Below are positions 1 to 64,000 of a stretch of 64,000 bases of DNA, one piece after another. Numbering within the stretch: position 1 is the first letter of the stretch; each line of letters opens with the position of its first letter. The DNA is from Medakamo hakoo. Lineage: Eukaryota > Chlorophyta > Trebouxiophyceae > Coccomyxaceae. The stretch spans positions 1 to 64,000 of the forward strand of contig CP089459.1 in the NCBI GenBank assembly GCA_026636295.1, read 5' to 3'. The translations under genes and the position numbers were made by a program. Under the pieces are notes generated by a model. It saw only the letters and a program-made list of their open reading frames with translations. It searched no databases and was not told where the DNA came from.

Positions 1-70
1 TAACCCTAACCCTAACCCTAACCCTAACCCTAACCCTAACCCTAACCCTAACCCTAACCCTAACCCTAAA

Positions 71-106
<36 letters not shown>

Positions 107-112
107 CCCTAA
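1..112. repeat. Telomeric repeat tract, CCCTAA (TTAGGG) type
   Basis: The window opens with more than ten uninterrupted CCCTAA units and continues to about base 112. At 64-90 the array contains units with an extra A (CCCTAAA, the plant-type TTTAGGG sequence) and a unit short of one C. From about 113 to 170 the sequence decays into telomere-like fragments (CCCCTGA, CCCTGAA, CCCTAAG). C-rich strand reading inward from base 1 is what the left end of a chromosome should show, so this is a true chromosome end and not an interstitial array. Confidence 0.97.
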
Positions 113-354
113 AAACTAACTGACCCCTGACCCCTAAACCAAAAATCTTGACCCTGAACCCTAAGGGGCGGGTGTCTCACACGCACATGACCGGGCAGAT
201 GTGGACTACCCGTCCACACCCCGCCATGATGAGCCGAGCATTGAGAATGCAAACACAGATGTATAGATTGCAAAGGCAGAAAAAAGCAGTCTCGACCCTG
301 GGGCAGCCGCCTCGACCCCATCCCATGCCCGCCCTCCCCACAGCCTCCCCTCAG

Positions 355-2052
355 TCATGGGCGATTCTCCCCGCGCCGCACGCTCACGCGCACGACCAGG
401 CCCGCCGCCCCGCCCGCCCGGCGGCACACGAGCACGTCGCCCGGCTGGAGGCGCGCGCCAGCGCGGAAGGCCGAGACGCCGACGGACAGCATGCGGCGGT
501 ACCTGTGCCGCCCCGCGTTGGCTCTGTACTCCCAGTAGGCGCGGAAGACCAGCGGGAACGACTGTGGCGCCGCGTGGACATCGCCCTCCAGCAGGAAAGT
601 CACACGCGCGCAAAAGGCGGGGCGGCCCGCGCCGGGCCGGCGACCTGGCGGCGGAGGGGCGCCGCCCGGGTCGAGGGCCTCGTCCCGGTGGGCGTGGGCG
701 TTGGCCAGCAAGATCTCCAGGTTTCTGGACGACAGAAAAATTTGAGGCAACGCGCACAGGCCAGCGGCGGGGAAGGTGACGGGTGGGCCGTCGGCGTCTG
801 GCGGCGGCGGTGGTGGGACGAGACGTGGAGGGGGCGGGGGCGGACGCCCTGGCGGCCGCCCAGGCGCGCGGCGATTCTCCCCGCGCCGCACGCTCACGCG
901 CACGACCAGGCCCGCCTCCCCGCCCGCTCGGCGGCACACGAGCGTGTCGCCCGGATGGAGGCGCGCGCCAGCGCGGAAGGCTGCGACGCCGGTGGACAGC
1001 CTGCGGTCGTACCTGTGCCGCCCCGTGTTGGCTCTGCACTGCCAGTAGGCGCGCAAGACCAGCGGGAACGACTGCGGCGCCGCCTGGGCGTCGCCCTCCA
1101 GCAGGAAGGTGACGGGCGCGCAAAAGGCGGGGCAGCCCGCGCCGGCGCGGCCTGGCGGTGGAGGGACGCCGCCCGGGTCGAGGCTCTCGTCCCGGTGGGC
1201 GTGGGCGTTGGGCAGCAAGATCTCCACGTGTTCGGACGACAGGAAAATCTTAGGCCCCGTACTCGCGCACATGGGGGCGGCGGGGAAGGTGACGGGCGGG
1301 CCGTCGGCGTCTGCACGGCCAGGCCGCGGCGGTGGTGGGACGAGACGTGGAGGGGGCGGTGGCGGACGCCGTGGCCGCGGCCCAGGCGCGCGGCGATTCT
1401 CCCCGCGCCGCACAGTCACGCGCACGACCAGCCCCGCCTCCCCGCCCGCCCGGCGGCACACGAGCGTGTCGCCCGGCTGGAGGCGCGCGCCAGCGCGGAA
1501 GGCTGAGACGCCGACGGAGAGCGCGCGGCGATAGTTGTGCCGCCCCTTTTTGGAAGAGTACGACCAGTAGACGCGCAAGACCAGCGGGAACGTCTGCGGC
1601 GCCGCCTGGGCGTCGCCCTCCAGCAGGAAAGTCACACGCGCGCAAAAGGCGGGGCGGCCCGCGCCAGCGCGGCCTGGCGGCGGAGGGGCGCCGTCCGGGT
1701 CGAGGCTCTCGTCCCGGTGGGCATGGGCGTTGGGCAGCAAGATCTCCACGTGTTCGGACGACAGGTAAGTAGACTCGTTGACCGCGCACAGGCGGGCGGC
1801 GGGGAAGGTGACGGGCGGGCCGTCAGCTTCAGCAGGCGACGCCAGGCCGCCTTCGGCCACGGGCGCGGCCGTACCAACCGCAGCGGGCGGCGGGTCCGGC
1901 CGCGGGTTCGCCCGGCCAGATGGCCGGGTGGCCTGCACGTGGGCGGGTAGGACACCCGGCTCGATCGACCGCCGCGACCGCGGGAGCCAGGACTGCTCCC
2001 ACCACGGCAAGGGCGGGGGCGGGTACTGCCGGCCGGAGGTGGGCGGGTCCAT
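355..2052 (-). CDS. Subtelomeric protein with a triplicated B3-like domain
   Basis: Single exon, 565 aa. The ATG at 2052 was chosen because it sits in an ACCATGG context and is followed by a Pro/Arg-rich leader; the frame stays open upstream to 2427 but looks like low-complexity DNA. Three copies of a ~150-residue unit follow. Each contains a segment beginning VTFPAA, a conserved NAHAHRDE, a segment beginning VTFLLEGD, then YRR.LS.GVSAFRAGARL, QPGDTLVCRR and VVRV.VRR, separated by Pro/Arg-rich linkers. The pattern of a strand, Gly-x-x-x-Phe, Leu-x-x-GD-x-x-x-x-x and a final basic strand resembles the plant B3 DNA-binding domain. That is a resemblance seen by eye, so the fold assignment is inference. 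The DNA repeat spacing is about 510-522 bp (361, 871, 1393). It is the first gene in from the telomere. Confidence 0.6.
   Translation of the reverse strand: MDPPTSGRQYPPPPLPWWEQSWLPRSRRSIEPGVLPAHVQATRPSGRANPRPDPPPAAVGTAAPVAEGGLASPAEADGPPVTFPAARLCAVNESTYLSSEHVEILLPNAHAHRDESLDPDGAPPPPGRAGAGRPAFCARVTFLLEGDAQAAPQTFPLVLRVYWSYSSKKGRHNYRRALSVGVSAFRAGARLQPGDTLVCRRAGGEAGLVVRVTVRRGENRRAPGPRPRRPPPPPPRLVPPPPRPGRADADGPPVTFPAAPMCASTGPKIFLSSEHVEILLPNAHAHRDESLDPGGVPPPPGRAGAGCPAFCAPVTFLLEGDAQAAPQSFPLVLRAYWQCRANTGRHRYDRRLSTGVAAFRAGARLHPGDTLVCRRAGGEAGLVVRVSVRRGENRRAPGRPPGRPPPPPPRLVPPPPPPDADGPPVTFPAAGLCALPQIFLSSRNLEILLANAHAHRDEALDPGGAPPPPGRRPGAGRPAFCARVTFLLEGDVHAAPQSFPLVFRAYWEYRANAGRHRYRRMLSVGVSAFRAGARLQPGDVLVCRRAGGAAGLVVRVSVRRGENRP
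361..1830. repeat. Three tandem ~510-520 bp coding repeats
   Basis: An identical marker (GCGATTCTCCCCGCGCCGCA) starts at 361, 871 and 1393, and the sequence between markers is closely similar in each copy. The units correspond to the three protein domains of the minus-strand gene at 355-2052. High similarity at the DNA level, including synonymous positions, suggests recent duplication or ongoing gene conversion. Confidence 0.85.
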
Positions 2053-3100
2053 GGTGCACAGGGGGGAGGCGCGGCGCCGACAGTGGGGCGGCGCGGGACA
2101 ATACGCGGTGACGCGCGCCGGTGCGCACACACGGCTGAGCAGAGGCAGCAAGCGCCGCGAGCCTCGAGCTCCTTGTGGCGTGGGTGGCGGGTGAGCGCAG
2201 GGTTGGGTGGGCGTGCGGCTGTGTGCCGGGGTTTTGTTTCGTGCGGGTTGGAGGGCCCGGGTTTGTTTTTTTGCGTGCGCGGTTTTGTGCGTGTGAGGCG
2301 AGCCATTCAGAACCGCAAAAAAACGCCCAGCGCTTGGCCAGCCCACTGCCTCGTTCTCGCTCCCGTCTGGAGCAGAAGTGTGTTGTTGTTGGCCTCGTGA
2401 CCGACCTCCCACCCACCCCGTCCCCATCCCATCCCATCACAACAAGGTGAGAGTCTTCGAGCCCTCAAGCAGCTCATGAGCGCAGCGCACGGCTGCCGGC
2501 GAGCCCCTGGGTGGCACACACACACCCTAAACTAGCACCGGGCGTCGCCCGCGCCTATGTGCCAAGGGGAAGAAAGGGGCCGACCACCACCATCCGTGGC
2601 TTTGCCCGGCCCACCACCCCGCCAGCGCATAGCCCACTGCGCTGCTCGTGCGCGTGGACTGCGGGCCGGGCTCCGCACCGGCATGCGGCACAACCTGTGC
2701 GACTTTCCCCAACGCGCATGCGTCGGAGCAAAAAAAGAAAAACGCGCGCCGCTGTCGTTGTGCGCCCGCCGCCCGCACCCTTGCGCCCCTCAAGGCCGGG
2801 CCTTGTCGTCCGCGATGGGTGGTCTACGCTCTAGACTTGCCATTGTGGCAGTGGGCAGGCTGCCCTCAGCCTCCGCCACGCCTCCGAGAGGGGGGGGGAC
2901 GGCGCCACCAGAGGTTTTTGCTAGCTCTCCGGCACGCCCGCCCACAGAAGAAAACAAACGCGTCTCGTACTCTTATTGATAACAATCGACCGATTGTTTA
3001 TCAATCACAAAGCGATGGCGATCGAAAGACCATTCACGGCGTGCCTGTCTGCCTGACTTTTCCTCCACCACCCCACCCCCCCACACCCCCCACCAGCGCA
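2053..3100. other. Divergent intergenic region, ~1 kb, beside a subtelomeric gene
   Basis: This region lies between the starts of the triplicated-domain gene (leftward) and the SLT-type transporter (rightward) and should hold both promoters. It has G- and T-rich tracts around 2220-2300 and CCACCC tracts around 2405-2440. Just upstream of the transporter it has an AT-rich inverted repeat at 2975-3005. No convincing exon was found in it. Confidence 0.6.
2975..3005. promoter_or_regulatory. AT-rich near-perfect palindrome upstream of transporter gene
   Basis: The left arm ATTGATAACAATCG and right arm GATTGTTTATCAAT are reverse complements apart from one missing base, with a centre of only a few bases. 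It lies ~96 bp before the transporter ATG, in a locally AT-rich patch inside a very GC-rich genome. It could be a dimeric transcription-factor site or a 5' UTR hairpin. The palindrome is seen directly and its function is not. Confidence 0.5.
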
Positions 3101-6100
3101 ATGAAACCGCGCACCCTCCTCCTCCTCCTCGCCTTCACGGCCACCCTGGCCGCCGTCCTGGGCTCCGCCTCCTCCGACGCCGGCCTGGTCGCAGCCGGCT
3201 CGCCCGCCATGGCCGTCAACGGCCGCCACCTGCTGCAGGACAAGAAAGAGGGCGCGCCCGCCGCCCCGCCCAAAGAAGAGAAGAAAGACGCGAAAAAGGA
3301 CGACGCGCCGAAAGAGTACAAGTGGAACCGGTGGCAAGGCCCGATCGTGGCCGCGACCATCATTGCGGCTGTGCTCGTCATGGCGGCGGACCTGATTGCG
3401 CCTGACTTGGTGTTTGCCGGCATCGCGACTTGTGAGTTTCTTTTTTGTGTGTGTGTGTGGGAAAAGGGGGAAAGACGGACGCCAGGCCGTGGCCAGCCGT
3501 CTGTCCGGACGCCGGCCGTCTTGGACTCATGCAGCTTTGACTGGTCCCGCGACCTGGCGGGAGGGAGGCACGTGCGCCGGCGCACCCACCCCCACCCTCA
3601 CCCCACCCTCACCCCCCCCCCCCACACACACACACACACACACACACCATCCCCCAGTCTTCTGCGCCGCCCGCATCATCGACATCAAGCAACTCACCGC
3701 CGGCTTCTCCAACACGGGCGTCCTGACCGTCGTCGCCCTGTACGTCGTCGCCGAAGGCATCGCCCAGACGGGTGGGCTGGAACGCGCGATGCACGGTGAG
3801 CTTTTTTTTGGGGGGGGGGGGGGTCCGCGGCGCGGACGCTGGGGGTGTGCCTGCCCGCGCCCGCTTTCGGCTGGGACGCCCGCACAGCCCCGCACAGCCC
3901 CGGCGCTCGGAGCACACGCTCCTGGCAGTACGTCCGCCTTGCGTGACCCACCCACCCACCCCCCACCCCAATCCCCCCCCACCCACCCATCCCCAACACA
4001 CAGGCATTCTGGGCAAGAAATCCTCCCTCCGCGTCGCGCTCATCCGCCTGACCGTGCCGTGCGTCGCCATCTCCGCCTTCCTCAACAACACACCCATCGT
4101 CGCCATGCTCACGCCGATCACCATCTCCTGGGCGAAGCGTGCCAACATCGACCCGCGCAAACTGCTGATCCCAATGGTGAGTTTTTTTGGTGGGTGGGTG
4201 GGTGGGTGGTGGGGGGAGTCGGCAGAGAGGTGGTTGTCTTCCTTCCGGGCGGCCGAGCGTGGAAAGGGTCGGGAGGTGGGGGTGGCCAGTCGGCGGCAAT
4301 GGTCAGGCGGACAGGGCGTCCCGGACCCCCCTCTCACGCTCGGCCCGCTCGTCGGGGGAACCCCACCACCACCACCGCCCGCCCACAAACAAACAGGCCT
4401 ACGCCGTGACTTTCGGCGGCACCATCACCCTGATCGGCACGTCCACCAACCTGGTCGTCACCGGTTTGCAGGTAAGGGAGGGAGACGGCTCCGCGGGGAT
4501 TGGGAGTCGGCGGGACACGCTGCGCCGGAGCGGCGGGCGGCCGCGACGGCGGCTGTGTGGCGGTCGAGAGCCGTGCCGCCGCCGCGAGTCGCGCCCGTCG
4601 TGGCACAGGGAGTGCGCCGGCGCCCGGTGCCGCGGCCGGGCGCCGTCGCCCAGCGCGCGCGCGCGCGAAGGGGAATGAGGGAGGAGGTGGCGTGGGCCGA
4701 GAGCCGGAGACGCGCGTGCCCCCCTCTCTGTCCATCCACTCCCAGCTTGTCTCGCACGTTTTGCCCACCCCCACTTCCGCCCCCCCCCAAAACTCCCACC
4801 AGGAAAAACGCTACGCCAAGGAGCCGGCCAAGGCCACGTACGGCTTCTTCGAGATCACGCCGTAAGTTGGGGGGCGGAGAAGGCAGGAGAGAGCGGGCGG
4901 GGCGGGCGCGCGGGAGGCGGCCCCCCTCCCCTCTGCCGCGCGGCAAACGGCGAGGGTTGGGGCCGCCGGGGGGGGCTGCGCCGACCCCGCCACACCACCC
5001 CCACTCGCCCACCCTCCCACCACCTCCCCCGCACCACACCACAGGTACGGCATCACCTACGCCGTCGCCGGCTTGCTCTACCTGTGGTTTGCCGCGCCCG
5101 ACCTGTTGCCCGGTCGCAAGGGCAAGTCGCCGGAAGAAAAAGCGGCCGCGCGCGCGGCCCTCAACCCGGCGGGCGCCGGCGAAGCGTCCGACGCGGAGGG
5201 CGCCAAAGCCGCGGCCGACGCCGCCGTCGGGGCGGGCGGGCCCTTTGCCTTCAAAGGGCGCCCCATCTTTGCGACGCGCATCGCGCCCGGCTCGCCGGTG
5301 GCGGGCGCGTCCATCCGGGTGGCGGGCCTGAAGGGCCTGGACGCGCTGTTCCTCGTCGCGACCGGGCGGGGCGGCGTCCTGCAGCACGCGCCCCCGCCGG
5401 ACTCGCTGCTGCAGGAGGGCGACATCCTGTACTTTTCGGGGGACGTGCGCGCCGCGGTGGGCGAGCTGGCCGGCAAAGGCCTGGAGCTGCTGCCGGCGGA
5501 CGCGGACGCCGGCGGCGGCGGCGGCCCGGCCGGCGCCGCGCCCGCCGGCCCGGCCGCGCCGCTGCGCCTGGTCTCGGCGCTCGGCGGCTCCCGCTCCCCG
5601 CGCACGGCGGCGGAGGACGGGTCGCCGCCCGCCCTCCTCCCCGCCGGCATCAAGCTCCTCACCGCCACCGTCCGCAAGGGCGGCGCCCTGGACGGCGTCA
5701 CCGTCCGCGAGTCCGGCATCGCCACCCGGTTTGGCGCCGACATCGTGTCGCTCACCCGGTACGGCTCCGAGCAGCGGCCGGGCCGCCTGGCGGACGTGCG
5801 GCTGAAGGCGGGCGACCACGTCGTCCTGGCCGTGCCCGCGCCGTACGAACACCGGGGCGACAAGGCGTTCGTCGCGTCCTTCGCCGACGCCGCCCCGCTG
5901 GCCGAGGGCGCGGAGAAGCAGTTCATCACCGGCCTGCGCGTGTCGCCCGGCCGCCAGCTGGTCGGCAAGACGCTCGCCGACGCCGGCCTGCTGGGCGTCA
6001 TGGGCACCCGCCTCGTCGCCATCGACCGCGCCGACGGCGAGCGCCTGCGCGGCGGGTCGCTGGGCACGAGCACGACGCTGCAGGCCGGGGACGTCCTCTT

Positions 6101-7705
6101 CTTCTCCGGCGGCGTCGACGCGCTCGCCTACCTGTTCCGCGTCCCCGGCCTGGGCTCGGCCGCCGACGACCAGGTCGCCAAGCTGGGCGTGTCCATCCTG
6201 GAGCGCCGCCTGGTCCAAGCGTCCGTCGCGCCCCGCTCGCCCGTCATCGGCCAGACCGTGCGCGAGGCCTCCTTCCGGGCGCGGTACGACTCCGTCGTCC
6301 TGGCCATCGCCCGCCCGGGCGCGGGCGGCGCGGCCCTGCCCGCCGACGTGCGCGACGTCCGCCTCAAGGCCGGCGACGTCCTCCTGCTCGACACCGGGTC
6401 CGGCTTTGCCCGCGCCTTCAAGAACGACCGCGCCTTCAACCTCATCTCCGAAGTCGCGGGCGCGCACGCCACGCCCATCAACGCCCGTCTGTGGCCGCTC
6501 AGCACGCTGCTGCTGCTGGCCATGGTCCTCACCCAGATCGTGGGCGGCGCCCTCAACAAGGAGCTGATCAACCTGTTCCCGGCGGCGGTGCTGACAGCGG
6601 GGGTCATGGTCCTGACCCGGTGGTGCGTTCGTCAAGGGGCATGGAGAACCCCCCCGCCCCCCCGCGCCTCGCGCGTTTGCCACCCTCCACTGCGCCCTGC
6701 CCTCATCCACCCCCTCCCTCCGCCCCCACCCACCAAAACCCGCACAGCATGACCCCGGCCCAAGGCCGCAACGCCATTCAGTGGGACGTCTTCATTTGCA
6801 TCGGCTTTGCGTTCGCCGTCTCGTCCGCGATGGAGGTGTCGGGCGTCGCGGCCGCGTGCGCGTCCGTCTTTGTCAAGCTCGCCAACAAGATCGGCGGCCA
6901 GACGGCGCCGCCGGTGGCCATGTACATGGTCGCCGGCCTGCTGACGGAGATCGTCACCAACAACGCGGGTGAGTGTGGCTGGGTTGTTGGGAGGCGGGGT
7001 TTGGCTTGCCTGGCCTGCTTGCCAAGGACGCTCTGCCCCTGCCCCCCACGCACACACCACCCACACCCACCCACCCACCTACCCCCCCCCCCCCCACACA
7101 CACACACACACAGCCGCGGCGCTGGTCTACCCCGTCGCGTCCCGCCTGGGCGACGCGCTCGGCATCCCGCCCGTCGTCATGTCCACGGCCGTCATGCTGG
7201 GCGCGTCCGACGCGTTCATCTCCCCCTTTGGCTACCAGTGCAACCTGATGGTGTACGCGGCGGGCGCGTACAAGAGTGCGTCGTGTGTGCGGGCGCGCGC
7301 GGGGTGTGTGGTGCGCGTTGTGGTCGGCGCGGGCGGCGTCCCACCCCCCACGCCACCCCACCGGACACGCCATCCCCACCCCCACCTTCCCACCCACCCA
7401 CCCACTCCACCCCCCCCCCCCCCTCAAAACCCACAGCCGCCGAGTTCATCAAGTTTGGCGTCCCGCTCCAGCTCCTCCAGTTCGCGACCGTCACCCTCAT
7501 CTTCGTGGAGGCCAAGTACCGCTGGTTCCTGGCGGGCGGCGCGGCGGGCGTCCTCGCCCTCGTCGCGGTCCTGCCCAACCTGTGGGCGTTCGTCTCGCCG
7601 GGCCGCAAGGCCGCCATCAAGCGCTCGCTCTCCCAGTCCGTCTCGCGCCGGCGCAGGGGCGACGCGGCGGCGGACGGCGTGGCGGCCAAGACCGTGGAGC
7701 CGTGA
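3101..7705 (+). CDS. SLT/SAC1-type sodium/sulfate (SLC13/DASS) transporter with four RCK_C-like domains
   Basis: A polytopic membrane anion transporter, 1,001 aa in nine exons: 3101-3431, 3658-3795, 4004-4176, 4397-4471, 4803-4861, 5045-6622, 6748-6968, 7114-7275, 7437-7705. All junctions are GT-AG and keep frame. The first ~25 residues look like a signal peptide. The first transporter half includes SAFLNNTPIVAMLTPI and TLIGTSTNLVVTG, hallmarks of the DASS/SLC13 fold. Exon 6 encodes a large soluble insert (about residues 333-714) with four RCK_C/TrkA_C-like units, each ending in a form of LxxGD-x-h. The second half includes the NAIQWDVF segment and SPFGYQCNLMVYAAGAYK. This architecture matches the algal SLT/SAC1-like sulfate transporters (Chlamydomonas SLT1-3) and the bacterial SLC13-RCK proteins. 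Substrate (sulfate, or another anion such as silicate or arsenite) is not decided by sequence. Confidence 0.9.
3432..3657 (+). repeat. Intron 1 of the SLT-type transporter, ending in a (CA)n microsatellite
   Basis: The donor is GTGAGT. The last ~45 bases before CAG are a C run followed by (CA)n at about 3622-3647. The same arrangement, a C/A-only tract serving as polypyrimidine-like region, recurs in introns ending at 7113, 23667, 28178 and 61101. Confidence 0.7.
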
Positions 7706-8175
7706 AGTCGGGGTCGGCAGCGTTGGGAGACGGGGAGGGGGATGGGAGTGTAGGACGAGCGTGAATCACGCCCCGTGCCTTCTTGACAATGCTGGGATTT
7801 TACACTTTGGCGAAAAAGATAAAGGGGGGACGTCGTCTCAACGGGAGGAGGAATACAGCCGGCGAGGGTCGGGAGGGCGGGGCCCGGCACACAGACGCAG
7901 CGCGCAGCGCGTGGCGTGATCGGCCGCTGGGCCGCCACACCCTCCCGCGCCTCGCGCGGGCACGTGTAATGATGGTGTGAACGTGTTTTTACCTTTGCCG
8001 CGGGACGCGGGTTGGTGTTTAGGGTCGGTTACTTTTCGTTTAAGAGGCGGGCGGGCGGCACCACGGGTCCGGCCTACCACGCAGGCCAGTCGGCCGATGC
8101 GGGGTCGCCTGGGCCCGCCCGCCGGCTCCGCGGCGGGGAGGCAGAAAAAAAGGGGCGGGCCGCGGCGCCCGGGCC
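7706..8175. other. Convergent 3' region between transporter and collagen-like gene
   Basis: This space separates the stop codons of the rightward transporter gene and the leftward collagen-like gene. It should contain both 3' UTRs. A short less GC-rich segment (about 7780-7830, with AAAAAGATAAAG) is the only notable composition change. No coding segment is recognised. Confidence 0.5.
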
Positions 8176-10075
8176 TCAGGGGCACACCTCGCACAGCGCC
8201 ACCGCTTCCAGGCTGTCCATGGCGTCGCCGCTGACGAGGGGCTTGATGTTGACGGCGGAGCAGGCGCACGTGCCATCGCACGCCGGCTCCACGGCCGTCA
8301 GCGCCCACTTGGTCGACGGCGGGTCGGCGCCGCCCGTCGCGGGCGCGTCCTCGCCCTGGACGGCGGCCGCCGCCGCGCCGCCCTTGACTTTGCACTTGCA
8401 CCCCGTCAGCTTGGTGCCCGCCGGGCAGGTGGCCACCGGCGTGGTGCAGGAGCACGCGCCCACCTTGGGCGCGTACTTGTCGAACAGCAGGAACGACGAC
8501 TTGTCGAGCGTGCACACGTCCGAGCCCATGCACGTCGTCTGCGCCGACGCGGTCGTGCACGACGTGCCGCACGAGCCGGGCGGGCCGGGCGGGCCGGGGG
8601 GGCCTGTGCACACGTGTGTGTGGTGTGTGGTGTGAGAGGGCAGGGACAGGGGGCGGCTGGGCGGGCGGGAGGGCGGGCGGACACAGCGCCGCCCCCGCAG
8701 GTCGGTTTTCCAGCCGGTCGCGTGCACGCGCGCGTGGGCACAGCCCGTCCAGCCCACATACCCCCACACCCCCACAAACAAACAGTCACGCACCATCCGC
8801 ACCCACCGCCCCAGGCGGGCCGTCCGCGCCCGTGCTGCCGGGCGGGCCCGGCGGGCCTTCCGAGCCGATGGCTTTGGGTTGTTTTTTGGGGAAGAGTGCA
8901 TAGGGTGAGGCGGGGCGTGGGAAACAAGGGGGCGCCCCCGGCCACAGCCTGGCCAGCCGACCACCCCACCACACCCACCAACCTACCTCCGCTCTCGCCG
9001 GGCGGGCCGGGCGGGCCTGTGTGCGCGTGTGTTAGTGTTGTCGTCGTTGTTGTGTGAGCGGGCGTGGGTTGTGGGTGCTGGGAGGGAAGGGACTGGCGGC
9101 GAGCGGGCGAGGGCAACCGCCTCACCGCACGCCCCTCCCCCCTCTCCCCTCTCCCCTCTCCCCCTCCAAAAAACAAAGTCACCGTCAGCCCCGGGCGGGC
9201 CGGGCGGGCCGGGCGGGCCTGTGAGTGTGCGTGGGGTAGACGGGAGGACGGGTCGTGAGTGCGTGCAAGCAGGAGGGCGCCGGCCGACCGCCCGACCGCG
9301 TGCGCGTGCAACCGGCCCCCAGGGTTGGGGCCCGCGTCCGCCGCGGCCTCTCTCAGCCGCCCCCCACGGCCGCGCACTCCAAGCACACAGACGCACCCGT
9401 CTTCCACTGGTGAATGTCGTCAATGCCGGGGATGTCGATGTTGGAGGGCGCCATGGCGGCCGGCGCTTCTGCGGCCGGCGCGGACGCGGGCGCCTGTGGT
9501 TGTTGGGGAGTGATGGAAAGTGGGACGGGGGGTGGGAGGAAAAAATGGAGCGTGCATGCGTGGCGGACATGCCAAGAAAAAAACACGGCCGTCCCCCGCC
9601 GCCGGCGCACGGGCCACTAAAATCACCCGCCGCCACGCGTCCAGGGAAAACGTCGCTCGCACCACAGTGTGGCAGGCAAAATGCGCTCCACCGCCTCGTG
9701 CATTGGCCTCCCACCTCCCCCGAAAAAAAGCAAGCGACAGCCAACGCAGGCAAAAATTGAATGAACCGCGCGCGTCCACTTTTGCCACCCGTCGACGCAC
9801 GCACAGGCCATTCACATCGCACAGGCGCCTTCTCCCGGCATGTCGCCACCTCTGTGTGAGGGGATGGACGGCGAAACGCCCTCCAGCCGGTGCTATTACC
9901 TCCCCAAATCCGACCTCCCCGCTGCGACGCGCGCTTTGAGCAGGGGGCCCCCTGCCTCGTCGTCCTCGTCCTCCTCCCACACACAGCGACGCACCTCCTG
10001 GGCGCTGGCCGTCGCCATGCACACCGCGAGGGCCACGAGCGCCAGCGCGCGGACGAGGTGGGAGCGGGCGGGCAT
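8176..10075 (-). CDS. Secreted collagen-like (Gly-X-Y) protein with Cys-rich C-terminus
   Basis: 249 aa in six exons (minus strand): 10075-9995, 9493-9397, 9218-9183, 9016-8987, 8871-8794, 8603-8176. Exon 1 encodes a signal peptide (VRALALVALAVCMATASA). Exon 2 encodes an Ala/Pro-rich stretch ending DIHQWKT. Twenty-one uninterrupted Gly-X-Y triplets follow, mostly GPP, with GAD, GES, GAI, GSE, GST and GAV. The final exon starts with GPP GPP GPP GSC and then encodes a ~130-residue domain with about 18 cysteines (e.g. CSCTTPVATC, CDGTCACS, ALCEVCP at the end). Introns 2-5 are all phase 1 and split the codon just after or inside the Gly position, so the triplet register survives every splice. Likely an extracellular trimeric fibre or cell-wall protein. 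It is the first of three secreted-protein genes in a row on this strand. Confidence 0.85.
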
Positions 10076-10685
10076 GGGGAGGCGGTCTTGTGGAGCAGCG
10101 GGACGGGGACTGGTGGCAGCCAAACACTTTTTTTTTTCGAGTGCAGCGCGAGCAGCAGCTCAGCTCAGGGTTCGGCCCGCGCCCCCTCTCCCCTCCTCCC
10201 TTCACCCCACCCTCACGTCCATCTCCCCTCTCCCCACTCTCGCGCGTCCCACCACCCCGGCTTTCCGCCTGTGACAGGTGACGACGAACAACACACACAC
10301 ACGCACGCACAGAGAAAAACACGCACGGGCAGGGTGTTTCATTATTATTATTCACACGAAGTCGCGGGGCGGGGGCCCAGGGGTCGCGGCGCGGCGAGGC
10401 ACACACAACCTGCTAGGGCCCACCACCACCGCTCGCTTTTTCCTGCCCGCCCCTTTTTTTATTTATATCCAACGCCACACACACAACACCCGCCACACTA
10501 AACAGGACTTCCAACAGCGCGGGGGAGGGGGCAGGACTTCAATATTAGCTTGTTCTCAGCGGGGATTGATAAGGAATGGAATCAAGAGGGGGGGCGGGGG
10601 CGGCAGCACTCTCTCTCCCTCACAGCACAGCTTGTTCGGGTTTTCTTCGAGGCGCCGCCAGGTTGACAATTGACGGCCGCCGCGC
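10076..10685. other. Intergenic region in the secreted-protein cluster
   Basis: This lies upstream of the collagen-like gene (leftward promoter) and downstream of secreted paralogue A (its 3' UTR). It contains (AC)n at about 10288-10320, an AT-rich stretch (TTTCATTATTATTATTCACAC) near 10340, and a TTTTTTTATTTATAT segment near 10455. The T-rich stretches could be promoter or polyadenylation elements, which I cannot prove. No coding region is recognised. Confidence 0.5.
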
Positions 10686-12472
10686 TCACCCGTGGTGGTA
10701 GCCGTACGACGCGCCCGCGGCCGTGCACAAGACGGAGCCGTGGCAGATGGCGTTGCCGACCGCGCCGCCGACGACCTGGTGTTTTTTTTTTTTTTTTTTT
10801 TTTTTGGAGGAGGGGCTGTGAGACACGCGACCAACCCTCTCTCTCCCACCCCCGAGCGCTCCGCCTCCACTCCCCCACCAACCGCCTCCAAAAACAACTC
10901 ACCGCGTCAACGGGGTGGCCCCACGGGTCATAGTACACGTAGCGCAGGCGGCGGCCCGCGTTGGCCGCCCCGGGCGCGGGGTCCGAGGTCCGGGCGGCCT
11001 TGGAGTCGACCCACACCTGCATGGGAAAAAAAATGGGAAGGAGGAGTGAGGCACACACACCAAGCCGGAGACCCGACGCGGCGGCCGGCGCCTCCCACCC
11101 CCCCTGCCCCACCCACCCACGCCCCTGGTGCTGGGCTTACCTTGACGTTCGTCAGGCGGCTCTCCTTGCCCTGGTCCAGCGTCACGACCGCCGAGTCGGC
11201 GAGCGCGGCTTCCGCCTTGCCGCCCGCGAGCAGGGCGGCCTCCCCCTTGTTGACGGCCTTGGCCTTGACGCCCAGGACGGCCTTTTCCGTGTTGTACACC
11301 GGCAGCATCAGGCGGACGACGGCCTTGACGGGCTGGCCGTCCGCGTTGACGCCCTCGATGACGGCGTCGCCCTCCTGGTCGGGCTTGAAGCGCCCCTGCG
11401 GGAAGGCGGCGTCCATCTTGAGGTCGCCCGCGCTCGAGTGGATGGTGTTTTCGGGCATGATGCCGGAGAAGAAAATGTTTTGGGTGTCGGGCTGTTGGTG
11501 GGGTGCAGGGCGTGGGCGTCGCCAGGAAGGGGGGGTGGGGGGTGAGTGTGGCGCCGTCCCTCTCGGCGCAGGAAGGGGGCGGGCGGGGGAAAAAGGAGGG
11601 CGCCCCCACCCCCGCCCCGCAGGATCCCCACCACATGTCCGCACCTGGTAGACCGCCGTCATGGCGTCAAACCACAGGCCTTCCTCGGCCTTCGGGCGGT
11701 CCTCTGTCGTGTTTGGGTGGTGGTGGTGGTGGGGATGGGATGGGGTGAGAGGGTCTGGAATGGATGGAGACAGCATGGCCCGGCCGTCCGCGGCCCTGGC
11801 ACGGCGCCGCCCTCTTTCCGCCGCTTATATTGCTACCAATGGCTTCAACGTCCGCGCGTCAAGGCGGACGGGCGCGTTCGTGCCACTGCCGTTGCGCCGG
11901 GCCTCGCACACGGTCAAACAGAAAAAAGGGCTGCACGGGCGAGCGATGCCTTCCGTCTCATCGCCGTTGCCAAGTAAAAAGCGCCCGCGGCTGGCCACTG
12001 CCCCCCAATCGCCCCATTCCACGCCCCTCACAAGCGTAGATCTACGTCCGGATCAGTCATCGAACGGGATCGAAGTCCATTTGCCGGCCTTCCGGCCGCT
12101 CCAGGCGTGCGCGACGCCCCAGCGTCGCGCGGAGCATGGGCACCGCGGGGGCCTGCGTCGAGGCAGGCGACGGCGACGCCGCCTGCGTCGCCGTCCCGTC
12201 CTCAACCGCCCCCTCCCACCATCACGGGCCGATGAAAATGCACGTGGCAGCCATCGAGCATCGGGCAAGGCGTGCAGTAGCGCTTTCCAGCCGCCCCGCC
12301 CCGTCCCAAGCCCAACTGCGCGCGCGCGCACGCCGACCCACTGGACGCATGCGTGCGGGAAAAACAAACATCCAGCCCCGCCCTCCAACCAACCAAACTC
12401 ACCCAGGAGCACGCGGCCGGCCAGGGCCGGGGTCGCGATGGCCAGCATGGCCAGGATGAGGGCGGTGCGCAT
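10686..12472 (-). CDS. Secreted protein of unrecognised family, paralogue A
   Basis: 227 aa in five exons: 12472-12403, 11703-11645, 11491-11141, 11016-10903, 10775-10686. Exon 1 is a signal peptide (MRTALILAMLAIATPALAG). The mature protein contains KAEEGLWFDA, NIFFSGIMPENT, GDLKMDAAFPQGRF, LPVYN, VLGVKAK, LTNVKVWVDSKAAR, a YYDPWG motif and a Gly-rich end GGAVGNAICHGSVLC followed by YGYHHG. It is homologous over its whole length to the next gene upstream (13162-14964). I do not recognise the family. The two conserved cysteines in the tail and the signal peptide suggest an extracellular or endomembrane protein. Intron 4 has 24 consecutive A on the sense strand just before its acceptor. Confidence 0.82.
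10782..10805. repeat. 24-base T run (A run on sense strand) at a splice acceptor
   Basis: The run of T on the + strand lies within 10 bases of the acceptor of intron 4 of secreted paralogue A, so the pre-mRNA would read A24-CACCAG. A purine run in place of a polypyrimidine tract is unusual. It could be a remnant of a poly(A) tail from a retro-inserted sequence, or simple slippage. Confidence 0.7.
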
Positions 12473-13161
12473 GGCGGTTGTGTTTCGAGTCTGTTTCGTC
12501 GGGAGCGTTTGACAAAGCACGAGTGTGTGGGTGGGTGGTGGTGGATCACGGCGGGGCGTGCCCGCCCCCCCGTCTCTGCGCTCTCCATTACAACAATCCT
12601 GCCGCCATCACGCAACACACTCACGCACTCACACAGGTACGCCAGGTACGCCTCTCTGAGCCTGTCACTGGCTCGCTCTGTCCATCGCAATAGGCGGAGG
12701 GAGGCGTCGCGCCAGGAGCAGAGAGGGGGCAGAAAGGAGAGAGGGGAGAGAGGCAGATTGACCAAGGTACACATTGGGGCCACAAATCTTTACGTAATTC
12801 TTGGAAAAGACTATCTTATCCATGAAATAAATACTAAAGCAATAGCTGCTACTCCACCAAGTTTAAAGAGCGGCGCAGCGGGCGACCTCCAGCGCACAGC
12901 GCTCGAGGTGCCCGCGCCGCGGGCTTTCCATGACAGCCGACTTTCCTTTTATTTCTTCACCGGCTCGCCGCGACAGGACTGAGCTGCCGGGCGTTGCCAT
13001 TTCAGGGGATCAGGACGGAAGGCGTGCGAGAGTCTGGGGGCGTGGCAGGCGCAAAGAGCGCGCCCTTCGACGTCCATGCCCATCCCTCAACCCGCCGTCA
13101 CCTGTTTCAGGCGCGCGCGCGCACGCGCGCCCTGCCACCGTCCACAGTCGGACCCGCCAAC
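12473..13161. other. Intergenic region between secreted paralogues A and B
   Basis: This holds the promoter of paralogue A and the 3' UTR of paralogue B. About 12769-12870 is sharply AT-rich (see separate entry). The remainder is ordinary GC-rich sequence. No exon is recognised. Confidence 0.55.
12769..12870. other. AT-rich ~100 bp insertion, probable organellar (plastid or mitochondrial) DNA fragment
   Basis: Base composition drops abruptly from ~70% GC to about 35% GC for ~100 bases and returns just as abruptly. The minus strand reads as a hydrophobic peptide ending GVAAIALVFISWIR then a TAG stop, with codon use typical of organellar genes (TTA, GTA, ATT). I could not name the source gene. 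A nuclear insertion of plastid or mitochondrial DNA is the simplest explanation. An AT-rich regulatory block is the alternative. Confidence 0.5.
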
Positions 13162-14964
13162 TTAACGGCCGTGGTGGTAGCCGTAGTGGGCGCCGGCGGC
13201 CGTGCACAAGACGGAGCCGTGGCAGATGGCGTTGCCGACGGCGCCGCCTGTATGAAAAGAGAAGTGAAAAAGTGGGTTTTACGGTGAGCGCAGGTTAAGG
13301 AAACGGAAACGCACGCCCGCACTACCTCCCGCCTCTCGCGCCCAACGTACCAACAACGGCGCCGACGGGGCTGCCCTGTTGTGTGTGAGGGTAAGGGAAG
13401 GGCGGTGTGTGAGGGGGAAGGAGGGAGGCGAAGGGTGGCCACCCCAGCCCCCACCCGCTGCGCCCCACCCCGTTTTTCGTTCGTTCCGACGCTCTCCAAC
13501 GCCCGTTTCCGACGTCCCCGCCGCCGCCCACACCGCTCCACAAAACACGGCCCCCAACAACACGCAACGCACCCACGGGTCGTAGTGGTAGTGAGCGAGG
13601 CGGCGGCCGGCGTTGGTGGTGGACGCCGCCGCGCCCGCGTCGTCGGCGCGGGCCGCCTTGGAGTCGACCCACACCTTGACGTTGGTCAGCTTGGCGTCCT
13701 TCTCCTCGTCCAGCGTGCCCGTCGCCGGGTCGGCCTGGGCCTCCTCGACCTTGCCGCCCGCCAGCAGCGTCGGCTCCTCCTTGTCCAGGGTCTTGGCCTT
13801 GACGCCCAGCACCTTCTTGTCGGCGTTGTAGACGGGCAGGGCGACGCGCACGATCGCCTTGACCTGCTGGCCGGCCTTGTTGGTGCCCTCGACCAGCATG
13901 TCGCCGTACTGGTCGGGCGCGAAGCGGCCGGTCGGGAAAGCCTCGTCCATTTTCAGGTCGCCTGCGGTGAAAAAAAAAGGCAAAACAGAAAGGGTGGGGC
14001 GGGTGAGGCGTGGAAGAGGGGCGAGGCGCGAGGGGCGGGTGAGAGACGGAGGCGACCCCCCTCAACGCTCGCGCGCGCGCGCCAAGGCCGTGTCAGCCTG
14101 CAATGGTCGACGCGAAAAAAAAGAAACATGGGAACAACGCACCCTGGGACGTGTGCAGCGTGTTTTCGGGCGAGATGCCGGAGAAGAAGATGTTCTGGTT
14201 GTCCGGCTGGTAGACGGCTTCCGCCGCGTCAAACCACAGGCCTTCCTCGGCCTTGGCGCGCTCGGCTGTGGGTGGTGGTGGTGGGGGTGGCGAGGGTGGT
14301 TGGTGGTGGTGAGGATGGGCACGGGGGTGGACAGGTCCGGCCGTGCCGTGCCTGGGATGATGGCGGAGGGTCAGGTGTTGGCCCTGATTCGGCCGGCCGG
14401 CTGCCCTGGTCGATGATGGGGGCCTCGTTTCCTCGCGGCGCACTGCATCTCAGCGCCCGCGGCGGGGCCAGGACCGCGTGATCGCCCGATTCCCGCCCTC
14501 TGCGACCACAGAGCAGAGCTCAGATCACCATGGCGATCGAGGAAAAGGCGCGTTGCCGGCCCGCAACACCGACTTTCACGCGACCTACGCGCTCGCGTGG
14601 TCGGCGACCCGCAGGGTGTGCATGCGTCCGCGCCACACCCACAGCCCGCCGCCGCCGCTGCTGGCCGGCGGACGGGAGCTGATTGGTCCCTCCCTCTTCC
14701 CAGGCCCACACGTGCGGATGTGAACAAGTCATCGCGATTGAACACAGGCATTGCGCCCACACCGCCGCCACACGCCGCCGCCAAAAAGGCCCCTGCGCGC
14801 GCGCGCGCGTGCCGACCGCCTCCGCGCCAAGAACCAATGAATCGCTCTCGCCGCCGCCCGCGCCCTCCCACGATCCAAACAAAAAACTCACCGAGCAGGG
14901 TGCGGCCGGCCAGGGCCGGGGCGGCGATGGCCAGGACGGCCAGGGCGATGACGGCGGTGCGCAT
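13162..14964 (-). CDS. Secreted protein of unrecognised family, paralogue B
   Basis: 231 aa in five exons: 14964-14892, 14265-14143, 13961-13573, 13375-13351, 13247-13162. Signal peptide MRTAVIALAVLAIAAPALAG. Shared with paralogue A are KAEEGLWFDA, QNIFFSGI, GDLKMDEAFP, LPVYN, VLGVKAK, LTNVKVWVDSKAAR, DPWG and GGAVGNAICHGSVLC plus YGYHHG. Only intron 1, just after the signal peptide and in phase 1, is in the same place in both genes. The other three introns of each gene are private. The two genes are head-to-tail on one strand and look like a tandem duplication. Exon 4 is only 25 bases. No function is proposed beyond secretion. Confidence 0.82.
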
Positions 14965-15058
14965 GGTTGTGATGATGGGGGTGAAAAACAACGGTGCGAG
15001 CTTTTCCGGATGGATGTCTAGTGGGAAACCCTTTACACACGCCACTCCCGACACACAC

Positions 15059-15109
15059 TCACCACCCACCGCCTCCCCCACCCCGCTGCTGCTGGTGCTG
15101 CTGCCCACG

Positions 15110-15145
<36 letters not shown>

Positions 15146-16867
15146 CCACCGGCGCTGCTGCTGCTGCTGCTGGTGATGGTGGTGGTGGTGGTGCGGAGGC
15201 CCGCCCTGCCACCCCCCGCCCGGCGGGCCGCCCCACTGCTGCTGCGGCGGCGGCGGCCCGGGCATGCCGCCAGCCGGCGGCGCGGGCATAACCGGATATG
15301 CGACCGGCGCCGCGCCCGGCCCCCCGCCCACCGCTTGCACCAGCACCAGCGACCCGCCCGGCCCCGCCGGAATCCAGTACTGCTGGTTGGGCGCGGGCGG
15401 CGGTGGCGCGCCGCCGGCAGCGGCGCCGGGCGCGGTCGGTGGGTAGGGCGGCGCGCTGTAGACGTGCTGGGGCGGGGGGAGCGCCGCGGCGGCCGCGGCC
15501 GTGGCCGCGGCGCCGCCGCCGCTTCCACCGGCGCCGTGCGCGGGCCCGCCCGGGCGCTCGCGCGGCGGGTGGCGCCGGATGGAGGCCGCGACCAGGCGCA
15601 GGCCGGCCAGCACGGCGCCGGCGCTCGGCCCGCCCACGACGACGACGCGGTCGTTGTCGAGCGCGCACCGGGGCAGGCCTTCCTCCAGGGGCGCCACGTG
15701 GACGCGCGCCCCCGTGCTGGACCGGACTTCCTTGGCGTGGCACCCGCCGCGGCCGATGAGGACGCCGGCTTGGGAGCGGTTGACCAGCAAGCGGACGGTG
15801 TGCGTGGTCGTGGACGTGGCCGGCGCGTCCGGCGCACCGCCGCCACCGCCGCCGCCACCGTCGGTCGAGGCGGGCGCGGATGACGCGCCAGCACCGTCCG
15901 CGCTCCCACCACCAGCGCTCCCGTGTTCTTCAGCCAGCGCCAAGTCCGCCACGCGGGCCAGCGCCACTTGCGCCGCGTCCTCGTCCGCGTCGGCCACTCC
16001 TTCCGAGCGACAGGAAATCACGACCACCCGGTCCTCGCAGCCCGGCGTCGGGTCGATGACCCGCAGCCGCGCGCCCGTCTCCGTCCGAATGGCGGAAATG
16101 GTGCTGCCGCCCTTGCCGATGACGCCACCGATGAGCCGGTTGGGGATGAGGACGCGGAAAACGGTGTCCGAGGCGGTGGGCGCGCCGCCGCCGGGCCCTG
16201 AGGGCCCGGCCAGGCCACCGCTGGACGACGGCAGCCGGCCCGCGGGCACCGCCCCCGTTCCGGACGCGCGGCGTTTGGTGTCGGGCGCGCCTTCCGTGTC
16301 CGGGGGCAGCGCGGTCGCCGCGTCGTCCGCGGGCTGGCGGCGTTTGTGCGACAGGCGAGCTGGGGGGTGCGTGGGTGGGGGATGCGGGGGTTGGGGAGGG
16401 GATAAGAGTTGGGGGTGTGACGGCCCGGCGTTTCCCCACCCACCCACCCACCCACCCCGCGGCGCTGCAGCCTCTCCGGACGTCCGCCCGCCCCTGTGGA
16501 CGGGCGGGTGGGAGCGGGCCGGCGGCGGGCAGGGGTTGACACTGGAGGCGAGTGCCCCCCCCGGCGCGGTGGTGTGTGCTGGGACCAGGTCGAAAAACGA
16601 GCCCTTTCGACTGTGGCCGCCCGCCCGTCCCCGTCCCACCCCGTGGGCGACCGCCCAATCCTCCCCGCCAAGGGGTAGCTGCGCCAGCATGTCCACTCAC
16701 TCACCATCGCACCGCACCCCCCACAACAACCGCGCCCCCCACTCCCACTCACCAGACGCGGCGACGCCGCCGGCGGCGTCAATGCCTGACGCCGCCAGCG
16801 TCGTCGTGTTGCCGGTCGACGGCGGGGGCGCGCCGCCGCCGCCGTCGGCGCCGGGCGAGGTCGACAT
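15059..16867 (-). CDS. Two-KH-domain RNA-binding protein with His/Gln/Gly-rich tail
   Basis: 471 aa in two exons: 16867-16753 and 16359-15059. KH domain 1 (about residues 100-155) has VFRVLIPNRLIGGVIGKGGS, containing the GxxG loop as GKGG. KH domain 2 (about 225-295) has LLVNRSQAGVLIGRGG, with GRGG. The two KH domains resemble poly(C)-binding proteins and the plant HEN4/PEPPER group, which bind single-stranded C-rich RNA. The C-terminus is Pro/Gly/Gln-rich with seven His, six Gln and a Gly run just before the stop. A KR-rich segment (SHKRRQ) at the start of exon 2 may be a nuclear signal. Its gene starts ~325 bp from that of starch synthase, on the opposite strand. Confidence 0.9.
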
Positions 16868-17192
16868 CAGGCAGGGGTGCGCTGCGTGTGTGTGCGAGGG
16901 AGGCGGGCGCGCAATTGGTCGCGGCCTCCCGTCTTTTTTGTGTGTGGTGTTGCGCGAGTGGAGAGAGAGAGAGGGAGGGGGACGCCGCGCCGACGGCGGC
17001 GCCCCTGGCACTCTGTCGAAAAATTTCGACGGCCCAGCCGCCACTGGACGGTCCAGTGTGACCGCGTCCCTCCTCGAATCTCTTCGACGCTCCCTGAGGA
17101 CTGTATCCCCTCAGTGGGGCAGGCGTCACCCCCGACAACCCCCCACACAACACCCAACACTCTGCCCCTCACCCTCTCGCCGGCCAAGAGAA
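16868..17192. promoter_or_regulatory. Shared divergent promoter region, KH protein / starch synthase
   Basis: These 325 bases separate the ATG of the leftward KH gene from the proposed ATG of the rightward starch synthase. They contain a GA repeat (GAGAGAGAGAGGGAGG, about 16960-16977), a TTCGAAAAATTTCGA-like AT patch near 17017-17030, and a short CCCCTCAGTGGGG hairpin near 17107. No defined motif was recognised. Confidence 0.45.
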
Positions 17193-19424
17193 ATGCGCGC
17201 GCCGGCTCCCGCGAGGCGCGCAGCGACGCCGGGCCTTTCGAGCGTGCAGCGCCTTCGCCCAGGGCAAGGCCTCTGTGTGACGCACGGTTCAGGTGGTGCG
17301 GCATGTGCGTCGCCGCGCCCTTGCATCGCCCGTGCCGCGTCCACTCGGTGCGCCGGCCCGGTCTCACCCTCCTGCTGCCCCGTCGCCGTCCAGGCGGGTG
17401 GGCGGCCGGCCGGCCGGACTGTCGCCCCGTCCAGTGCCTCGCCCGCCGCGCGCCCTGGACCGCGCGGACGGCACGCGCGCGGGCCCATCCCCACGGCGGC
17501 GGCGGCGTGCAAGGCCACGCCGTCCGACGGCGACGCCGACGCCCCCGACCTGGCCGCCGCCCTGGACGCGATCGCCCGCCTGGAAGCCGAGAACGCCCGC
17601 CTGCGCGGGCTGCTGGGTGAGGGTGGCGAGGGTGTGGCGCCGGCGGCGCCGCCAGCGGCGGCAGACGAGGCAGCAGGCGTGGCAGCTGCGGCCGTGGACG
17701 CGCCCGAGGCCGCGCCCATCCCTCCTCCTCCACCCCCACCACCACGCCCGCCGCCCGCACCCGCGCCCACGCCCTCGACCGCGCTGGCCGGCATCGCGTG
17801 GCCCACGGCCGGCGAGGCCTTCTGGGACCGGCCGCCCCGCACGGACGGCAGCCCGGCCACCGACGCGCCGCGCCCCGCCCCCCCGCCCCCCCGCCCCGCC
17901 CGCCGCCTCTCCATCGTCCACGTGTCTGCGGAGCTCGCGCCGCGCGCCAAAGTCGGCGGCCTGGGCGACGTCGTGGCCGGCCTGGCCCTCGCCTGCGCCG
18001 CCCGCGGCCACGACACGGTCGTGTGCCTGCCCTTTTACGAGTGCCTGCCCGACGACGCGGTCGTCGACCTGACGGCCGTCGACGCGTTTGACGTGCCGCG
18101 CGGCGGCGGCGGGCGCCCGCCGCTCGGCGTGACTGTCTACACCGGCACCCTGGACGGCGTCGCCGTCGCCCTGTTCCGCCCGGACTGGGCGTCGTCCCCC
18201 CTCTTCCGGGGGTCCCGCATCTACGGCGGCAACCACTCGGAAGTGGAGGCCTACCTCTTCTTCTGCCGGGCGGTCCTGGACTGGCTGGAGCGGGCGGTGG
18301 CGGGCGGCGCGCGCCCCCCGCCCGACGCCCTGCACGTCCACGACTGGCAGTGCGCGCCCGCGGCCATGCTGTTCTGGAACAACTATGCCAGCGCGCTGAA
18401 CCCGGCCGCGGCCGTGGTGCTGACCATCCACAACTTTGACTGCGTGGGCGAGTGCCGGACGGACGAGTGGGCCGCGGCGACGGGCGTCAGCGCGGCGCCG
18501 TTTGCGGCCGTCGACCGCGCCCTGGACGAGCGGACGATCGGCCACAACCCGGAGCGGCTGTGCCTGTTGAAGGGCGGCATCGTGTACGCCAACGGCGGCG
18601 TCGTCACCGTCTCGCCCACGTACGCCAGGGAAGCGGCGGAAGGCGGCGCGGCCGGCTGGCTGCGCGCGACGCTGCTGCGCCCCGACGTCCGCCGCCGCTT
18701 CCTGGGCGTCCTCAACGGCATCGACACGGCCGCGTGGGACCCGGCGACCGACGCCTTCCTGCCCCTGCGTTACAGCGCGTCCACCGCGGCCGCCGGCAAG
18801 GCGGCGGCCAAGCGGTACGTCCAGCTGGGCCTGGGCCTGGCCGACGACCCGGCCGCGCCCCTGGCTGTGTGCATCTCCCGCCTCGTCCCGCAAAAGGGCG
18901 TGCACCTGATCCGGCAGTCCATCTTCCATGTGACGGGGTGTGGCGGCCAGTTTGTGCTGCTGGGCACGGGCCACGCGGACGGCGAGTTCCGGTCGCTGGC
19001 CGACGGGCAGTTCCGGGACAGCGACCGCGCGAAAATGTGCCTGTTCTACTCTGAGGCGCTGGCCCACCTCCTGTACGCCGCCGCGGACGTCGTCGTCGTC
19101 CCCTCCATGTTTGAGCCGTGCGGCCTGACCCAGCTCATCGCCCTGCGGTACGGCGCCGTGCCCGTCGTCCGGGCGACGGGCGGCCTGGCGGACACGGTCA
19201 CCGACGTCGACGCCGACCCGTCGGCCGGCAACGGCTTTTCCTTCGCGGGCGCGGACGAAGGCTCGCTGGACGGCGCGCTGGCCCGGGCCCTCGCCATGTA
19301 CCGCGACCGCCCGGGCGACTGGGCCACCCTCGTCTCCCGCAACATGGAGGCGGACGTCGGGTGGGGGGCCGCGGCGGGGGAATACGTGCGGCTGTATGAG
19401 GGCGGGCTGGTGGTGAAGGATTGA
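17193..19424 (+). CDS. SS4: Starch synthase, SS4-like (GT5), plastid
   Basis: Extends starch glucans by transferring glucose from ADP-glucose; SS4-type enzymes initiate granules. Single exon, 743 aa. The ATG at 17193 gives an Arg/Ala/Ser-rich leader typical of a plastid transit peptide; the open frame continues upstream but only as the shadow of the KH gene. A short coiled-coil-like segment, AIARLEAENARLRGLL (about residues 126-141), fits the coiled-coil N-terminus of SS4. The GT5 domain starts near residue 237 with the ADP-glucose loop KVGGLGDVV (KVGGL marks SS3/SS4; SS1, SS2 and GBSS have KTGGL). It also has HVHDWQCAPAAM, GVLNGIDTAAWDPATD, SRLVPQKGVHLIR and EPCGLTQLIALRYGAVPVV. The C-terminal GT1 half is complete. 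The N-terminal region is much shorter than in land-plant SS4. Confidence 0.93.
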   Translation: MRAPAPARRAATPGLSSVQRLRPGQGLCVTHGSGGAACASPRPCIARAASTRCAGPVSPSCCPVAVQAGGRPAGRTVAPSSASPAARPGPRGRHARGPIPTAAAACKATPSDGDADAPDLAAALDAIARLEAENARLRGLLGEGGEGVAPAAPPAAADEAAGVAAAAVDAPEAAPIPPPPPPPPRPPPAPAPTPSTALAGIAWPTAGEAFWDRPPRTDGSPATDAPRPAPPPPRPARRLSIVHVSAELAPRAKVGGLGDVVAGLALACAARGHDTVVCLPFYECLPDDAVVDLTAVDAFDVPRGGGGRPPLGVTVYTGTLDGVAVALFRPDWASSPLFRGSRIYGGNHSEVEAYLFFCRAVLDWLERAVAGGARPPPDALHVHDWQCAPAAMLFWNNYASALNPAAAVVLTIHNFDCVGECRTDEWAAATGVSAAPFAAVDRALDERTIGHNPERLCLLKGGIVYANGGVVTVSPTYAREAAEGGAAGWLRATLLRPDVRRRFLGVLNGIDTAAWDPATDAFLPLRYSASTAAAGKAAAKRYVQLGLGLADDPAAPLAVCISRLVPQKGVHLIRQSIFHVTGCGGQFVLLGTGHADGEFRSLADGQFRDSDRAKMCLFYSEALAHLLYAAADVVVVPSMFEPCGLTQLIALRYGAVPVVRATGGLADTVTDVDADPSAGNGFSFAGADEGSLDGALARALAMYRDRPGDWATLVSRNMEADVGWGAAAGEYVRLYEGGLVVKD

Positions 19425-19543
19425 GCGAGGTGTTAGAGGTGTTTCTGTGTGTGGTGTTAGGCTTCGCCCGCCCGCCCGTGGGCGCGCCTCCAAAAACAAA
19501 AACATGCATCCGTCTTTTTTGTCCTAAACAACACGAATCTCAC

Positions 19544-22500
19544 TCAGTTTGAAACCCAGCCGCTCCCGTCCCCGCCCACCTGCTGGCGGCCGACAAAACC
19601 ACCACCACTGCTGCCACGGCCACCGCGCCCAGCACCGCGCCCACCACCACCACCACGCCCACCTCCAGGCGCCCGCCCGCCACGGTTGCGCGGCGGCGCG
19701 GACGGCGGCAGCGGCCCACTGCGCGGCGGCGCCTGCTGGGCTTGCGACGCCGCGGCGACAGCCTCCCCGGCCTGCGACGCGGCCGGCATGTGGACGACCG
19801 CAAATGGTTGGGGGGCGGTGGCCGGGCTCGCGGCGGCCTCGCCCGCCCGCCGTGGGGGCGGGCTGACGAGCGGGGGGAGGAAGGCCGCGGCCGCGGCGGG
19901 TCCCAGGGCCATGGCAGGCGGCGGCGGCCCGCCCGCACCTGCCGCGCGGCGCCCGCCGCGCCCGCCGCGCGCGCCGCCGCCAGCGGTCGGCAGAAAGTCC
20001 GACGCCGCGGCCAGCGGCCCCGCCGCCGCGGCCAGCATGGCCGGCGAAGGCACAGACCCGCTCACCGCCGTCCGTGGGCGCAGCGGCGGGCGAGCCACGC
20101 CCTCCCTGGGCGGCCAGGGCTGGGCGGCCAGGCTGGACGGCGGCGGCGTGACGACGACCGGGTCGGGCGCGTCGGGCGCGTGCAGCGCGGGCGGGCGGCG
20201 GGCGACGGCGCGCGCCAGGGCGGGCGCCGGCCCGTCTCCACCCCCGCCCCCGCTCCAGTGCAGGCGGCCCGGCGGCAGGGGCGGCGGCGCGGGCGGGTCG
20301 GACGCCGGCGTGGAGGCGGGCAGCCCGCCGCGGCGGGCGGCCTCGCCGCCGCCGCCGCCCCCACTCCCCCCACCGCCCCCGCCCCGCACCCGCAGCGGCC
20401 GGGGCGTCGACGCCCAGTACTGCTGCTGCTGCAGCTTCAGCCAGTCCATGAGCCGGGTGCGCTGCAGCATGGCCTCCATGAACACGTGCACGCGGCGGCG
20501 GCCGGACAGGATGGACGACAGGCGCACCCACTCCAGGCAACCGGTGTCGCGGCCCGACGCGGGGATGGACGCGCGGCCGACCGCGAGGCGCTGCGCAAAC
20601 CGGTCGGGCAACGCGTACGCCGCCTCGCCCGGCGGCAGGCAGTACGGGAAGGCGGCGTACCCGCCGGTCGGGTACCAGAGGACGGGCGTCAGCGGCCCGC
20701 GCAGCATGTCGGGCGTGACCAGGCCGCCCGTCTCCTCGACCAGCTCGCGGATGGCGGTCGCTTCCGCCGTCGCGTCGCGGACCTTGCGCTTGCCGCCCAG
20801 CAGGTTCCACGCCCGCAGGACGGGCGGGCGGGCGGGGCGGGGCGGACCGGGCTCGCCGCCGTCACTCCTGCCGCCGCCGCCGCCGCCGCCCATGAACGTG
20901 CGGCCCAGCAGCAGCATCAGCTCGCCGTACGGGTCGAAGGTGTACAACAGGACTCCCGCGGCCTTCCAGCCGGCGCGCTCCGCCGGGCGCAGGGACGGCA
21001 GGATGTAGCCGACCGCCCGGTCCCACTTGACCTGGGTCAGCTCGCGGGGCTTGCCGCCCGGGCCGGGCGGGCGGGCGCCCGTCTCATCCCGGCGGGACGA
21101 CGCGTGCGCGGGCGCGGCGGGCTGGCGGGCGGGCGGCGCGGGCGGCGGGTCTGGGGCCGGGGCCGTGACCAGCATCGCGGCCGCGGCCGCGTCGCCGATG
21201 GACGCGCCCGCGGCCGCCGCCCGGGCGGCCGCCCGGCGGGCGCGGCGCCGCTCCTGGCCGGTGAGGTCGTCGTCGCCTGCGGGCGGGGCGGGCGGCGGCG
21301 GCTGCGGCTGCGGCATCGGAGCGGCGCCGTCGCCCTGGCTGCTGGCGGGCGCCCGCGGGCGTGCGCCGCCCTCAACCCCCGCCAGCTCCGCCATGGCCGC
21401 CACGATTTCGGCGCGCTCGCGTTCGATGACGTCGGCCGGGTCGCCGTCCGTGGCCGTTGACGGTTCCGGTGAGACGGCCACCGCGGCGGCGGCTGCGGCT
21501 TGGGCGGCAGCTTCGGCCGCGGCCGCCCGCTCGGCTTCGGCCGCCGCCGCGGCCGCGGCCGCGGCTTCTCGGGCCCGGGCTTCTTCTTCTAAAACCGCGG
21601 CACGCGCGGCCCGCACGGATGCCAGGAAGCCTTCCGCGACGGCAGGGTCGAACGCCGCCCGGGACGGCACGGGCGGCGGGCCGACGTCCACGACGTCGCC
21701 CTCCCCGCCCAGCCCCCTCCCACCCCCGTCTCCCTCGCGGAAATTGCCGCTCTCGTACGGGTCCTCCAGGGCATGCTCCATGTCCGGGTCAACCAGGATG
21801 CCCAACATGACGGCGACGGACACGGCCAGGTCCCGGGCGATCGCCACGTCGTCGTCGGCGGAGCGGAGGTCGGAGGCGGAGGCGGAGGCTGGCGACGCGC
21901 CGTCGCGGCCGTCGCCGCCGTCGCCGCCGCCGCCACCGCCCCCGTCCTCGTCACCGCCCGTCGTCCGCACGCCCATGAACCAGTCGACGGCCAGTTCCAG
22001 GTTGGCCCCCGCCGCAATGAACGCGCCCGGCACGGGGACAGCATCTTTTTCGGAGATGGGCGGACCGACGGAGCGGCCGCGGCCGCGGCCCTTTTTCTTC
22101 GACCCGCCCGAGGAGGGCGATGGTTTGGCCTTGCCGCCGCCGCCAAACCCTTTCTTGGCGCCGCCGGACGTGCTGGCTTCCCCGCCGTCCGCCCGCATCA
22201 GCCGCCGCTCCAGGGCCGTCACCGGGTCGTCGTCGTCGTCGGCCCCCGCCCGGGCGTCGGCCTCCTTGGTCGGTTCGCCCAACCCCAGCTCGCGCCTGTA
22301 CGCCTCCGCCGCCGCTTCGGCCGCGCCCCTGTCCGTGAAGGCCGCTTCCGCCGCGACATAGCCCAGCGCCTCGTCCAGGTTGGCGGGCACGGCGGCGGGC
22401 GACCGCCAGTCGAGGGCCGGGACGTACGCCGTCGCCGTGTCGGGCGGCGGGTCGGCGCCCGCCGCCGCCGCGGCGGCCGCGGCTTCAAAGCCTTCCACGG

Positions 22501-23017
22501 CCGGCCACGCGCCGTCGGCGCGGGCCACCACGCCGGTCGCCTCGTCCCACATGCTGGCGGCCACCAGGCGCTCAAAGTCCAGGCCCCGCGCCCGGCCCGC
22601 GGCGAGCAGCTTGCGCTTGGCCAGGTCGGGGATCGTGTCCGCGTCCAGGACGGACCGCATGAGGAAGGCGATGCCCGGCGGGGGTGGCGCCGTGGCGGGC
22701 GGGGTGGGTGGGGGTGGAGGGAGACCGCCGTCGTCGTCGTCGCCGCCCGCCAGAGCGGGCGGCGGGCTCCCACCACCCGGCGTGTGAATGGCGGCCGGGG
22801 TGGTGGTGGTGGTGGAGGGCGGCGGCGCCCGCCCGCGGCGGTGGCTAGCGCCAGCCACCGGCCGCGGTGGGAGGGGCGGCCGCCCGCTGGTTGAGGGGCC
22901 ATCGCCTGTCGGTCCGGCCGCAGCCAGGGCACGGCTGGATCGCTGCGGCCGCGCCCCGCCCCAGGGCGCGGCCCGGGCCGCCGTGGCGGCCGTGCCGGCG
23001 CCGGCCGGGCGAGGCAT
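19544..23017 (-). CDS. Large Ala/Gly/Pro-rich protein with a Nudix hydrolase domain
   Basis: Single exon, 1,157 aa. A Nudix domain lies about residues 665-860: LLGGKRKVRDATAEATAIR followed by ELVEETGGL gives a recognisable Nudix box, whose REx2EExG core is intact while the first glycine-to-glutamate spacing is off by one. The segment after it (VLWYPTGGYAAFPYCLP) is also Nudix-like. The N-terminal half is acidic and Ala-rich with a basic KKKGRGRGRS patch and a coiled-coil-prone stretch rich in EEARAREAAAAA. The C-terminal third is low complexity. Substrate unknown; Nudix enzymes hydrolyse nucleoside diphosphates linked to another moiety, including mRNA caps. The stop lies 120 bp from the stop of starch synthase (convergent). 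Confidence 0.75.
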   Translation of the reverse strand: MPRPAGAGTAATAARAAPWGGARPQRSSRALAAAGPTGDGPSTSGRPPLPPRPVAGASHRRGRAPPPSTTTTTPAAIHTPGGGSPPPALAGGDDDDGGLPPPPPTPPATAPPPPGIAFLMRSVLDADTIPDLAKRKLLAAGRARGLDFERLVAASMWDEATGVVARADGAWPAVEGFEAAAAAAAAGADPPPDTATAYVPALDWRSPAAVPANLDEALGYVAAEAAFTDRGAAEAAAEAYRRELGLGEPTKEADARAGADDDDDPVTALERRLMRADGGEASTSGGAKKGFGGGGKAKPSPSSGGSKKKGRGRGRSVGPPISEKDAVPVPGAFIAAGANLELAVDWFMGVRTTGGDEDGGGGGGGDGGDGRDGASPASASASDLRSADDDVAIARDLAVSVAVMLGILVDPDMEHALEDPYESGNFREGDGGGRGLGGEGDVVDVGPPPVPSRAAFDPAVAEGFLASVRAARAAVLEEEARAREAAAAAAAAAEAERAAAAEAAAQAAAAAAVAVSPEPSTATDGDPADVIERERAEIVAAMAELAGVEGGARPRAPASSQGDGAAPMPQPQPPPPAPPAGDDDLTGQERRRARRAAARAAAAGASIGDAAAAAMLVTAPAPDPPPAPPARQPAAPAHASSRRDETGARPPGPGGKPRELTQVKWDRAVGYILPSLRPAERAGWKAAGVLLYTFDPYGELMLLLGRTFMGGGGGGGRSDGGEPGPPRPARPPVLRAWNLLGGKRKVRDATAEATAIRELVEETGGLVTPDMLRGPLTPVLWYPTGGYAAFPYCLPPGEAAYALPDRFAQRLAVGRASIPASGRDTGCLEWVRLSSILSGRRRVHVFMEAMLQRTRLMDWLKLQQQQYWASTPRPLRVRGGGGGGSGGGGGGEAARRGGLPASTPASDPPAPPPLPPGRLHWSGGGGGDGPAPALARAVARRPPALHAPDAPDPVVVTPPPSSLAAQPWPPREGVARPPLRPRTAVSGSVPSPAMLAAAAGPLAAASDFLPTAGGGARGGRGGRRAAGAGGPPPPAMALGPAAAAAFLPPLVSPPPRRAGEAAASPATAPQPFAVVHMPAASQAGEAVAAASQAQQAPPRSGPLPPSAPPRNRGGRAPGGGRGGGGGRGAGRGGRGSSGGGFVGRQQVGGDGSGWVSN

Positions 23018-23374
23018 GCGTTTTACGTTCCGCTTGTGTTTGTTCTGTCTTCAATCACGACGGTGGCGTGGGCATGTGGGATGACAGACACGCGGTTGCA
23101 GGCGAGGGTAGGGACAGGTGCGCGCGTTCGTGTGTGGGTGGGGTGGGCGCCGTGCGAGGCTGGGTGCGTGCTAGCCCCCCCCGCCTGACCGGGCCGCTCT
23201 GTTTTTTTTTTTTTTGGGTGTGTGCCGGAGCCAGGGAGCCGACAAAAAACCGCACAGCCGCAATTGGTGAGGAAGGCCGTCGTCTGCCGCGCGCGCCCGG
23301 GCTCCTCCCACGCACACGCCGTCTGCAGCAGCCCACCAGCTCCCCCCTGCCCCAGCCGCAACCCCCACACCAAC
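23018..23374. promoter_or_regulatory. Shared divergent promoter region, Nudix protein / CGR1
   Basis: These 357 bases lie between two divergent start codons. They contain a run of T at about 23200-23215 and otherwise mixed GC-rich sequence. No named motif or extra exon was recognised. Confidence 0.4.
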
Positions 23375-23635
23375 ATGCCCGTCCGCCCCTGGGTGCCCGT
23401 CCAGCGCACGGCGCCGGCGGTGCAAGACTTTCGTTCGGCGACGGCGACGAAGCGCGGCTACCTCCTGTCCCAGAAACGCAAGCTGGACGAGTACGAGGCG
23501 CAGGTGAGGCATGGGTGGGATGGGCGGGCGGGAGTGGCGGGGGCGTGGACGCGGCGACGGCGGGGGCGCTGCACTCGTCGAGTGCGGGCCGGGCAGCGGC
23601 GGCTAGACACACCTCAACCCCCGCCCTCCCTCCAT

Positions 23636-23668
<33 letters not shown>

Positions 23669-24217
23669 CCGACGAGGAAGCCGCCACGCTGCCCGAACGG
23701 GCCGCGCCCGGCACGCCCTCCCCCGTCGTGAACGCTGCCCCAGCCAAGCGGGCCAAACACAACGTGGCGGGCGTGGGCAAGGTGCGGAGGAGGAATGGAT
23801 GGGATGGGGGGTGGATGTGGGTGCGGGGTCGCCCCCCCTGCCTGTCGGCCGCCGTTGCCCGCCTCCTCATGCGCACGCGCCCCCCTCACATCCCACCAGG
23901 CGTCCGGCCGGCGGTGGAAGGAGCCCGCCCCACGGGCCAACACCCTGCGCCCGCCCGTCCTGTCCAGTTCGTGGGCGGCCAAAATGGCGGCCAAAGCTGA
24001 ACGCCAGGCATTCCAAGCACGCCGCGCGGCCGTGGTGGAAGCGCGGAAAGACGTGGCCCGCGCTGCGCGGGCGGCTCGCGAAGCGGCCAAAGCACGGAAA
24101 GAAGCCAACGCCGCCAAGGCGGCTGTCACCCAGAAAATCACAAAGACGTCGACCCTGCAGCGCATGATGAAGAGCAAGAAAGCGCGCAAGACGCTGCGGA
24201 CGGCGGACACGGTGTGA
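23375..24217 (+). CDS. CGR1: rRNA-processing protein CGR1 / CCDC86 family
   Basis: 186 aa in three exons: 23375-23503, 23668-23781, 23900-24217. The C-terminal ~95 residues carry the family pattern: SSWAAKMAAKAERQAF, a long charged helix of Ala/Arg/Lys/Glu, then KTSTLQRMMKSKKARKTLRT and an acidic end. This parallels fungal Cgr1 and animal CCDC86 (NPKTLKRMKKKQ.R). Cgr1 acts in the nucleolus in pre-rRNA processing for the 60S subunit. The N-terminal exon has a basic SQKRKLDEYEAQ segment. Intron 1 ends in (CA)n at about 23639-23666. Confidence 0.88.
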
Positions 24218-24450
24218 GGTGGGGGGGAGGGCAGTGAGGCTGCGAGGCGACTGTGTGTTTTGTAATGTGCCCCTGTGTTTTTAGTTTTGTGTACGAGTGT
24301 GGACGCGGCGTCGGTGGCCGTGCGCGGCCGAGCATGGCCTGTGAAGGCGGTCGAGGTCGAGGTCGTGCGCCAGACCATTGAACAGCGAGCGCGCGCGGGC
24401 CCGCCCAGCACACACGCACCTCCCTTTTCCTGCACCACTCCGCCCCCCTC

Positions 24451-26271
24451 ATGGATCGCGTGGCCGTCCTGGCTGGCCACCTGGCGGGTGCGTGGAGGGG
24501 CGCAGGCGTGGAGGGAGCGCCCGGTGGGGCACTCCCCCCTGCGGCCGCGAGTGACTTCCTCGTCAGCCCCCGGCGTGTCGCAGGCTGCATTCGTCGCCGC
24601 ACGCGTCGCCGGCCTGGCCCGGGCGGCCGTCCCAACGAGCCTCCGCCCCCGCAGCCGGGTGCGGACGTCTTCACACCGCACGCCCGGCGCGGGTGGGCGT
24701 GTCGGGCGGGGCCGATGCGGTTCCACGGCCGCTGCTGCCGCTCGCGGCCGACGGACCATCGCTCACACCTTTCTCCCTCACGCCACCCACCCGCCCACCA
24801 GGCCCGTCGTCCCGCCGGGACGACGGCGCGGCCGTCGCGCCCGCCCCCACCGCGGCTCTCACGTCGCCGACCGCCGGCTCCTACCCGGGCTTCACCCAAG
24901 CCACGACCATGGCGTCCTTCCCGCCCGCCGCCCACGACGTCTTCTGCCTGGACGACCTCCTGTCGCCCGAGGAGCGCGACATCCGGGCCCGCGTCCGCGC
25001 TTTCATGGAAGCCGAGGTCGCGCCGGTCGTCGCCGACTACTGGGAGCGGGCGGAGTTTCCCTTCCAGCTGGTGCCCAAGCTGGCGGCCCTGCGCCTGGGC
25101 GGCGGCACGATCAAAGGGTACGGCTGCCCCGGCCAGACCGTCGTCGGCGCGGCCATGGCCGTCATCGAAATGGCGCGCGTGGACGCGTCCATGTCCACGT
25201 TTTTGATGGTGCACAACAGCCTGGCCATGCTGACGATCGGTGAGTTGTGGGGGTGGCAGGGGTGGGAGGCGGCGCCCCCCCGCGCGGGCGCGCCCCCTCA
25301 CGTGACAACCCAACTCTCTCATGTGTCCACCCCACCCACCCCACCACCACCACCACCACCCCACCCCCACCCCCTCAGCCCTCCTCGGCTCCGAAGCCCA
25401 GAAGCAAGAATTGCTGCCCGCCATGGCCGCCCTCAAATCCGTGGGCGCGTGGGCCCTCACCGAACCCAGCAACGGCTCCGACGCGGCCGCCCTGCAGACG
25501 ACCGCGACGCCCGCCCCGTGCGGCGGGTGGACCCTCAACGGCCGCAAGCGCTGGATCGGGAATGGGACGTGGGGCGATGTCATCGTCGTCTGGGCCCGCA
25601 ACACGACCGACAACCAGGTCAACGCGTTCATCGTGCGCAAGGGCACGCCCGGCTTCACCGCGTCCAAGATTGAAAACAAGACGGCCCTGCGCTGCGTCCA
25701 AAACGCGGACATCCACCTGCAGGGCTGCACCGTCCCCGCGTCCGCCCGCCTGCCCGGTGTCAACTCGTTCGCCGACACCAACAAGGTCCTGGCCATCTCC
25801 CGCATCATGGTCGCCTGGCAGCCGGTCGGCATCGCGGCGGGCGTGTACGACATGGCGCTGCGCTACACCAAGGAGCGCGTCCAGTTTGGCGCGCCGCTCG
25901 CGGCCTTCCAGGCCACCCAGGAAAAGCTGGCCCGCATGCTGGGCTCGGTCCAGGCCATGGCGCTCATGGCGTGGCGCCTGTCCAAACTGCACGAGGACGG
26001 CAAGATGACGCACGAGCACGCGTCCCTGGCCAAGGCCTGGAACAGCGTGCGCGGGCGGGAGGTGTGCGCGCTCGGCCGCGAGCTGCTCGGCGGCAACGGC
26101 GTCGTCGCCGACTTCCTCGTCGCCAAGGCGTTTGGCGACATGGAAGCCATTTACACGTACGAGGGCACGTACGAAGTGAATGCGCTGGTGGCCGGGCGTG
26201 GGGCGACGGGCCTGGCGGCGTTCCGGCCGCCGCCGTCGACCGGTGGGAAGAAGCAGGGCGGGCGGCACTGA
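24451..26271 (+). CDS. ACX4: Acyl-CoA oxidase ACX4-like, peroxisomal, with N-terminal PTS2
   Basis: First step of short-chain beta-oxidation in peroxisomes (acyl-CoA to trans-2-enoyl-CoA, electrons to O2). 455 aa in three exons: 24451-24487, 24802-25239, 25379-26271. It resembles plant ACX4 along its length: [91 protein letters not shown]. The catalytic base should be the Glu in [11 protein letters not shown] (about residue 420). The 12-codon exon 1 reads [12 protein letters not shown], which fits the PTS2 nonapeptide (RVAVLAGHL). Exon 2 joins in frame and continues into a segment like the N-terminus of plant ACX4. The C-terminus (GGRH) is not a standard PTS1. Glutaryl-CoA dehydrogenase is the nearest alternative but fits less well. 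Confidence 0.93.
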
Positions 26272-26868
26272 CGCGCGCGTGTGTGTTTTTGGATGGGAGA
26301 GGGGGGCTGGGGTGGGGAGTCGCCGGCGCTGCGTCTGCCTGTTGGCGTCCGTCAGAGCGGCGGGTGCGGGCGTCGTGCCCCGCCCGGCGGCGGCGGCGGC
26401 GGCGGCGGTAGCCCCTCGCCCCCCAACCTCCCCTCCTCCTCAACCCTGGGTGGATGGGGGTGATGGAGGACTGTGTGTTTAGATGGGTGGGGGGGGCCCT
26501 GCCACCCCCACCACCCCGCCCCCAGGAAGCGGGGCCGTGGGGCGCGCCCGCCCCTGCGTTTAGGTCTGTGTGTGTGCGTGCGTTGGGGGGGGGGGGGGAG
26601 CGGGCGCCGTGTTGTCTCCGTGTGTTTGCGGTCAGAGAGAGAAGACGTGGACGGGCCCCTGCGCCGCCACTCAGGACGGCGGAGTGGATGAGGCTCCGGC
26701 TGCCGCACACGCACACACTCCGTCTTCCTGCGCGCCGCCCCGTTTCGTCGGCCGCCCCCTCCCCACACCCGCGCCACGCCCTCCCTCTCCTGCTGCAACC
26801 CCCCTTCAGGAGGCCCGGCCTCAACTACGCCCCTCACCGTGACGGCTGCTGTATCGCGACCTCCCACC
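26272..26868. other. Intergenic region, ACX4 3' UTR to GH43 promoter
   Basis: About 600 bp containing a (GGC)n run at 26387-26410, GT- and G-rich tracts near 26570-26600, and a CT-rich stretch just before the GH43 start. No coding exon is recognised. Confidence 0.5.
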
Positions 26869-29240
26869 ATGAAGTTGCGGACGGGCTTTTCCTTGCTCGC
26901 GCTGCTCGCGCTGAGCGCGACGGCGACGGTGTCCGCCGTCGCCGACCCAGAGAAGACGGTGTTCACGTCCTTCACCATCCCTAATGACACATCCGGCAAT
27001 CCGGTGAGTACTGGAGGGGTTGTGAGGGTGGCGGGCGGGTAGGACGGTGGCTGGCGCGGCCTTTTTGGGCGCCCCCCCCCCTGCAAATTTGCTCCCACGC
27101 CGGGCTCGGTCGCCAGGTCAGACAAAACTTGGGACCGCGCCCTGGGGCCACTGCCCTTCCGCGCCGGCCTGCCAGTCACCTCTTCTGAAAGCTGAGCATC
27201 TCAGCTATCCTGGCGAAGCGACGGCTTCATCGCGGAGCTGGCGACACCCCCGCCGTGGGCGCGTCCCCGACTGCGGTCAAGACGCAGCGTTGGCCGTGCG
27301 CGAGGAACCGCCGCACGGCCTTTCACGGCGCGGGAAACGTTCCACGCCCCGCTCTGTCGCCCGCAGTGGGTGGGCGGGACGCTCAAGGCTCGGCCTGACC
27401 CGGAATAGAAGTCGCGGAAGGGGCGGCAGCCGTCATCGTGGCGGCTGTCTGTCGGGCTGTCTGCGCAGCCATGGGCGCGCCCTTGGTCCGACGGGCGTGT
27501 CTGCTCCTCTCACTTGGTGCGCCTCCTCACGCCCGCCGCCCCCATCCCTCCACCTTCCGCCCACCTCCCGCCCACCTCAGATCCACTGCCACGACGGCGG
27601 CATCATCTCCGTCGGCAACACGTACTACTGGTACGGCACGACGCGCAAAGGTACGGAGGGGGGGGGGGCCGGTCTCTCTCTCCTTGCATGCGGTGCCCCC
27701 TCCGCGCGCCTTGCCCACCACCACACCACCACTCCCAAGGCCCGCCCTCACGCCCCCCTCCTCGCACACGCCTCCACACGCCACGCCCCACTCCACACGC
27801 CACGCCCCCCACCCCACTCCCAACCACGCGCAGAGGCCCCCGACTGGCTGTCCGAGGCCATCTCCCTCTACTCGTCCACCGACCTGACCAACTGGAAGTT
27901 TGAGGGCCGCATCCTGGAGGGCGCCCAGATCGAGGCGGAAGGCTTCCACGCGCCCTGGCGCATTGAGCGGCCCAAGGTATGTGGTTCAGAGAGCAGAGCG
28001 CGCGCGTGTGCGTGTGTGTGTGTGTGTGGACGGAGGGGGAGGAGCGATGGTGGGCGCGCCTGGGCGTGCCTGCCTGCCCGCACGCCACGCGCACGTGCCA
28101 CAACACCCCAAATGACAACAACCCACACACCTGCCTCACTCCCACACCTCCCCACGCTCCCACCCACCACGCACACAGATCCTGTACAACAAGGCCAACG
28201 ACAACTACGTCATCCTCTTCCACGTCGACTCCCCGTCCTTCTCGCTCACCTCCGTCGGCGTCGCCGTGGCGGACGAGATCACGGGCCCGTACAAGTGGGT
28301 GCGCGCCTTCAAGCCGGGCGGCCTGGACTCGTACGACATGACCGCGTTCGTCGACCCCAACGACGGGTCCGCGTACATCGCCAACTCGGTGAAGAACGAG
28401 TACGTCGGCGTCTTCCGCCTGAGCCCGGACTACACCGACACGATCGGCGGGCCGTGCGGGCGGGGGCCCAAGGGCGAGGCGCCCGCCCCCTTCTTCCCCC
28501 GCCCGCGCGAGTACCACATGATCGCGTCCCACCTGACGGGCTGGTCCACCAACGAGGCCATCCAGCTGTCCCTGGCGTCCGAGACGGGGCCGTGCGGGGA
28601 GTGGAAGGCCATGAAGCCGCCCGTCTTTGGGCCGGGCGCGGACAAGACGTACGACTCGCAGTCGACGTTTGTCTTCCCCGTGTCCGACCCCGCGGGCGGG
28701 CCGCCGCTGTGGGTGTTCATGGGCGACCGCTGGAACTACGACGGCCCCCTGCCGGGCAAGGTCGCCAACGCGACGTACGCCTGGTTCCCCATCCTGCCCC
28801 TGGCCGACTCGCCGCCGGCCGGGCCGACGCAGTACATGATCGTCAACCCGGGCAACGCCTGGTCGCCGGCCGCCTTTTTCGGGAAAGCAGTCCTCCCGCT
28901 CAAGGGCAAGAACATGCTGCAGAAGCCGGCGGACGCGGCCAACGGCCCCGCGTCCAACTACAAGCTGGTCCCCCTGCCGGCCGAGGCGGCCAAGACCCTG
29001 GCCCACTTCCCCATGCCGTCGGGGCGGACGACATCCGCGCCCAAAGCCGACGCGGCCGCGATCCAGCGCGCGGTCGCGGCCGCCGCCGCGGACAAGACCT
29101 CCAAGGACGCGGCCGAGCCCGCCACCCAGGCGGCCATCGAGGTCCAGTCCCTGGAGGGTGGCAAGGCGGCGGCGGCGGCGGAGCCGTCGTCCACGTCGGC
29201 GCTGTCGCCCAAAAAGGGGTCGCGCAAGCTCGTGCGGTGA
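26869..29240 (+). CDS. Secreted glycoside hydrolase family 43 (subfamily 24-like, galactan/arabinogalactan)
   Basis: 469 aa in four exons: 26869-27003, 27581-27650, 27834-27976, 28179-29240. The signal peptide is MKLRTGFSLLALLALSATA. After DTSGNP the spliced protein reads IHCHDGGIISVGNTYYWYGT, equivalent to the IxAHGGGI..YYWYGE start of GH43_24 exo-beta-1,3-galactanases. Then come SLYSSTDLTNWKFEG, ERPKILYNKANDNYVI, ITGPYKWVRAFKPGG, SYDMTAFVDPNDGSAYI, DSQSTFVFPV and WVFMGDRW, matching the five-blade beta-propeller repeats. A charged Ala/Lys-rich C-terminal ~100 residues follows. It probably trims cell-wall arabinogalactan side chains. Intron 1 (577 bp) is among the longest in the window. Family membership is confident; substrate is inference. 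Confidence 0.88.
27004..27580 (+). other. 577 bp intron 1 of the GH43 gene, with complex (non-repetitive) sequence
   Basis: Most long introns here are microsatellite-rich, but 27060-27500 is complex sequence with a small palindrome (AGCTGAGCATCTCAGCT near 27190). I looked for box C/D or H/ACA snoRNA signatures and could not identify a convincing set. It may hold a regulatory element. Confidence 0.35.
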
Positions 29241-29930
29241 AGCGCGGGAGAGAGGGGTGTGGGTGGCGCGTGGTCTGCGCCTTGAACGGCGCGTCACTGC
29301 CCCCCCCACCCCCCACCCCACCCCTACCCCCTTACCCCCCAATACTATTCTTCTTTTGTCGTGGTGCCCCCCCCCCTATTATTCAGCCGTGACAACGCCC
29401 CCCACCCTCCGCGCTTTCTAAGAAAAGCCCGGGCGGTGGGGCGGTGCGCGTCTGTGTTTTTCTCGCGCCGCGCGCGCGCGCTCGGCCTGCGACCCGCCTC
29501 CTCCTCCAAACCGCAAAAACCTCCTTCCCGCATCTGTAGCGCTCCCAGGTTCGGGCCGCAACGACGGACAGGGCTTGTGACATTGCCACAGCTACTGGCT
29601 CGTGTGTTTCGGCGCGGGCTTGCGGTGCGCGGGCGGGTGGGATGGGAGGCCGTGAGGGTCGTGTCGGCGAGTGCGCTCGCGGGTGGTGTGTGTGTGTGTG
29701 TGTGTCCCCCCCCCCTCCCCTGACATTCCCGTGGCGCCTGCTGGCGCGCCCCATGCTCCGTTATCCCCTGCATCCCAATCCAAACGAATGAAGTGACCTG
29801 TTTTTTTTTTTTTTGCCCTGGGCCGAAGCTCGTGGGCGGTGGGTGGTGTGTGAGAGCGAGCGTGGTGGAGAGAGTGTGTTCTGTGTGATCAACAACATCA
29901 GGCGCTCTACAGTGTTTTTTTTTTCTTCCC
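29241..29930. other. Convergent 3' region between GH43 and helicase genes
   Basis: About 690 bp with C-rich runs near 29300-29400, (GT)n at about 29688-29705, a T run at 29801-29814 and another near 29913-29922. Both flanking genes end here. No exon is recognised. Confidence 0.5.
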
Positions 29931-32900
29931 CTAAAACCCGTCCGTCTCCAGCAGGCGGTGCATCGCGGTCACGGCCGGCGCGCCCACCAGCGACAGGCCG
30001 GGGTCGGCCAGCTTGGCGCTCAGCAGGCCGTCCACCGCCGCCCGCAGCTCCCGGATGAGGACCCCAATCCGGGCGGGCGCAGCAAACTTGGCCCACCCGT
30101 CCATGACCAGCTCGCCGTCGGTGTGGCGCACGTCCAGGCGGCCGCCAAACAGGAGGACGCCGTACGCGGGGGCGGCCGACACGACGCGCGTGGAGGCCTT
30201 GCCGCCCACGTGCACAATGCCCGACGCCACCAGCCACCCGGAGTCGAACCGCCCGGCCGAGAAGCACAGCGACGCCGGGTGGATGAACACGCGCGCCCCC
30301 CGCTCGTCCCGAAAGCGCAGCGTCTTCGCGGGCGCGTCCACGCGGACCGCCCCGCCCAGCGTGGCCGCATACTTGTCGACCGGGTGCTCGACCTTCAGCA
30401 GGCCGGCCGGCGCAAAGCCGGCGCACAGGGCCGCTTTGACGACGCGGGCAGAGTGCGAGGCCGCGTCCGCCTGCGCGACCGGGTCGGACGCCGCCGGGTG
30501 GGGCGGCCCGCCGTCCGCGGCCGCGGCCGCCACCTCCCTCGACACGGCCACGCACCGGGCGGCCTGGCCCGCCACGGCGACGGCCGCGGGGTAGCCCGCC
30601 GGCAGCAGGCCAGCATCGGCCAGCGTGCGCGCCAGGTCGGTGCGCGCCGACCGCGCCGCGTCCAGCGCGCCGTCGGACAGGAAGCAGCGGGCGGCGAGGT
30701 CGCGCGCGGCCGCCCGCCCGCCGCCGCCGCCGCCGCCGCCGCCGCTCTTGCCGCCGCCCTTGCCGCCGCCGCCGCCTCCTGCCCGGGCCGCGTCCCAGGC
30801 GGCGTACGCTTCCGCCAGCGCCAGGTGGTCGGATTTGGCGGCGAGCGCGGCGGGCGCGACGGACGCCCGGCCGGCGTCGGCGGCGGCCCGGAGGTCGGGC
30901 GGGACGGCCGCGAAAATGGGGCGGCCGACGGACAGCGCCGCGGCGGTGGACAGGACGGGCCCGGCGCACTGGAGCAGGCAGCCGTAGACCAGCGCCTTGG
31001 CCAGGCGCGGGTCCATGGGCAGGCGGGCCAGCAAGGCGCCCAGCGGCGTGAGGGCCTCGCTCCCCGGGTCGAGCGCGCCCAGGCGGGTCAGGGCCGCGAC
31101 GGCCGCGGCGCCCGCGCCCGGCGCGGGCGGCGTGGGCAGCGACGCCAGCGCGGCCGCGAGCGGGGGCCCGTCCGACCCCAGGGCCGCCCTCAACGCCAGG
31201 CACAGCCCCTCCAGCGGCGCGCGCATGACTTCGGGCGACGTGTCGGGCGCCAGCCGACCCGCCGTCCGCCGCGAGAACAGCTTGAAGCAGGCGCCGGCGC
31301 GCACGCGCCCCGCCCGCCCGCGCCGCTGGCGCGCGGCCGCGCCGCTCACCCAGGTTTCTTGCAGGCGGCCGATGCCCGCGTCCGGGTCGTGCGCCATTTC
31401 TTTGACGCGGCCCGTGTCGATGACGACGGTGCAGTCGTCGATGGTCACCGACGTTTCCGCGACGTTGGTGGAGACGACGACTTTGCGGCCGCCGCGGGGG
31501 GGGCGGGCAAACGCGGCGGCCTGCGCTTCGGGTGACAGGCCGCCGTGGAGGGGGAGGACGACGAGCGGGGCGCCGCCGACGGCGGCGGCCACCGCGCGCG
31601 ACGCTTGCAGCTGGCGCACGCACTTGCCGATTTCCGGGGCGCCCGGCATGAAGACGAGGATGGACCCGGCGGGCGCGGATGCTTGAGGCGGCGGCGGCGG
31701 ACCGCCGGCGCCGGCCTCGCCCGGCGGCGGCGTCCACCCGGCCAGCAGCGCGCCCGGCCCGCCCGCCGCTTCGGCGGCCAACGCGTGCGCGACCAGCGCC
31801 TCGACCAGGTCGTAGTTGATGACCGCCTCGTCCACGATGGACAGGGAGCGGGTGACGGCCTCGGGGTAGGCGGGCGGCGCACCGGGCGCCGGGCCCGCGC
31901 CGCCGCCGTCGTCATCCCAGGACGCGGGCGGCGGCGGTGGCGGCGGCGGTGGGGGTGGGGGCGGACCGGCCGGCCGCCCGCCGCCGCCCTCTCCACCGGC
32001 CTTGCCCTTTTTCGCGTACCGGCTGCCCTTGCCAATCACAGTCCCCGTCAGCGCCAGGGCGTCCTCCAGGTACAGGTCCCGCACAGGGAAGGTGCGGCCC
32101 GGGACGGACAGGGTGGCGATCGCGCCGGCGCGCCCGGGCGGCAGCGCCGGCGCAAAGTAGTCGGCAAACGCGGCCGCGTCGGCGGTCGCGGACATGAGGA
32201 CAAGCTTGAACGGCGGCGGGTCCGCGCCGCCGGCGCGGGCGCGGCCCAGCCGCTGTTTCAGCAGCATGAGCGCCAAGTCCGAGTCGATGGACCGCTCGTG
32301 CACCTCGTCCACGACGACGTGCGTGACGCCGGCCAGGCCGTCGGCGGCGCCGCCGCCCTCGCCGCCCGCCAACCGCCGCAGCAGCACGCCCGTCGTCATA
32401 AACGTCAGCCGGGTGCGCGCCGACACCCGGCTTTCCAGGCGGACGGTGTAGCCGACCGACTCGCCGACGGCCTCGCCGCGTTCAGCCGCGACGCGGCTGG
32501 CCAGGCCCACCGCCGCGACGCGGCGGGGCTGGGCGACCAGGATGTTGGTGCACCCGCCGCGGCCGGCGGCCACCGCCTCCTCCAACAGGAATTGGGGCAC
32601 CTGCGTGGACTTGCCGCACCCCGTCTCGCCGCGGACGATGGTGACGGGGTGGGCGGCCACTGCCGACAGCAGGTCGGCCCGCGCGGCCGCCATGGGCAGG
32701 GCGGCCCGGGCGGCCAGCATCGGACGCGCGGCCAGGTCGGCCGCGCGCGCGGCCGCGGCCGCGGCCAGCCGGGCCGACTCGGACGCGGCCGCGGCCGGAG
32801 ACAGCAGGTTGGACCGGGGCCCCGCAGCACGACGGACGCGGGCGCCAGCCTTGCCAGCGTCGCCGCCGGCGTGGAGGATGCGGGCCGCGTCCGCGGACGC

Positions 32901-34761
32901 GGCCGTGTCTTCGTCGGCGAGCGTGCGTGGCGGGTGCACAGCTGCTGCCCCGCCCTCACCCGCACGCGCGGCCGCCCATGCAGCCGGCGCCGCCACGATC
33001 AGGTCGTGCACGACCGGCAGCCCCTCCATCGCAGCGGCTTCGGACGCCAGGGCCAGCGTGGCAGCGCGCAAAGCGGGGCGGGGCGCTCCCGGGCAGCTCA
33101 GCGTCAGGCGGGCCGGGCCCGCGCCGTCCGGGTAGGCCGGCGGGAGGTGGAGGGTTAGGGCCAGCGGGGCGGGCTGCCCCGCCCCCCCGCCTCCGTCCTC
33201 TTCCTCTTCCTCTTCCTCAGCCTCCAGGAGCGCCGTCACGACCCGGCCGGCGCCGCCGGGTCCGGGCGTGATGGTCAGGCGACCCGCGCCGTCGTCGTCG
33301 CCACCGTAAATCGCGACCAGGGCTTCGGCTTCCTCGTCGGCTGCCGGCGTCGTCGCCGCCGCGGCCGCGGGCGGTGGCGGCGTTGGGGGCGGCGCCGGGC
33401 GCGCCACCCCCGCGGCCGCCAGCAGGTCCGCGTACAGCACGCCGCCCGCGACCTCCACATCCCCGCCCGCGGCCTGCATGGCGTTGGCGACTTCGTCCGG
33501 TTCGTAGCCGGCCGCCAACAGCCGGTCGGCGGCGGGGAAGCGCGCCAGCAACGCGGCCTCGCCCGCTGCATCTTTGCCGCGGCGTTTGACGGTCACGGCG
33601 CCGCCCGCGCCCGGTGCAAAGGCCGCCGGCAGCTCGGACTCTGGCGTGTTCAGGACGGCCCAGTCCAGCGCCGCGGCTTGGCCGGAGCCGGCCGTGGCTT
33701 CAGCAGCCGCTCGGGCGTGGGCAGGCGCAAAGCCCAGGGCGGCCAGCCGGGCGGCGACGGCGCCGACGGCCGCCGGGTCGGCCGGCGGCGCGGCCGCCGG
33801 CGCCGCACCACCACCACCCACCCCGAGCGCCGCAGCCACCGCCGCCCGCTGCTCGTCCGTCATGACGACTGTCGTGGGTGCCCGCCGCGCCGCGGCATCC
33901 GCCGCCGCTTTCTCGCGCGCCGCCCGCGCCGCCGCGGCCGCCGCCCGTTTGGCGTCGCGCTCCTTCTTCTCGTCTGCCGCCGCGCACGCTGCATCCCACT
34001 GGTCGCGGAACGCGCGCGGCAGGACGCGGTGCAGCGCCCGGTCGCCGGCCACGGCGTGCAACCCCGCCACAGCGGCGGCCTGTTCCGCGTCGGCGGCCGT
34101 GGGGTACGCCGCACCCCGGGGCGTGAACGCGACCGTGTCGGTGTCGGGCTTGCCCGGCGCGCCTGGGATGACGACTTTGGCCGTGAAGCCGGCGCCGCCG
34201 CCGCCGCCGCCGCCGTCGTCGTCCGCCGCTTTCGGCCTGTACCGCGGCTTGGCTCGCTTGTTGCTCTGCGCCCACTCCAGCAGCAGCACTTTGGGCGACT
34301 TTTCCGTGTAGTACCCCGCTTTCGCGCCGACGTCCATCATCGCTTTTTTACCGTCGGCGGTGGCCGGCGCGGACGCGGACGCGCCGGCGGCCGGCGTGGC
34401 CGACCCGCTGCCACCCGGCTCGCTGCCGCCTGCGACATCGGCGTGCTTGGATGCGATGTGCTCCCGGTACCGCTGGACCTGTGTGGATGATGGCATGGAG
34501 GCGGGGAGAGGGGGTTGGAGCGCGCGCGCGCCCACCGATCGAATGCCCCGCCCCAGGCCCCACACGACGACCGCGCCCCCCCCTCCCCGCCCACGCAGCC
34601 CCGCCCAACCTTACCTGTTTAAACACCCGGTCGCAGTGCGGGCAGGGCAGCTCCTGGCCGCGCTTGTCGATGACGGACGGTCCCTTTGTCCCACCGCCGC
34701 CGCCGCCAGAGTAGACGTGCGCGGCCTTCTTCTTGGCCTCCCGGTTCTTGATGCCGCCCAT
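29931..34761 (-). CDS. DExH-box RNA helicase (DHX57/DHX29, plant DExH7-like) with zinc finger, UBA and RWD domains
   Basis: 1,564 aa in two exons: 34761-34615 and 34478-29931. Exon 1 plus the start of exon 2 encode a C2H2-like finger, CPHCDRVFKQVQRYREHIASKH, split by the intron. Two UBA-like segments follow (about residues 285-330 and 365-400), then an RWD domain (about 432-560) beginning EEAEALVAIYGG. The helicase core has motif I GETGCGKST, DEVH (motif II), SAT (motif III), STNVAETSVTIDD (motif V) and QRRGRAGR (motif VI). HA2 and OB-fold regions follow. UBA, RWD and DEAH together define the DHX57 group and the plant chloroplast/cytosolic DExH7. A 20-residue glycine-rich insert lies near 30720-30785. 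Probable role: RNA unwinding in translation or ribosome quality control (inference). Confidence 0.92.
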
Positions 34762-34942
34762 GGCAGGGCAAGGCGGAAGGGGAGGGGCACCGGGTGCTGC
34801 CGTGCGACGCGCGCGGCGGCGCGGTCAGTGCCGCGGCGGCGGAGAAAAAAAGGGGCGCGCCGCGCCGCCCGCGTGCGGTTGTCTCTAGTCTAGTCTGGCC
34901 ACAACCCTCTCTGGTCCATGCTAACACACGCGCCTCCTCCCC

Positions 34943-35848
34943 TCACGCCTGTTGCTGCTGCTTCACCCGCTTCCTCCAAGCTGCGGGCCTCTCAAACCGC
35001 GCGTCCGCCCACACGCCACGCCCGCCAGCCTTGGCCACGCCTTCCAGGGCTTTCAGGCCGGACGCGCGCGGCGCGCCGTACGCGACGGCCCACCCACGCT
35101 CCACCATCCAAGCAGCGAGCGACACACGGGCGCGCGCGCCGCCGCCCGCGACCGCCCACCACGCCGGCCCCCGCCCCACCGCCTCGCACGCGGCCAGGGT
35201 GCGGCCGTAGCGGTCGCGACCGCGCGGGGTGCACTCCACCCAGGCGGCAGCGTGGACGAGGCGTGCCAGGGCGGCCGTCGCGGCGTCCCCGCACGCCCAC
35301 GCGGACCCTCCTGCCCTCCTGCCCTTGACAGGCCACCGCGCCCGCGCCCACACCCCGCCTCCTCCGCAGGCCTGCTCGCCCTCTGGCGCATCCATGTGCA
35401 GCAGGCGGATGCGCACACGGGCCACGTCCAGCGTGTCGCCGTCCAGCACGCGGACGGACGGCGGGCGGGCGAGCAGGAGGCCCGGGCGCGCGGCCGCGGC
35501 CAGGGCCGCCTCCCCCGCCGCCCGCCAGGCCAGGGCGACGGCGGTGGACGCCAGGGCCAAAAGAGCGGCGAGCGTCAGGTACGCTCGTGCTCGGGGCCGC
35601 AGTGACCGCGGCCGCGAGCCAGCCGCCGTCCACACGGCGGCGGACGAGGAGGCGGACGAGGCGTGCAGGTGGTGGTGGTGGTTGGGCCAGCGTCGTGGCG
35701 CCGCGCCGCCGCCGCTCCTCCGGCCGGCCTTGGCGCCGGGAAAGCCTTCCTTTCCACCCGCATTTTGCGCGGCGTGGCTCAGGGAGCCGAACAGCCGCCT
35801 TGGCCGAAGAGGCGCGCGGTGGGCCGGCGGTGAGGGCGTGGCCGTCAT
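34943..35848 (-). CDS. Membrane-anchored staphylococcal-nuclease-like (SNase/TNase) protein
   Basis: 301 aa. ATG at 35848 chosen (GCCATGA); the frame is also open upstream to 36037. One membrane segment, YLTLAALLALASTAVALAW, precedes the SNase fold (about residues 130-300): VRVLDGDTLDV, RIRLLHMDAPE, CGDAATAAL, GRDRYGRTLA, LAAWMVERGWAVAY, RGVWA and RPAAWRKR. The aspartates of DGDT and of MDAPE and the RYGRTLA arginine, which form the Ca2+/catalytic site of SNase, are present. Between MDAPEGEQACGGGG and ACGDAA there is an extra ~22-residue Arg/Trp-rich stretch that may be an unrecognised small GT-AG intron or a true insertion. Plants have similar membrane-tethered Ca2+-dependent nucleases. Confidence 0.83.
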   Translation of the reverse strand: MTATPSPPAHRAPLRPRRLFGSLSHAAQNAGGKEGFPGAKAGRRSGGGAAPRRWPNHHHHLHASSASSSAAVWTAAGSRPRSLRPRARAYLTLAALLALASTAVALAWRAAGEAALAAAARPGLLLARPPSVRVLDGDTLDVARVRIRLLHMDAPEGEQACGGGGVWARARWPVKGRRAGGSAWACGDAATAALARLVHAAAWVECTPRGRDRYGRTLAACEAVGRGPAWWAVAGGGARARVSLAAWMVERGWAVAYGAPRASGLKALEGVAKAGGRGVWADARFERPAAWRKRVKQQQQA

Positions 35849-35961
35849 GGCGGAGGCCGCCTCTCCGTCGCCGAGGAATGCAGAGTGAGGCAGCGTGCGT
35901 GAGACGCCCGGCCGTCTCGACACACACAGCCGACCAGGCGAGAAAGTGGACACACACCACC
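35849..35961. promoter_or_regulatory. 113 bp divergent promoter, SNase-like / RG-rich protein
   Basis: Only 113 bases separate two start codons on opposite strands, so any promoter must be bidirectional or overlap the 5' ends. No TATA-like element is visible. If the SNase-like protein starts at the upstream ATG (36037) instead, the two genes would overlap. Confidence 0.45.
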
Positions 35962-37816
35962 ATGGCACGCCCCACCACCCCACTGCGACACGCCCAGCCC
36001 CGGCTCCGACAGGTCGTGGTCGCAGCCGGTCCACCAAGAACGAGTGGTGGGCGTGGCGGCGGCCGTGGCAGCGGGCGAGGCGGCGGCCGCGCCAGCGGTG
36101 GCGGCCGCGGCTTTCGGAGTGGTGGCTCGGACCGCCTCCCGCCCCAGTCGGGCTCCGCCCGCCCGCCTCCCTCGCCTGTCAAGGTCAAGAAGGCCAAGCC
36201 GCCGCCTCCGCCGCCGACGTCGCTGACCGCGCCCGTCCAGGTTCGTTTTGGCTGGGGAAGCCCACACTGACAAAAAAACGCATGCCTGTTTCTCACACGA
36301 CCCCGCGCTCACTGACCTGCCCGCGTCCACCCCCCACCCACCCCCACCCCCACCACCACAGGTCACCGTCCTGTCCACCGACCCGCCCGAACCGGCCCCC
36401 TCCCCTCTGTGGGCCACGTTCTGTGGCACCGTGGAAGGCGGGTGGTCGGGCGTGGCGAGCGCCGTCAACCCGCTGACCGGGGAGGCGGAAGCCCTGCTGC
36501 CGCCCGGCCCGGGTGGCGTGCCGCCCGCCGCCCTCCACCTCGCGTCCTACACGGTCGAGCAGCGCGTGGTGGCGGACGACGACGCGGGCGGCGGCGGCGG
36601 AGGAGACGGAGGGGGCGGGCCGACTCCACCCCCGCCTGACCGCCTCGACCGGCGCACCGTGCGCGGCCGCACGCTCGACGCACTGGCGCCCGCGGCGGAT
36701 GCGGGCGAGTGGGTGGCGGCCGACGCGCTGGGCTCCCGCGAGCCGGGCCTCATCATCTTTGACGGCGGGTCCTACTCCCGGGGGCCGCTGTCCCTGCTGG
36801 GCGAGGGCGGCGAGGCGACCGGCGGATCCAGCGGCTACGGCGGCGGCGGCGAGACGGTGCGGGCCGAACTGGAGCGGCTGGTCGCCATGGCGGGCGCTGG
36901 CGAGGGCGAGGGCGGCGACGGGGACGTGGCGCGCGCGTCCGCCGCGCTCGAAGACGACGACGACGACGACGACGACCGCCCAGCCTCGTCCCCGGACGCG
37001 GGGTGGGACGACTCCCCACCCACCGTCTCTGTGCTGGAGGCGTGCGTGGCGTGGGGCGGGGAAGCGCGCGTGCGCGTCGCGCTCACGCTCGGCGTCGGCC
37101 TCGACCCGGCCACCGGCGAGCTGGACGTCACCCCGCTCCGCCTGCTGGCCGTGCGCGAAGCCTGGCAGTGCTTGAGCGATGCGGACGTTGCATCCTGTGC
37201 GGCCGCCTTTGGCGGCGACGGCCGCCCGCCCCCCTCCGCGGCGGCGGCGGCGGGCGGCGTGCACGCCTTTGCCGGCGAGTGGAAGGCCTTTGACGTGTGC
37301 GGCCACGCCCTGGCGCCCGCGACGGCGGCCGCGGCGGACGCGGTCGGCGGACCGGCGACGGCCTCGGCCGCGCACGCCGTCTACTCCACGGCGTGCAGCC
37401 GGCAGGTGTGGGGCGTGGGCGGCGGGCCGGGCGACGGCGGCGGCGCGTACATTCTGCCCGGCTCGGGCACGACTGCCCCGCCACCCGCCCGCGCCAACAG
37501 CAGCGGTGGCGGCGGCGGCGGCGGCGGCCTGCCGCCCTCCACCCCCGCCCCCGGCCCGGCGCTGGTGGAGCTGGTCATGCTGCCGCCCGTCTCTCGCGGC
37601 CCGGCGGGCGACGCGGCCGAGGGCATGGCGCCGGCCGACGACGATGACGACCCATCCACCCCCCCGCCCGGCCGGGGCCTCTTGATTTCCGTGTCCTGGT
37701 GCCCGCGCGACGGCACGGTGGTGGGCGTGCAGCGGGAGTACGATGCGGGCGGGGCGCTGGTTGAGGCCCGGTGCAGGAGTGCTGTGCGGGTGGACGCCGC
37801 GGGCGGGGCGATGTGA
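35962..37816 (+). CDS. RG/G-rich protein, unrecognised family (possibly calycin/DUF3598-like)
   Basis: 577 aa in two exons: 35962-36240 and 36362-37816. Exon 1 encodes an RGG-type segment (GGRGGGRGSGRGGGRASGG) and a Lys/Pro-rich linker. Exon 2 begins VTVLSTDPPEP and contains WATFCGTVEGGWSG.ASAVNP.TGEA, FDGGSYSRGPLSLLG, VRVALTLGVG, ISVSWCPRDGTVVGVQREYD and ends in VDAAGGAM. The GxW-like opening and alternating beta-strands recall calycin-fold DUF3598 proteins of cyanobacteria and plastids, but I cannot confirm this. Acidic and Gly-rich insertions (DDDDDDDDD near 36955-36980) interrupt the conserved parts. Confidence 0.72.
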
Positions 37817-38132
37817 GGAGTGTGTGTGTGTGTGACATGCCCCATGCCTCCCTTCTCCCTCTCTCCTGGCGGCCAGCGGCACTGGCGACAAAACGCGGGG
37901 TGTGCTGTGCTCGCCGCCAGCCTAGTGCCGCGCCCCACACGCCCAGCCCGGGCCCCGCATTCCTTCACCCTTCTCCTCGGCGGACGTGGCACGTCACACG
38001 GGCCCGAGTCGTGACGGTCGAGCTCTGCTCTATCGAAGGGCTCTATCTCGAGTGGGAATCTCCAATTGCTTCGGCCCCCCCGACCACCCTTTTTTGCTGC
38101 CCCGTTCGTCCATCCCAAAAAACCCAACAACC
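37817..38132. other. Intergenic region upstream of bestrophin-like gene
   Basis: These 316 bases join the 3' end of the RG-rich gene to the 5' end of the bestrophin-like gene, both rightward. They contain a (GT)n run near 37821-37834 and a relatively AT-rich patch (38030-38130) before the ATG. No exon is recognised. Confidence 0.45.
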
Positions 38133-39353
38133 ATGCGCCGGTCGCCCGGCGCCCGCCCGGCCGGCCTGCCCCGCGTCCCGACCGCGGCCGCCCTCGCCGA
38201 CCTGGCCGCCGCCCCACCCATGCGCACGCACGACGACCTGTTCCACGACGGCGTGGCGACGCCCGAGCTGTGGGCGCACCTGCGTTCGTGGAAGCGGCAC
38301 CTGCCCGACGGGACGGCGCTGCTGGTGTGCCGCGGCTTCAGCGCGCTGCTCACCTTCTTCATCGTCGAGGCCCTGCTGGTGACCCTGTACTTTGACCTGG
38401 CGGTGCCGCGGTGGGGGTGGCCGGCCTGGACCGTCGTGGCGCAGGGCGGCGGTGCGCTGCCGCTCCTGTTCAACCTGACGTCCTTTGCGCTCGCGCTGCT
38501 GCTCGTCTTCCGCACCAACGGCGCGACGGCGCGGTGGTGGGAGGCCCGCTGTGCGTGGGGGTCGACCGTGAATGCGGCGCGCAACCTGAGCCGCCTCCTG
38601 TGCGCCTGGTACGAGGCGGCCGGCGACGCGCGCTCGGCGTCGCTGGCGGCCCGGTGGGCGGAAGCCCTGCCCTGGTGCATGAAGGCGCACCTGGGCGGGA
38701 CGGCGCCGGGCGGGCTGGCCGACGAACTGGGCGGCGTGCTCACCCCGGACGAAGTGGGCTGGCTGGTGTCCTCGTCGCACCGCCCCCAGGCCGCCGCGGC
38801 CGTGCTGGAAGCGCTCATCGCGTCGTCCAGCAGCTCTTTGCCGCCCGACATCGCGGGCCGCGCCTTTGGCGAGACGTCCGTCTTCATCAACGCGGTCGGC
38901 GCGTGCGAGCGCATCTCCCGCACGGCCATGCCGCTGTCGTACACGCGGTCCACGTCGCGCTACCTGACCTCCTGGCTGTTTTTCCTGCCGGTCGGCGTCG
39001 TGGGCGTGTGCGGGTGGGCCACGCCCGCCGTGGTCGGCTTGATTGCCTTCCTGCTGCTGTCGCTGGAAAACGTGGCGGTGCATTACGAGGAAGGGTGCGG
39101 CAACCTGCCCATGGACGCGTTTTGCGTGGCCTTGGCCGCCAACGTGCGTGAAACAGCCGCGCTGACTGGCGGCGCGGCGGCGGTGGTGGGCGGGAGCGGT
39201 GGCGGTGCGGCGGCGGTGGTGGGCGGGAGTCGTGGTGGTGGACGACCGCCGCCCGCCGCGCCCAAGCCGGTCGCGAGCCCTGGCAAGAGCACACCCCCGC
39301 TTCCTCCCACGACGACGCAGCCGCTGGACAGGGCGGGCAGCCTGGGCGTGTGA
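38133..39353 (+). CDS. Bestrophin-like anion channel (BEST/VCCN, UPF0187)
   Basis: Single exon, 406 aa. Contains the family hallmarks FRTNGATARWWEAR, NAARNLSRLL, NAVGACERISRTAMPLSYT, SRYLTSWLFFLPVGVVG, LLSLENVAVHYEEGCGNLPMDAF. The LVFRTN.A..RWWE and .GNLPMDAFC elements correspond to the conserved pore-lining and Ca2+-clasp/C-terminal regions of plant VCCN and bacterial bestrophins. Membrane segments lie at about residues 60-90, 105-125 and 285-325. It probably conducts chloride, nitrate or bicarbonate across a thylakoid or other organelle membrane; the location is inference. The last ~60 residues are a Gly/Pro-rich tail. The stop lies 70 bp from the stop of the opposing NUP85 gene. Confidence 0.9.
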   Translation: MRRSPGARPAGLPRVPTAAALADLAAAPPMRTHDDLFHDGVATPELWAHLRSWKRHLPDGTALLVCRGFSALLTFFIVEALLVTLYFDLAVPRWGWPAWTVVAQGGGALPLLFNLTSFALALLLVFRTNGATARWWEARCAWGSTVNAARNLSRLLCAWYEAAGDARSASLAARWAEALPWCMKAHLGGTAPGGLADELGGVLTPDEVGWLVSSSHRPQAAAAVLEALIASSSSSLPPDIAGRAFGETSVFINAVGACERISRTAMPLSYTRSTSRYLTSWLFFLPVGVVGVCGWATPAVVGLIAFLLLSLENVAVHYEEGCGNLPMDAFCVALAANVRETAALTGGAAAVVGGSGGGAAAVVGGSRGGGRPPPAAPKPVASPGKSTPPLPPTTTQPLDRAGSLGV

Positions 39354-39423
39354 TGTTGTATTTTTGTTTGTTTCGTAGACGTGTGTTTTGTGTTTCCATC
39401 TCACCACCAGTCACACTTCCACC

Positions 39424-41961
39424 TCACCCCGCCACGTACGCCCGGGCCAGGGCGCGCGCCAGCGCCAGCCGCACCGCGCCCTCCATGGCCGCGGCCTCTT
39501 CTTCCCTGGCAACGCCGCTGGCAACGCCGCCCGCGGTGGTGGACCCGTCCAACAGCGCGACCATGGCTTCCACCGTCGCCGCGGGCACGGCCGGCGCCGC
39601 GCCGCCCTGGCGCGGCGGCGCCTCCAGCGCTGGAATCGCCCGGAACAAGGCGGCGGGGACGGCGGACGGCGGACCCGCGGCGGCTGTGGCCAGAGCAGCC
39701 GCCGCCAGGCGCGCGGGGGCGGGGGTGGGCCCGGCCGTCGCTTCTTCCAGCTGGCGCAGGGCGGCCAGCGCGGCACACCCGCCCGCCGCGCCCGCGGCGC
39801 GCAGCTGCGCCAGCGGACCGGCCAGGTCGGCCACGAGCGTCGACGCGGCTTCGGCGCCGCCGCCCGGTTGTTGCCGCCCACCACCACCGATGCCCAGGCC
39901 ACCCCTGACACTGTCCGCGACCGCGCCGGCGGCAACGCCCGCCCGCCCGGCGTCGGCCGCGCGCGCCAGCCAGGTCAGCGCCGCGCCCGGCCGCCCCGCC
40001 CGCCAGTGCGCGACGCCCGCCGCCCGGCAGACGGCGGCTTCGCCCGCCGCCGACCCAATGCGGGCGGCAGAGGCAGCCGCGCGCAAGGCGGGGCCGTCAT
40101 CTCCCGCGGTCGCCGCCTCGGCCAGGCCGGGCGAACGGGAGAAGAGGGCGGCGGCGGCGCCGGCCCCGTGCACGGGGCACGCGGCGGCCAGCAGGCGGGC
40201 GGCGGCGGGGCGGGTGACCGCACTGCCCGCCAGCCCGGCCGCCAGGTCCAACGCCCACCACTCGCCCGCACTCCCGCCAGCGTGGGGCAGCGGCTCGCCG
40301 CACCGGCGCTGCGGCGAGTGCGCGTACAGGACGGGCGTGGCGGCGGCCATGCACCAGGCGGAGCAGCCCGCAGACAGCGCGGCGGCCGCGCCCGCGGGCT
40401 CTCCCGCCGCCGCGGCCGCCGCCACGCCCAACAGCATGGCGTCCCGGGCAGCCGCCGCGGGCGTCAGCGGTGGAGGCGCCGGGCAGGCGGCCGCGGCCGA
40501 CGCGGCGGCGCACGCGGCGGCGGCCAGCTCGCCCGGGGAGGACGGCACGGCCACCCCCTCGCCCGCGTGCACGCACCGCGCCACCAGGACGTCCGGCCAG
40601 GACCCGGTGGCCGCCGCCGCCGGCGGCGCGCACTCTGACCCGGTGGTCAGCAGGCCCAGCGCCGCCGCGTCGACGGCCCCGGGCTCCGCGCACAGCACGC
40701 GCAGCAGGGCGCGCGCGCCGGCCGCGGTCGCGGCGTCGCCCGCGGCCGCGGCCGCCCACAGCCCTTCGTCCGCCGCGCACCGCCGCACGCCCGCCAGCCA
40801 GGCCGCCCGGGCGGCGGCGAATTCGGTCGGCGAGGTGTGCGCGGTGGACGACGACGCGGCGGCGGCGGCGGCGTCGGCGCCGCCCACCACGCGCGCGGCC
40901 GGCGCGCACCGGGGCTGCGAGCGCAGGGCCAGCGCGACCGGCTCCAGCGCGGCCAACGCCGCCGCCGCGCCGGGCGGGATGGGCGCGCCGCCACGCTCGG
41001 TCCCCGCCTCGGCCCACGCGCTGTGCGCGCCCAGCAGCGCCACCGCCTCGTCCGCCCAGCCCAGGGCGGCCGCGCGGGCGGCCGTCGGCCAGTACTGGGC
41101 GTCGGCCTCGGGCGCGGGCGCGCCCACCAGGCGGGCCAGGCACGCCGCCAGGGGCAGGGGGGGGGCCCGCCGTCGCCGCCCGCGGCCGCGGCGCTGCACA
41201 GGGCGGACGCGTGCGCCCGGTGCCAGGCCGCCACGTCCTCCCCCAGCGGGGCGCCAGGCACGGCCGGGCCCAGGAACAGGAGGGCGGCCCAGTCCCAGGC
41301 CGCGTGTTCGGCGCGTGCCGCCGCGATGACCGCGTCCTCCTCCTCGCCCTCCACGGCCGGAGGCGTCATTTGGGAGGACACCTCGGCCGCGTACGCCCGC
41401 ACCCGGTCCGGCCAGTCCGGGCGGGCGTCCGCGCCTGGGCGGGGTGATGTGGATGGATGGGATTGGTGGGGTGTGAGTGCAGGGGGGATGGTCGGGCGGT
41501 CGAGGCGACGTTGTTTCTCCCCTCTCCGCCCACGCTCACCTTGTGCCAACCCCGCGTGCAGCTCCTCCACCGCGGGCAGGGTGTCGTACACCAAGCGCCG
41601 CTCCAGGGCGGACAGGGCGGACCTATGACGTGCGTGTGGGTGTTGGAGGGAGGCAGTTGAGCTCGTTCGCAACTTCGCATCGAGGCATCGGTTTTTTCGC
41701 TCGCGTCGCGCGCCCGCGCCTTCCCCGTCCGCCACCAACTCACCACTGCACGACAGAGCCGGCCGGCGGCTCCGCTGCCTGCTGGCGGCGTCCTCCACCA
41801 CTGACACCACCGCCGCCCAGCGGCGTCAGCAACAGCCGTGGCCCCAGCGCCCAAGAAAAGTGGAGGCGACTCGTGCCGGGCGGGGCCGGGACGACCGCCA
41901 GGAGCGGGACGTCATGCTGCTGGGGTGGGGCGTCGGACGGGCCCTGGACGGTGGCCAGCAT
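39424..41961 (-). CDS. NUP85: Nucleoporin NUP85 (Y-complex), frame interrupted at a G9 run
   Basis: Scaffold subunit of the nuclear pore Y-complex (Nup107-160). Three exons: 41961-41744, 41622-41540, 41434-39424; ~770 aa allowing for one frame break. The N-terminus has HDVPLLAVVPAP and LHFSWALGPRLLLT, like the beta-blade that completes the Seh1 propeller. Exon 2 has ALERRLVYDTLPAVEELHAGL. Exon 3 has WPDRVRAYA, then QYWPTAARAAALGWADEAVALLGAHSAW, matching the RYW..M..AL..GW.D..V.LL..H helix pair of plant NUP85. Frame changes at the nine-G run at 41157-41165 (nine C on the sense strand); with ten C the frame would be continuous. A sequencing or assembly slip is likeliest because both sides remain well conserved. 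The C-terminal part is very Ala-rich. Confidence 0.8.
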
Positions 41962-42225
41962 TGGTGTGTAAATGGGGGATGGGCGGCGTCGTCGCGGCCG
42001 TCAGGTCCCGCCAAGCGCCCCTCCGACTCCTTTTGCTTGGTGCGTCTGCCTTTGCGCTCGCGCGCTCGCTCCACTCCGCGAAATTCTCGGCTTGGCTTGT
42101 CGTGGCCCGCCCGGCCCTCGACGACCCGCTCCCTCCTCACGCCGCGCCCACCACCGGGTAGCGAGCTTGGTTGAGCTCTCAACAACAGCCGTTCAAACCC
42201 GTCCCACCCAGGTCGCACCCAAAAA

Positions 42226-43954
42226 ATGCCGGCGGCCGGCGTCAGCGCCGGCGTGCGGTGAGTTTTGTGTTTGGCCGCCCGCCTGCACCGTGCCGCTCGC
42301 TCAACTGCGACACCCGCCCCGGCCAGAGGCAAGCAGCATGCATGCAGCACGCAGCTGTGCAAGCGGATTGCTGAGGCAGGCCCGGCCATGCCGCCAGGCC
42401 GCCCGTTTTGGCGCTGCGGCCAGGCGAACGAGACGAGCGCGCGCGCGTCGCGCCGCAACCATCCAGCCACTCCCACCCATCACCCCCCACCCTCCCACCC
42501 ATCCCACCCCCCACGACGACGACGACACACACAGTCCGTCCCGCACCGTCCAGGCCGCCGCGTCTTCATCGGGTCGTGGAGGCGCGCCTGTGTCGGCCAA
42601 GACGCGGCGCATGGCGAGCAGCACGACGACCAGCCGCCGGTCCGTGTCGCCGCGGCCACCGCCGCCGGCGCGCCGGGCCGCGCCGACCAAGCCCGCCCCG
42701 ACCAAGCCGTCGTCGCCCGGCGGCCGCTTTTACTTCAACGTCACGGGCTTCCCCTTCCCGCTGGGCCCCTTCCTGACCCGGCCCACCATCCGCACCGAAG
42801 TCGACCCCGGCCGCATCTGGACGTTCGAACAGCCGCAATCCCTGGGTTTCTCGTCCGTGACGGCCAACACCCGCATGACGGTCATCAAGCTCAAGTGCGG
42901 CGGGCTGTGGGTCCACGCGCCGGTGGCGCCCACGCGCGAGTGCGTGGCCCTGGTCAAGGAGCTGGGCGCGCCCGTCAAGTACATCGTCCTGCCCACGTTT
43001 GCGTACGAGCACAAGGCCTTCATGGCCCCCTTTTGCCGGGCGTTCCCCGGCGCCCAGGCCTGGGTCGCGCCGCGCCAGTGGTCGTGGCCGGTCAACCTGC
43101 CCGTCCAATTCTTCGGCATTTTCCCGGCGGGCGTGGTGGAGGCGGGGGCGACCATGCCCTGGCAGGACGAGATCGACCACCGCCCCTTTGCGTCCAGCGT
43201 CGGCATCGGGCCCTACTCGGAGGTCGCCTTTTTCCACCGGGCCACGAGGACGCTGCTGGTCACGGACGCGGTCGTCCGCGTGCCGTCGACGCCGCCGTCC
43301 GTCGTGGCGGAGGCGGACCTGCTGGCGTCGGGCGGCCCCCTGCCCGGCCCCGTCGCCGCCTTCTCCAGTGGCGGGCCCGGCGCCCCGCCCCCGCCCCCGC
43401 CCCCGGCCGACCGCGCCGCGCGCGCGGCCCTGGGCTGGCAGCGCATGGCCCTCCAAATCCTGTTCTTCGTCCCCGGCGACCTGGCGCGCCCGTCCACGTC
43501 GTTCAAGCCGCTGGCCGGCCGCCTCATCGTCTCGCCCGTCCTGCGCAAGCTGGTGTACGGCAACGCCCGGGCCGAGTGCCGGGCCTGGGTGGACGACCTG
43601 TGCGCGTCCTGGGCCTTTGCCCGCATCATCCCCGCCCACTTTGACGCGCCCATCCCCGCCCGGCCGTCCGACCTGTTGGCGGCGTTCAGCTTCTTGGAGG
43701 ACGACGCGGTGGCGGACGGCGAGGCGGACGCGCGCGCGGTGGAGGCAGGGGCGGCGGACGACGCGGGGGGCGACGTCGACGACGGCGCCGCCAACCCAGT
43801 GGCTGGGCTGCTGTCCGGCCTGGCAGGGCTGTTCAGTGGCGTGCCCTCGCTCGGCCAGCCGGCGGCGGGCGCCGTCGCCTTCAGGAAGGAGGACATGCGG
43901 GCGCTGGACGGCCTCGCTGGCAGCCTGAAGAGCACGGGCGTGCTGAACAAGTGA
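42226..43954 (+). CDS. DUF4336 protein (metallo-beta-lactamase-like fold), probably plastid
   Basis: 483 aa in two exons: 42226-42257 and 42535-43954. Exon 1 is only 10 codons plus two bases; joining it by GTGAGT...CACAG keeps the frame. The first ~60 residues are rich in Ser/Arg/Ala and free of acids, like a transit peptide. The DUF4336 core has MTVIKLKCGGLWVHAPVAPT, VKYIVLPTFAYEHKAF, PGAQAWVAPRQWSWPVNLP, EVAFFHRATRTLLVTDAVV and RRIIPAHF-like FARIIPAHFDAP. This family occurs in plants, algae and cyanobacteria with unknown biochemical role. An inserted acidic Ala-rich segment lies near the C-terminus. Start lies ~264 bp from the NUP85 start on the other strand. Confidence 0.85.
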
Positions 43955-44223
43955 GCCCCCAGGGCACACGCGTCGCCGAGAGAGAGAGAGAGGGAGGGAG
44001 ACAGGGAGAGTGGGGGAGGTTGGCGGTGTCTGGCGTCCGGCGACCGTGTTGTTCTCCATTCATTCATTCATTTCCCCTCTCGCCGCGGCGCGCTCGGCGC
44101 TCTCGCCCTCGCTTTTCACACGCCCGCGTACAGCGAGGAGGCGCACACGCCGTCGGCTTGCCGCGCGTGCGCGCTCAACCCCCCTCGCCGCGCCCGCGCC
44201 GTGTCTCGCTCTATACCGCAACG
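43955..44223. other. Short intergenic region upstream of tubulin cofactor D
   Basis: Contains a GA repeat (GAGAGAGAGAGAGGGAGGGAG at about 43978-44000) and CATTCATTCATT near 44060. No exon is recognised. Confidence 0.4.
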
Positions 44224-47200
44224 ATGAGCGGCGCGCCGCATTCGCCGCCGCCCGAGCCCGCCACGACCCACCCACCCCCACTCCCCGCGTCGGACGCGGC
44301 CGAGCTGGCGGGGCTGGCGGCTCAGGCTGTGAGCGGCGGGGCGGAGGCAGCGAGAAGCGTGCTGCCACGGTTCACGCGGATCGTGAGTTTTTTTTTTTTT
44401 GGGCGGGGAGGCGGGCGGGCGCGCGCGTGCGTGCGGCCGCGCTCCCCCCCCTCGCCGACCGCTCCACTCCCTCCCCGCCGTCTCTCTCCCATCCCATCCC
44501 CCGCCAGGTCGACCGCCACCAGGAACAGCCCCAGCTCCTGGACCCGCACCTGCCGGACGTCATCCCCCCTCTTGCGACCGCGCTCCTGGCCGCCGCCCGT
44601 GCGCGGGACGGGCCCGCCACCGCCGCCCTGGGCGCGCTGGTGTGGGCCGCGGCCTCTGCCCGCGGCCGCAAGCCCGCGCTCCGCTTCTTCCCCAACACGG
44701 TGGACGCGTTCGAACCCGTCGTCCGGCTGTTGGCGGGCGCGGCGGGCGTGCGCGTGCCTGGCGCTGCAGACGGCGACTGTCCGTGGGCGGCCGTGGGCGC
44801 GGAGTTGGGCGACGCGGGCGGCGGCGGCGGCGGCGGGACCGCCGCGGCCGGCAGCCTCGACGACCGCCCGGTCGGGGGTGGTGCGGCCGCGGCCGCGGCC
44901 GGGCCGCCGCCCGGCTGGCCCGCCCGGTGCGCCCTGCTGCTGTGGCTGGCCCAGGCCGCGACGATCCCGTTTCCCATGGCCCTGCTGGACCCGACGGGCG
45001 GCGGCGGCGGGCGCGGTGCGAGAGCGGGCGCGGGGCCGGGCGGCGCGTGGGCGGCGCCCCCCGACGCGGGCGACCCCGCCGCCGGGGAAGGCGAGGACGG
45101 CCCGCCGCCCCACCCGCCCTTGCACGCCCAGCCGGCCTGGGAGGAGGCGCACCACCCGACCACGCCCTGCCCCGACGCCTACGACCGGCTGACGGGCGTC
45201 GTCGTCGCCCCCGGCGGCGGGGGCGGCGACGCCCCGGCCACTTCCACCTGGCCCGCCCTGGCCCGCGCGGCCGAAGCCGCGTGCCGGGCGGCGCTGGCCT
45301 CGCCCGGCGCCGACCGGGACGCCGCTGTCCTGGCCTTGGGTCGCTTGCTGGCCCGGCCCGACGCGGACACGCCCTCTTCCGGCCGGCGCCTGGCCAGGTT
45401 TGTGGCCTGGGCCGAAGCCGCGACGGCCGCCAGTGTGGTGGCCGCCGCGCCGCCCACCGCCCGCGCGGCCGCCGACGTCCGGGCCGTCGGCGCGGCTGCC
45501 GCCCTGGCCCAGGTCTTCGCCCGGGCGGAACGGTGGGCGCTGGCGCCCGTGTCACCGGCCGCCTGGCGGGCGGCGGCGGCGCTGCTGCCGGGCGCGGGCG
45601 CGGCCGCCCCCGCCCCCGCCCCCGCCCCGGGCGTGCACGCCCGCCGCGCGGCCGTCAAGCTCGCCTCCCGCGTGGCCCTGGCCAGCCTGCCGTCCGAGGG
45701 GTGGGCCGGCGGCCCCCTCCCGCCCCGCGTCCAGGCCGGCGCCGCCGCCCTCGTGTCGTGCCTGCGCGACCGCGACACGGCCGTGCGGGCGGCGGCGGCC
45801 AAGGGCCTGGGCCGGGTGGCGTGGCGGCTGGTCGGTGGCGGCGTGTCCGCCGGGCTGGCCGCGTCGGGCGCCATCGCCGACGCGTGCCTGGCCCTGCTGG
45901 ACCCGGCCGAACCGGACGCGGCCTGGCACGGCGGCTGCCTGGCCCTGGCGGGGCTGCTGCTGGCCGGGCGGGGCGGGGCGGCGCGCCCGTCCGGCTCCGC
46001 GCCCGCGTCCGCGGGCGGCCTCCCGCTCGACCGCCTGCCCGCCCTGGTGTCCGCCGCCGGCGCCGCCCTGGCATACGACGTCCGCCGTGGGTCGGGCGGC
46101 GGCGTGGGCGCCCACGTCCGGGACGCGGGCGCGTACGTGGTCTGGGCGCTGGCCCGGTGCGGCCTGCCCCGGCCCGCGCTCGCGTCGGTCGCCGCGCCGC
46201 TGGCCACCGCCCTCGCGGCGTCGGCGGCCTTTGACCGGGAAGTCAACTGCCGCCGCGCCGCGGCCGCGGCGTTCCAAGAGCTGGCGGGCCGGTGCGGCCC
46301 GGACGCGCCGGCCTTTGCGCACGAGGCCCTGGGCGTGGCGGCCGCCGCCGACTTTTACGCGCTCGCCTCGCCCGGCCGCGCGGCGCTGCGCGTCGGCCCC
46401 GCCCTGGCGGCGCTGGGCGGGCCGTACCCGGCCGCCCTGGCGGTCCACCTGGTCTCGGCCAAGCTGACGCACTGGGACCGGCGCACGCGCGACCTGGCGG
46501 CCGAGGCGCTGGCGGCGGTGTGCCTGGCCGGGCCGGCCCCTTCCCCGGCGGGTGGCGCGGCCGCCGCGCTCGCCGCCCGCCTGGCCGACCCGGCCACGGG
46601 GCCGGACGCCCGGGCGGGCGCGGCGGCGGGGCTGGCGGCCCTCATTTCCAGCGGCGCGGACGTGGGCCCTGGCACGGTGGCGGGCCTGCTGGCCGCCCTG
46701 CCGGCCGCCGCGCCGCGCCACGTCACCGGGCGGGGCGGCGAGCCCGTGCGCGAGGGCGTGCTCGCCCTGGCCGCCGCGCTCGCGGGCGCGGGCGGCGCGC
46801 GCCCGTCCGACCCCCCTCCCGCGCCGCCGCACGCCATGGCCGCCTTCATCGACGCCAACCTGCGCCACCCGGCGGCGGCCGTGCGCGGCGCCGCGGCGGC
46901 CGCCCTCGGCGCGCTCGCCCGGTCGCCGCCGCCGTCCTGGCCCGGCTGGGAGCCGCCGCCCGCGGACGCGCCCCTCGCCTACGCGGCCTGGCTGGCCGCG
47001 GCCCAGGCGCCCGAAGCGCGGCGCGGCGGGGCGGCGGCTCTGGGCGCGCTGCCGGGCCACGTCCTGGCCCCGCACGCGGGCGCGGTGGTGGCCGCGCTGA
47101 GTCGCGCGGTGCGGCTGGAAGCCGCGGCCGGCGCGCGCGACGCCGAGGCCCGGGCGTGCGCCGCGGCGGCGTTGGACGCCGTCTGCGAGGCCGCCCTGCC

Positions 47201-48413
47201 GCTGCTGCCCGACCCGGCCGCCCGGGCGGGCCTGCGGGCCACCGCCGTCGACGCCCTGCTGGCCGGGGCGGCCGACTATTCGACCGACCGGCGGGGCGAC
47301 GTCGGGTCGTGGGTGCGCGGCCCGTCCACCGCCGGCCTGGCCCGCCTCCTGGTCGCGGCCGCTGGCGACGACGGCGCCGCCGCCGCCGCCGACGACGATG
47401 GCGCCGCCTCCCTCCCCATCCTGGCTGCCCTCGTCCGCCAGGCGTGCGAGCGGCTGGGCAAGCTGCGCGCTGCGGCGGTGGACCAGTTGAGGGCGGTGCT
47501 TGGCGCGGGCGGGGGCGTGGGCGGGGGCGGGCCGTCCGGTCCGCTCCTCGGCGCGGCCCGGCCCGCCCTGACCGCCGCGCTGGCCGCTGCATCCCCCGCC
47601 GCCGCGGACGCCGACGACAGCCTGGCCTTTGCGGCGGCCCTGCTGGCGGACGGCGGCACGCCGCCGTCCCTCGCCACGGCTGCCATCACCGGCCTGGCCG
47701 CGTGCGTGGGCGGGCTGGACGCGCCGCTGAGCCGCGCCGCGGCCGGCGCGCTGGTGGCGGCGGGGAGCGGCGGCGCGGACGCGGTCAGCCGCCTGCTGGA
47801 CACGCTGACCTCCGCGTGGGCCGGCTCCCGGGGCGACGCCCGGCTGGCCACGCCCTGGCTGCGGGCGGCCGACGCGGCGCTGGCCGGCCTGGACGGGTGC
47901 GCGGTGGAGGCCGCGCTCGGCACCGGCGGCCGGGCCGCCGCCCTGCTGGACGCGACCCTGGCGGCCACGGTCGGCTGCCGCGACCCGCCCCGCCTGGGCG
48001 CGGCCGTGTCCGTCCTGTGCCACGTGGCCGGCGCGGCGGCACCGGGCGCCGCACCGTCCGCCCGGGCCGCCCTGCGGTCGGCTGTCCTGCTGCTGGGCCA
48101 CCCCTACCCTACCGTGCGCCGGGCCGCGGCCGAGGCGCTGTGCCTGCGCTTGGTGCTGGGCGTGCCGTGCTGCGGCGACGACTCGGATGGGCTCGAGCGC
48201 GCGGCGGAGCTGTTGGCGCGCACGGCGTGGGACGGGTGCTCGGACGGTGCGCGGGCCGCGGCCGCGGCCGTGTGTGACGCCCTGGGCCTGGACCCGCCGC
48301 CATCGCCCGCCAAGGAAAACGTGGTCGGTGGAGTGCCGCGCGCTGATGGCGGCGCCGGCAAGCAGCCCGGCTACCAGGCCCTGGTGGACGCGGTGGAGCG
48401 GGGCGTGGCGTGA
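44224..48413 (+). CDS. TBCD: Tubulin-folding cofactor D (TBCD / TITAN1 family)
   Basis: Chaperone that captures beta-tubulin and assembles the alpha/beta heterodimer with cofactors C and E. 1,354 aa in two exons: 44224-44382 and 44508-48413. The junction gives RIVDRHQEQPQLLDPHLPDV, the diagnostic KYQEQPQLLDPHL motif of TBCD. The next residues, PARCALLLWLAQAATIPFPM, correspond to LLLWLS....IPFD. HEAT/Armadillo-type helical repeats fill the rest, including AAAKGLGRVAWRL and VNCRRAAAAAFQELAGR, the highly conserved 'NCRRAA.AAFQE..GR' element. The TBCD C-terminal region is present with VRRAAAEALCLRL. Length is close to plant TBCD (~1,250) with Ala/Gly insertions. Its stop is 84 bp from that of CDT2 (convergent). 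Confidence 0.93.
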
Positions 48414-48496
48414 GCAGGGAGAGGGGCGGCAGGTTTGTAGCTAGGGGTAGTTTTTTGTGTGGCAGCGGCCACATCCCGGCGAGTTTTTGCTTTGTC

Positions 48497-50806
48497 TTAC
48501 ACGCCCGACGGGCCGGCCTTGTTGCCGTTGCCGGCTGCGTCCTCCTGCTGCTGTGGCGGCGGCCGGTTTTCCTGGCCGGCCGCGGCGGCACCCTCTACCC
48601 CCTCGTCGCCACACCTGTGCGGCCGGGGCCGCACACTCCCGCCACCGCCACCATGCCCGCCACCCGGCAGGGGGCTGACAAAGTCGAAGATGGACCGCTG
48701 GGCCAGGCGGGCCGCCGTGGGCGGTGGGCGGGCGGCCGCCGTGCTGAGGCGCGGTGCGGTGGCGGGCGGGAGGCGAGGCGCGGCCGCGCCGGGCCAACCA
48801 CGCCCGCCAGTTCCGCCTGCGGCGACGGGCGCGCTCGCGGGCGGCGACGCCGGCGCGGGACGCCCGGCCGCGGGCGTGTGCGGCGGAGGCTGGGCAGGGG
48901 CGGGGGCGGGCGGTGCGCCGCCACCACCACGGCCGACGCCGCCGCCCCACCCGTCGTCGTCGCCACCCTCCCCCCACTCATCGCCCGTCCGCCGCACCAG
49001 GCGCCACAGGCGCACCGTCGCGTCGTCGGAGCAGGTGGCGACCTCGCCGCCGTCCGTCGGGCACCAGGCCACGCCCGTCACTTCCGCGGCGTGGCCGACC
49101 AAGCGGGCGGGCGCCTCCCAGGGCCGGGCCGTGTGCCAGACCCGGCCGCACCCGTCGCCGCCGCCGCCCACCACGTGAGTGCCGTCGCCGGAAAACGCGG
49201 CTTTGACGTAGAAAGACGACGGCGCGGCGCCCGGACAGTCTGGATGCAGGGCGATGACGGCACCGCGGGCGTGGTGGGGAGTGCTGGCGGCTGCGTCGGC
49301 GCCGCCCAGGCCGCCGCCCGCCGCGAGGCGGCCCGCGTCGACCAAGAAATGACCGCGCGCCTGCACCGTCGCCGCCAGCCGCGCGCCCGCCGACGGGTCC
49401 AGCGCCAGGCCGCACACGCCGTGCGGGCGGGGGTTGGCTGATCGCGTGGGCGTGGCGGCGGCGGACGGCGCGCAGGGCGCGGCCGGCCACCCGCCGTCGT
49501 CGGCCGCAGCCGTCACAGGGCAGACGGCCGCGACGGCGGCGGTCGCCGCGAGGCCGCCCCGGCCGCCGCCGCCGCCGCCGGTCCGCAGGGCCCGCACGTC
49601 CCACAGGCGCACCGCGCCGTCCGCACCGCCCGACGCGAGGACCCGGCCGTCCGCCAGGAAGGCGGCGGCCGTGACGCTGTGCGGGGCAGCGCGCCCGGCG
49701 CCCGGCGGGCCGCCCCGCCGCGGCGCGCCCGCCGACGCCGGCGCGCCGTGGGCGGCCGCGACGGCCGCGACGGGGCTGTGCTCGGCCGGGCCGGCGCCGC
49801 CGCCGCCGCCGCCCCCGCCGCCACCACCGCGACCGGGGACGCGGGCATCCCACAGCAGCAGGCACCCGTCCCGGCCGCCGGACGCGAAGACGTCGGGCGC
49901 GCCCGGGCACGGCGCGACGGCCTTGACGGAGCCGCGGTGGCCGCGGCACGACCCCAGCGCCCGCGCCTCCAGCGAATCCCACAGGCCGACGGTCTGGTCG
50001 CCGGACGCGGTCAGGATGCGGGTGTCGTCCCGGGCCCACGCCAGGTCGAAGACCGCGTTGTTGTGGCAGAGCCACTGCGCGCGCGGGCGGGGCAGCGCGC
50101 CGCCACCCGCGGCGGCCGACGACGACGGCGGCGGGGCGGGGCCCGCGCCCGCGTCCGCGTACAAAGAGGAGGGCAGGGCGGCACCACCTGTTTCGACGAC
50201 GGACAGGCAGCCTTCCTCGTCGGCCAGGGCGAGCAGGCGGCAGTCGCAGTAGCGCTGTGTGTGAGTAGTGCGGGGTGTGTGCGGGGGCGGGGATGGGGGG
50301 TTGCGGAGAGAGTGCAGGGTCGCGCGTGCGGAGGTGGGGGGTGGTATCCATGATGCGCTGCCCACGCCTTGCCTCGGGCGCGACGCTGCAGAGAGCTGCA
50401 CACCGTCAGGCGGGCGCAGGAGGCTCGCATGCACGCTCCCTCACCGCACACGTGTGTGCGCGTCGGAAATACAAATGCGGGCGGGCCGACAGGCAGCGAA
50501 AAACGTGTCTCCCCCTCACCTGGTTGTACTTGGCGCAAAAGGCCGGCGTCGCCACGCCGCCCGGGTTGACGGCGATGACGCCGCCGCCGTCTTCCGGGCG
50601 GCAGGAGAAGGATGCCATGTACGGCCGCGGGGCGGAGGTGGCTGGGGGGTGGAGTGTTTGGGCGTGAGCGAATTCGGAGGGGGCGCGCCGGCTTTGAAAA
50701 AACGGCCGCCGCCCCGCGCACACGCCCACTTACCTTCCCGCCCGCTCAGTTGGCGGTCCAACAGGGCGCCGGTGAGCCCGCCACGGCGGGGGCGGGAGTG
50801 GAGCAT
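48497..50806 (-). CDS. CDT2: CDT2/DTL-like WD40 substrate receptor of CRL4 ubiquitin ligase, with PIP-box-like motif
   Basis: CRL4-CDT2 degrades PCNA-bound replication and cell-cycle proteins (CDT1, SET8, p21 in animals). 650 aa in three exons: 50806-50734, 50641-50520, 50254-48497. WD repeats include ALADEEGCLSVVET, HNNAVFDLAWARDDTRILTASGDQTVGLWD, GHRGSVKAVA, ASGGRDGCLLLWDAR, ASGGADGAVRLWD, then SSFYVKAAFSGDGTHVVGG, RPWEAPARLVGHAAEVTGVAWCPTD and IATCSDD-like VATCSDDATVRLW. These last blocks match DTL closely (NFYVKSSLSPD..., TPWQPPTVLLGHSQEVT..CWCP). A C-terminal QRSIFDFV (48677-48700) resembles a PIP box (Qxx[ILM]xx[FY][FY]); the last aromatic is Val. WDxR motifs needed for DDB1 binding appear as WDAR and WDVR. 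Gly- and Ala-rich insertions separate blades. Confidence 0.88.
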
Positions 50807-51015
50807 GGCCGGGGGCGGTGTGTGAGGGTGAGAGGGGCCCCGGCCGGGAGGAGCTGTTTGAGAAGAGTGGGGAGGGACAGTGGGCCTCGCTCGCGCTCGC
50901 TCACTCGTGCGGGCCCTCTCCCCACTCGCAGCAAGCCGCGGGCGCGCGTGCCCCGCTTCTTTTTGTCAACGCGGGGCCCAGGGCGGGGCGCCCCTCGCAC
51001 CCGCGCTCCGCCACC
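50807..51015. promoter_or_regulatory. 209 bp divergent promoter, CDT2 / WDR5
   Basis: The start codons of two WD40 genes on opposite strands are 209 bases apart. The block contains GAGAAGAGTGGGGAGGGAC and CGCTCGCGCTCGCTCACTC-type sequence; no E2F site (TTTSGCGC) was found with certainty. Confidence 0.4.
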
Positions 51016-52543
51016 ATGGTCGAGCAGCCCGCTCCAGACCTGGCCCCCCTGGCAGTGGACTACCAGCTGAAGCTGACGCTGCATGGTGAGGCGTGAGAGA
51101 CGAAGAAGCATGCGCGGACGCGACCGCCCCCCCCCCCGTTTGCGCCCGCCCGCCCGCCGCCACGGCCGCCGCCCTCGCTTGCGGCTGACGCGCACGTGAG
51201 ACGGACGCACAGTGTACACTCTACGCATAGAACGGGTGGAGTGGAGCACGCACCGCCCTCCCCCGCCCGCGCGCGCCCTTTCCCGCCTCCCTTCTCACAC
51301 ACACCCTCTTTCCCACCCTCCACCCCCACCCACCCCCAGGCCACACCGCCGGCGTCAGTGCCGTCCGCTGGTCGCCCGACGGCCGCCGCCTGGCCTCCGC
51401 CTCGGGCGACGGCACCGCCCGCATCTGGGACGGGACGACGGGCGCGTGCCTGGCCGTCCTGGCCGGCGGCCACGAGGGCGGGTCGGGGCTCAACGACGTC
51501 GCCTGGTCGCCCGACGGGTGCCACGTCGCGACCGCGGGCGACGACGGCACGGCCCGCCTGTGGGCCGTGGAGCCGGCGCTCGCGGCCGCGGCGACTGGCG
51601 GGCCCGCCCCGCAGCCCGTGAAAACGCTGCGTGGCCACACCAGCTACGTGTTCGCGGTCGCGTTCAACCCGCGCAAGTCGGAGCTGGTGCGTCGTCGTGG
51701 TGGGGGTGATCCACGCCCCCCGTCCGTGGGGCGTCGCTCCTCCCTCTCCACGCGCCCCACTCGCACCCACACGCCCCCGCAAAACACAACACAACTCGCA
51801 CACATACCCACAGATCACGGGCTCCTTTGACGAGACGGTCCGCATCTGGGACACCCGGTCGGGCGCCATGCTGCACGTGCGTTGGGGCAGGGCGGGGCGG
51901 GGCGGGCGGGGTGTGGGCGCCGAGGCCCGCCCGCGTGCCGTGTTTTGCCAGGGCCTCACCCCTCACCAACCCCCGCCCCACCCAAAAAAACACACAACTC
52001 ACCCACCACACCACCACACCCCCAGTGCCTGCCCGCCCACTCCGACCCGGTCACGGGCGTGGCGTACTCGTCCGACGGGTCCCGGGCCGCGTCCTCCTCC
52101 TTCGACGGCCTGGTCCGCGTGTGGGACGCGGAGCGCGGGCGGTGCGCGGCCACGCTGCTGACGCTCGCGTCCACGCCGCCGCCGGCCGGGTCCGCGGCCT
52201 TTGCGCGCACGGGCCGCCTGGTCCTGTCCGCGTCCCTGGACGGCCGCGTCCGCCTGTGGGACGCGGCCGCGGGGCGGGCCGTCAAAGTGTACAAGGGCCA
52301 CGCCAACGACCGGCACTGCCTGCAGCCGGCGCTCGTCGTCTACCGCCCGCCGGGGGCGGCGGCCGCGACGGCGTCCCTGGCCACGGGCGGCGGGTCTGGC
52401 GGCACGGCGGGCGGCCCCGCCGGCACCGGCACGGGCGGCGGGCCGCGCCGCCTGCGGTACGCCGTCGCGTGCGGGTCCGAGTGCGGCGGGCTGTGGGTGT
52501 GGGACTCGCAGAGCCGCGCGGTCCTGCAGGTCGTGCCCGGGCG

Positions 52544-52574
<31 letters not shown>

Positions 52575-52619
52575 GGCGGCGCCGAGGGCGGCGACGGACC
52601 GGCCGGGACGGCGCCGCCT

Positions 52620-52653
<34 letters not shown>

Positions 52654-52781
52654 GCCCGGGCCACGCGGGCCCCGTCATGTGCGTGGCGTGCCACCCGCGC
52701 CGGCCCGTGCTCGCGACGGCGGGCGGGCCGGGCGACGGCCAGGTCAAAGTGTGGGCGGACGCGCTGTGGGCGGCGGGGTGA
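51016..52781 (+). CDS. WDR5: WDR5-like seven-blade WD40 protein (COMPASS/MLL core)
   Basis: Histone-methyltransferase scaffold that reads histone H3 tail. 411 aa in four exons: 51016-51085, 51340-51686, 51814-51876, 52026-52781. Blades follow WDR5 in order: YQLKLTLHGHTAGVSAVRWS, SASGDGTARIWD, GLNDVAWSPDG, RGHTSYVFAVAFNP, ITGSFDETVRIWDTRSG, CLPAHSDPVTGVAYSSDGS, SSSFDGLVRVWD and KVYKGHANDRHC. The segments SGSFDESVRIWD and CLPAHSDPVSAV are nearly invariant in WDR5, so identification is firm. Blade 7 is disturbed by two long proline runs and a Gly/Ala-rich insert (52530-52660), which sit in surface loops. The last blade ends GQVKVWADALWAAG. Human WDR5 is 334 aa; the difference is insertions. Confidence 0.93.
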
Positions 52782-53170
52782 GAGGGTGGTGGGGGCGGGC
52801 GGGCGTGTGTGTAAAGACCAGGCGGAGTCGGGAGGTGCGAGCAGTCATGGAAGGGCGGCCCACAGACAGCAGGAGGTGGGGGCCCGGGTGTGGGTGCGCC
52901 CTCCCCTACCATCACAGCAGGGTTCCCGGCTCAGCAGAGCAGAGTGTGTCACCCGACGCGCGCGCGCACGCGCGCCCTCACACGCACCCCCCCATCGGGA
53001 GAGGAGACGCGCCCTCCCCACCGCCCACACCTCTCCCCCGGCCCGGCCTGACAACCGGCGTGTCGGTCCACTGGCGGACGCGTCCAGTGCACGGCCGGCC
53101 GCCACCCGCCCCTGAATTGAGGCGGCGCCTTGCACACCAAAAGAGAGAAGAACTAATCCCCAACAAAAAC
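52782..53170. other. Intergenic region between WDR5 and CDK inhibitor genes
   Basis: About 390 bp, both genes rightward. It has alternating CG stretches near 52958-52975. No exon, RNA gene or defined promoter motif is recognised. Confidence 0.45.
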
Positions 53171-54269
53171 ATGATGGACGACCTGGACACGCCCGTCCGC
53201 CGGGACGGGCCCTCCCCCGCCGTCGTGGACGTGGCTGGAGTGGACACCATCGTGACACGGTCGCGGGCCTTGGCCGCCCGGCTGGCGTCGCCCGCCCACG
53301 ACGGGAGCGCGGCCACCAACGCCAAGCGGGGCGGCAGTGGCGAGGCAGTGGCCGGCGGCACGACGGTGAGTTGCGCCGGCGGTGTTTTGTTGTTCGGGGA
53401 CGGGCGCGTGGGCGGCGTTGTCGGCCTGTCTGTGGGGTCTGGGTGGGTGGGCGTGTGGAGGCGGTGCGCCGGCGGCGCGCGGAGGCCCCGGCGCAACAGG
53501 GCTGGATGCGTCGCACAAAAAGTGCCATTTTTCAAACGCGGCCGGTTGTCGATCGACAACCCGGCCGCCCCACAGCCCGGGCTGGCCCTGCATTTCCATT
53601 CCTCCGCGGCCGATGGTGTCTGCACGTACTCCATCCCACCTCACCGGGGGGTGGTGGCTGTCGGAGGGGCGCAACCCCGTCGCATCGGTCCGCATAGGGC
53701 GGCCCGCCGCGCGCGCGCGCGCGCGCGCGCGCGCGCGCTCCACCACAACGCCGCAGCCCAGGCCCTCAAAACATCTCAACCTCTGCCCCCCATCACCTAA
53801 TGCACACACACAACAACAACACCAGCCTCGCGCCCGCGCCTTTGCCCGGCGGTGGGGCTTTGACGTGGCGGCCGAGAAACCCGTCAGCGGTGGCAGGTGG
53901 GAGTGGTCGGCCGTCGCGGCGGCGGTGCCGGCGGAGGGGCCGCCACCACCGCCGCGCGCGGCCTCGCCGCCCCCGCGCCCGCCCGTGTGCGCGTGGTGGG
54001 AGGCCCCGGGGCCGGTGGCTGTCGCGCCCGGCGGCCGGCCGCGCCCGTCCCCGCCGGCGCTGCCCCCGCCCCCACCCCGCGCCCAGGCCCTGGCCTGGCG
54101 GTACGTGGGGTCGGGCGGGCGCGCGCCGTCCGCGTCGCCCGCGGACGACGCGGCGTCGACGGGCAGCGGCGGCGGTGGGCTGCCGGGGTGTGCGGCTGCT
54201 GCGGCTGCTGCCGCCGCCGCCGCCGGCCACGGCGGCAGCGGCCGCCTCGCCCGGGCGGGATCGTCCTGA
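53171..54269 (+). CDS. CDK inhibitor with CDI domain (KRP/ICK- or p27-like)
   Basis: Inhibits cyclin-dependent kinases, restraining G1/S entry. 212 aa in two exons: 53171-53365 and 53826-54269, phase-0 junction. Exon 2 begins PRARAFARRWGFDVAAEKPV then SGGRWEWSAV, aligning with the CDI core of plant KRPs (F..KYNFD...P..GRYEW) and p27 (WNFDF..KPLEGKYEW); the aromatic-x-Phe-Asp and Gly-Arg-aromatic-Glu-Trp residues that insert into the kinase are kept. Plant KRPs end with this motif, but here ~110 Pro/Gly/Ala-rich residues follow, as in animal p27-type layout. The exon 1 peptide (TIVTRSRALAARLASP) is basic. No convincing cyclin-binding RxL upstream. Gene sits 2.4 kb from CDT2. Short CDI match makes this assignment probable, not certain. 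Confidence 0.68.
53366..53825 (+). repeat. 460 bp intron with palindrome and (CG)n tract
   Basis: The intron of the CDK-inhibitor gene contains a near-perfect inverted repeat at 53538-53568 (arms GCGGCCGGTTGTCGA and TCGACAACCCGGCCGC, one extra base in one arm) and a pure CG dinucleotide run at about 53709-53738, which could form Z-DNA. The donor is GTGAGT and the acceptor is CACCAG. Confidence 0.6.
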
Positions 54270-54936
54270 GAGTGCCCGTGACGGTGGGCCGCACATTTTG
54301 TCCCGCCGTCCCCTGCGCTGACGCACTCCTGCACACACACACGCACACACACGCCCGTCCCGTTTTTTGTCCCACCCCCTCCCACGTCCCTCTCTTTTCC
54401 CGCCTGCGTGCGGAGAGAGCGCGTCCCTTTGTTTTGTGTCCCACCCCTCGTCCGTGTCTGTGTCTGTGTGTGTGTGTGTGTGCGGGCGGGCGCGCGCCCG
54501 TGTGGGCCGCGTGGTCCTGTGGCCACCGCCCCCGCGTGTGTCGGCCGCCACCCACCCACCCACCCACCCCGTCCGCTCGCCCCGGTGCCAACCGAGTTTT
54601 TGTCCGGCTGTCCCACCCATCGGTTGTGCGCCGGCGCGGCGCGTCCCCCCAGTCCCACAGCCCCCCCAGTCCCCCTGTTTTTGTACCTACTTCTTTTTTT
54701 GTCTTTTTGAACGACTGTCACAATTCTAACGAAGGGAGAGCGGGGGAGGAGGCGGTGGCGCGCAGGCATTTGCCAGCCCCGCCTGAAACTTAAGAGAGAG
54801 AGGGAGAGAGAGGGAGGGAGCACAGCCCCACTCCCGTGACGTGCCTCCTGGGCGGCGCGCCTCGACCAACGGGGAGCGAGGGCGGCGGTCTTGTGTGAAA
54901 GGAAAACCCAACCCACCCTCCCAGTTGTGTTTTGTT
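54270..54936. other. Convergent 3' region with GT/CA and C-rich tracts
   Basis: About 670 bp between the CDK inhibitor (rightward) and a small unknown gene (leftward). It contains (CA)n near 54332-54352, (GT)n at 54457-54481, CCACCC repeats near 54548-54572 and a GA-rich block near 54795-54825. No coding segment is recognised. Confidence 0.45.
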
Positions 54937-55491
54937 TTACGGCGAGCCCAGCGGCGAGCCCCCGACGACGCTGGCCGCCCCGCCTGCGCTGTCGGGGCTG
55001 CTGCCCAGCCTCCCGGGCGCGACGAAGTACAGCACAGGGTCCATGCGCGCGACGGGCGGGGCGGCAGGGCCACCGCCTCCGGCCTCCACCGGCACGGGCG
55101 CGACCCGGCCACCACCGGGTGGGGTCGCGGGCACAATCGTGCGCGTGGCCCACGGCACGGCGGCCGGTCCGCCCCCTGCCCGGCCGGCGGCGGCCCGGCC
55201 CCGCTTGGCCGGCCGGCGGCGCCAGCCGTCCGCCAGCGGCGGCGGGGACGGCGACCGGGCCCGCGCGGCCGGCGTGGTGGGCGACTGAGCGGCGGCCCGG
55301 GCCCGTCGCACGGCGGCCGCGGGCGTGGCCGGCCCGCCGGCGGGGCGGGCGGGCGGCGGCGTCAGCGGCCCGCCGTTGCGCGGTGGCGGTCGTGCGCGGC
55401 GGCCGCGCTGCCGACCCCCCTCGCCTTCATCGTCCGAGGGCGGCGCATACTCATCGGTGTAGGCGGCGGCAGAAGCCCGCCGGGGTGGCAT
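54937..55491 (-). CDS. Small basic Pro/Ala/Arg-rich protein, unrecognised
   Basis: A single open frame of 184 aa starting [26 protein letters not shown] and then basic (GRRARPPPR). It has repeated TP and SP dipeptides ([33 protein letters not shown]) that could be CDK or MAP kinase sites, and it ends GSPLGSP. It fits the 5'-divergent spacing with NDUFS8 (130 bp), which is why I keep it. In a genome this GC-rich, an open frame of 184 codons can arise by chance, so the call is weak. Confidence 0.4.
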
Positions 55492-55620
55492 GGCCGGGCC
55501 ACCGCGTCGTTGTTGGCGGGCGGGGTGGGGGGCGGGTCAGAAGGGCCCTGTGCTCGCGGGGGGTGGTCGGCCCCCCACGCGAGCGCATCGCCCCGTTCAC
55601 TCGCAAAAACAGAAACAACC

Positions 55621-56872
55621 ATGCTGCGCTCCTCCGCCGCCCGCCTGGTGGCCCGCCTGGGCTTGGGCGCGTCCAGCCTGGAGACCTCCCTGGCCTGCTG
55701 CTCCACTGCGGCGGCGTCCCGCGGCTACGCGAGCGAGGCCGGCCCGGCCAAGAGCGGCGGGGGTGGTGCGTTTTTTGTTGGGGTCGCCCAGTTGAGGATG
55801 TGGAGGGGACGCCCCGGCGCGGTCGCCATCGCGCCTGCCTCCGCGCCCGGTGCACGGCCAGGCACCTGGTCCGTCTGCGCGTGGCGGCGGCCCTGCGTGA
55901 CGCGCCGGCGCGCGCCGCCAAACCGTCCCGCCAAACTGTGCTTGCGCCGTCGCGTCGAATCGGGCCCCACTCGCTGCCTCCCCCCCGCCGCCGCGCTCAC
56001 CCCTCCCACCCTCCCTCCCTTCCCCTCTCGACCACGCAGACGCCAAGGTCGTGCCGCACGCCTACTCCCAGCGGGAGGCGCCCAAAGATCTGGCGTCGGG
56101 TGAGTGTGGCGGGCGAGGAAAGCGGCGCGCCGCGGTGCCCCGGCTGCGCGCACGACCACCCACCCTCCCCCCTGACTCCCCACCCCCACCCCGCCCCCCA
56201 CCCCACCCCACACCCCACAGTCCTGGACGAGTCGGCCCAGACCCTGTTCATGACGGAGATGATGCGCGGCATGGCCCTCACCCTGCGCGCCTTCTTCGAG
56301 GCCAAGGCGACCATCAACTACCCGTTCGAGAAGGGGCCGCTCTCGCCGCGTTTTCGCGGCGAGCACGCGCTGCGCCGGTACCCGACCGGCGAGGAGCGGT
56401 GCATCGCGTGCAAGCTGTGCGAGGCGGTGTGCCCGGCCCAGGCCATCACCATCGAGGCGGAGGAGCGGGAGGACGGCTCCCGGCGGACGACCCGGTACGA
56501 CATCGACATGACCAAGGTGTGTGTGTGTGTGAGGGGGTAGGGGGGGGGACAGGGGGTGGTGGTGGTGGTGGTGGTGGTGGGGGGCGACACACCGGTGGGT
56601 GGCGCGGCGGGAGCAGACGTCGTCACTCATTCCCCCGCCCCCACCCGCCCACTCTCCCACGCCAAAAACACACAAACACACCCCAGTGCATCTACTGCGG
56701 CTTTTGCCAGGAGGCCTGCCCCGTCGACGCCATCGTGGAAGGCCCCAACTTTGAGTTTGCGACGGAGACGCGGGAGGAACTGTTGTACGACAAGCAGAAG
56801 CTGCTGGACAACGGCGACCGGTGGGAGACGGAGATCGCGGCCAACCTGCGCAGCGAGAGCCTGTACCGGTAG
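55621..56872 (+). CDS. NDUFS8: NADH:ubiquinone oxidoreductase subunit NDUFS8 (TYKY, 23 kDa)
   Basis: Matrix-arm complex I subunit carrying iron-sulfur clusters N6a and N6b. 228 aa in four exons: 55621-55765, 56040-56099, 56221-56516, 56687-56872. A mitochondrial presequence ([16 protein letters not shown]) leads. Two 4Fe-4S ferredoxin motifs are complete: [16 protein letters not shown] and [16 protein letters not shown]. The blocks between them ([37 protein letters not shown]) are typical and fully conserved; the short run [12 protein letters not shown] alone is diagnostic. The C-terminus ends RSESLYR. The last two exons place one Fe-S motif each, with the intron between TK and CIYC. Confidence 0.96.
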
Positions 56873-57007
56873 AAGAGAGCACAGAGAGGTGTGGTGGTGT
56901 GGGGTGTGGATGGGAGGTGGATGGGAGGGTGTGTGTGTGTGTGGCGTTCTGTTGCCTTTTCCCTCACCCTGTCTAACACACACACTCGTGCGCCTCCTCC
57001 CCTCCTG

Positions 57008-57412
57008 CTACTCCCGCCCCGCCGCCTTCAACACCGCCGCCACCGCGGCCCGGCCCTCCGCGGCCGCGGCGTCGACTTCGGCCGCGCCAATCACGCCGCG
57101 CTCCGCCATGCGCGCCCGCAGCGCCTCGTCCGAGGGCGTCACCGCGAGGATGATGCCCGGGCCGGCCGTCAGCCAGGCCGCGGCGTACAGGGCTTTGAAC
57201 GGGGTGGTGGCCTTGGCCCGGAAGGCGAGCGTGGCGCCGGCGATGGAACTGTTGTGTGTTGTGTGTGAGTGGAGGATGGGACGGGGTGAGGGGAGAGGCT
57301 GGGCTGGGTTGGGCGGCGGCGTGGGAGTGGGGGGCGGGGCCGTCGCGCGCCAAAAAACAACGCACAGCGCGCCAAAGCCCAGGAGCGCGGCTTCCCGGAT
57401 GGTCAGCGGCAT
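57008..57412 (-). CDS. Small single-pass membrane protein, possibly UQCC3/CBP4-like (complex III assembly)
   Basis: 95 aa in two exons: 57412-57366 and 57248-57008 (donor GTGCGT, acceptor AACAG). The spliced product starts MPLTIREAALLGFGALSIAG, has a membrane segment (ALYAAAWLTAGPGIILAVTPS) and a charged Ala-rich helix (ALRARMAERGVIG...RAAVAAVLKAAG). A short membrane span followed by xVTPxxxxxxxM is reminiscent of UQCC3/CBP4 (VIVTPGERRKQEM). This is a weak, by-eye resemblance. Its neighbour NDUFS8 is also mitochondrial, which is suggestive only. Without splicing, the frame also reads through (134 aa), so the exon structure needs RNA evidence. Confidence 0.5.
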   Translation of the reverse strand: MPLTIREAALLGFGALCVVFWRATAPPPTPTPPPNPAQPLPSPRPILHSHTTHNSSIAGATLAFRAKATTPFKALYAAAWLTAGPGIILAVTPSDEALRARMAERGVIGAAEVDAAAAEGRAAVAAVLKAAGRE

Positions 57413-57624
57413 GGTTGTGAGGACCGCTGACGTGTGCGGCCTGGCGTCCCGTGGCAGGCACGCTCGTGCTGAGCGAATTGGGCCTGCCCCCCCCTTTCTC
57501 TGTGGAGTGAGGTGAGCAAGGAGAGGGGGCGACCGGCGCCCCCGCCCAACTCAGACGTGCATACTCCCAATTCATCTGGCTTCCCGCCCGCCCCCCACGC
57601 CCGCAAACCGTGCCCTCGTCACGC

Positions 57625-58756
57625 ATGCGCCTCGTCCGCGGACTCGGCCTCTTGGCCTTGTGTACGCTTGCGGCATGTGCGCAGTCGGCCGTGGCCCAGG
57701 CTGACGCCGGCGCGGCGGCGAAGCCACCCACCTCCGACGACGCGCCTGCGCCCGCGCCCGGCCTCCTGGCTGCCGACGCGGCCGCGCCGTCGCCTGCGGC
57801 CGCGGCGCCGCCTGCGACGTGCTCCAACCCGGGCACGCTGAAGGCGAAAGGCACAGCGACCGTCAACTCTCGCCCGGACACGGCCAAGGTGCGAAGCGAG
57901 ACAGAGAGAGAGAACAGGGAGGGAGAGCGGCGTGGATGGACGGGGATGATTTGAGGCCCCCCCAGCTTCACCTGCCTCACCACGCGGCGTGGATGGACGG
58001 GATGATTTGAGGGCCCCCCAGCTTCACCTGCCTCACCACGCCCCCCTCTCATTAAAAAAAAAACAGATCTACGTGACCATCGAAGCGACCGCGCCGTCCG
58101 CTGATGCCGCCCGCGAGCGGGCGGCCAACACCACAAAGACCGTGCTGGCGGCCGTGGAGGACGTGGACGGCGTGGGGCGGGGCGGCATGGCCGCGTCGTC
58201 CGTGTCCGTGTCGCCCGTGCGCACCCCGCCCGCGTCGTCGCTGGGTGGTGGCGGCCAAAAAGCCGAGTCCGACCCGGCCGCCCCGCCCAAAGCCTTCCGC
58301 TTTCAACAGGGCTTCACCGTGACGGTGCGCGACCCGGAGGGCGGGTCCGGCCACTCGCAGGAAGGCAGCTTCGAGGCCGCGGTCAGCCGCGCGCTCGACG
58401 CGGTCGTCGCGGCGGGACGCGACGCGGCGTCCGTCTCGTCCGTCGCCTTCATGCTGTCCGACGAGCACGCGGCCGAAGCGGAGGCGGGCGCCAAGCGCGC
58501 GGCGATCGCCAACCTGCAAAAGGTCGCGGCGGCCGACGCGGCGGCCCTGGGCGTGCGGCTGGGCGCCCTGGCGGCCTTTGCGCCCGACACGTGGGCCAGC
58601 CCGCGCCCGGTCGCCGCCGACTGGGCGACCGTCGACGACGCGCCGCCGGCCGCGCCCTTTGCCAAGTCCGCCGCCGCCGTCTCCACGCCCATCGTGGCGG
58701 GTGACATTTCGACGGGTGGGGAAGTGTACGGCACGTTTTACATTTGCCCGGAGTGA
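57625..58756 (+). CDS. Secreted SIMPL-domain (DUF541) protein
   Basis: 317 aa in two exons: 57625-57888 and 58067-58756. The N-terminus (MRLVRGLGLLALCTLAACAQS) is a signal peptide. After an Ala/Pro-rich linker, the SIMPL domain runs from LKAKGTATVNSRPDTAKIYV through TIEATAPSADAARERAANTT, FTVTVRDPE, VSRALDAVVAAGRDAASVSSVAFMLSD and AAIANLQKVAAADAAALGVRLGAL. This is the usual pattern of GxGxVxxxPDxAxVxxxVxxxxxxAxxA, F/YxxxLxVxxxD, A...G.....V.F..SD and A...AxxKAxxlAxxxGxxLG. SIMPL proteins are common in bacteria (periplasmic) and scattered in eukaryotes (IRAK1BP1). No eukaryotic enzymatic role is established. The ATG at 57625 gives the best signal peptide. Confidence 0.82.
57927..58040 (+). repeat. 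57-bp tandem duplication inside SIMPL intron
   Basis: Two adjacent copies (57927-57983 and 57984-58040) of a 57-base unit that starts GCGGCGTGGATGGACGGG and ends TCACCTGCCTCACCAC. They differ by a few single-base indels. The splice acceptor follows after a run of A (CATTAAAAAAAAAACAG). Confidence 0.85.
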
Positions 58757-58774
58757 GGTGAGGGGCGCACGGGG

Positions 58775-58941
58775 GGGATGGAAACGAGACGGTTCATGTG
58801 CGTTTTTTTTTTCACTCTCAGTCTGCCGGCGTCCGTCGCGAGGTGAGGGGAGGGGGGGGGGGGGGGGGAACGCTGGGGGATGGAAAGAAAGACGGTTCAT
58901 GCTTTTTTTTTTTCACTCTCAGTCTGCCGGCGTCCGTCGCC
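58775..58941. repeat. Duplicated 3' end of the WDR89-like gene
   Basis: Two ~65-70 bp segments, about 58775-58846 and 58873-58941, are nearly identical: GATGGAAA, GACGGTTCATG, a T run, then CACTCTCAGTCTGCCGGCGT. The second copy contains the last codons and stop of the minus-strand WDR89-like gene. The first lies between it and the SIMPL stop. A G run (58850-58868) separates them. Confidence 0.8.
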
Positions 58942-60375
58942 GCACGCTGCCCGCCTTCAACCCTCCCCGCTGCTGCGGGTCGCCCGCACTCGCGCTGGGC
59001 GGGCTGGGCGCGCCCGCATGCATCATCGCCGGCGCGGGCGTGGCCGGGCCACTTCCACCACCGCCTCCGCCCGGCCGCCTCCACAGCGCCAGGCGGCCGT
59101 CCTCCCCGCCCGTCACGGCGGCCAGGAGGCTTGGCCCGGGCGCATCACCCAGCCACGCCCACGCCCGCACAGCTTCCGTGTGCCCGCCGCGCAGCACCGC
59201 TTCCGCCGGGCCAAAGGACGGCGCGCCGCCGCGGGCGGGCGGACCGCCGACGGAGTAGAGCGCGAGGTCGGATGGCGCGCCTGGAGGCGCCAGGGCCAGC
59301 ACCATGCGTGATGACCCGACGACCGCGCACCCGATGGCCGCGCCCGCCGGCAGCTCCTCGTCGCCAGCAGCCCTGGCGCCGCCGCCCAGGAGCGGGCGGA
59401 CGTCGTCGACGGCCGCCGCCGGGCCGACACCGCCCGCACCGTCTTCCTCGTCGGCCGCCGCGGCCCAGTCCCACAGCAGCAGCCCCTCGACGTGCGTCGT
59501 CGCCCACAGGTGGCCGGGCTGCGACGCCGCGCCCAGGCGGGCGATGGACGTGCCGCCGTTGAGGGCGGTCTAAGGGTTGAGGGAGGGAGGGAGGGAGGGG
59601 GGGGGGGGGAGGGACGCGTGAGCAACAAGCAGCGCGAGCACAGCCCCTCCCGGTCCCGTCCACCCGCCCACCCGCCCACCACCACTCACCACAAACGCGT
59701 CGTCTTCCAGCACGCCAGCGCCCACGTCCCACACGGCTACCAGGCCGTCCACGCCCGCGGAGATCAGCGGTGCTCGCACGCCCGGCGTCGGCGCCGGCGC
59801 GGCCAGCGCCGTCACATCCCCGTCGTGCGTGTCGTCAAACGAACCGGCACGCCGGCCGGTCCGCACATCCCACAGGCAGACCCGGCCATCCGCTCCCGCG
59901 GCGATGTAGTCGGCCGAGACGGGCGCGACAGAGTGCAACGGCTGGCCGGCCGTGAAACTGGAGTGTGTGCCGTGAACGTGTGTGGGTTTTTTTTTCGTGA
60001 GCCGGGCGGGCGGTGTGCGCCTGGCTAGGTTTGGCCACCGGCGGCAACAAGGAAACGCATGCGCCCTCCGTCGCACCTGGCCGCCGGCCCACTCCCGGAC
60101 CGTGGGTCCCAGCAGGCGACCGTCCCGTCCAGAGATGCACTCAGCACCAGGCCGCGACCCTCATCCAGGCACACAGCCGACGCGCCGGACGCGTGTTTGC
60201 CGACGCGCGAGGCGGCCGTCGCCGTCGCCGCGTCGAGGCCGAGGACGGACCCGTCGGACGATGCCGCAACGATGAACGACCCGGTCTCTGACGCACACAC
60301 ATCCAGGATGTACTGGCCGGGTGATGCGGCGATGGGCGGCGCCGCCAGGGGCAGGTGGAGGGCGGTCGCTGACAT
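58919..60375 (-). CDS. WDR89-like WD40-repeat protein
   Basis: 405 aa in three exons: 60375-60077, 59957-59690, 59569-58919. Repeats include GSFIVAASSDGSVLGLDAAT, LVLSASLDGTVACWDPRSG, YIAAGADGRVCLWDVRTGR, HDGDVTALAAPAP, LISAGVDGLVAVWDV, LWATTHVEGLLLWDW, GHTEAVRAW and AVTGGEDGRLALW. The degenerate sixth blade (ATTHVEGLLLWDW) with a long insert, followed by HTEAVR.W.W and GGEDG.L..W, matches the layout of WDR89, a small WD40 protein of unknown molecular function. The last ~40 residues are Gly/Pro/Ala-rich and unconserved. Alternative: another WD40 subfamily. Confidence 0.72.
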
Positions 60376-60459
60376 GTTTTCTCAGGTGTGTGTGAACGAC
60401 GAGCGCCCGTCGTTCACACTCCACTTTTTTCCAAAACAGGAAAAAAAAAGAACACAACC

Positions 60460-63376
60460 ATGGCGTCCGACCCTGCAGCCGCGCCGGAAACTGTGTCCCC
60501 GGCATCCTTCCTGCTGGCCGTGCACTGCAAGAAAACCGAGCCCGTCGACCTGAAAGGGCCCATCAGCAAATATGCCAAGTCCGCGTTTGGCGGCACCCAG
60601 GCGCACGACGCGGCGGATGACGCGGCGAGCTTGCAGCAGATGCGCAATGAAGCCGCGGGGCTGACGGGCTCGCTGACCGAACTGCGCGAGACGCTGGCCA
60701 AGTGAGTTGGGAGGGCGGAGTGGAGGAGGGAGGGGGGGGGGGGACGTTCCCCTCCCTCGTCTTTTTTCGATGCCCATTCGCTCCCGCGGGTTCGCGCCTC
60801 CTTGCCCTGTCCTGTCCTCTCACGCCGCCCGCCACCCACGCCCGCCCACTCCAGGTACTACCGCGCCCTCTGCCTGGTCGAGTCGCGGTTCCCCATCTCC
60901 GCAGACCGGGACCATGTGGCCGTCACGTTCACCTGGTGAGTGTGGAGTGTGGGCCGTGCGGCAGAGAACAGCGCGCCGCGCTCCCCCCAGCGGACACCCC
61001 CCCCCCTCCCCTCCCCATCCACCCACCCACCCACCCACCCACCCACCCACCCACCCACCCACCCACCTACTACCCACACACACTCACACACACGCACACA
61101 GGTACGACGCCTTCCGCGCCACCAAATCGGCCGAGCAGGCGTCCATCCACTTTGAAAAGGCGGCCATCCTGTTCAACGTGGCGGCGGTCCTGACGCAGGC
61201 GGCGCTGGCGGCCGACCGGTCCAGCGACGGCGGGCTGAAGGACGCAGCCAAAAAATTCCAGGAGGCGGCGGGCGTGTTTGGGGCCTTGCGCGACGGGCCG
61301 GCCCTGAAGGTGGAGGCGCCCCGGCCCGTGGACGTCGGCCCGGAGTGCGCGGCCATGCTGGAGGCCCTGTGCCTGGCCCAGGCCCAGGAGCTGACGTACG
61401 AGAAGGCGCGGCTGGACGGCAAGGCGCCGTCCGTCCTGGCCCGCCTCGCGAAGCAGGCGTCCCTGTACTATGAGGCCGTGTGCCGGGCGCTGGCCGCCCC
61501 GCCCCTGTCCACGCACTTTGACAAGTCGTGGACGACGCACGCGTCCGTCAAGGCCGGCCTGTACGCGGGCGAGGCGGGCGCCGCGTCGGCCGCGGGGCTG
61601 CACGCCGACGACGACGTCGCGACCGAGATCGCCCGCCTGCGGGAGGTCACGTCGGCCCTCGCGCCCGCGCGGGCCCAGGCCAAAGCCTGCGCGCGGGAGC
61701 TGGCGGACGCGCTGGCGGCCCTGGACGGCCGGCTGACGACCGCCCTGGCCCGGGCGGAGCGGGAAAACGCGACCGTCTACCTGCAGCGCGTCCCGCCCGC
61801 GGCCGACCTGCCGCCCATCGCGCCCGCGTCCCTCGTCAAGCCGCTCCCGCCGACCGACCTGGACGGGTCGGCGGACGCGGCGACGGGCCTGTTCGCCGGC
61901 ATCGTCCCCGACTCGTCCGCCAAGGCGCTGTCGACGTACACGGCGCGCGTCGACGACCTGGTCCGGTCCCAGGTCGGGCGGTTGGAGGGCGCGACCGACG
62001 ACGCGCGCACGGCCCTGGCGGCCTGGGGCGTGACCGAGCTGCTGGCCCCCCTCGACCCTGCCGGCGGGTCCGCCGCCGCGGCCGCTGCCATCCCGGACGG
62101 CCTGCGGGCGGAGCTGGCTGCCCTGGCCGACGCGGGCGGCCCGCGCGCGCTGCAAGACACCATCGCCGAAATCGCGGGGCTGCGCGCCGCCGTGGAAGCC
62201 GACCTGGCGCGGCTGGAGGGCGACGTCGACCGGGAAGCGTCCGAGGACGCGGACCTGCGGTCCCGCCACGGCGAAGCGCGCTGGTCGCGCCCCGCGTCGA
62301 GCGCCCTGAATTCCGGCATCAAAGAAAAACTGGCCGGGTACCGTGCCAACCTGGCCGCCGCCGGCGAGTCGGACGCCCGGCTGACGGCCCGGCTGCGAGA
62401 CAACGCGGCCGGGTTCGGGGACCTCACCCCCGCAGGCGCGGCGGCGGCGCTGCCGCGGCTGAAACCGCCGCTCGTCAGCGTCGCGGGCGAAAAGCCAGAG
62501 GCGTCGCTCACCCGCCTGCGCGCCGCGGTCGCGGCCGTGGACGCCCTGGGCGCCGAACGCGCCGCCCTCGAAGACGCCATCAAGGTCGAACGCAACCGGG
62601 ACAACCCACTGCCGCGCATGCTGGCCGGCGGGGCGGCCGGCGGGTCGGGCGCGGGCACCGGCCCCGCGGCTCTCGAGGCGCTGTTCAAGGAAGAGCTGGC
62701 CAAGTACGACCCCCTCATCGCGCGCGTGGACGCCTCGCTGGCCCGCCAGGACGAGGTGCTGGCGGAGGTGGAAGCCGCGGCGGCGGCCTTCAAGCGCGCG
62801 TACGGCGTGGACGAGTGGAAGGCGGCCGTGGCCGAGAAGGCGGCGGGCCTGCGCGGCCGGGTCGAAACCTTCCGCGAGCTGCGCGACAACCTGGGCGAGG
62901 GCCTGCGCTTTTACGTCGCGCTGCGCGAAGCCGTGGGCTCGCTGGCCGCCCAGGCGGCCGACTTCGTCGCCGGCCGCCGCCTGCAGCGGGACGACATGCT
63001 GGAAGCGCTGCGGCGCAGCGACGCGTCTGCGGGCGGCGCGGCTGCCGGGCTGGCCGGCCTCTCGCTCGGCGGCGGCGGCCAGCCCCCGCCGCAGTACGCC
63101 TATCCTCCCCCCGCCGCCGCCCCTCCCCCTCCCGCCTACCAGTACGCGCCGCCTGCCTACTACGGCGCGGGCGGCGGCGGCGGCGCGGCGCCCGCGGGGG
63201 CGTTCGGCGCGGCCGCGCCGCCGCAACCCGGCGCGGGCGGTGGCGCGCCCGCCTACTACAACGCGGGCGGCGGGCAGCCTCACGGCGGGGCGGCGCCCCA
63301 ACAGCCGCGCCCGCCCCAGGGCCCGTCGGACAACCCGCTGGCGGACTTGGTGGGGTGGCTGGCCGGGAAACGGTGA
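60460..63376 (+). CDS. ALIX: ALIX/BRO1-domain ESCRT-associated protein
   Basis: Bridges ESCRT-III and cargo in multivesicular body sorting and membrane scission. 865 aa in three exons: 60460-60701, 60855-60935, 61102-63376. The Bro1 domain includes LKGPISKYAKSAFG, LRETLAKYYRALCLVESRFPIS, VTFTWYDAFR, ASIHFEKAAILFNVAAVLTQ, MLEALCLAQAQELTYEKAR, ASLYYEAV. The V-shaped coiled-coil domain follows, with a Pro/Gly-linked region then a long C-terminal helix. A C-terminal Pro/Tyr/Gln/Gly-rich tail (QYAYPPPA, YQYAPPAYYG) parallels the proline-rich region of animal and plant ALIX. The gene lies 84 bp from the divergent WDR89-like start. Intron 2 ends in (CCCA)n then (CA)n. Confidence 0.93.
61017..61068 (+). 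repeat. (CCAC/ACCC)n minisatellite in ALIX intron 2
   Basis: About a dozen ACCC units followed by a short (AC)n stretch before the acceptor of intron 2. On the opposite strand the GGGT units could form G-quadruplex. It is one example of the C/A-rich acceptor-side tracts seen throughout the window. Confidence 0.85.
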
Positions 63377-63639
63377 ACAATGTGGGGGGTGGGTGGGTGG
63401 GGTGGGAGAGGTGTGTGTGTGTGTTTTGCCGAGGGGGGAGAGAGGGAGAGGGAGAGGGAGGGAACGACAAAGGAGGGCGAGGGAGGACGTGCGCGCGCTG
63501 TGGGCTGTGCGCGCCACACACGCTCGTGAGCGCGGGGAGCAAGGCAGGGGGAGAGGCCAGGGCGCCCTGTGGGTTTTGGTCGTGTTGCTGGGTGGTGCCC
63601 GTCCCCCCCAAAAGTCCCCCTCCCACCCCGCGCCCCCTC
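63377..63639. other. Convergent 3' region between ALIX and APC13
   Basis: Contains (GT)n at 63412-63424 and a GA-rich block at 63434-63465. No exon is recognised. Confidence 0.4.
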
Positions 63640-63897
63640 CTACTGCATCTCGGCCAGCCCCAGCTCGCCCCACCGCGGCTCCGCCGGCGCCGCCGGGTCC
63701 GCGACCGTGCCTCCCACCCCGCCCCCACTCCCGCCGGGTCCGCCCCCGCCCACCTCGTCCGGGTCGTCGGACGGCGGCGGCACGCCGGGCGGCAGCGGCA
63801 CGTCGTCGTCGGGCAGGCCCTCGCCCAGCCACGCGTCGTCCAGGATGTCGAGCAGGTGGGTGGGGAAGATGAGGGAAAAGGGGATGGTGGACGCCAT
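63640..63897 (-). CDS. APC13: Anaphase-promoting complex subunit 13 (APC13 / BONSAI-like)
   Basis: Small stabilising subunit of the APC/C ubiquitin ligase TPR arm. Single exon, 85 aa. Conserved LLDILDDAW, GLPDDDVPLPP (plant BONSAI: TLPDDDLPLPP) and PRWGELGLAEMQ (plant: WRDLALD; animal: KWTDLALQYL). The central region is an added Gly/Pro-rich linker. The ATG at 63897 gives MASTIPFSLIFP before the first conserved helix. Neighbouring rightward gene is ALIX (convergent, 264 bp between stops). Confidence 0.82.
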   Translation of the reverse strand: MASTIPFSLIFPTHLLDILDDAWLGEGLPDDDVPLPPGVPPPSDDPDEVGGGGPGGSGGGVGGTVADPAAPAEPRWGELGLAEMQ

Positions 63898-64000
63898 GCG
63901 CGCAGGCTGCTGCTGCTGTGGTGGTTGCGGCGTGGAGAGGGCGCGCGCGCGCGCGTGTGCGTGTGTGTGAGAGGGGGGTGGGGCGGGCGGCGGGCGGGGA
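63898..64000. other. Window edge: promoter side of APC13
   Basis: Alternating CG and GT dinucleotides (about 63940-63968) upstream of APC13. The next gene is not visible. Confidence 0.3.

Follow-up and report, generated by a model that had tools for sequence, protein, structure and literature searches.

Introduction

The closest described systems include animal collagen genes, in which two arrangements of the collagen repeat on exons are known. In fibrillar collagen genes the exons measure 54 bp or a related length, and they open with an unsplit glycine codon (PMC2852846). Vertebrate collagen IV genes are characterised, as a defining trait, by glycine codons split within the collagenous domain, which ctenophore collagen IV genes have as well (PMC5395295). 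Secreted collagen-like proteins are reported from Blastocystis, where they are classed as bacterial in type and have 63 repeats (PMC5608401). Ten potential relatives of collagens IV and XIII are reported for Volvox, some of them with a G-X-Y rhythm (PMC10923841), a record at odds with the initial annotation of the locus treated here, which had held that collagen-like proteins are rarely described in green algae. None of the papers listed in our literature searches on green-algal collagen-like proteins, with incomplete coverage of journals, deals with this gene, and none of those listed in similar searches treats intron phase in algal collagen genes.

Medakamo hakoo is a green alga with thick cell walls; its genome comprises 15,811,321 bases over 18 contigs, two of them organellar and 16 nuclear with TTAGGG telomeres, at 73% GC (PMC9871001). 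The words collagen and intron are absent from the main text of that paper. The genome analysed here holds 15,638,232 bases in 16 contigs. The window, meaning the whole 64,000-base stretch of DNA that was analysed (G000:C6:1-64000), has a GC content of 66-84% in 2-kb steps. Our preferred reading, to which we give a probability of about 0.72 with the mechanism proposed below included, is that 8176-10075 of the window holds an ordinary spliced nuclear green-algal gene for a short secreted collagen-like protein.

Gene model and protein product

The gene lies on the minus strand, with its ATG at 10075 and its stop at 8176. It has six exons of 81, 97, 36, 30, 78 and 428 nt, and its five introns (501, 178, 166, 115 and 190 nt) are all GT-AG, in phases 0, 1, 1, 1 and 1. 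The parts of the model are as follows.

Exon 1, 9995..10075, minus strand: 81 nt; holds the start codon and encodes an apparent signal peptide, MPARSHLVRALALVALAVCMATASAQ (judged by eye)
Intron 1, 9494..9994, minus strand: 501 nt, phase 0, before and outside the repeat; donor ranked 2 of 115 GT, acceptor 1 of 74 AG
Exon 2, 9397..9493, minus strand: 97 nt; Ala/Pro-rich stretch, then NIDIPGIDDIHQWKT, then base 1 of the repeat's first Gly
Intron 2, 9219..9396, minus strand: 178 nt, phase 1; splits the repeat's first Gly codon
Exon 3, 9183..9218, minus strand: 36 nt, 4 triplets: GPP GPP GPP GAD
Intron 3, 9017..9182, minus strand: 166 nt, phase 1; splits a Gly codon
Exon 4, 8987..9016, minus strand: 30 nt, 3 triplets and one residue: GPP GPP GES G, then base 1 of Ala
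Intron 4, 8872..8986, minus strand: 115 nt, phase 1; interrupts Ala rather than Gly, at an X position
Exon 5, 8794..8871, minus strand: 78 nt; remainder of GAI, then GSE GPP GPP GST GAD GPP GAV GAD
Intron 5, 8604..8793, minus strand: 190 nt, phase 1; splits a Gly codon; donor ranked 1 of 115 GT, acceptor 11 of 74 AG
Exon 6, 8176..8603, minus strand: 428 nt including the stop; final triplets GPP GPP GPP GSC GTS and cysteine-rich C-terminal region

The predicted product has 249 residues and consists of an apparent signal peptide (by eye), an Ala/Pro-rich stretch, the repeat and a cysteine-rich end. The repeat runs over residues 60-122 as 21 unbroken Gly-X-Y triplets, 11 of which are Gly-Pro-Pro, and contains neither Lys nor Arg. 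Residues 60-117 match Pfam Collagen (PF01391) with an E value of 5e-10 and 39.4 bits against a cut-off of 27.2, and in a scan of the product with E up to 10 Collagen was the only family found; neither COLF1 nor NC1 was matched. Of the 14 cysteines from residue 119 onward, one belongs to the repeat's closing triplets and the other 13 follow the repeat. The initial annotation had placed an algal collagen-like gene here, and the 21 triplets in register together with a Pfam Collagen match above cut-off bear this out. Its coordinates ran exactly from start to stop, and the gene model agrees with its 21 triplets and its internal exons of 36, 30 and 78 nt.

Comparison with known collagen genes

Like the animal fibrillar collagen genes, the algal gene divides its collagen repeat among short exons; unlike them, these exons are 36, 30 and 78 nt long, the introns are in phase 1 and the product lacks a match to the COLF1 C-propeptide. 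The contrast with fibrillar genes drawn in the initial annotation is correct, in that fibrillar exons open on an intact Gly codon (PMC2852846). The animal collagen IV genes share with the algal gene their split Gly codons, here at three of the four repeat introns, and their mixed exon lengths (PMC5395295). They differ in that the algal product has no NC1-type Pfam match, its repeat is much shorter and one of the four introns lies outside Gly. The split-Gly pattern is not new, since it has already been described for animal collagen IV genes (PMC5395295).

Secreted collagen-like proteins (PF01391) of protists and algae resemble the M. hakoo product in having Gly at each third residue, Pro-rich X and Y positions and an apparent signal peptide. 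In contrast to these, the M. hakoo repeat is short (21 triplets) and free of Lys and Arg, and is followed by an orphan cysteine-rich C-terminal region.

Support for the exon-intron structure

Ranked among the 115 GT sites of the gene, the donors of the five introns stand at 1, 2, 4, 5 and 6; the acceptors stand at 1, 2, 5, 7 and 11 among 74 AG sites, the acceptor of intron 5 being weak. The structure was also compared with the output of a self-written, self-trained gene finder, a two-strand hidden Markov model that is blind to collagen. It was trained on 27 sequences totalling 137,669 bases: 25 loci plus the window's two flanks, from which 8101-10100, and with it the collagen-like gene, had been cut out. 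When the window was decoded after training on the full set, all five introns were recovered to the base, and training on the window flanks only gave the same five. Training on the 25 loci only (75,669 bases) led to skipping of the 30-nt exon 4, with the start of exon 6 still recovered. Exon 4 is supported by the repeat itself, because its skipping would break the triplet register.

None of the three trained models recovered the stop at 8176; each added a tail intron instead, accompanied by a 3-base exon in the case of the full set. We take this tail intron and the 3-base exon past the stop to be spurious, an error of the gene finder. The program fuses or splits some genes, for example at 13162-16867, where an RNA-binding-like part is joined to a secreted protein. 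Its predicted junctions were compared with a known protein in one case, at residue 200 of an acyl-CoA oxidase relative. The micro-exons of the gene are near the lower limit of exon size without being unique: 5 of the 65 predicted internal exons have at most 40 nt, and some of these may be errors. Taken as a prediction from sequence, 8176-10075 is very probably a true spliced gene.

Genomic surroundings

A TAACCC telomere array occupies 1-112, placing the gene 8 kb from the end of a chromosome. The subtelomeric gene predicted at 355-2052 on the minus strand contains three copies of a repeat of ~100 residues, and a NAHAHRDE stretch occurs in every copy (identified by eye). Two tandem paralogues adjoin the collagen-like gene on the minus strand, one at 10686-12472 and the other in pieces at 13168-14263, the first exon of the latter perhaps lying in 14892-15000. 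Both appear to be secreted, have ~230 residues, are 63-77% identical per piece and share the ending NAICHGSVLCTAAGA-YGYHHG. No Pfam family was found above cut-off in these paralogues. There is a distant third copy at C2:456081-456602 (38%).

Intron phase and split glycine codons

All four introns at the edge of the repeat or within it have GT-AG ends, and all four are in phase 1, the phase that the initial annotation had given. It had placed all four at Gly, which is true of three: introns 2, 3 and 5 split a Gly codon as G|GC, and intron 4 (8872-8986) splits the X-position Ala codon (G|CC) of Gly-Ala-Ile. The fifth intron of the gene (9494-9994) is in phase 0 and lies ahead of the repeat.

Among the 118 introns that the gene finder predicted in its 27 training sequences, phases 0, 1 and 2 occur 58, 37 and 23 times. 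Four of four in phase 1 has a probability of 0.0097 against this background and of 0.026 with exon-side splice-context weights, and at least four of five in phase 1 has a probability of 0.036, all of these figures treating introns as independent, resting on predicted rather than annotated introns and having been computed after the pattern was noticed. With the same provisos, at least three of four introns at phase 1 of Gly has a probability of 0.005 under uniform placement, where the clustering at Gly would be notable, and of 0.073 under splice-context weights. Gly phase-1 sites receive 28.5% of placement under these weights and one ninth if placement is uniform. Of the 17 predicted genes with at least three introns, one (24451-26271) likewise has three consecutive introns in phase 1. 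That gene, on the plus strand, encodes a relative of peroxisomal acyl-CoA oxidase 4; all three of its phase-1 introns are predicted, and only the third junction lies within the aligned part. It provides a helpful control for runs of phase-1 introns.

In the genome's predicted introns, G is preferred before the donor and is frequent after the acceptor. The split Gly codons need no special cause, because splice sites favour exon-side G and the GG of GGC-CCG-CCC lies mainly inside the Gly codon. Intron placement in the repeat is mostly as ordinary splice-site preferences would give, and too much weight was put on phase in the initial annotation.

Exon modules and exon skipping

The three internal exons are all 1-1 symmetric, and any skip keeps the reading frame. 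The only one whose length is a multiple of 9 is the 36-nt exon; 30 and 78 are not, and their sum of 108 is. Skipping exon 4 or exon 5 alone would shift the Gly-X-Y register despite an intact reading frame. By exon-length arithmetic, the skips that keep the register are those of exon 3 (leaving 17 triplets), of exons 4 and 5 together (9) and of all three (5). It had been claimed that splicing never breaks the triplet frame; this is true of every GXY gene that is spliced correctly, and when read as a claim that the exons are modules it fails for two of the three internal exons.

The alternative that survives best, though we consider it unlikely, is a convergent modular collagen whose repeat grew by duplication of small phase-1 exons, in parallel to the fibrillar 54-bp history. 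The symmetry of the three internal exons would fit such a history, as would the lengths of exon 3 (36 nt) and of exons 4 and 5 together (108 nt) as multiples of 9 and the near-identical DNA at the starts of exons 3, 4 and 6. Against it, neither 30 nor 78 nt is divisible by 9 and intron 4 falls outside Gly; the shared exon starts are expected anyway from Gly-Pro-Pro written in GC-rich codons. Duplication was also sought in the introns: pairs 3-5 and 4-5 scored above all 200 block shuffles, yet they are unremarkable against real predicted introns. The window's 31 other predicted introns form 465 pairs, some of them from one gene, and of these pairs 6.2% reach a score of 37 and 4.3% a score of 39, the two scores in question. 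Exon duplication was rejected on this ground. The convergent exon-repeat origin suggested earlier finds no support: there is no shared exon unit length and the introns are unremarkably alike. The exon lengths would fit a late insertion of intron 4 into an exon of 108 nt, which we offer as a guess.

Slightly less likely again is that alternative splicing tunes the length of the rod, with the register-preserving skips giving 17, 9 or 5 triplets. Exon-length arithmetic would allow such skips, and micro-exon 4 is weak enough that one of the three trained models missed it. However, exon 4 or exon 5 skipped singly breaks the register, and runs of phase-1 introns occur in another gene as well (the one in 17 with three in a row). 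More improbable still is a combined scenario, that of an independent non-animal collagen with phase-1 exons and split Gly codons like those of collagen IV, in which exon skipping (17, 9 or 5 triplets, in register) determines how long a trimer of an undescribed kind, bound to the wall and locked by disulfides, becomes.

The repeat against chance

Shuffling the mature protein 20,000 times produced GXY runs of 7 at most, compared with the 21 observed, and in the other 26 predicted proteins of the window no run exceeded 5. Elsewhere in the six frames of the window there are GXY runs 5, 6 or 7 triplets long, of which the two longer classes are Gly-rich with at least 25% extra glycine. That the locus is not a collagen at all, being a chance GXY reading of GC-rich simple sequence or a pseudogene, could appeal to these isolated runs of 5-7 triplets, but it is very improbable given 21 in-register triplets beyond the reach of shuffles, the glycine-rich character of the runs of 6 or 7, an open frame, well-ranked splice sites and a cysteine-rich ending.

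Relatives and other collagen genes

The C-terminal region (132 residues) has no second copy in its own genome at E up to 0.4. The sole non-self match at E up to 1, on C11 (E 0.45), was rejected as low complexity. Among viral contigs there were 20 pattern stretches and no relative of the region at E 1e-3; bacterial and archaeal genomes gave 290 pattern stretches and no relative, and in the PDB no relative was found at E up to 10.

The Pfam Collagen search of the genome gave 21 matches, all on C3. It overlooked the collagen-like gene itself, because it proceeded exon by exon, and other split collagen genes could escape likewise. As a DNA pattern, Gly-Pro-Pro occurs at 40 places in the genome, six of them inside the collagen-like gene; the reversed control is identical to the pattern itself and hence uninformative. 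Scanning 24 of the 34 other places revealed four with Pro-containing GXY runs of at least four triplets. Three of these (L027, L035 and L037) have runs of four triplets. The fourth, L017 (G000:C3:69813-69832, minus strand), has nine GXY triplets around GPPGPPG in a 133-codon open frame, which may be a shadow frame.

There is a second collagen gene at G000:C3:44500-50500 (L041), with 233 GXYG steps in a 1088-codon open frame and an apparent signal peptide. It extends over C3:46.6-49.5 kb, its first predicted exon has 708 codons and its flanks are 47-57% GC. Farther along the repeats the reading frame changes, and either the assembly or the gene may be interrupted at that point. Pfam Collagen is matched by the first 255 residues of the product. 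The same residues match collagen-like stretches in viral contigs (52 loci) and phages (26 records), and these viral and phage matches may reflect composition only. Both collagen genes of M. hakoo have an apparent signal peptide (judged by eye) and a Pfam Collagen match, whereas long Thr/Gln/Asp-rich repeats, a predicted first exon of 708 codons and low-GC flanks set the second apart from the first.

Proposed function of the product

Under our preferred reading, that of an ordinary gene for a short collagen-like protein, the product would enter the secretory pathway and three chains would associate, most likely via the cysteine-rich C-terminal region. The rise per residue in the collagen triple helix is ~0.29 nm, and the 21-triplet region (63 residues) would wind into a rod of ~18 nm. 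Cysteines where the repeat ends (GSC GTS C) and farther on may lock the trimer through disulfides, and the trimer could be located in or on the thick cell wall. The most likely product is predicted to be short, secreted and homotrimeric, locked by disulfides and situated in the wall or at the surface. There are ten matches in the genome to Pfam PF13640, a 2OG-Fe(II) oxygenase family that we take to include prolyl 4-hydroxylases; given these candidate enzymes, the Y-position prolines of the repeat could be hydroxylated.

Discussion

The gene is a modest addition to the known collagen genes, not a new kind. The preference of splice sites for G, combined with the GG at the start of Gly codons, offers a simple explanation, open to testing, for a possible recurrence of split Gly codons among collagen genes that are not related. 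The gene documented here, rich in Gly-Pro-Pro and split by introns, is a collagen-like gene of a minimal green alga whose genome also has a long collagen gene of a different style. If related algae share the same introns, the gene would provide a clean outgroup for arguments about collagen exon structure.
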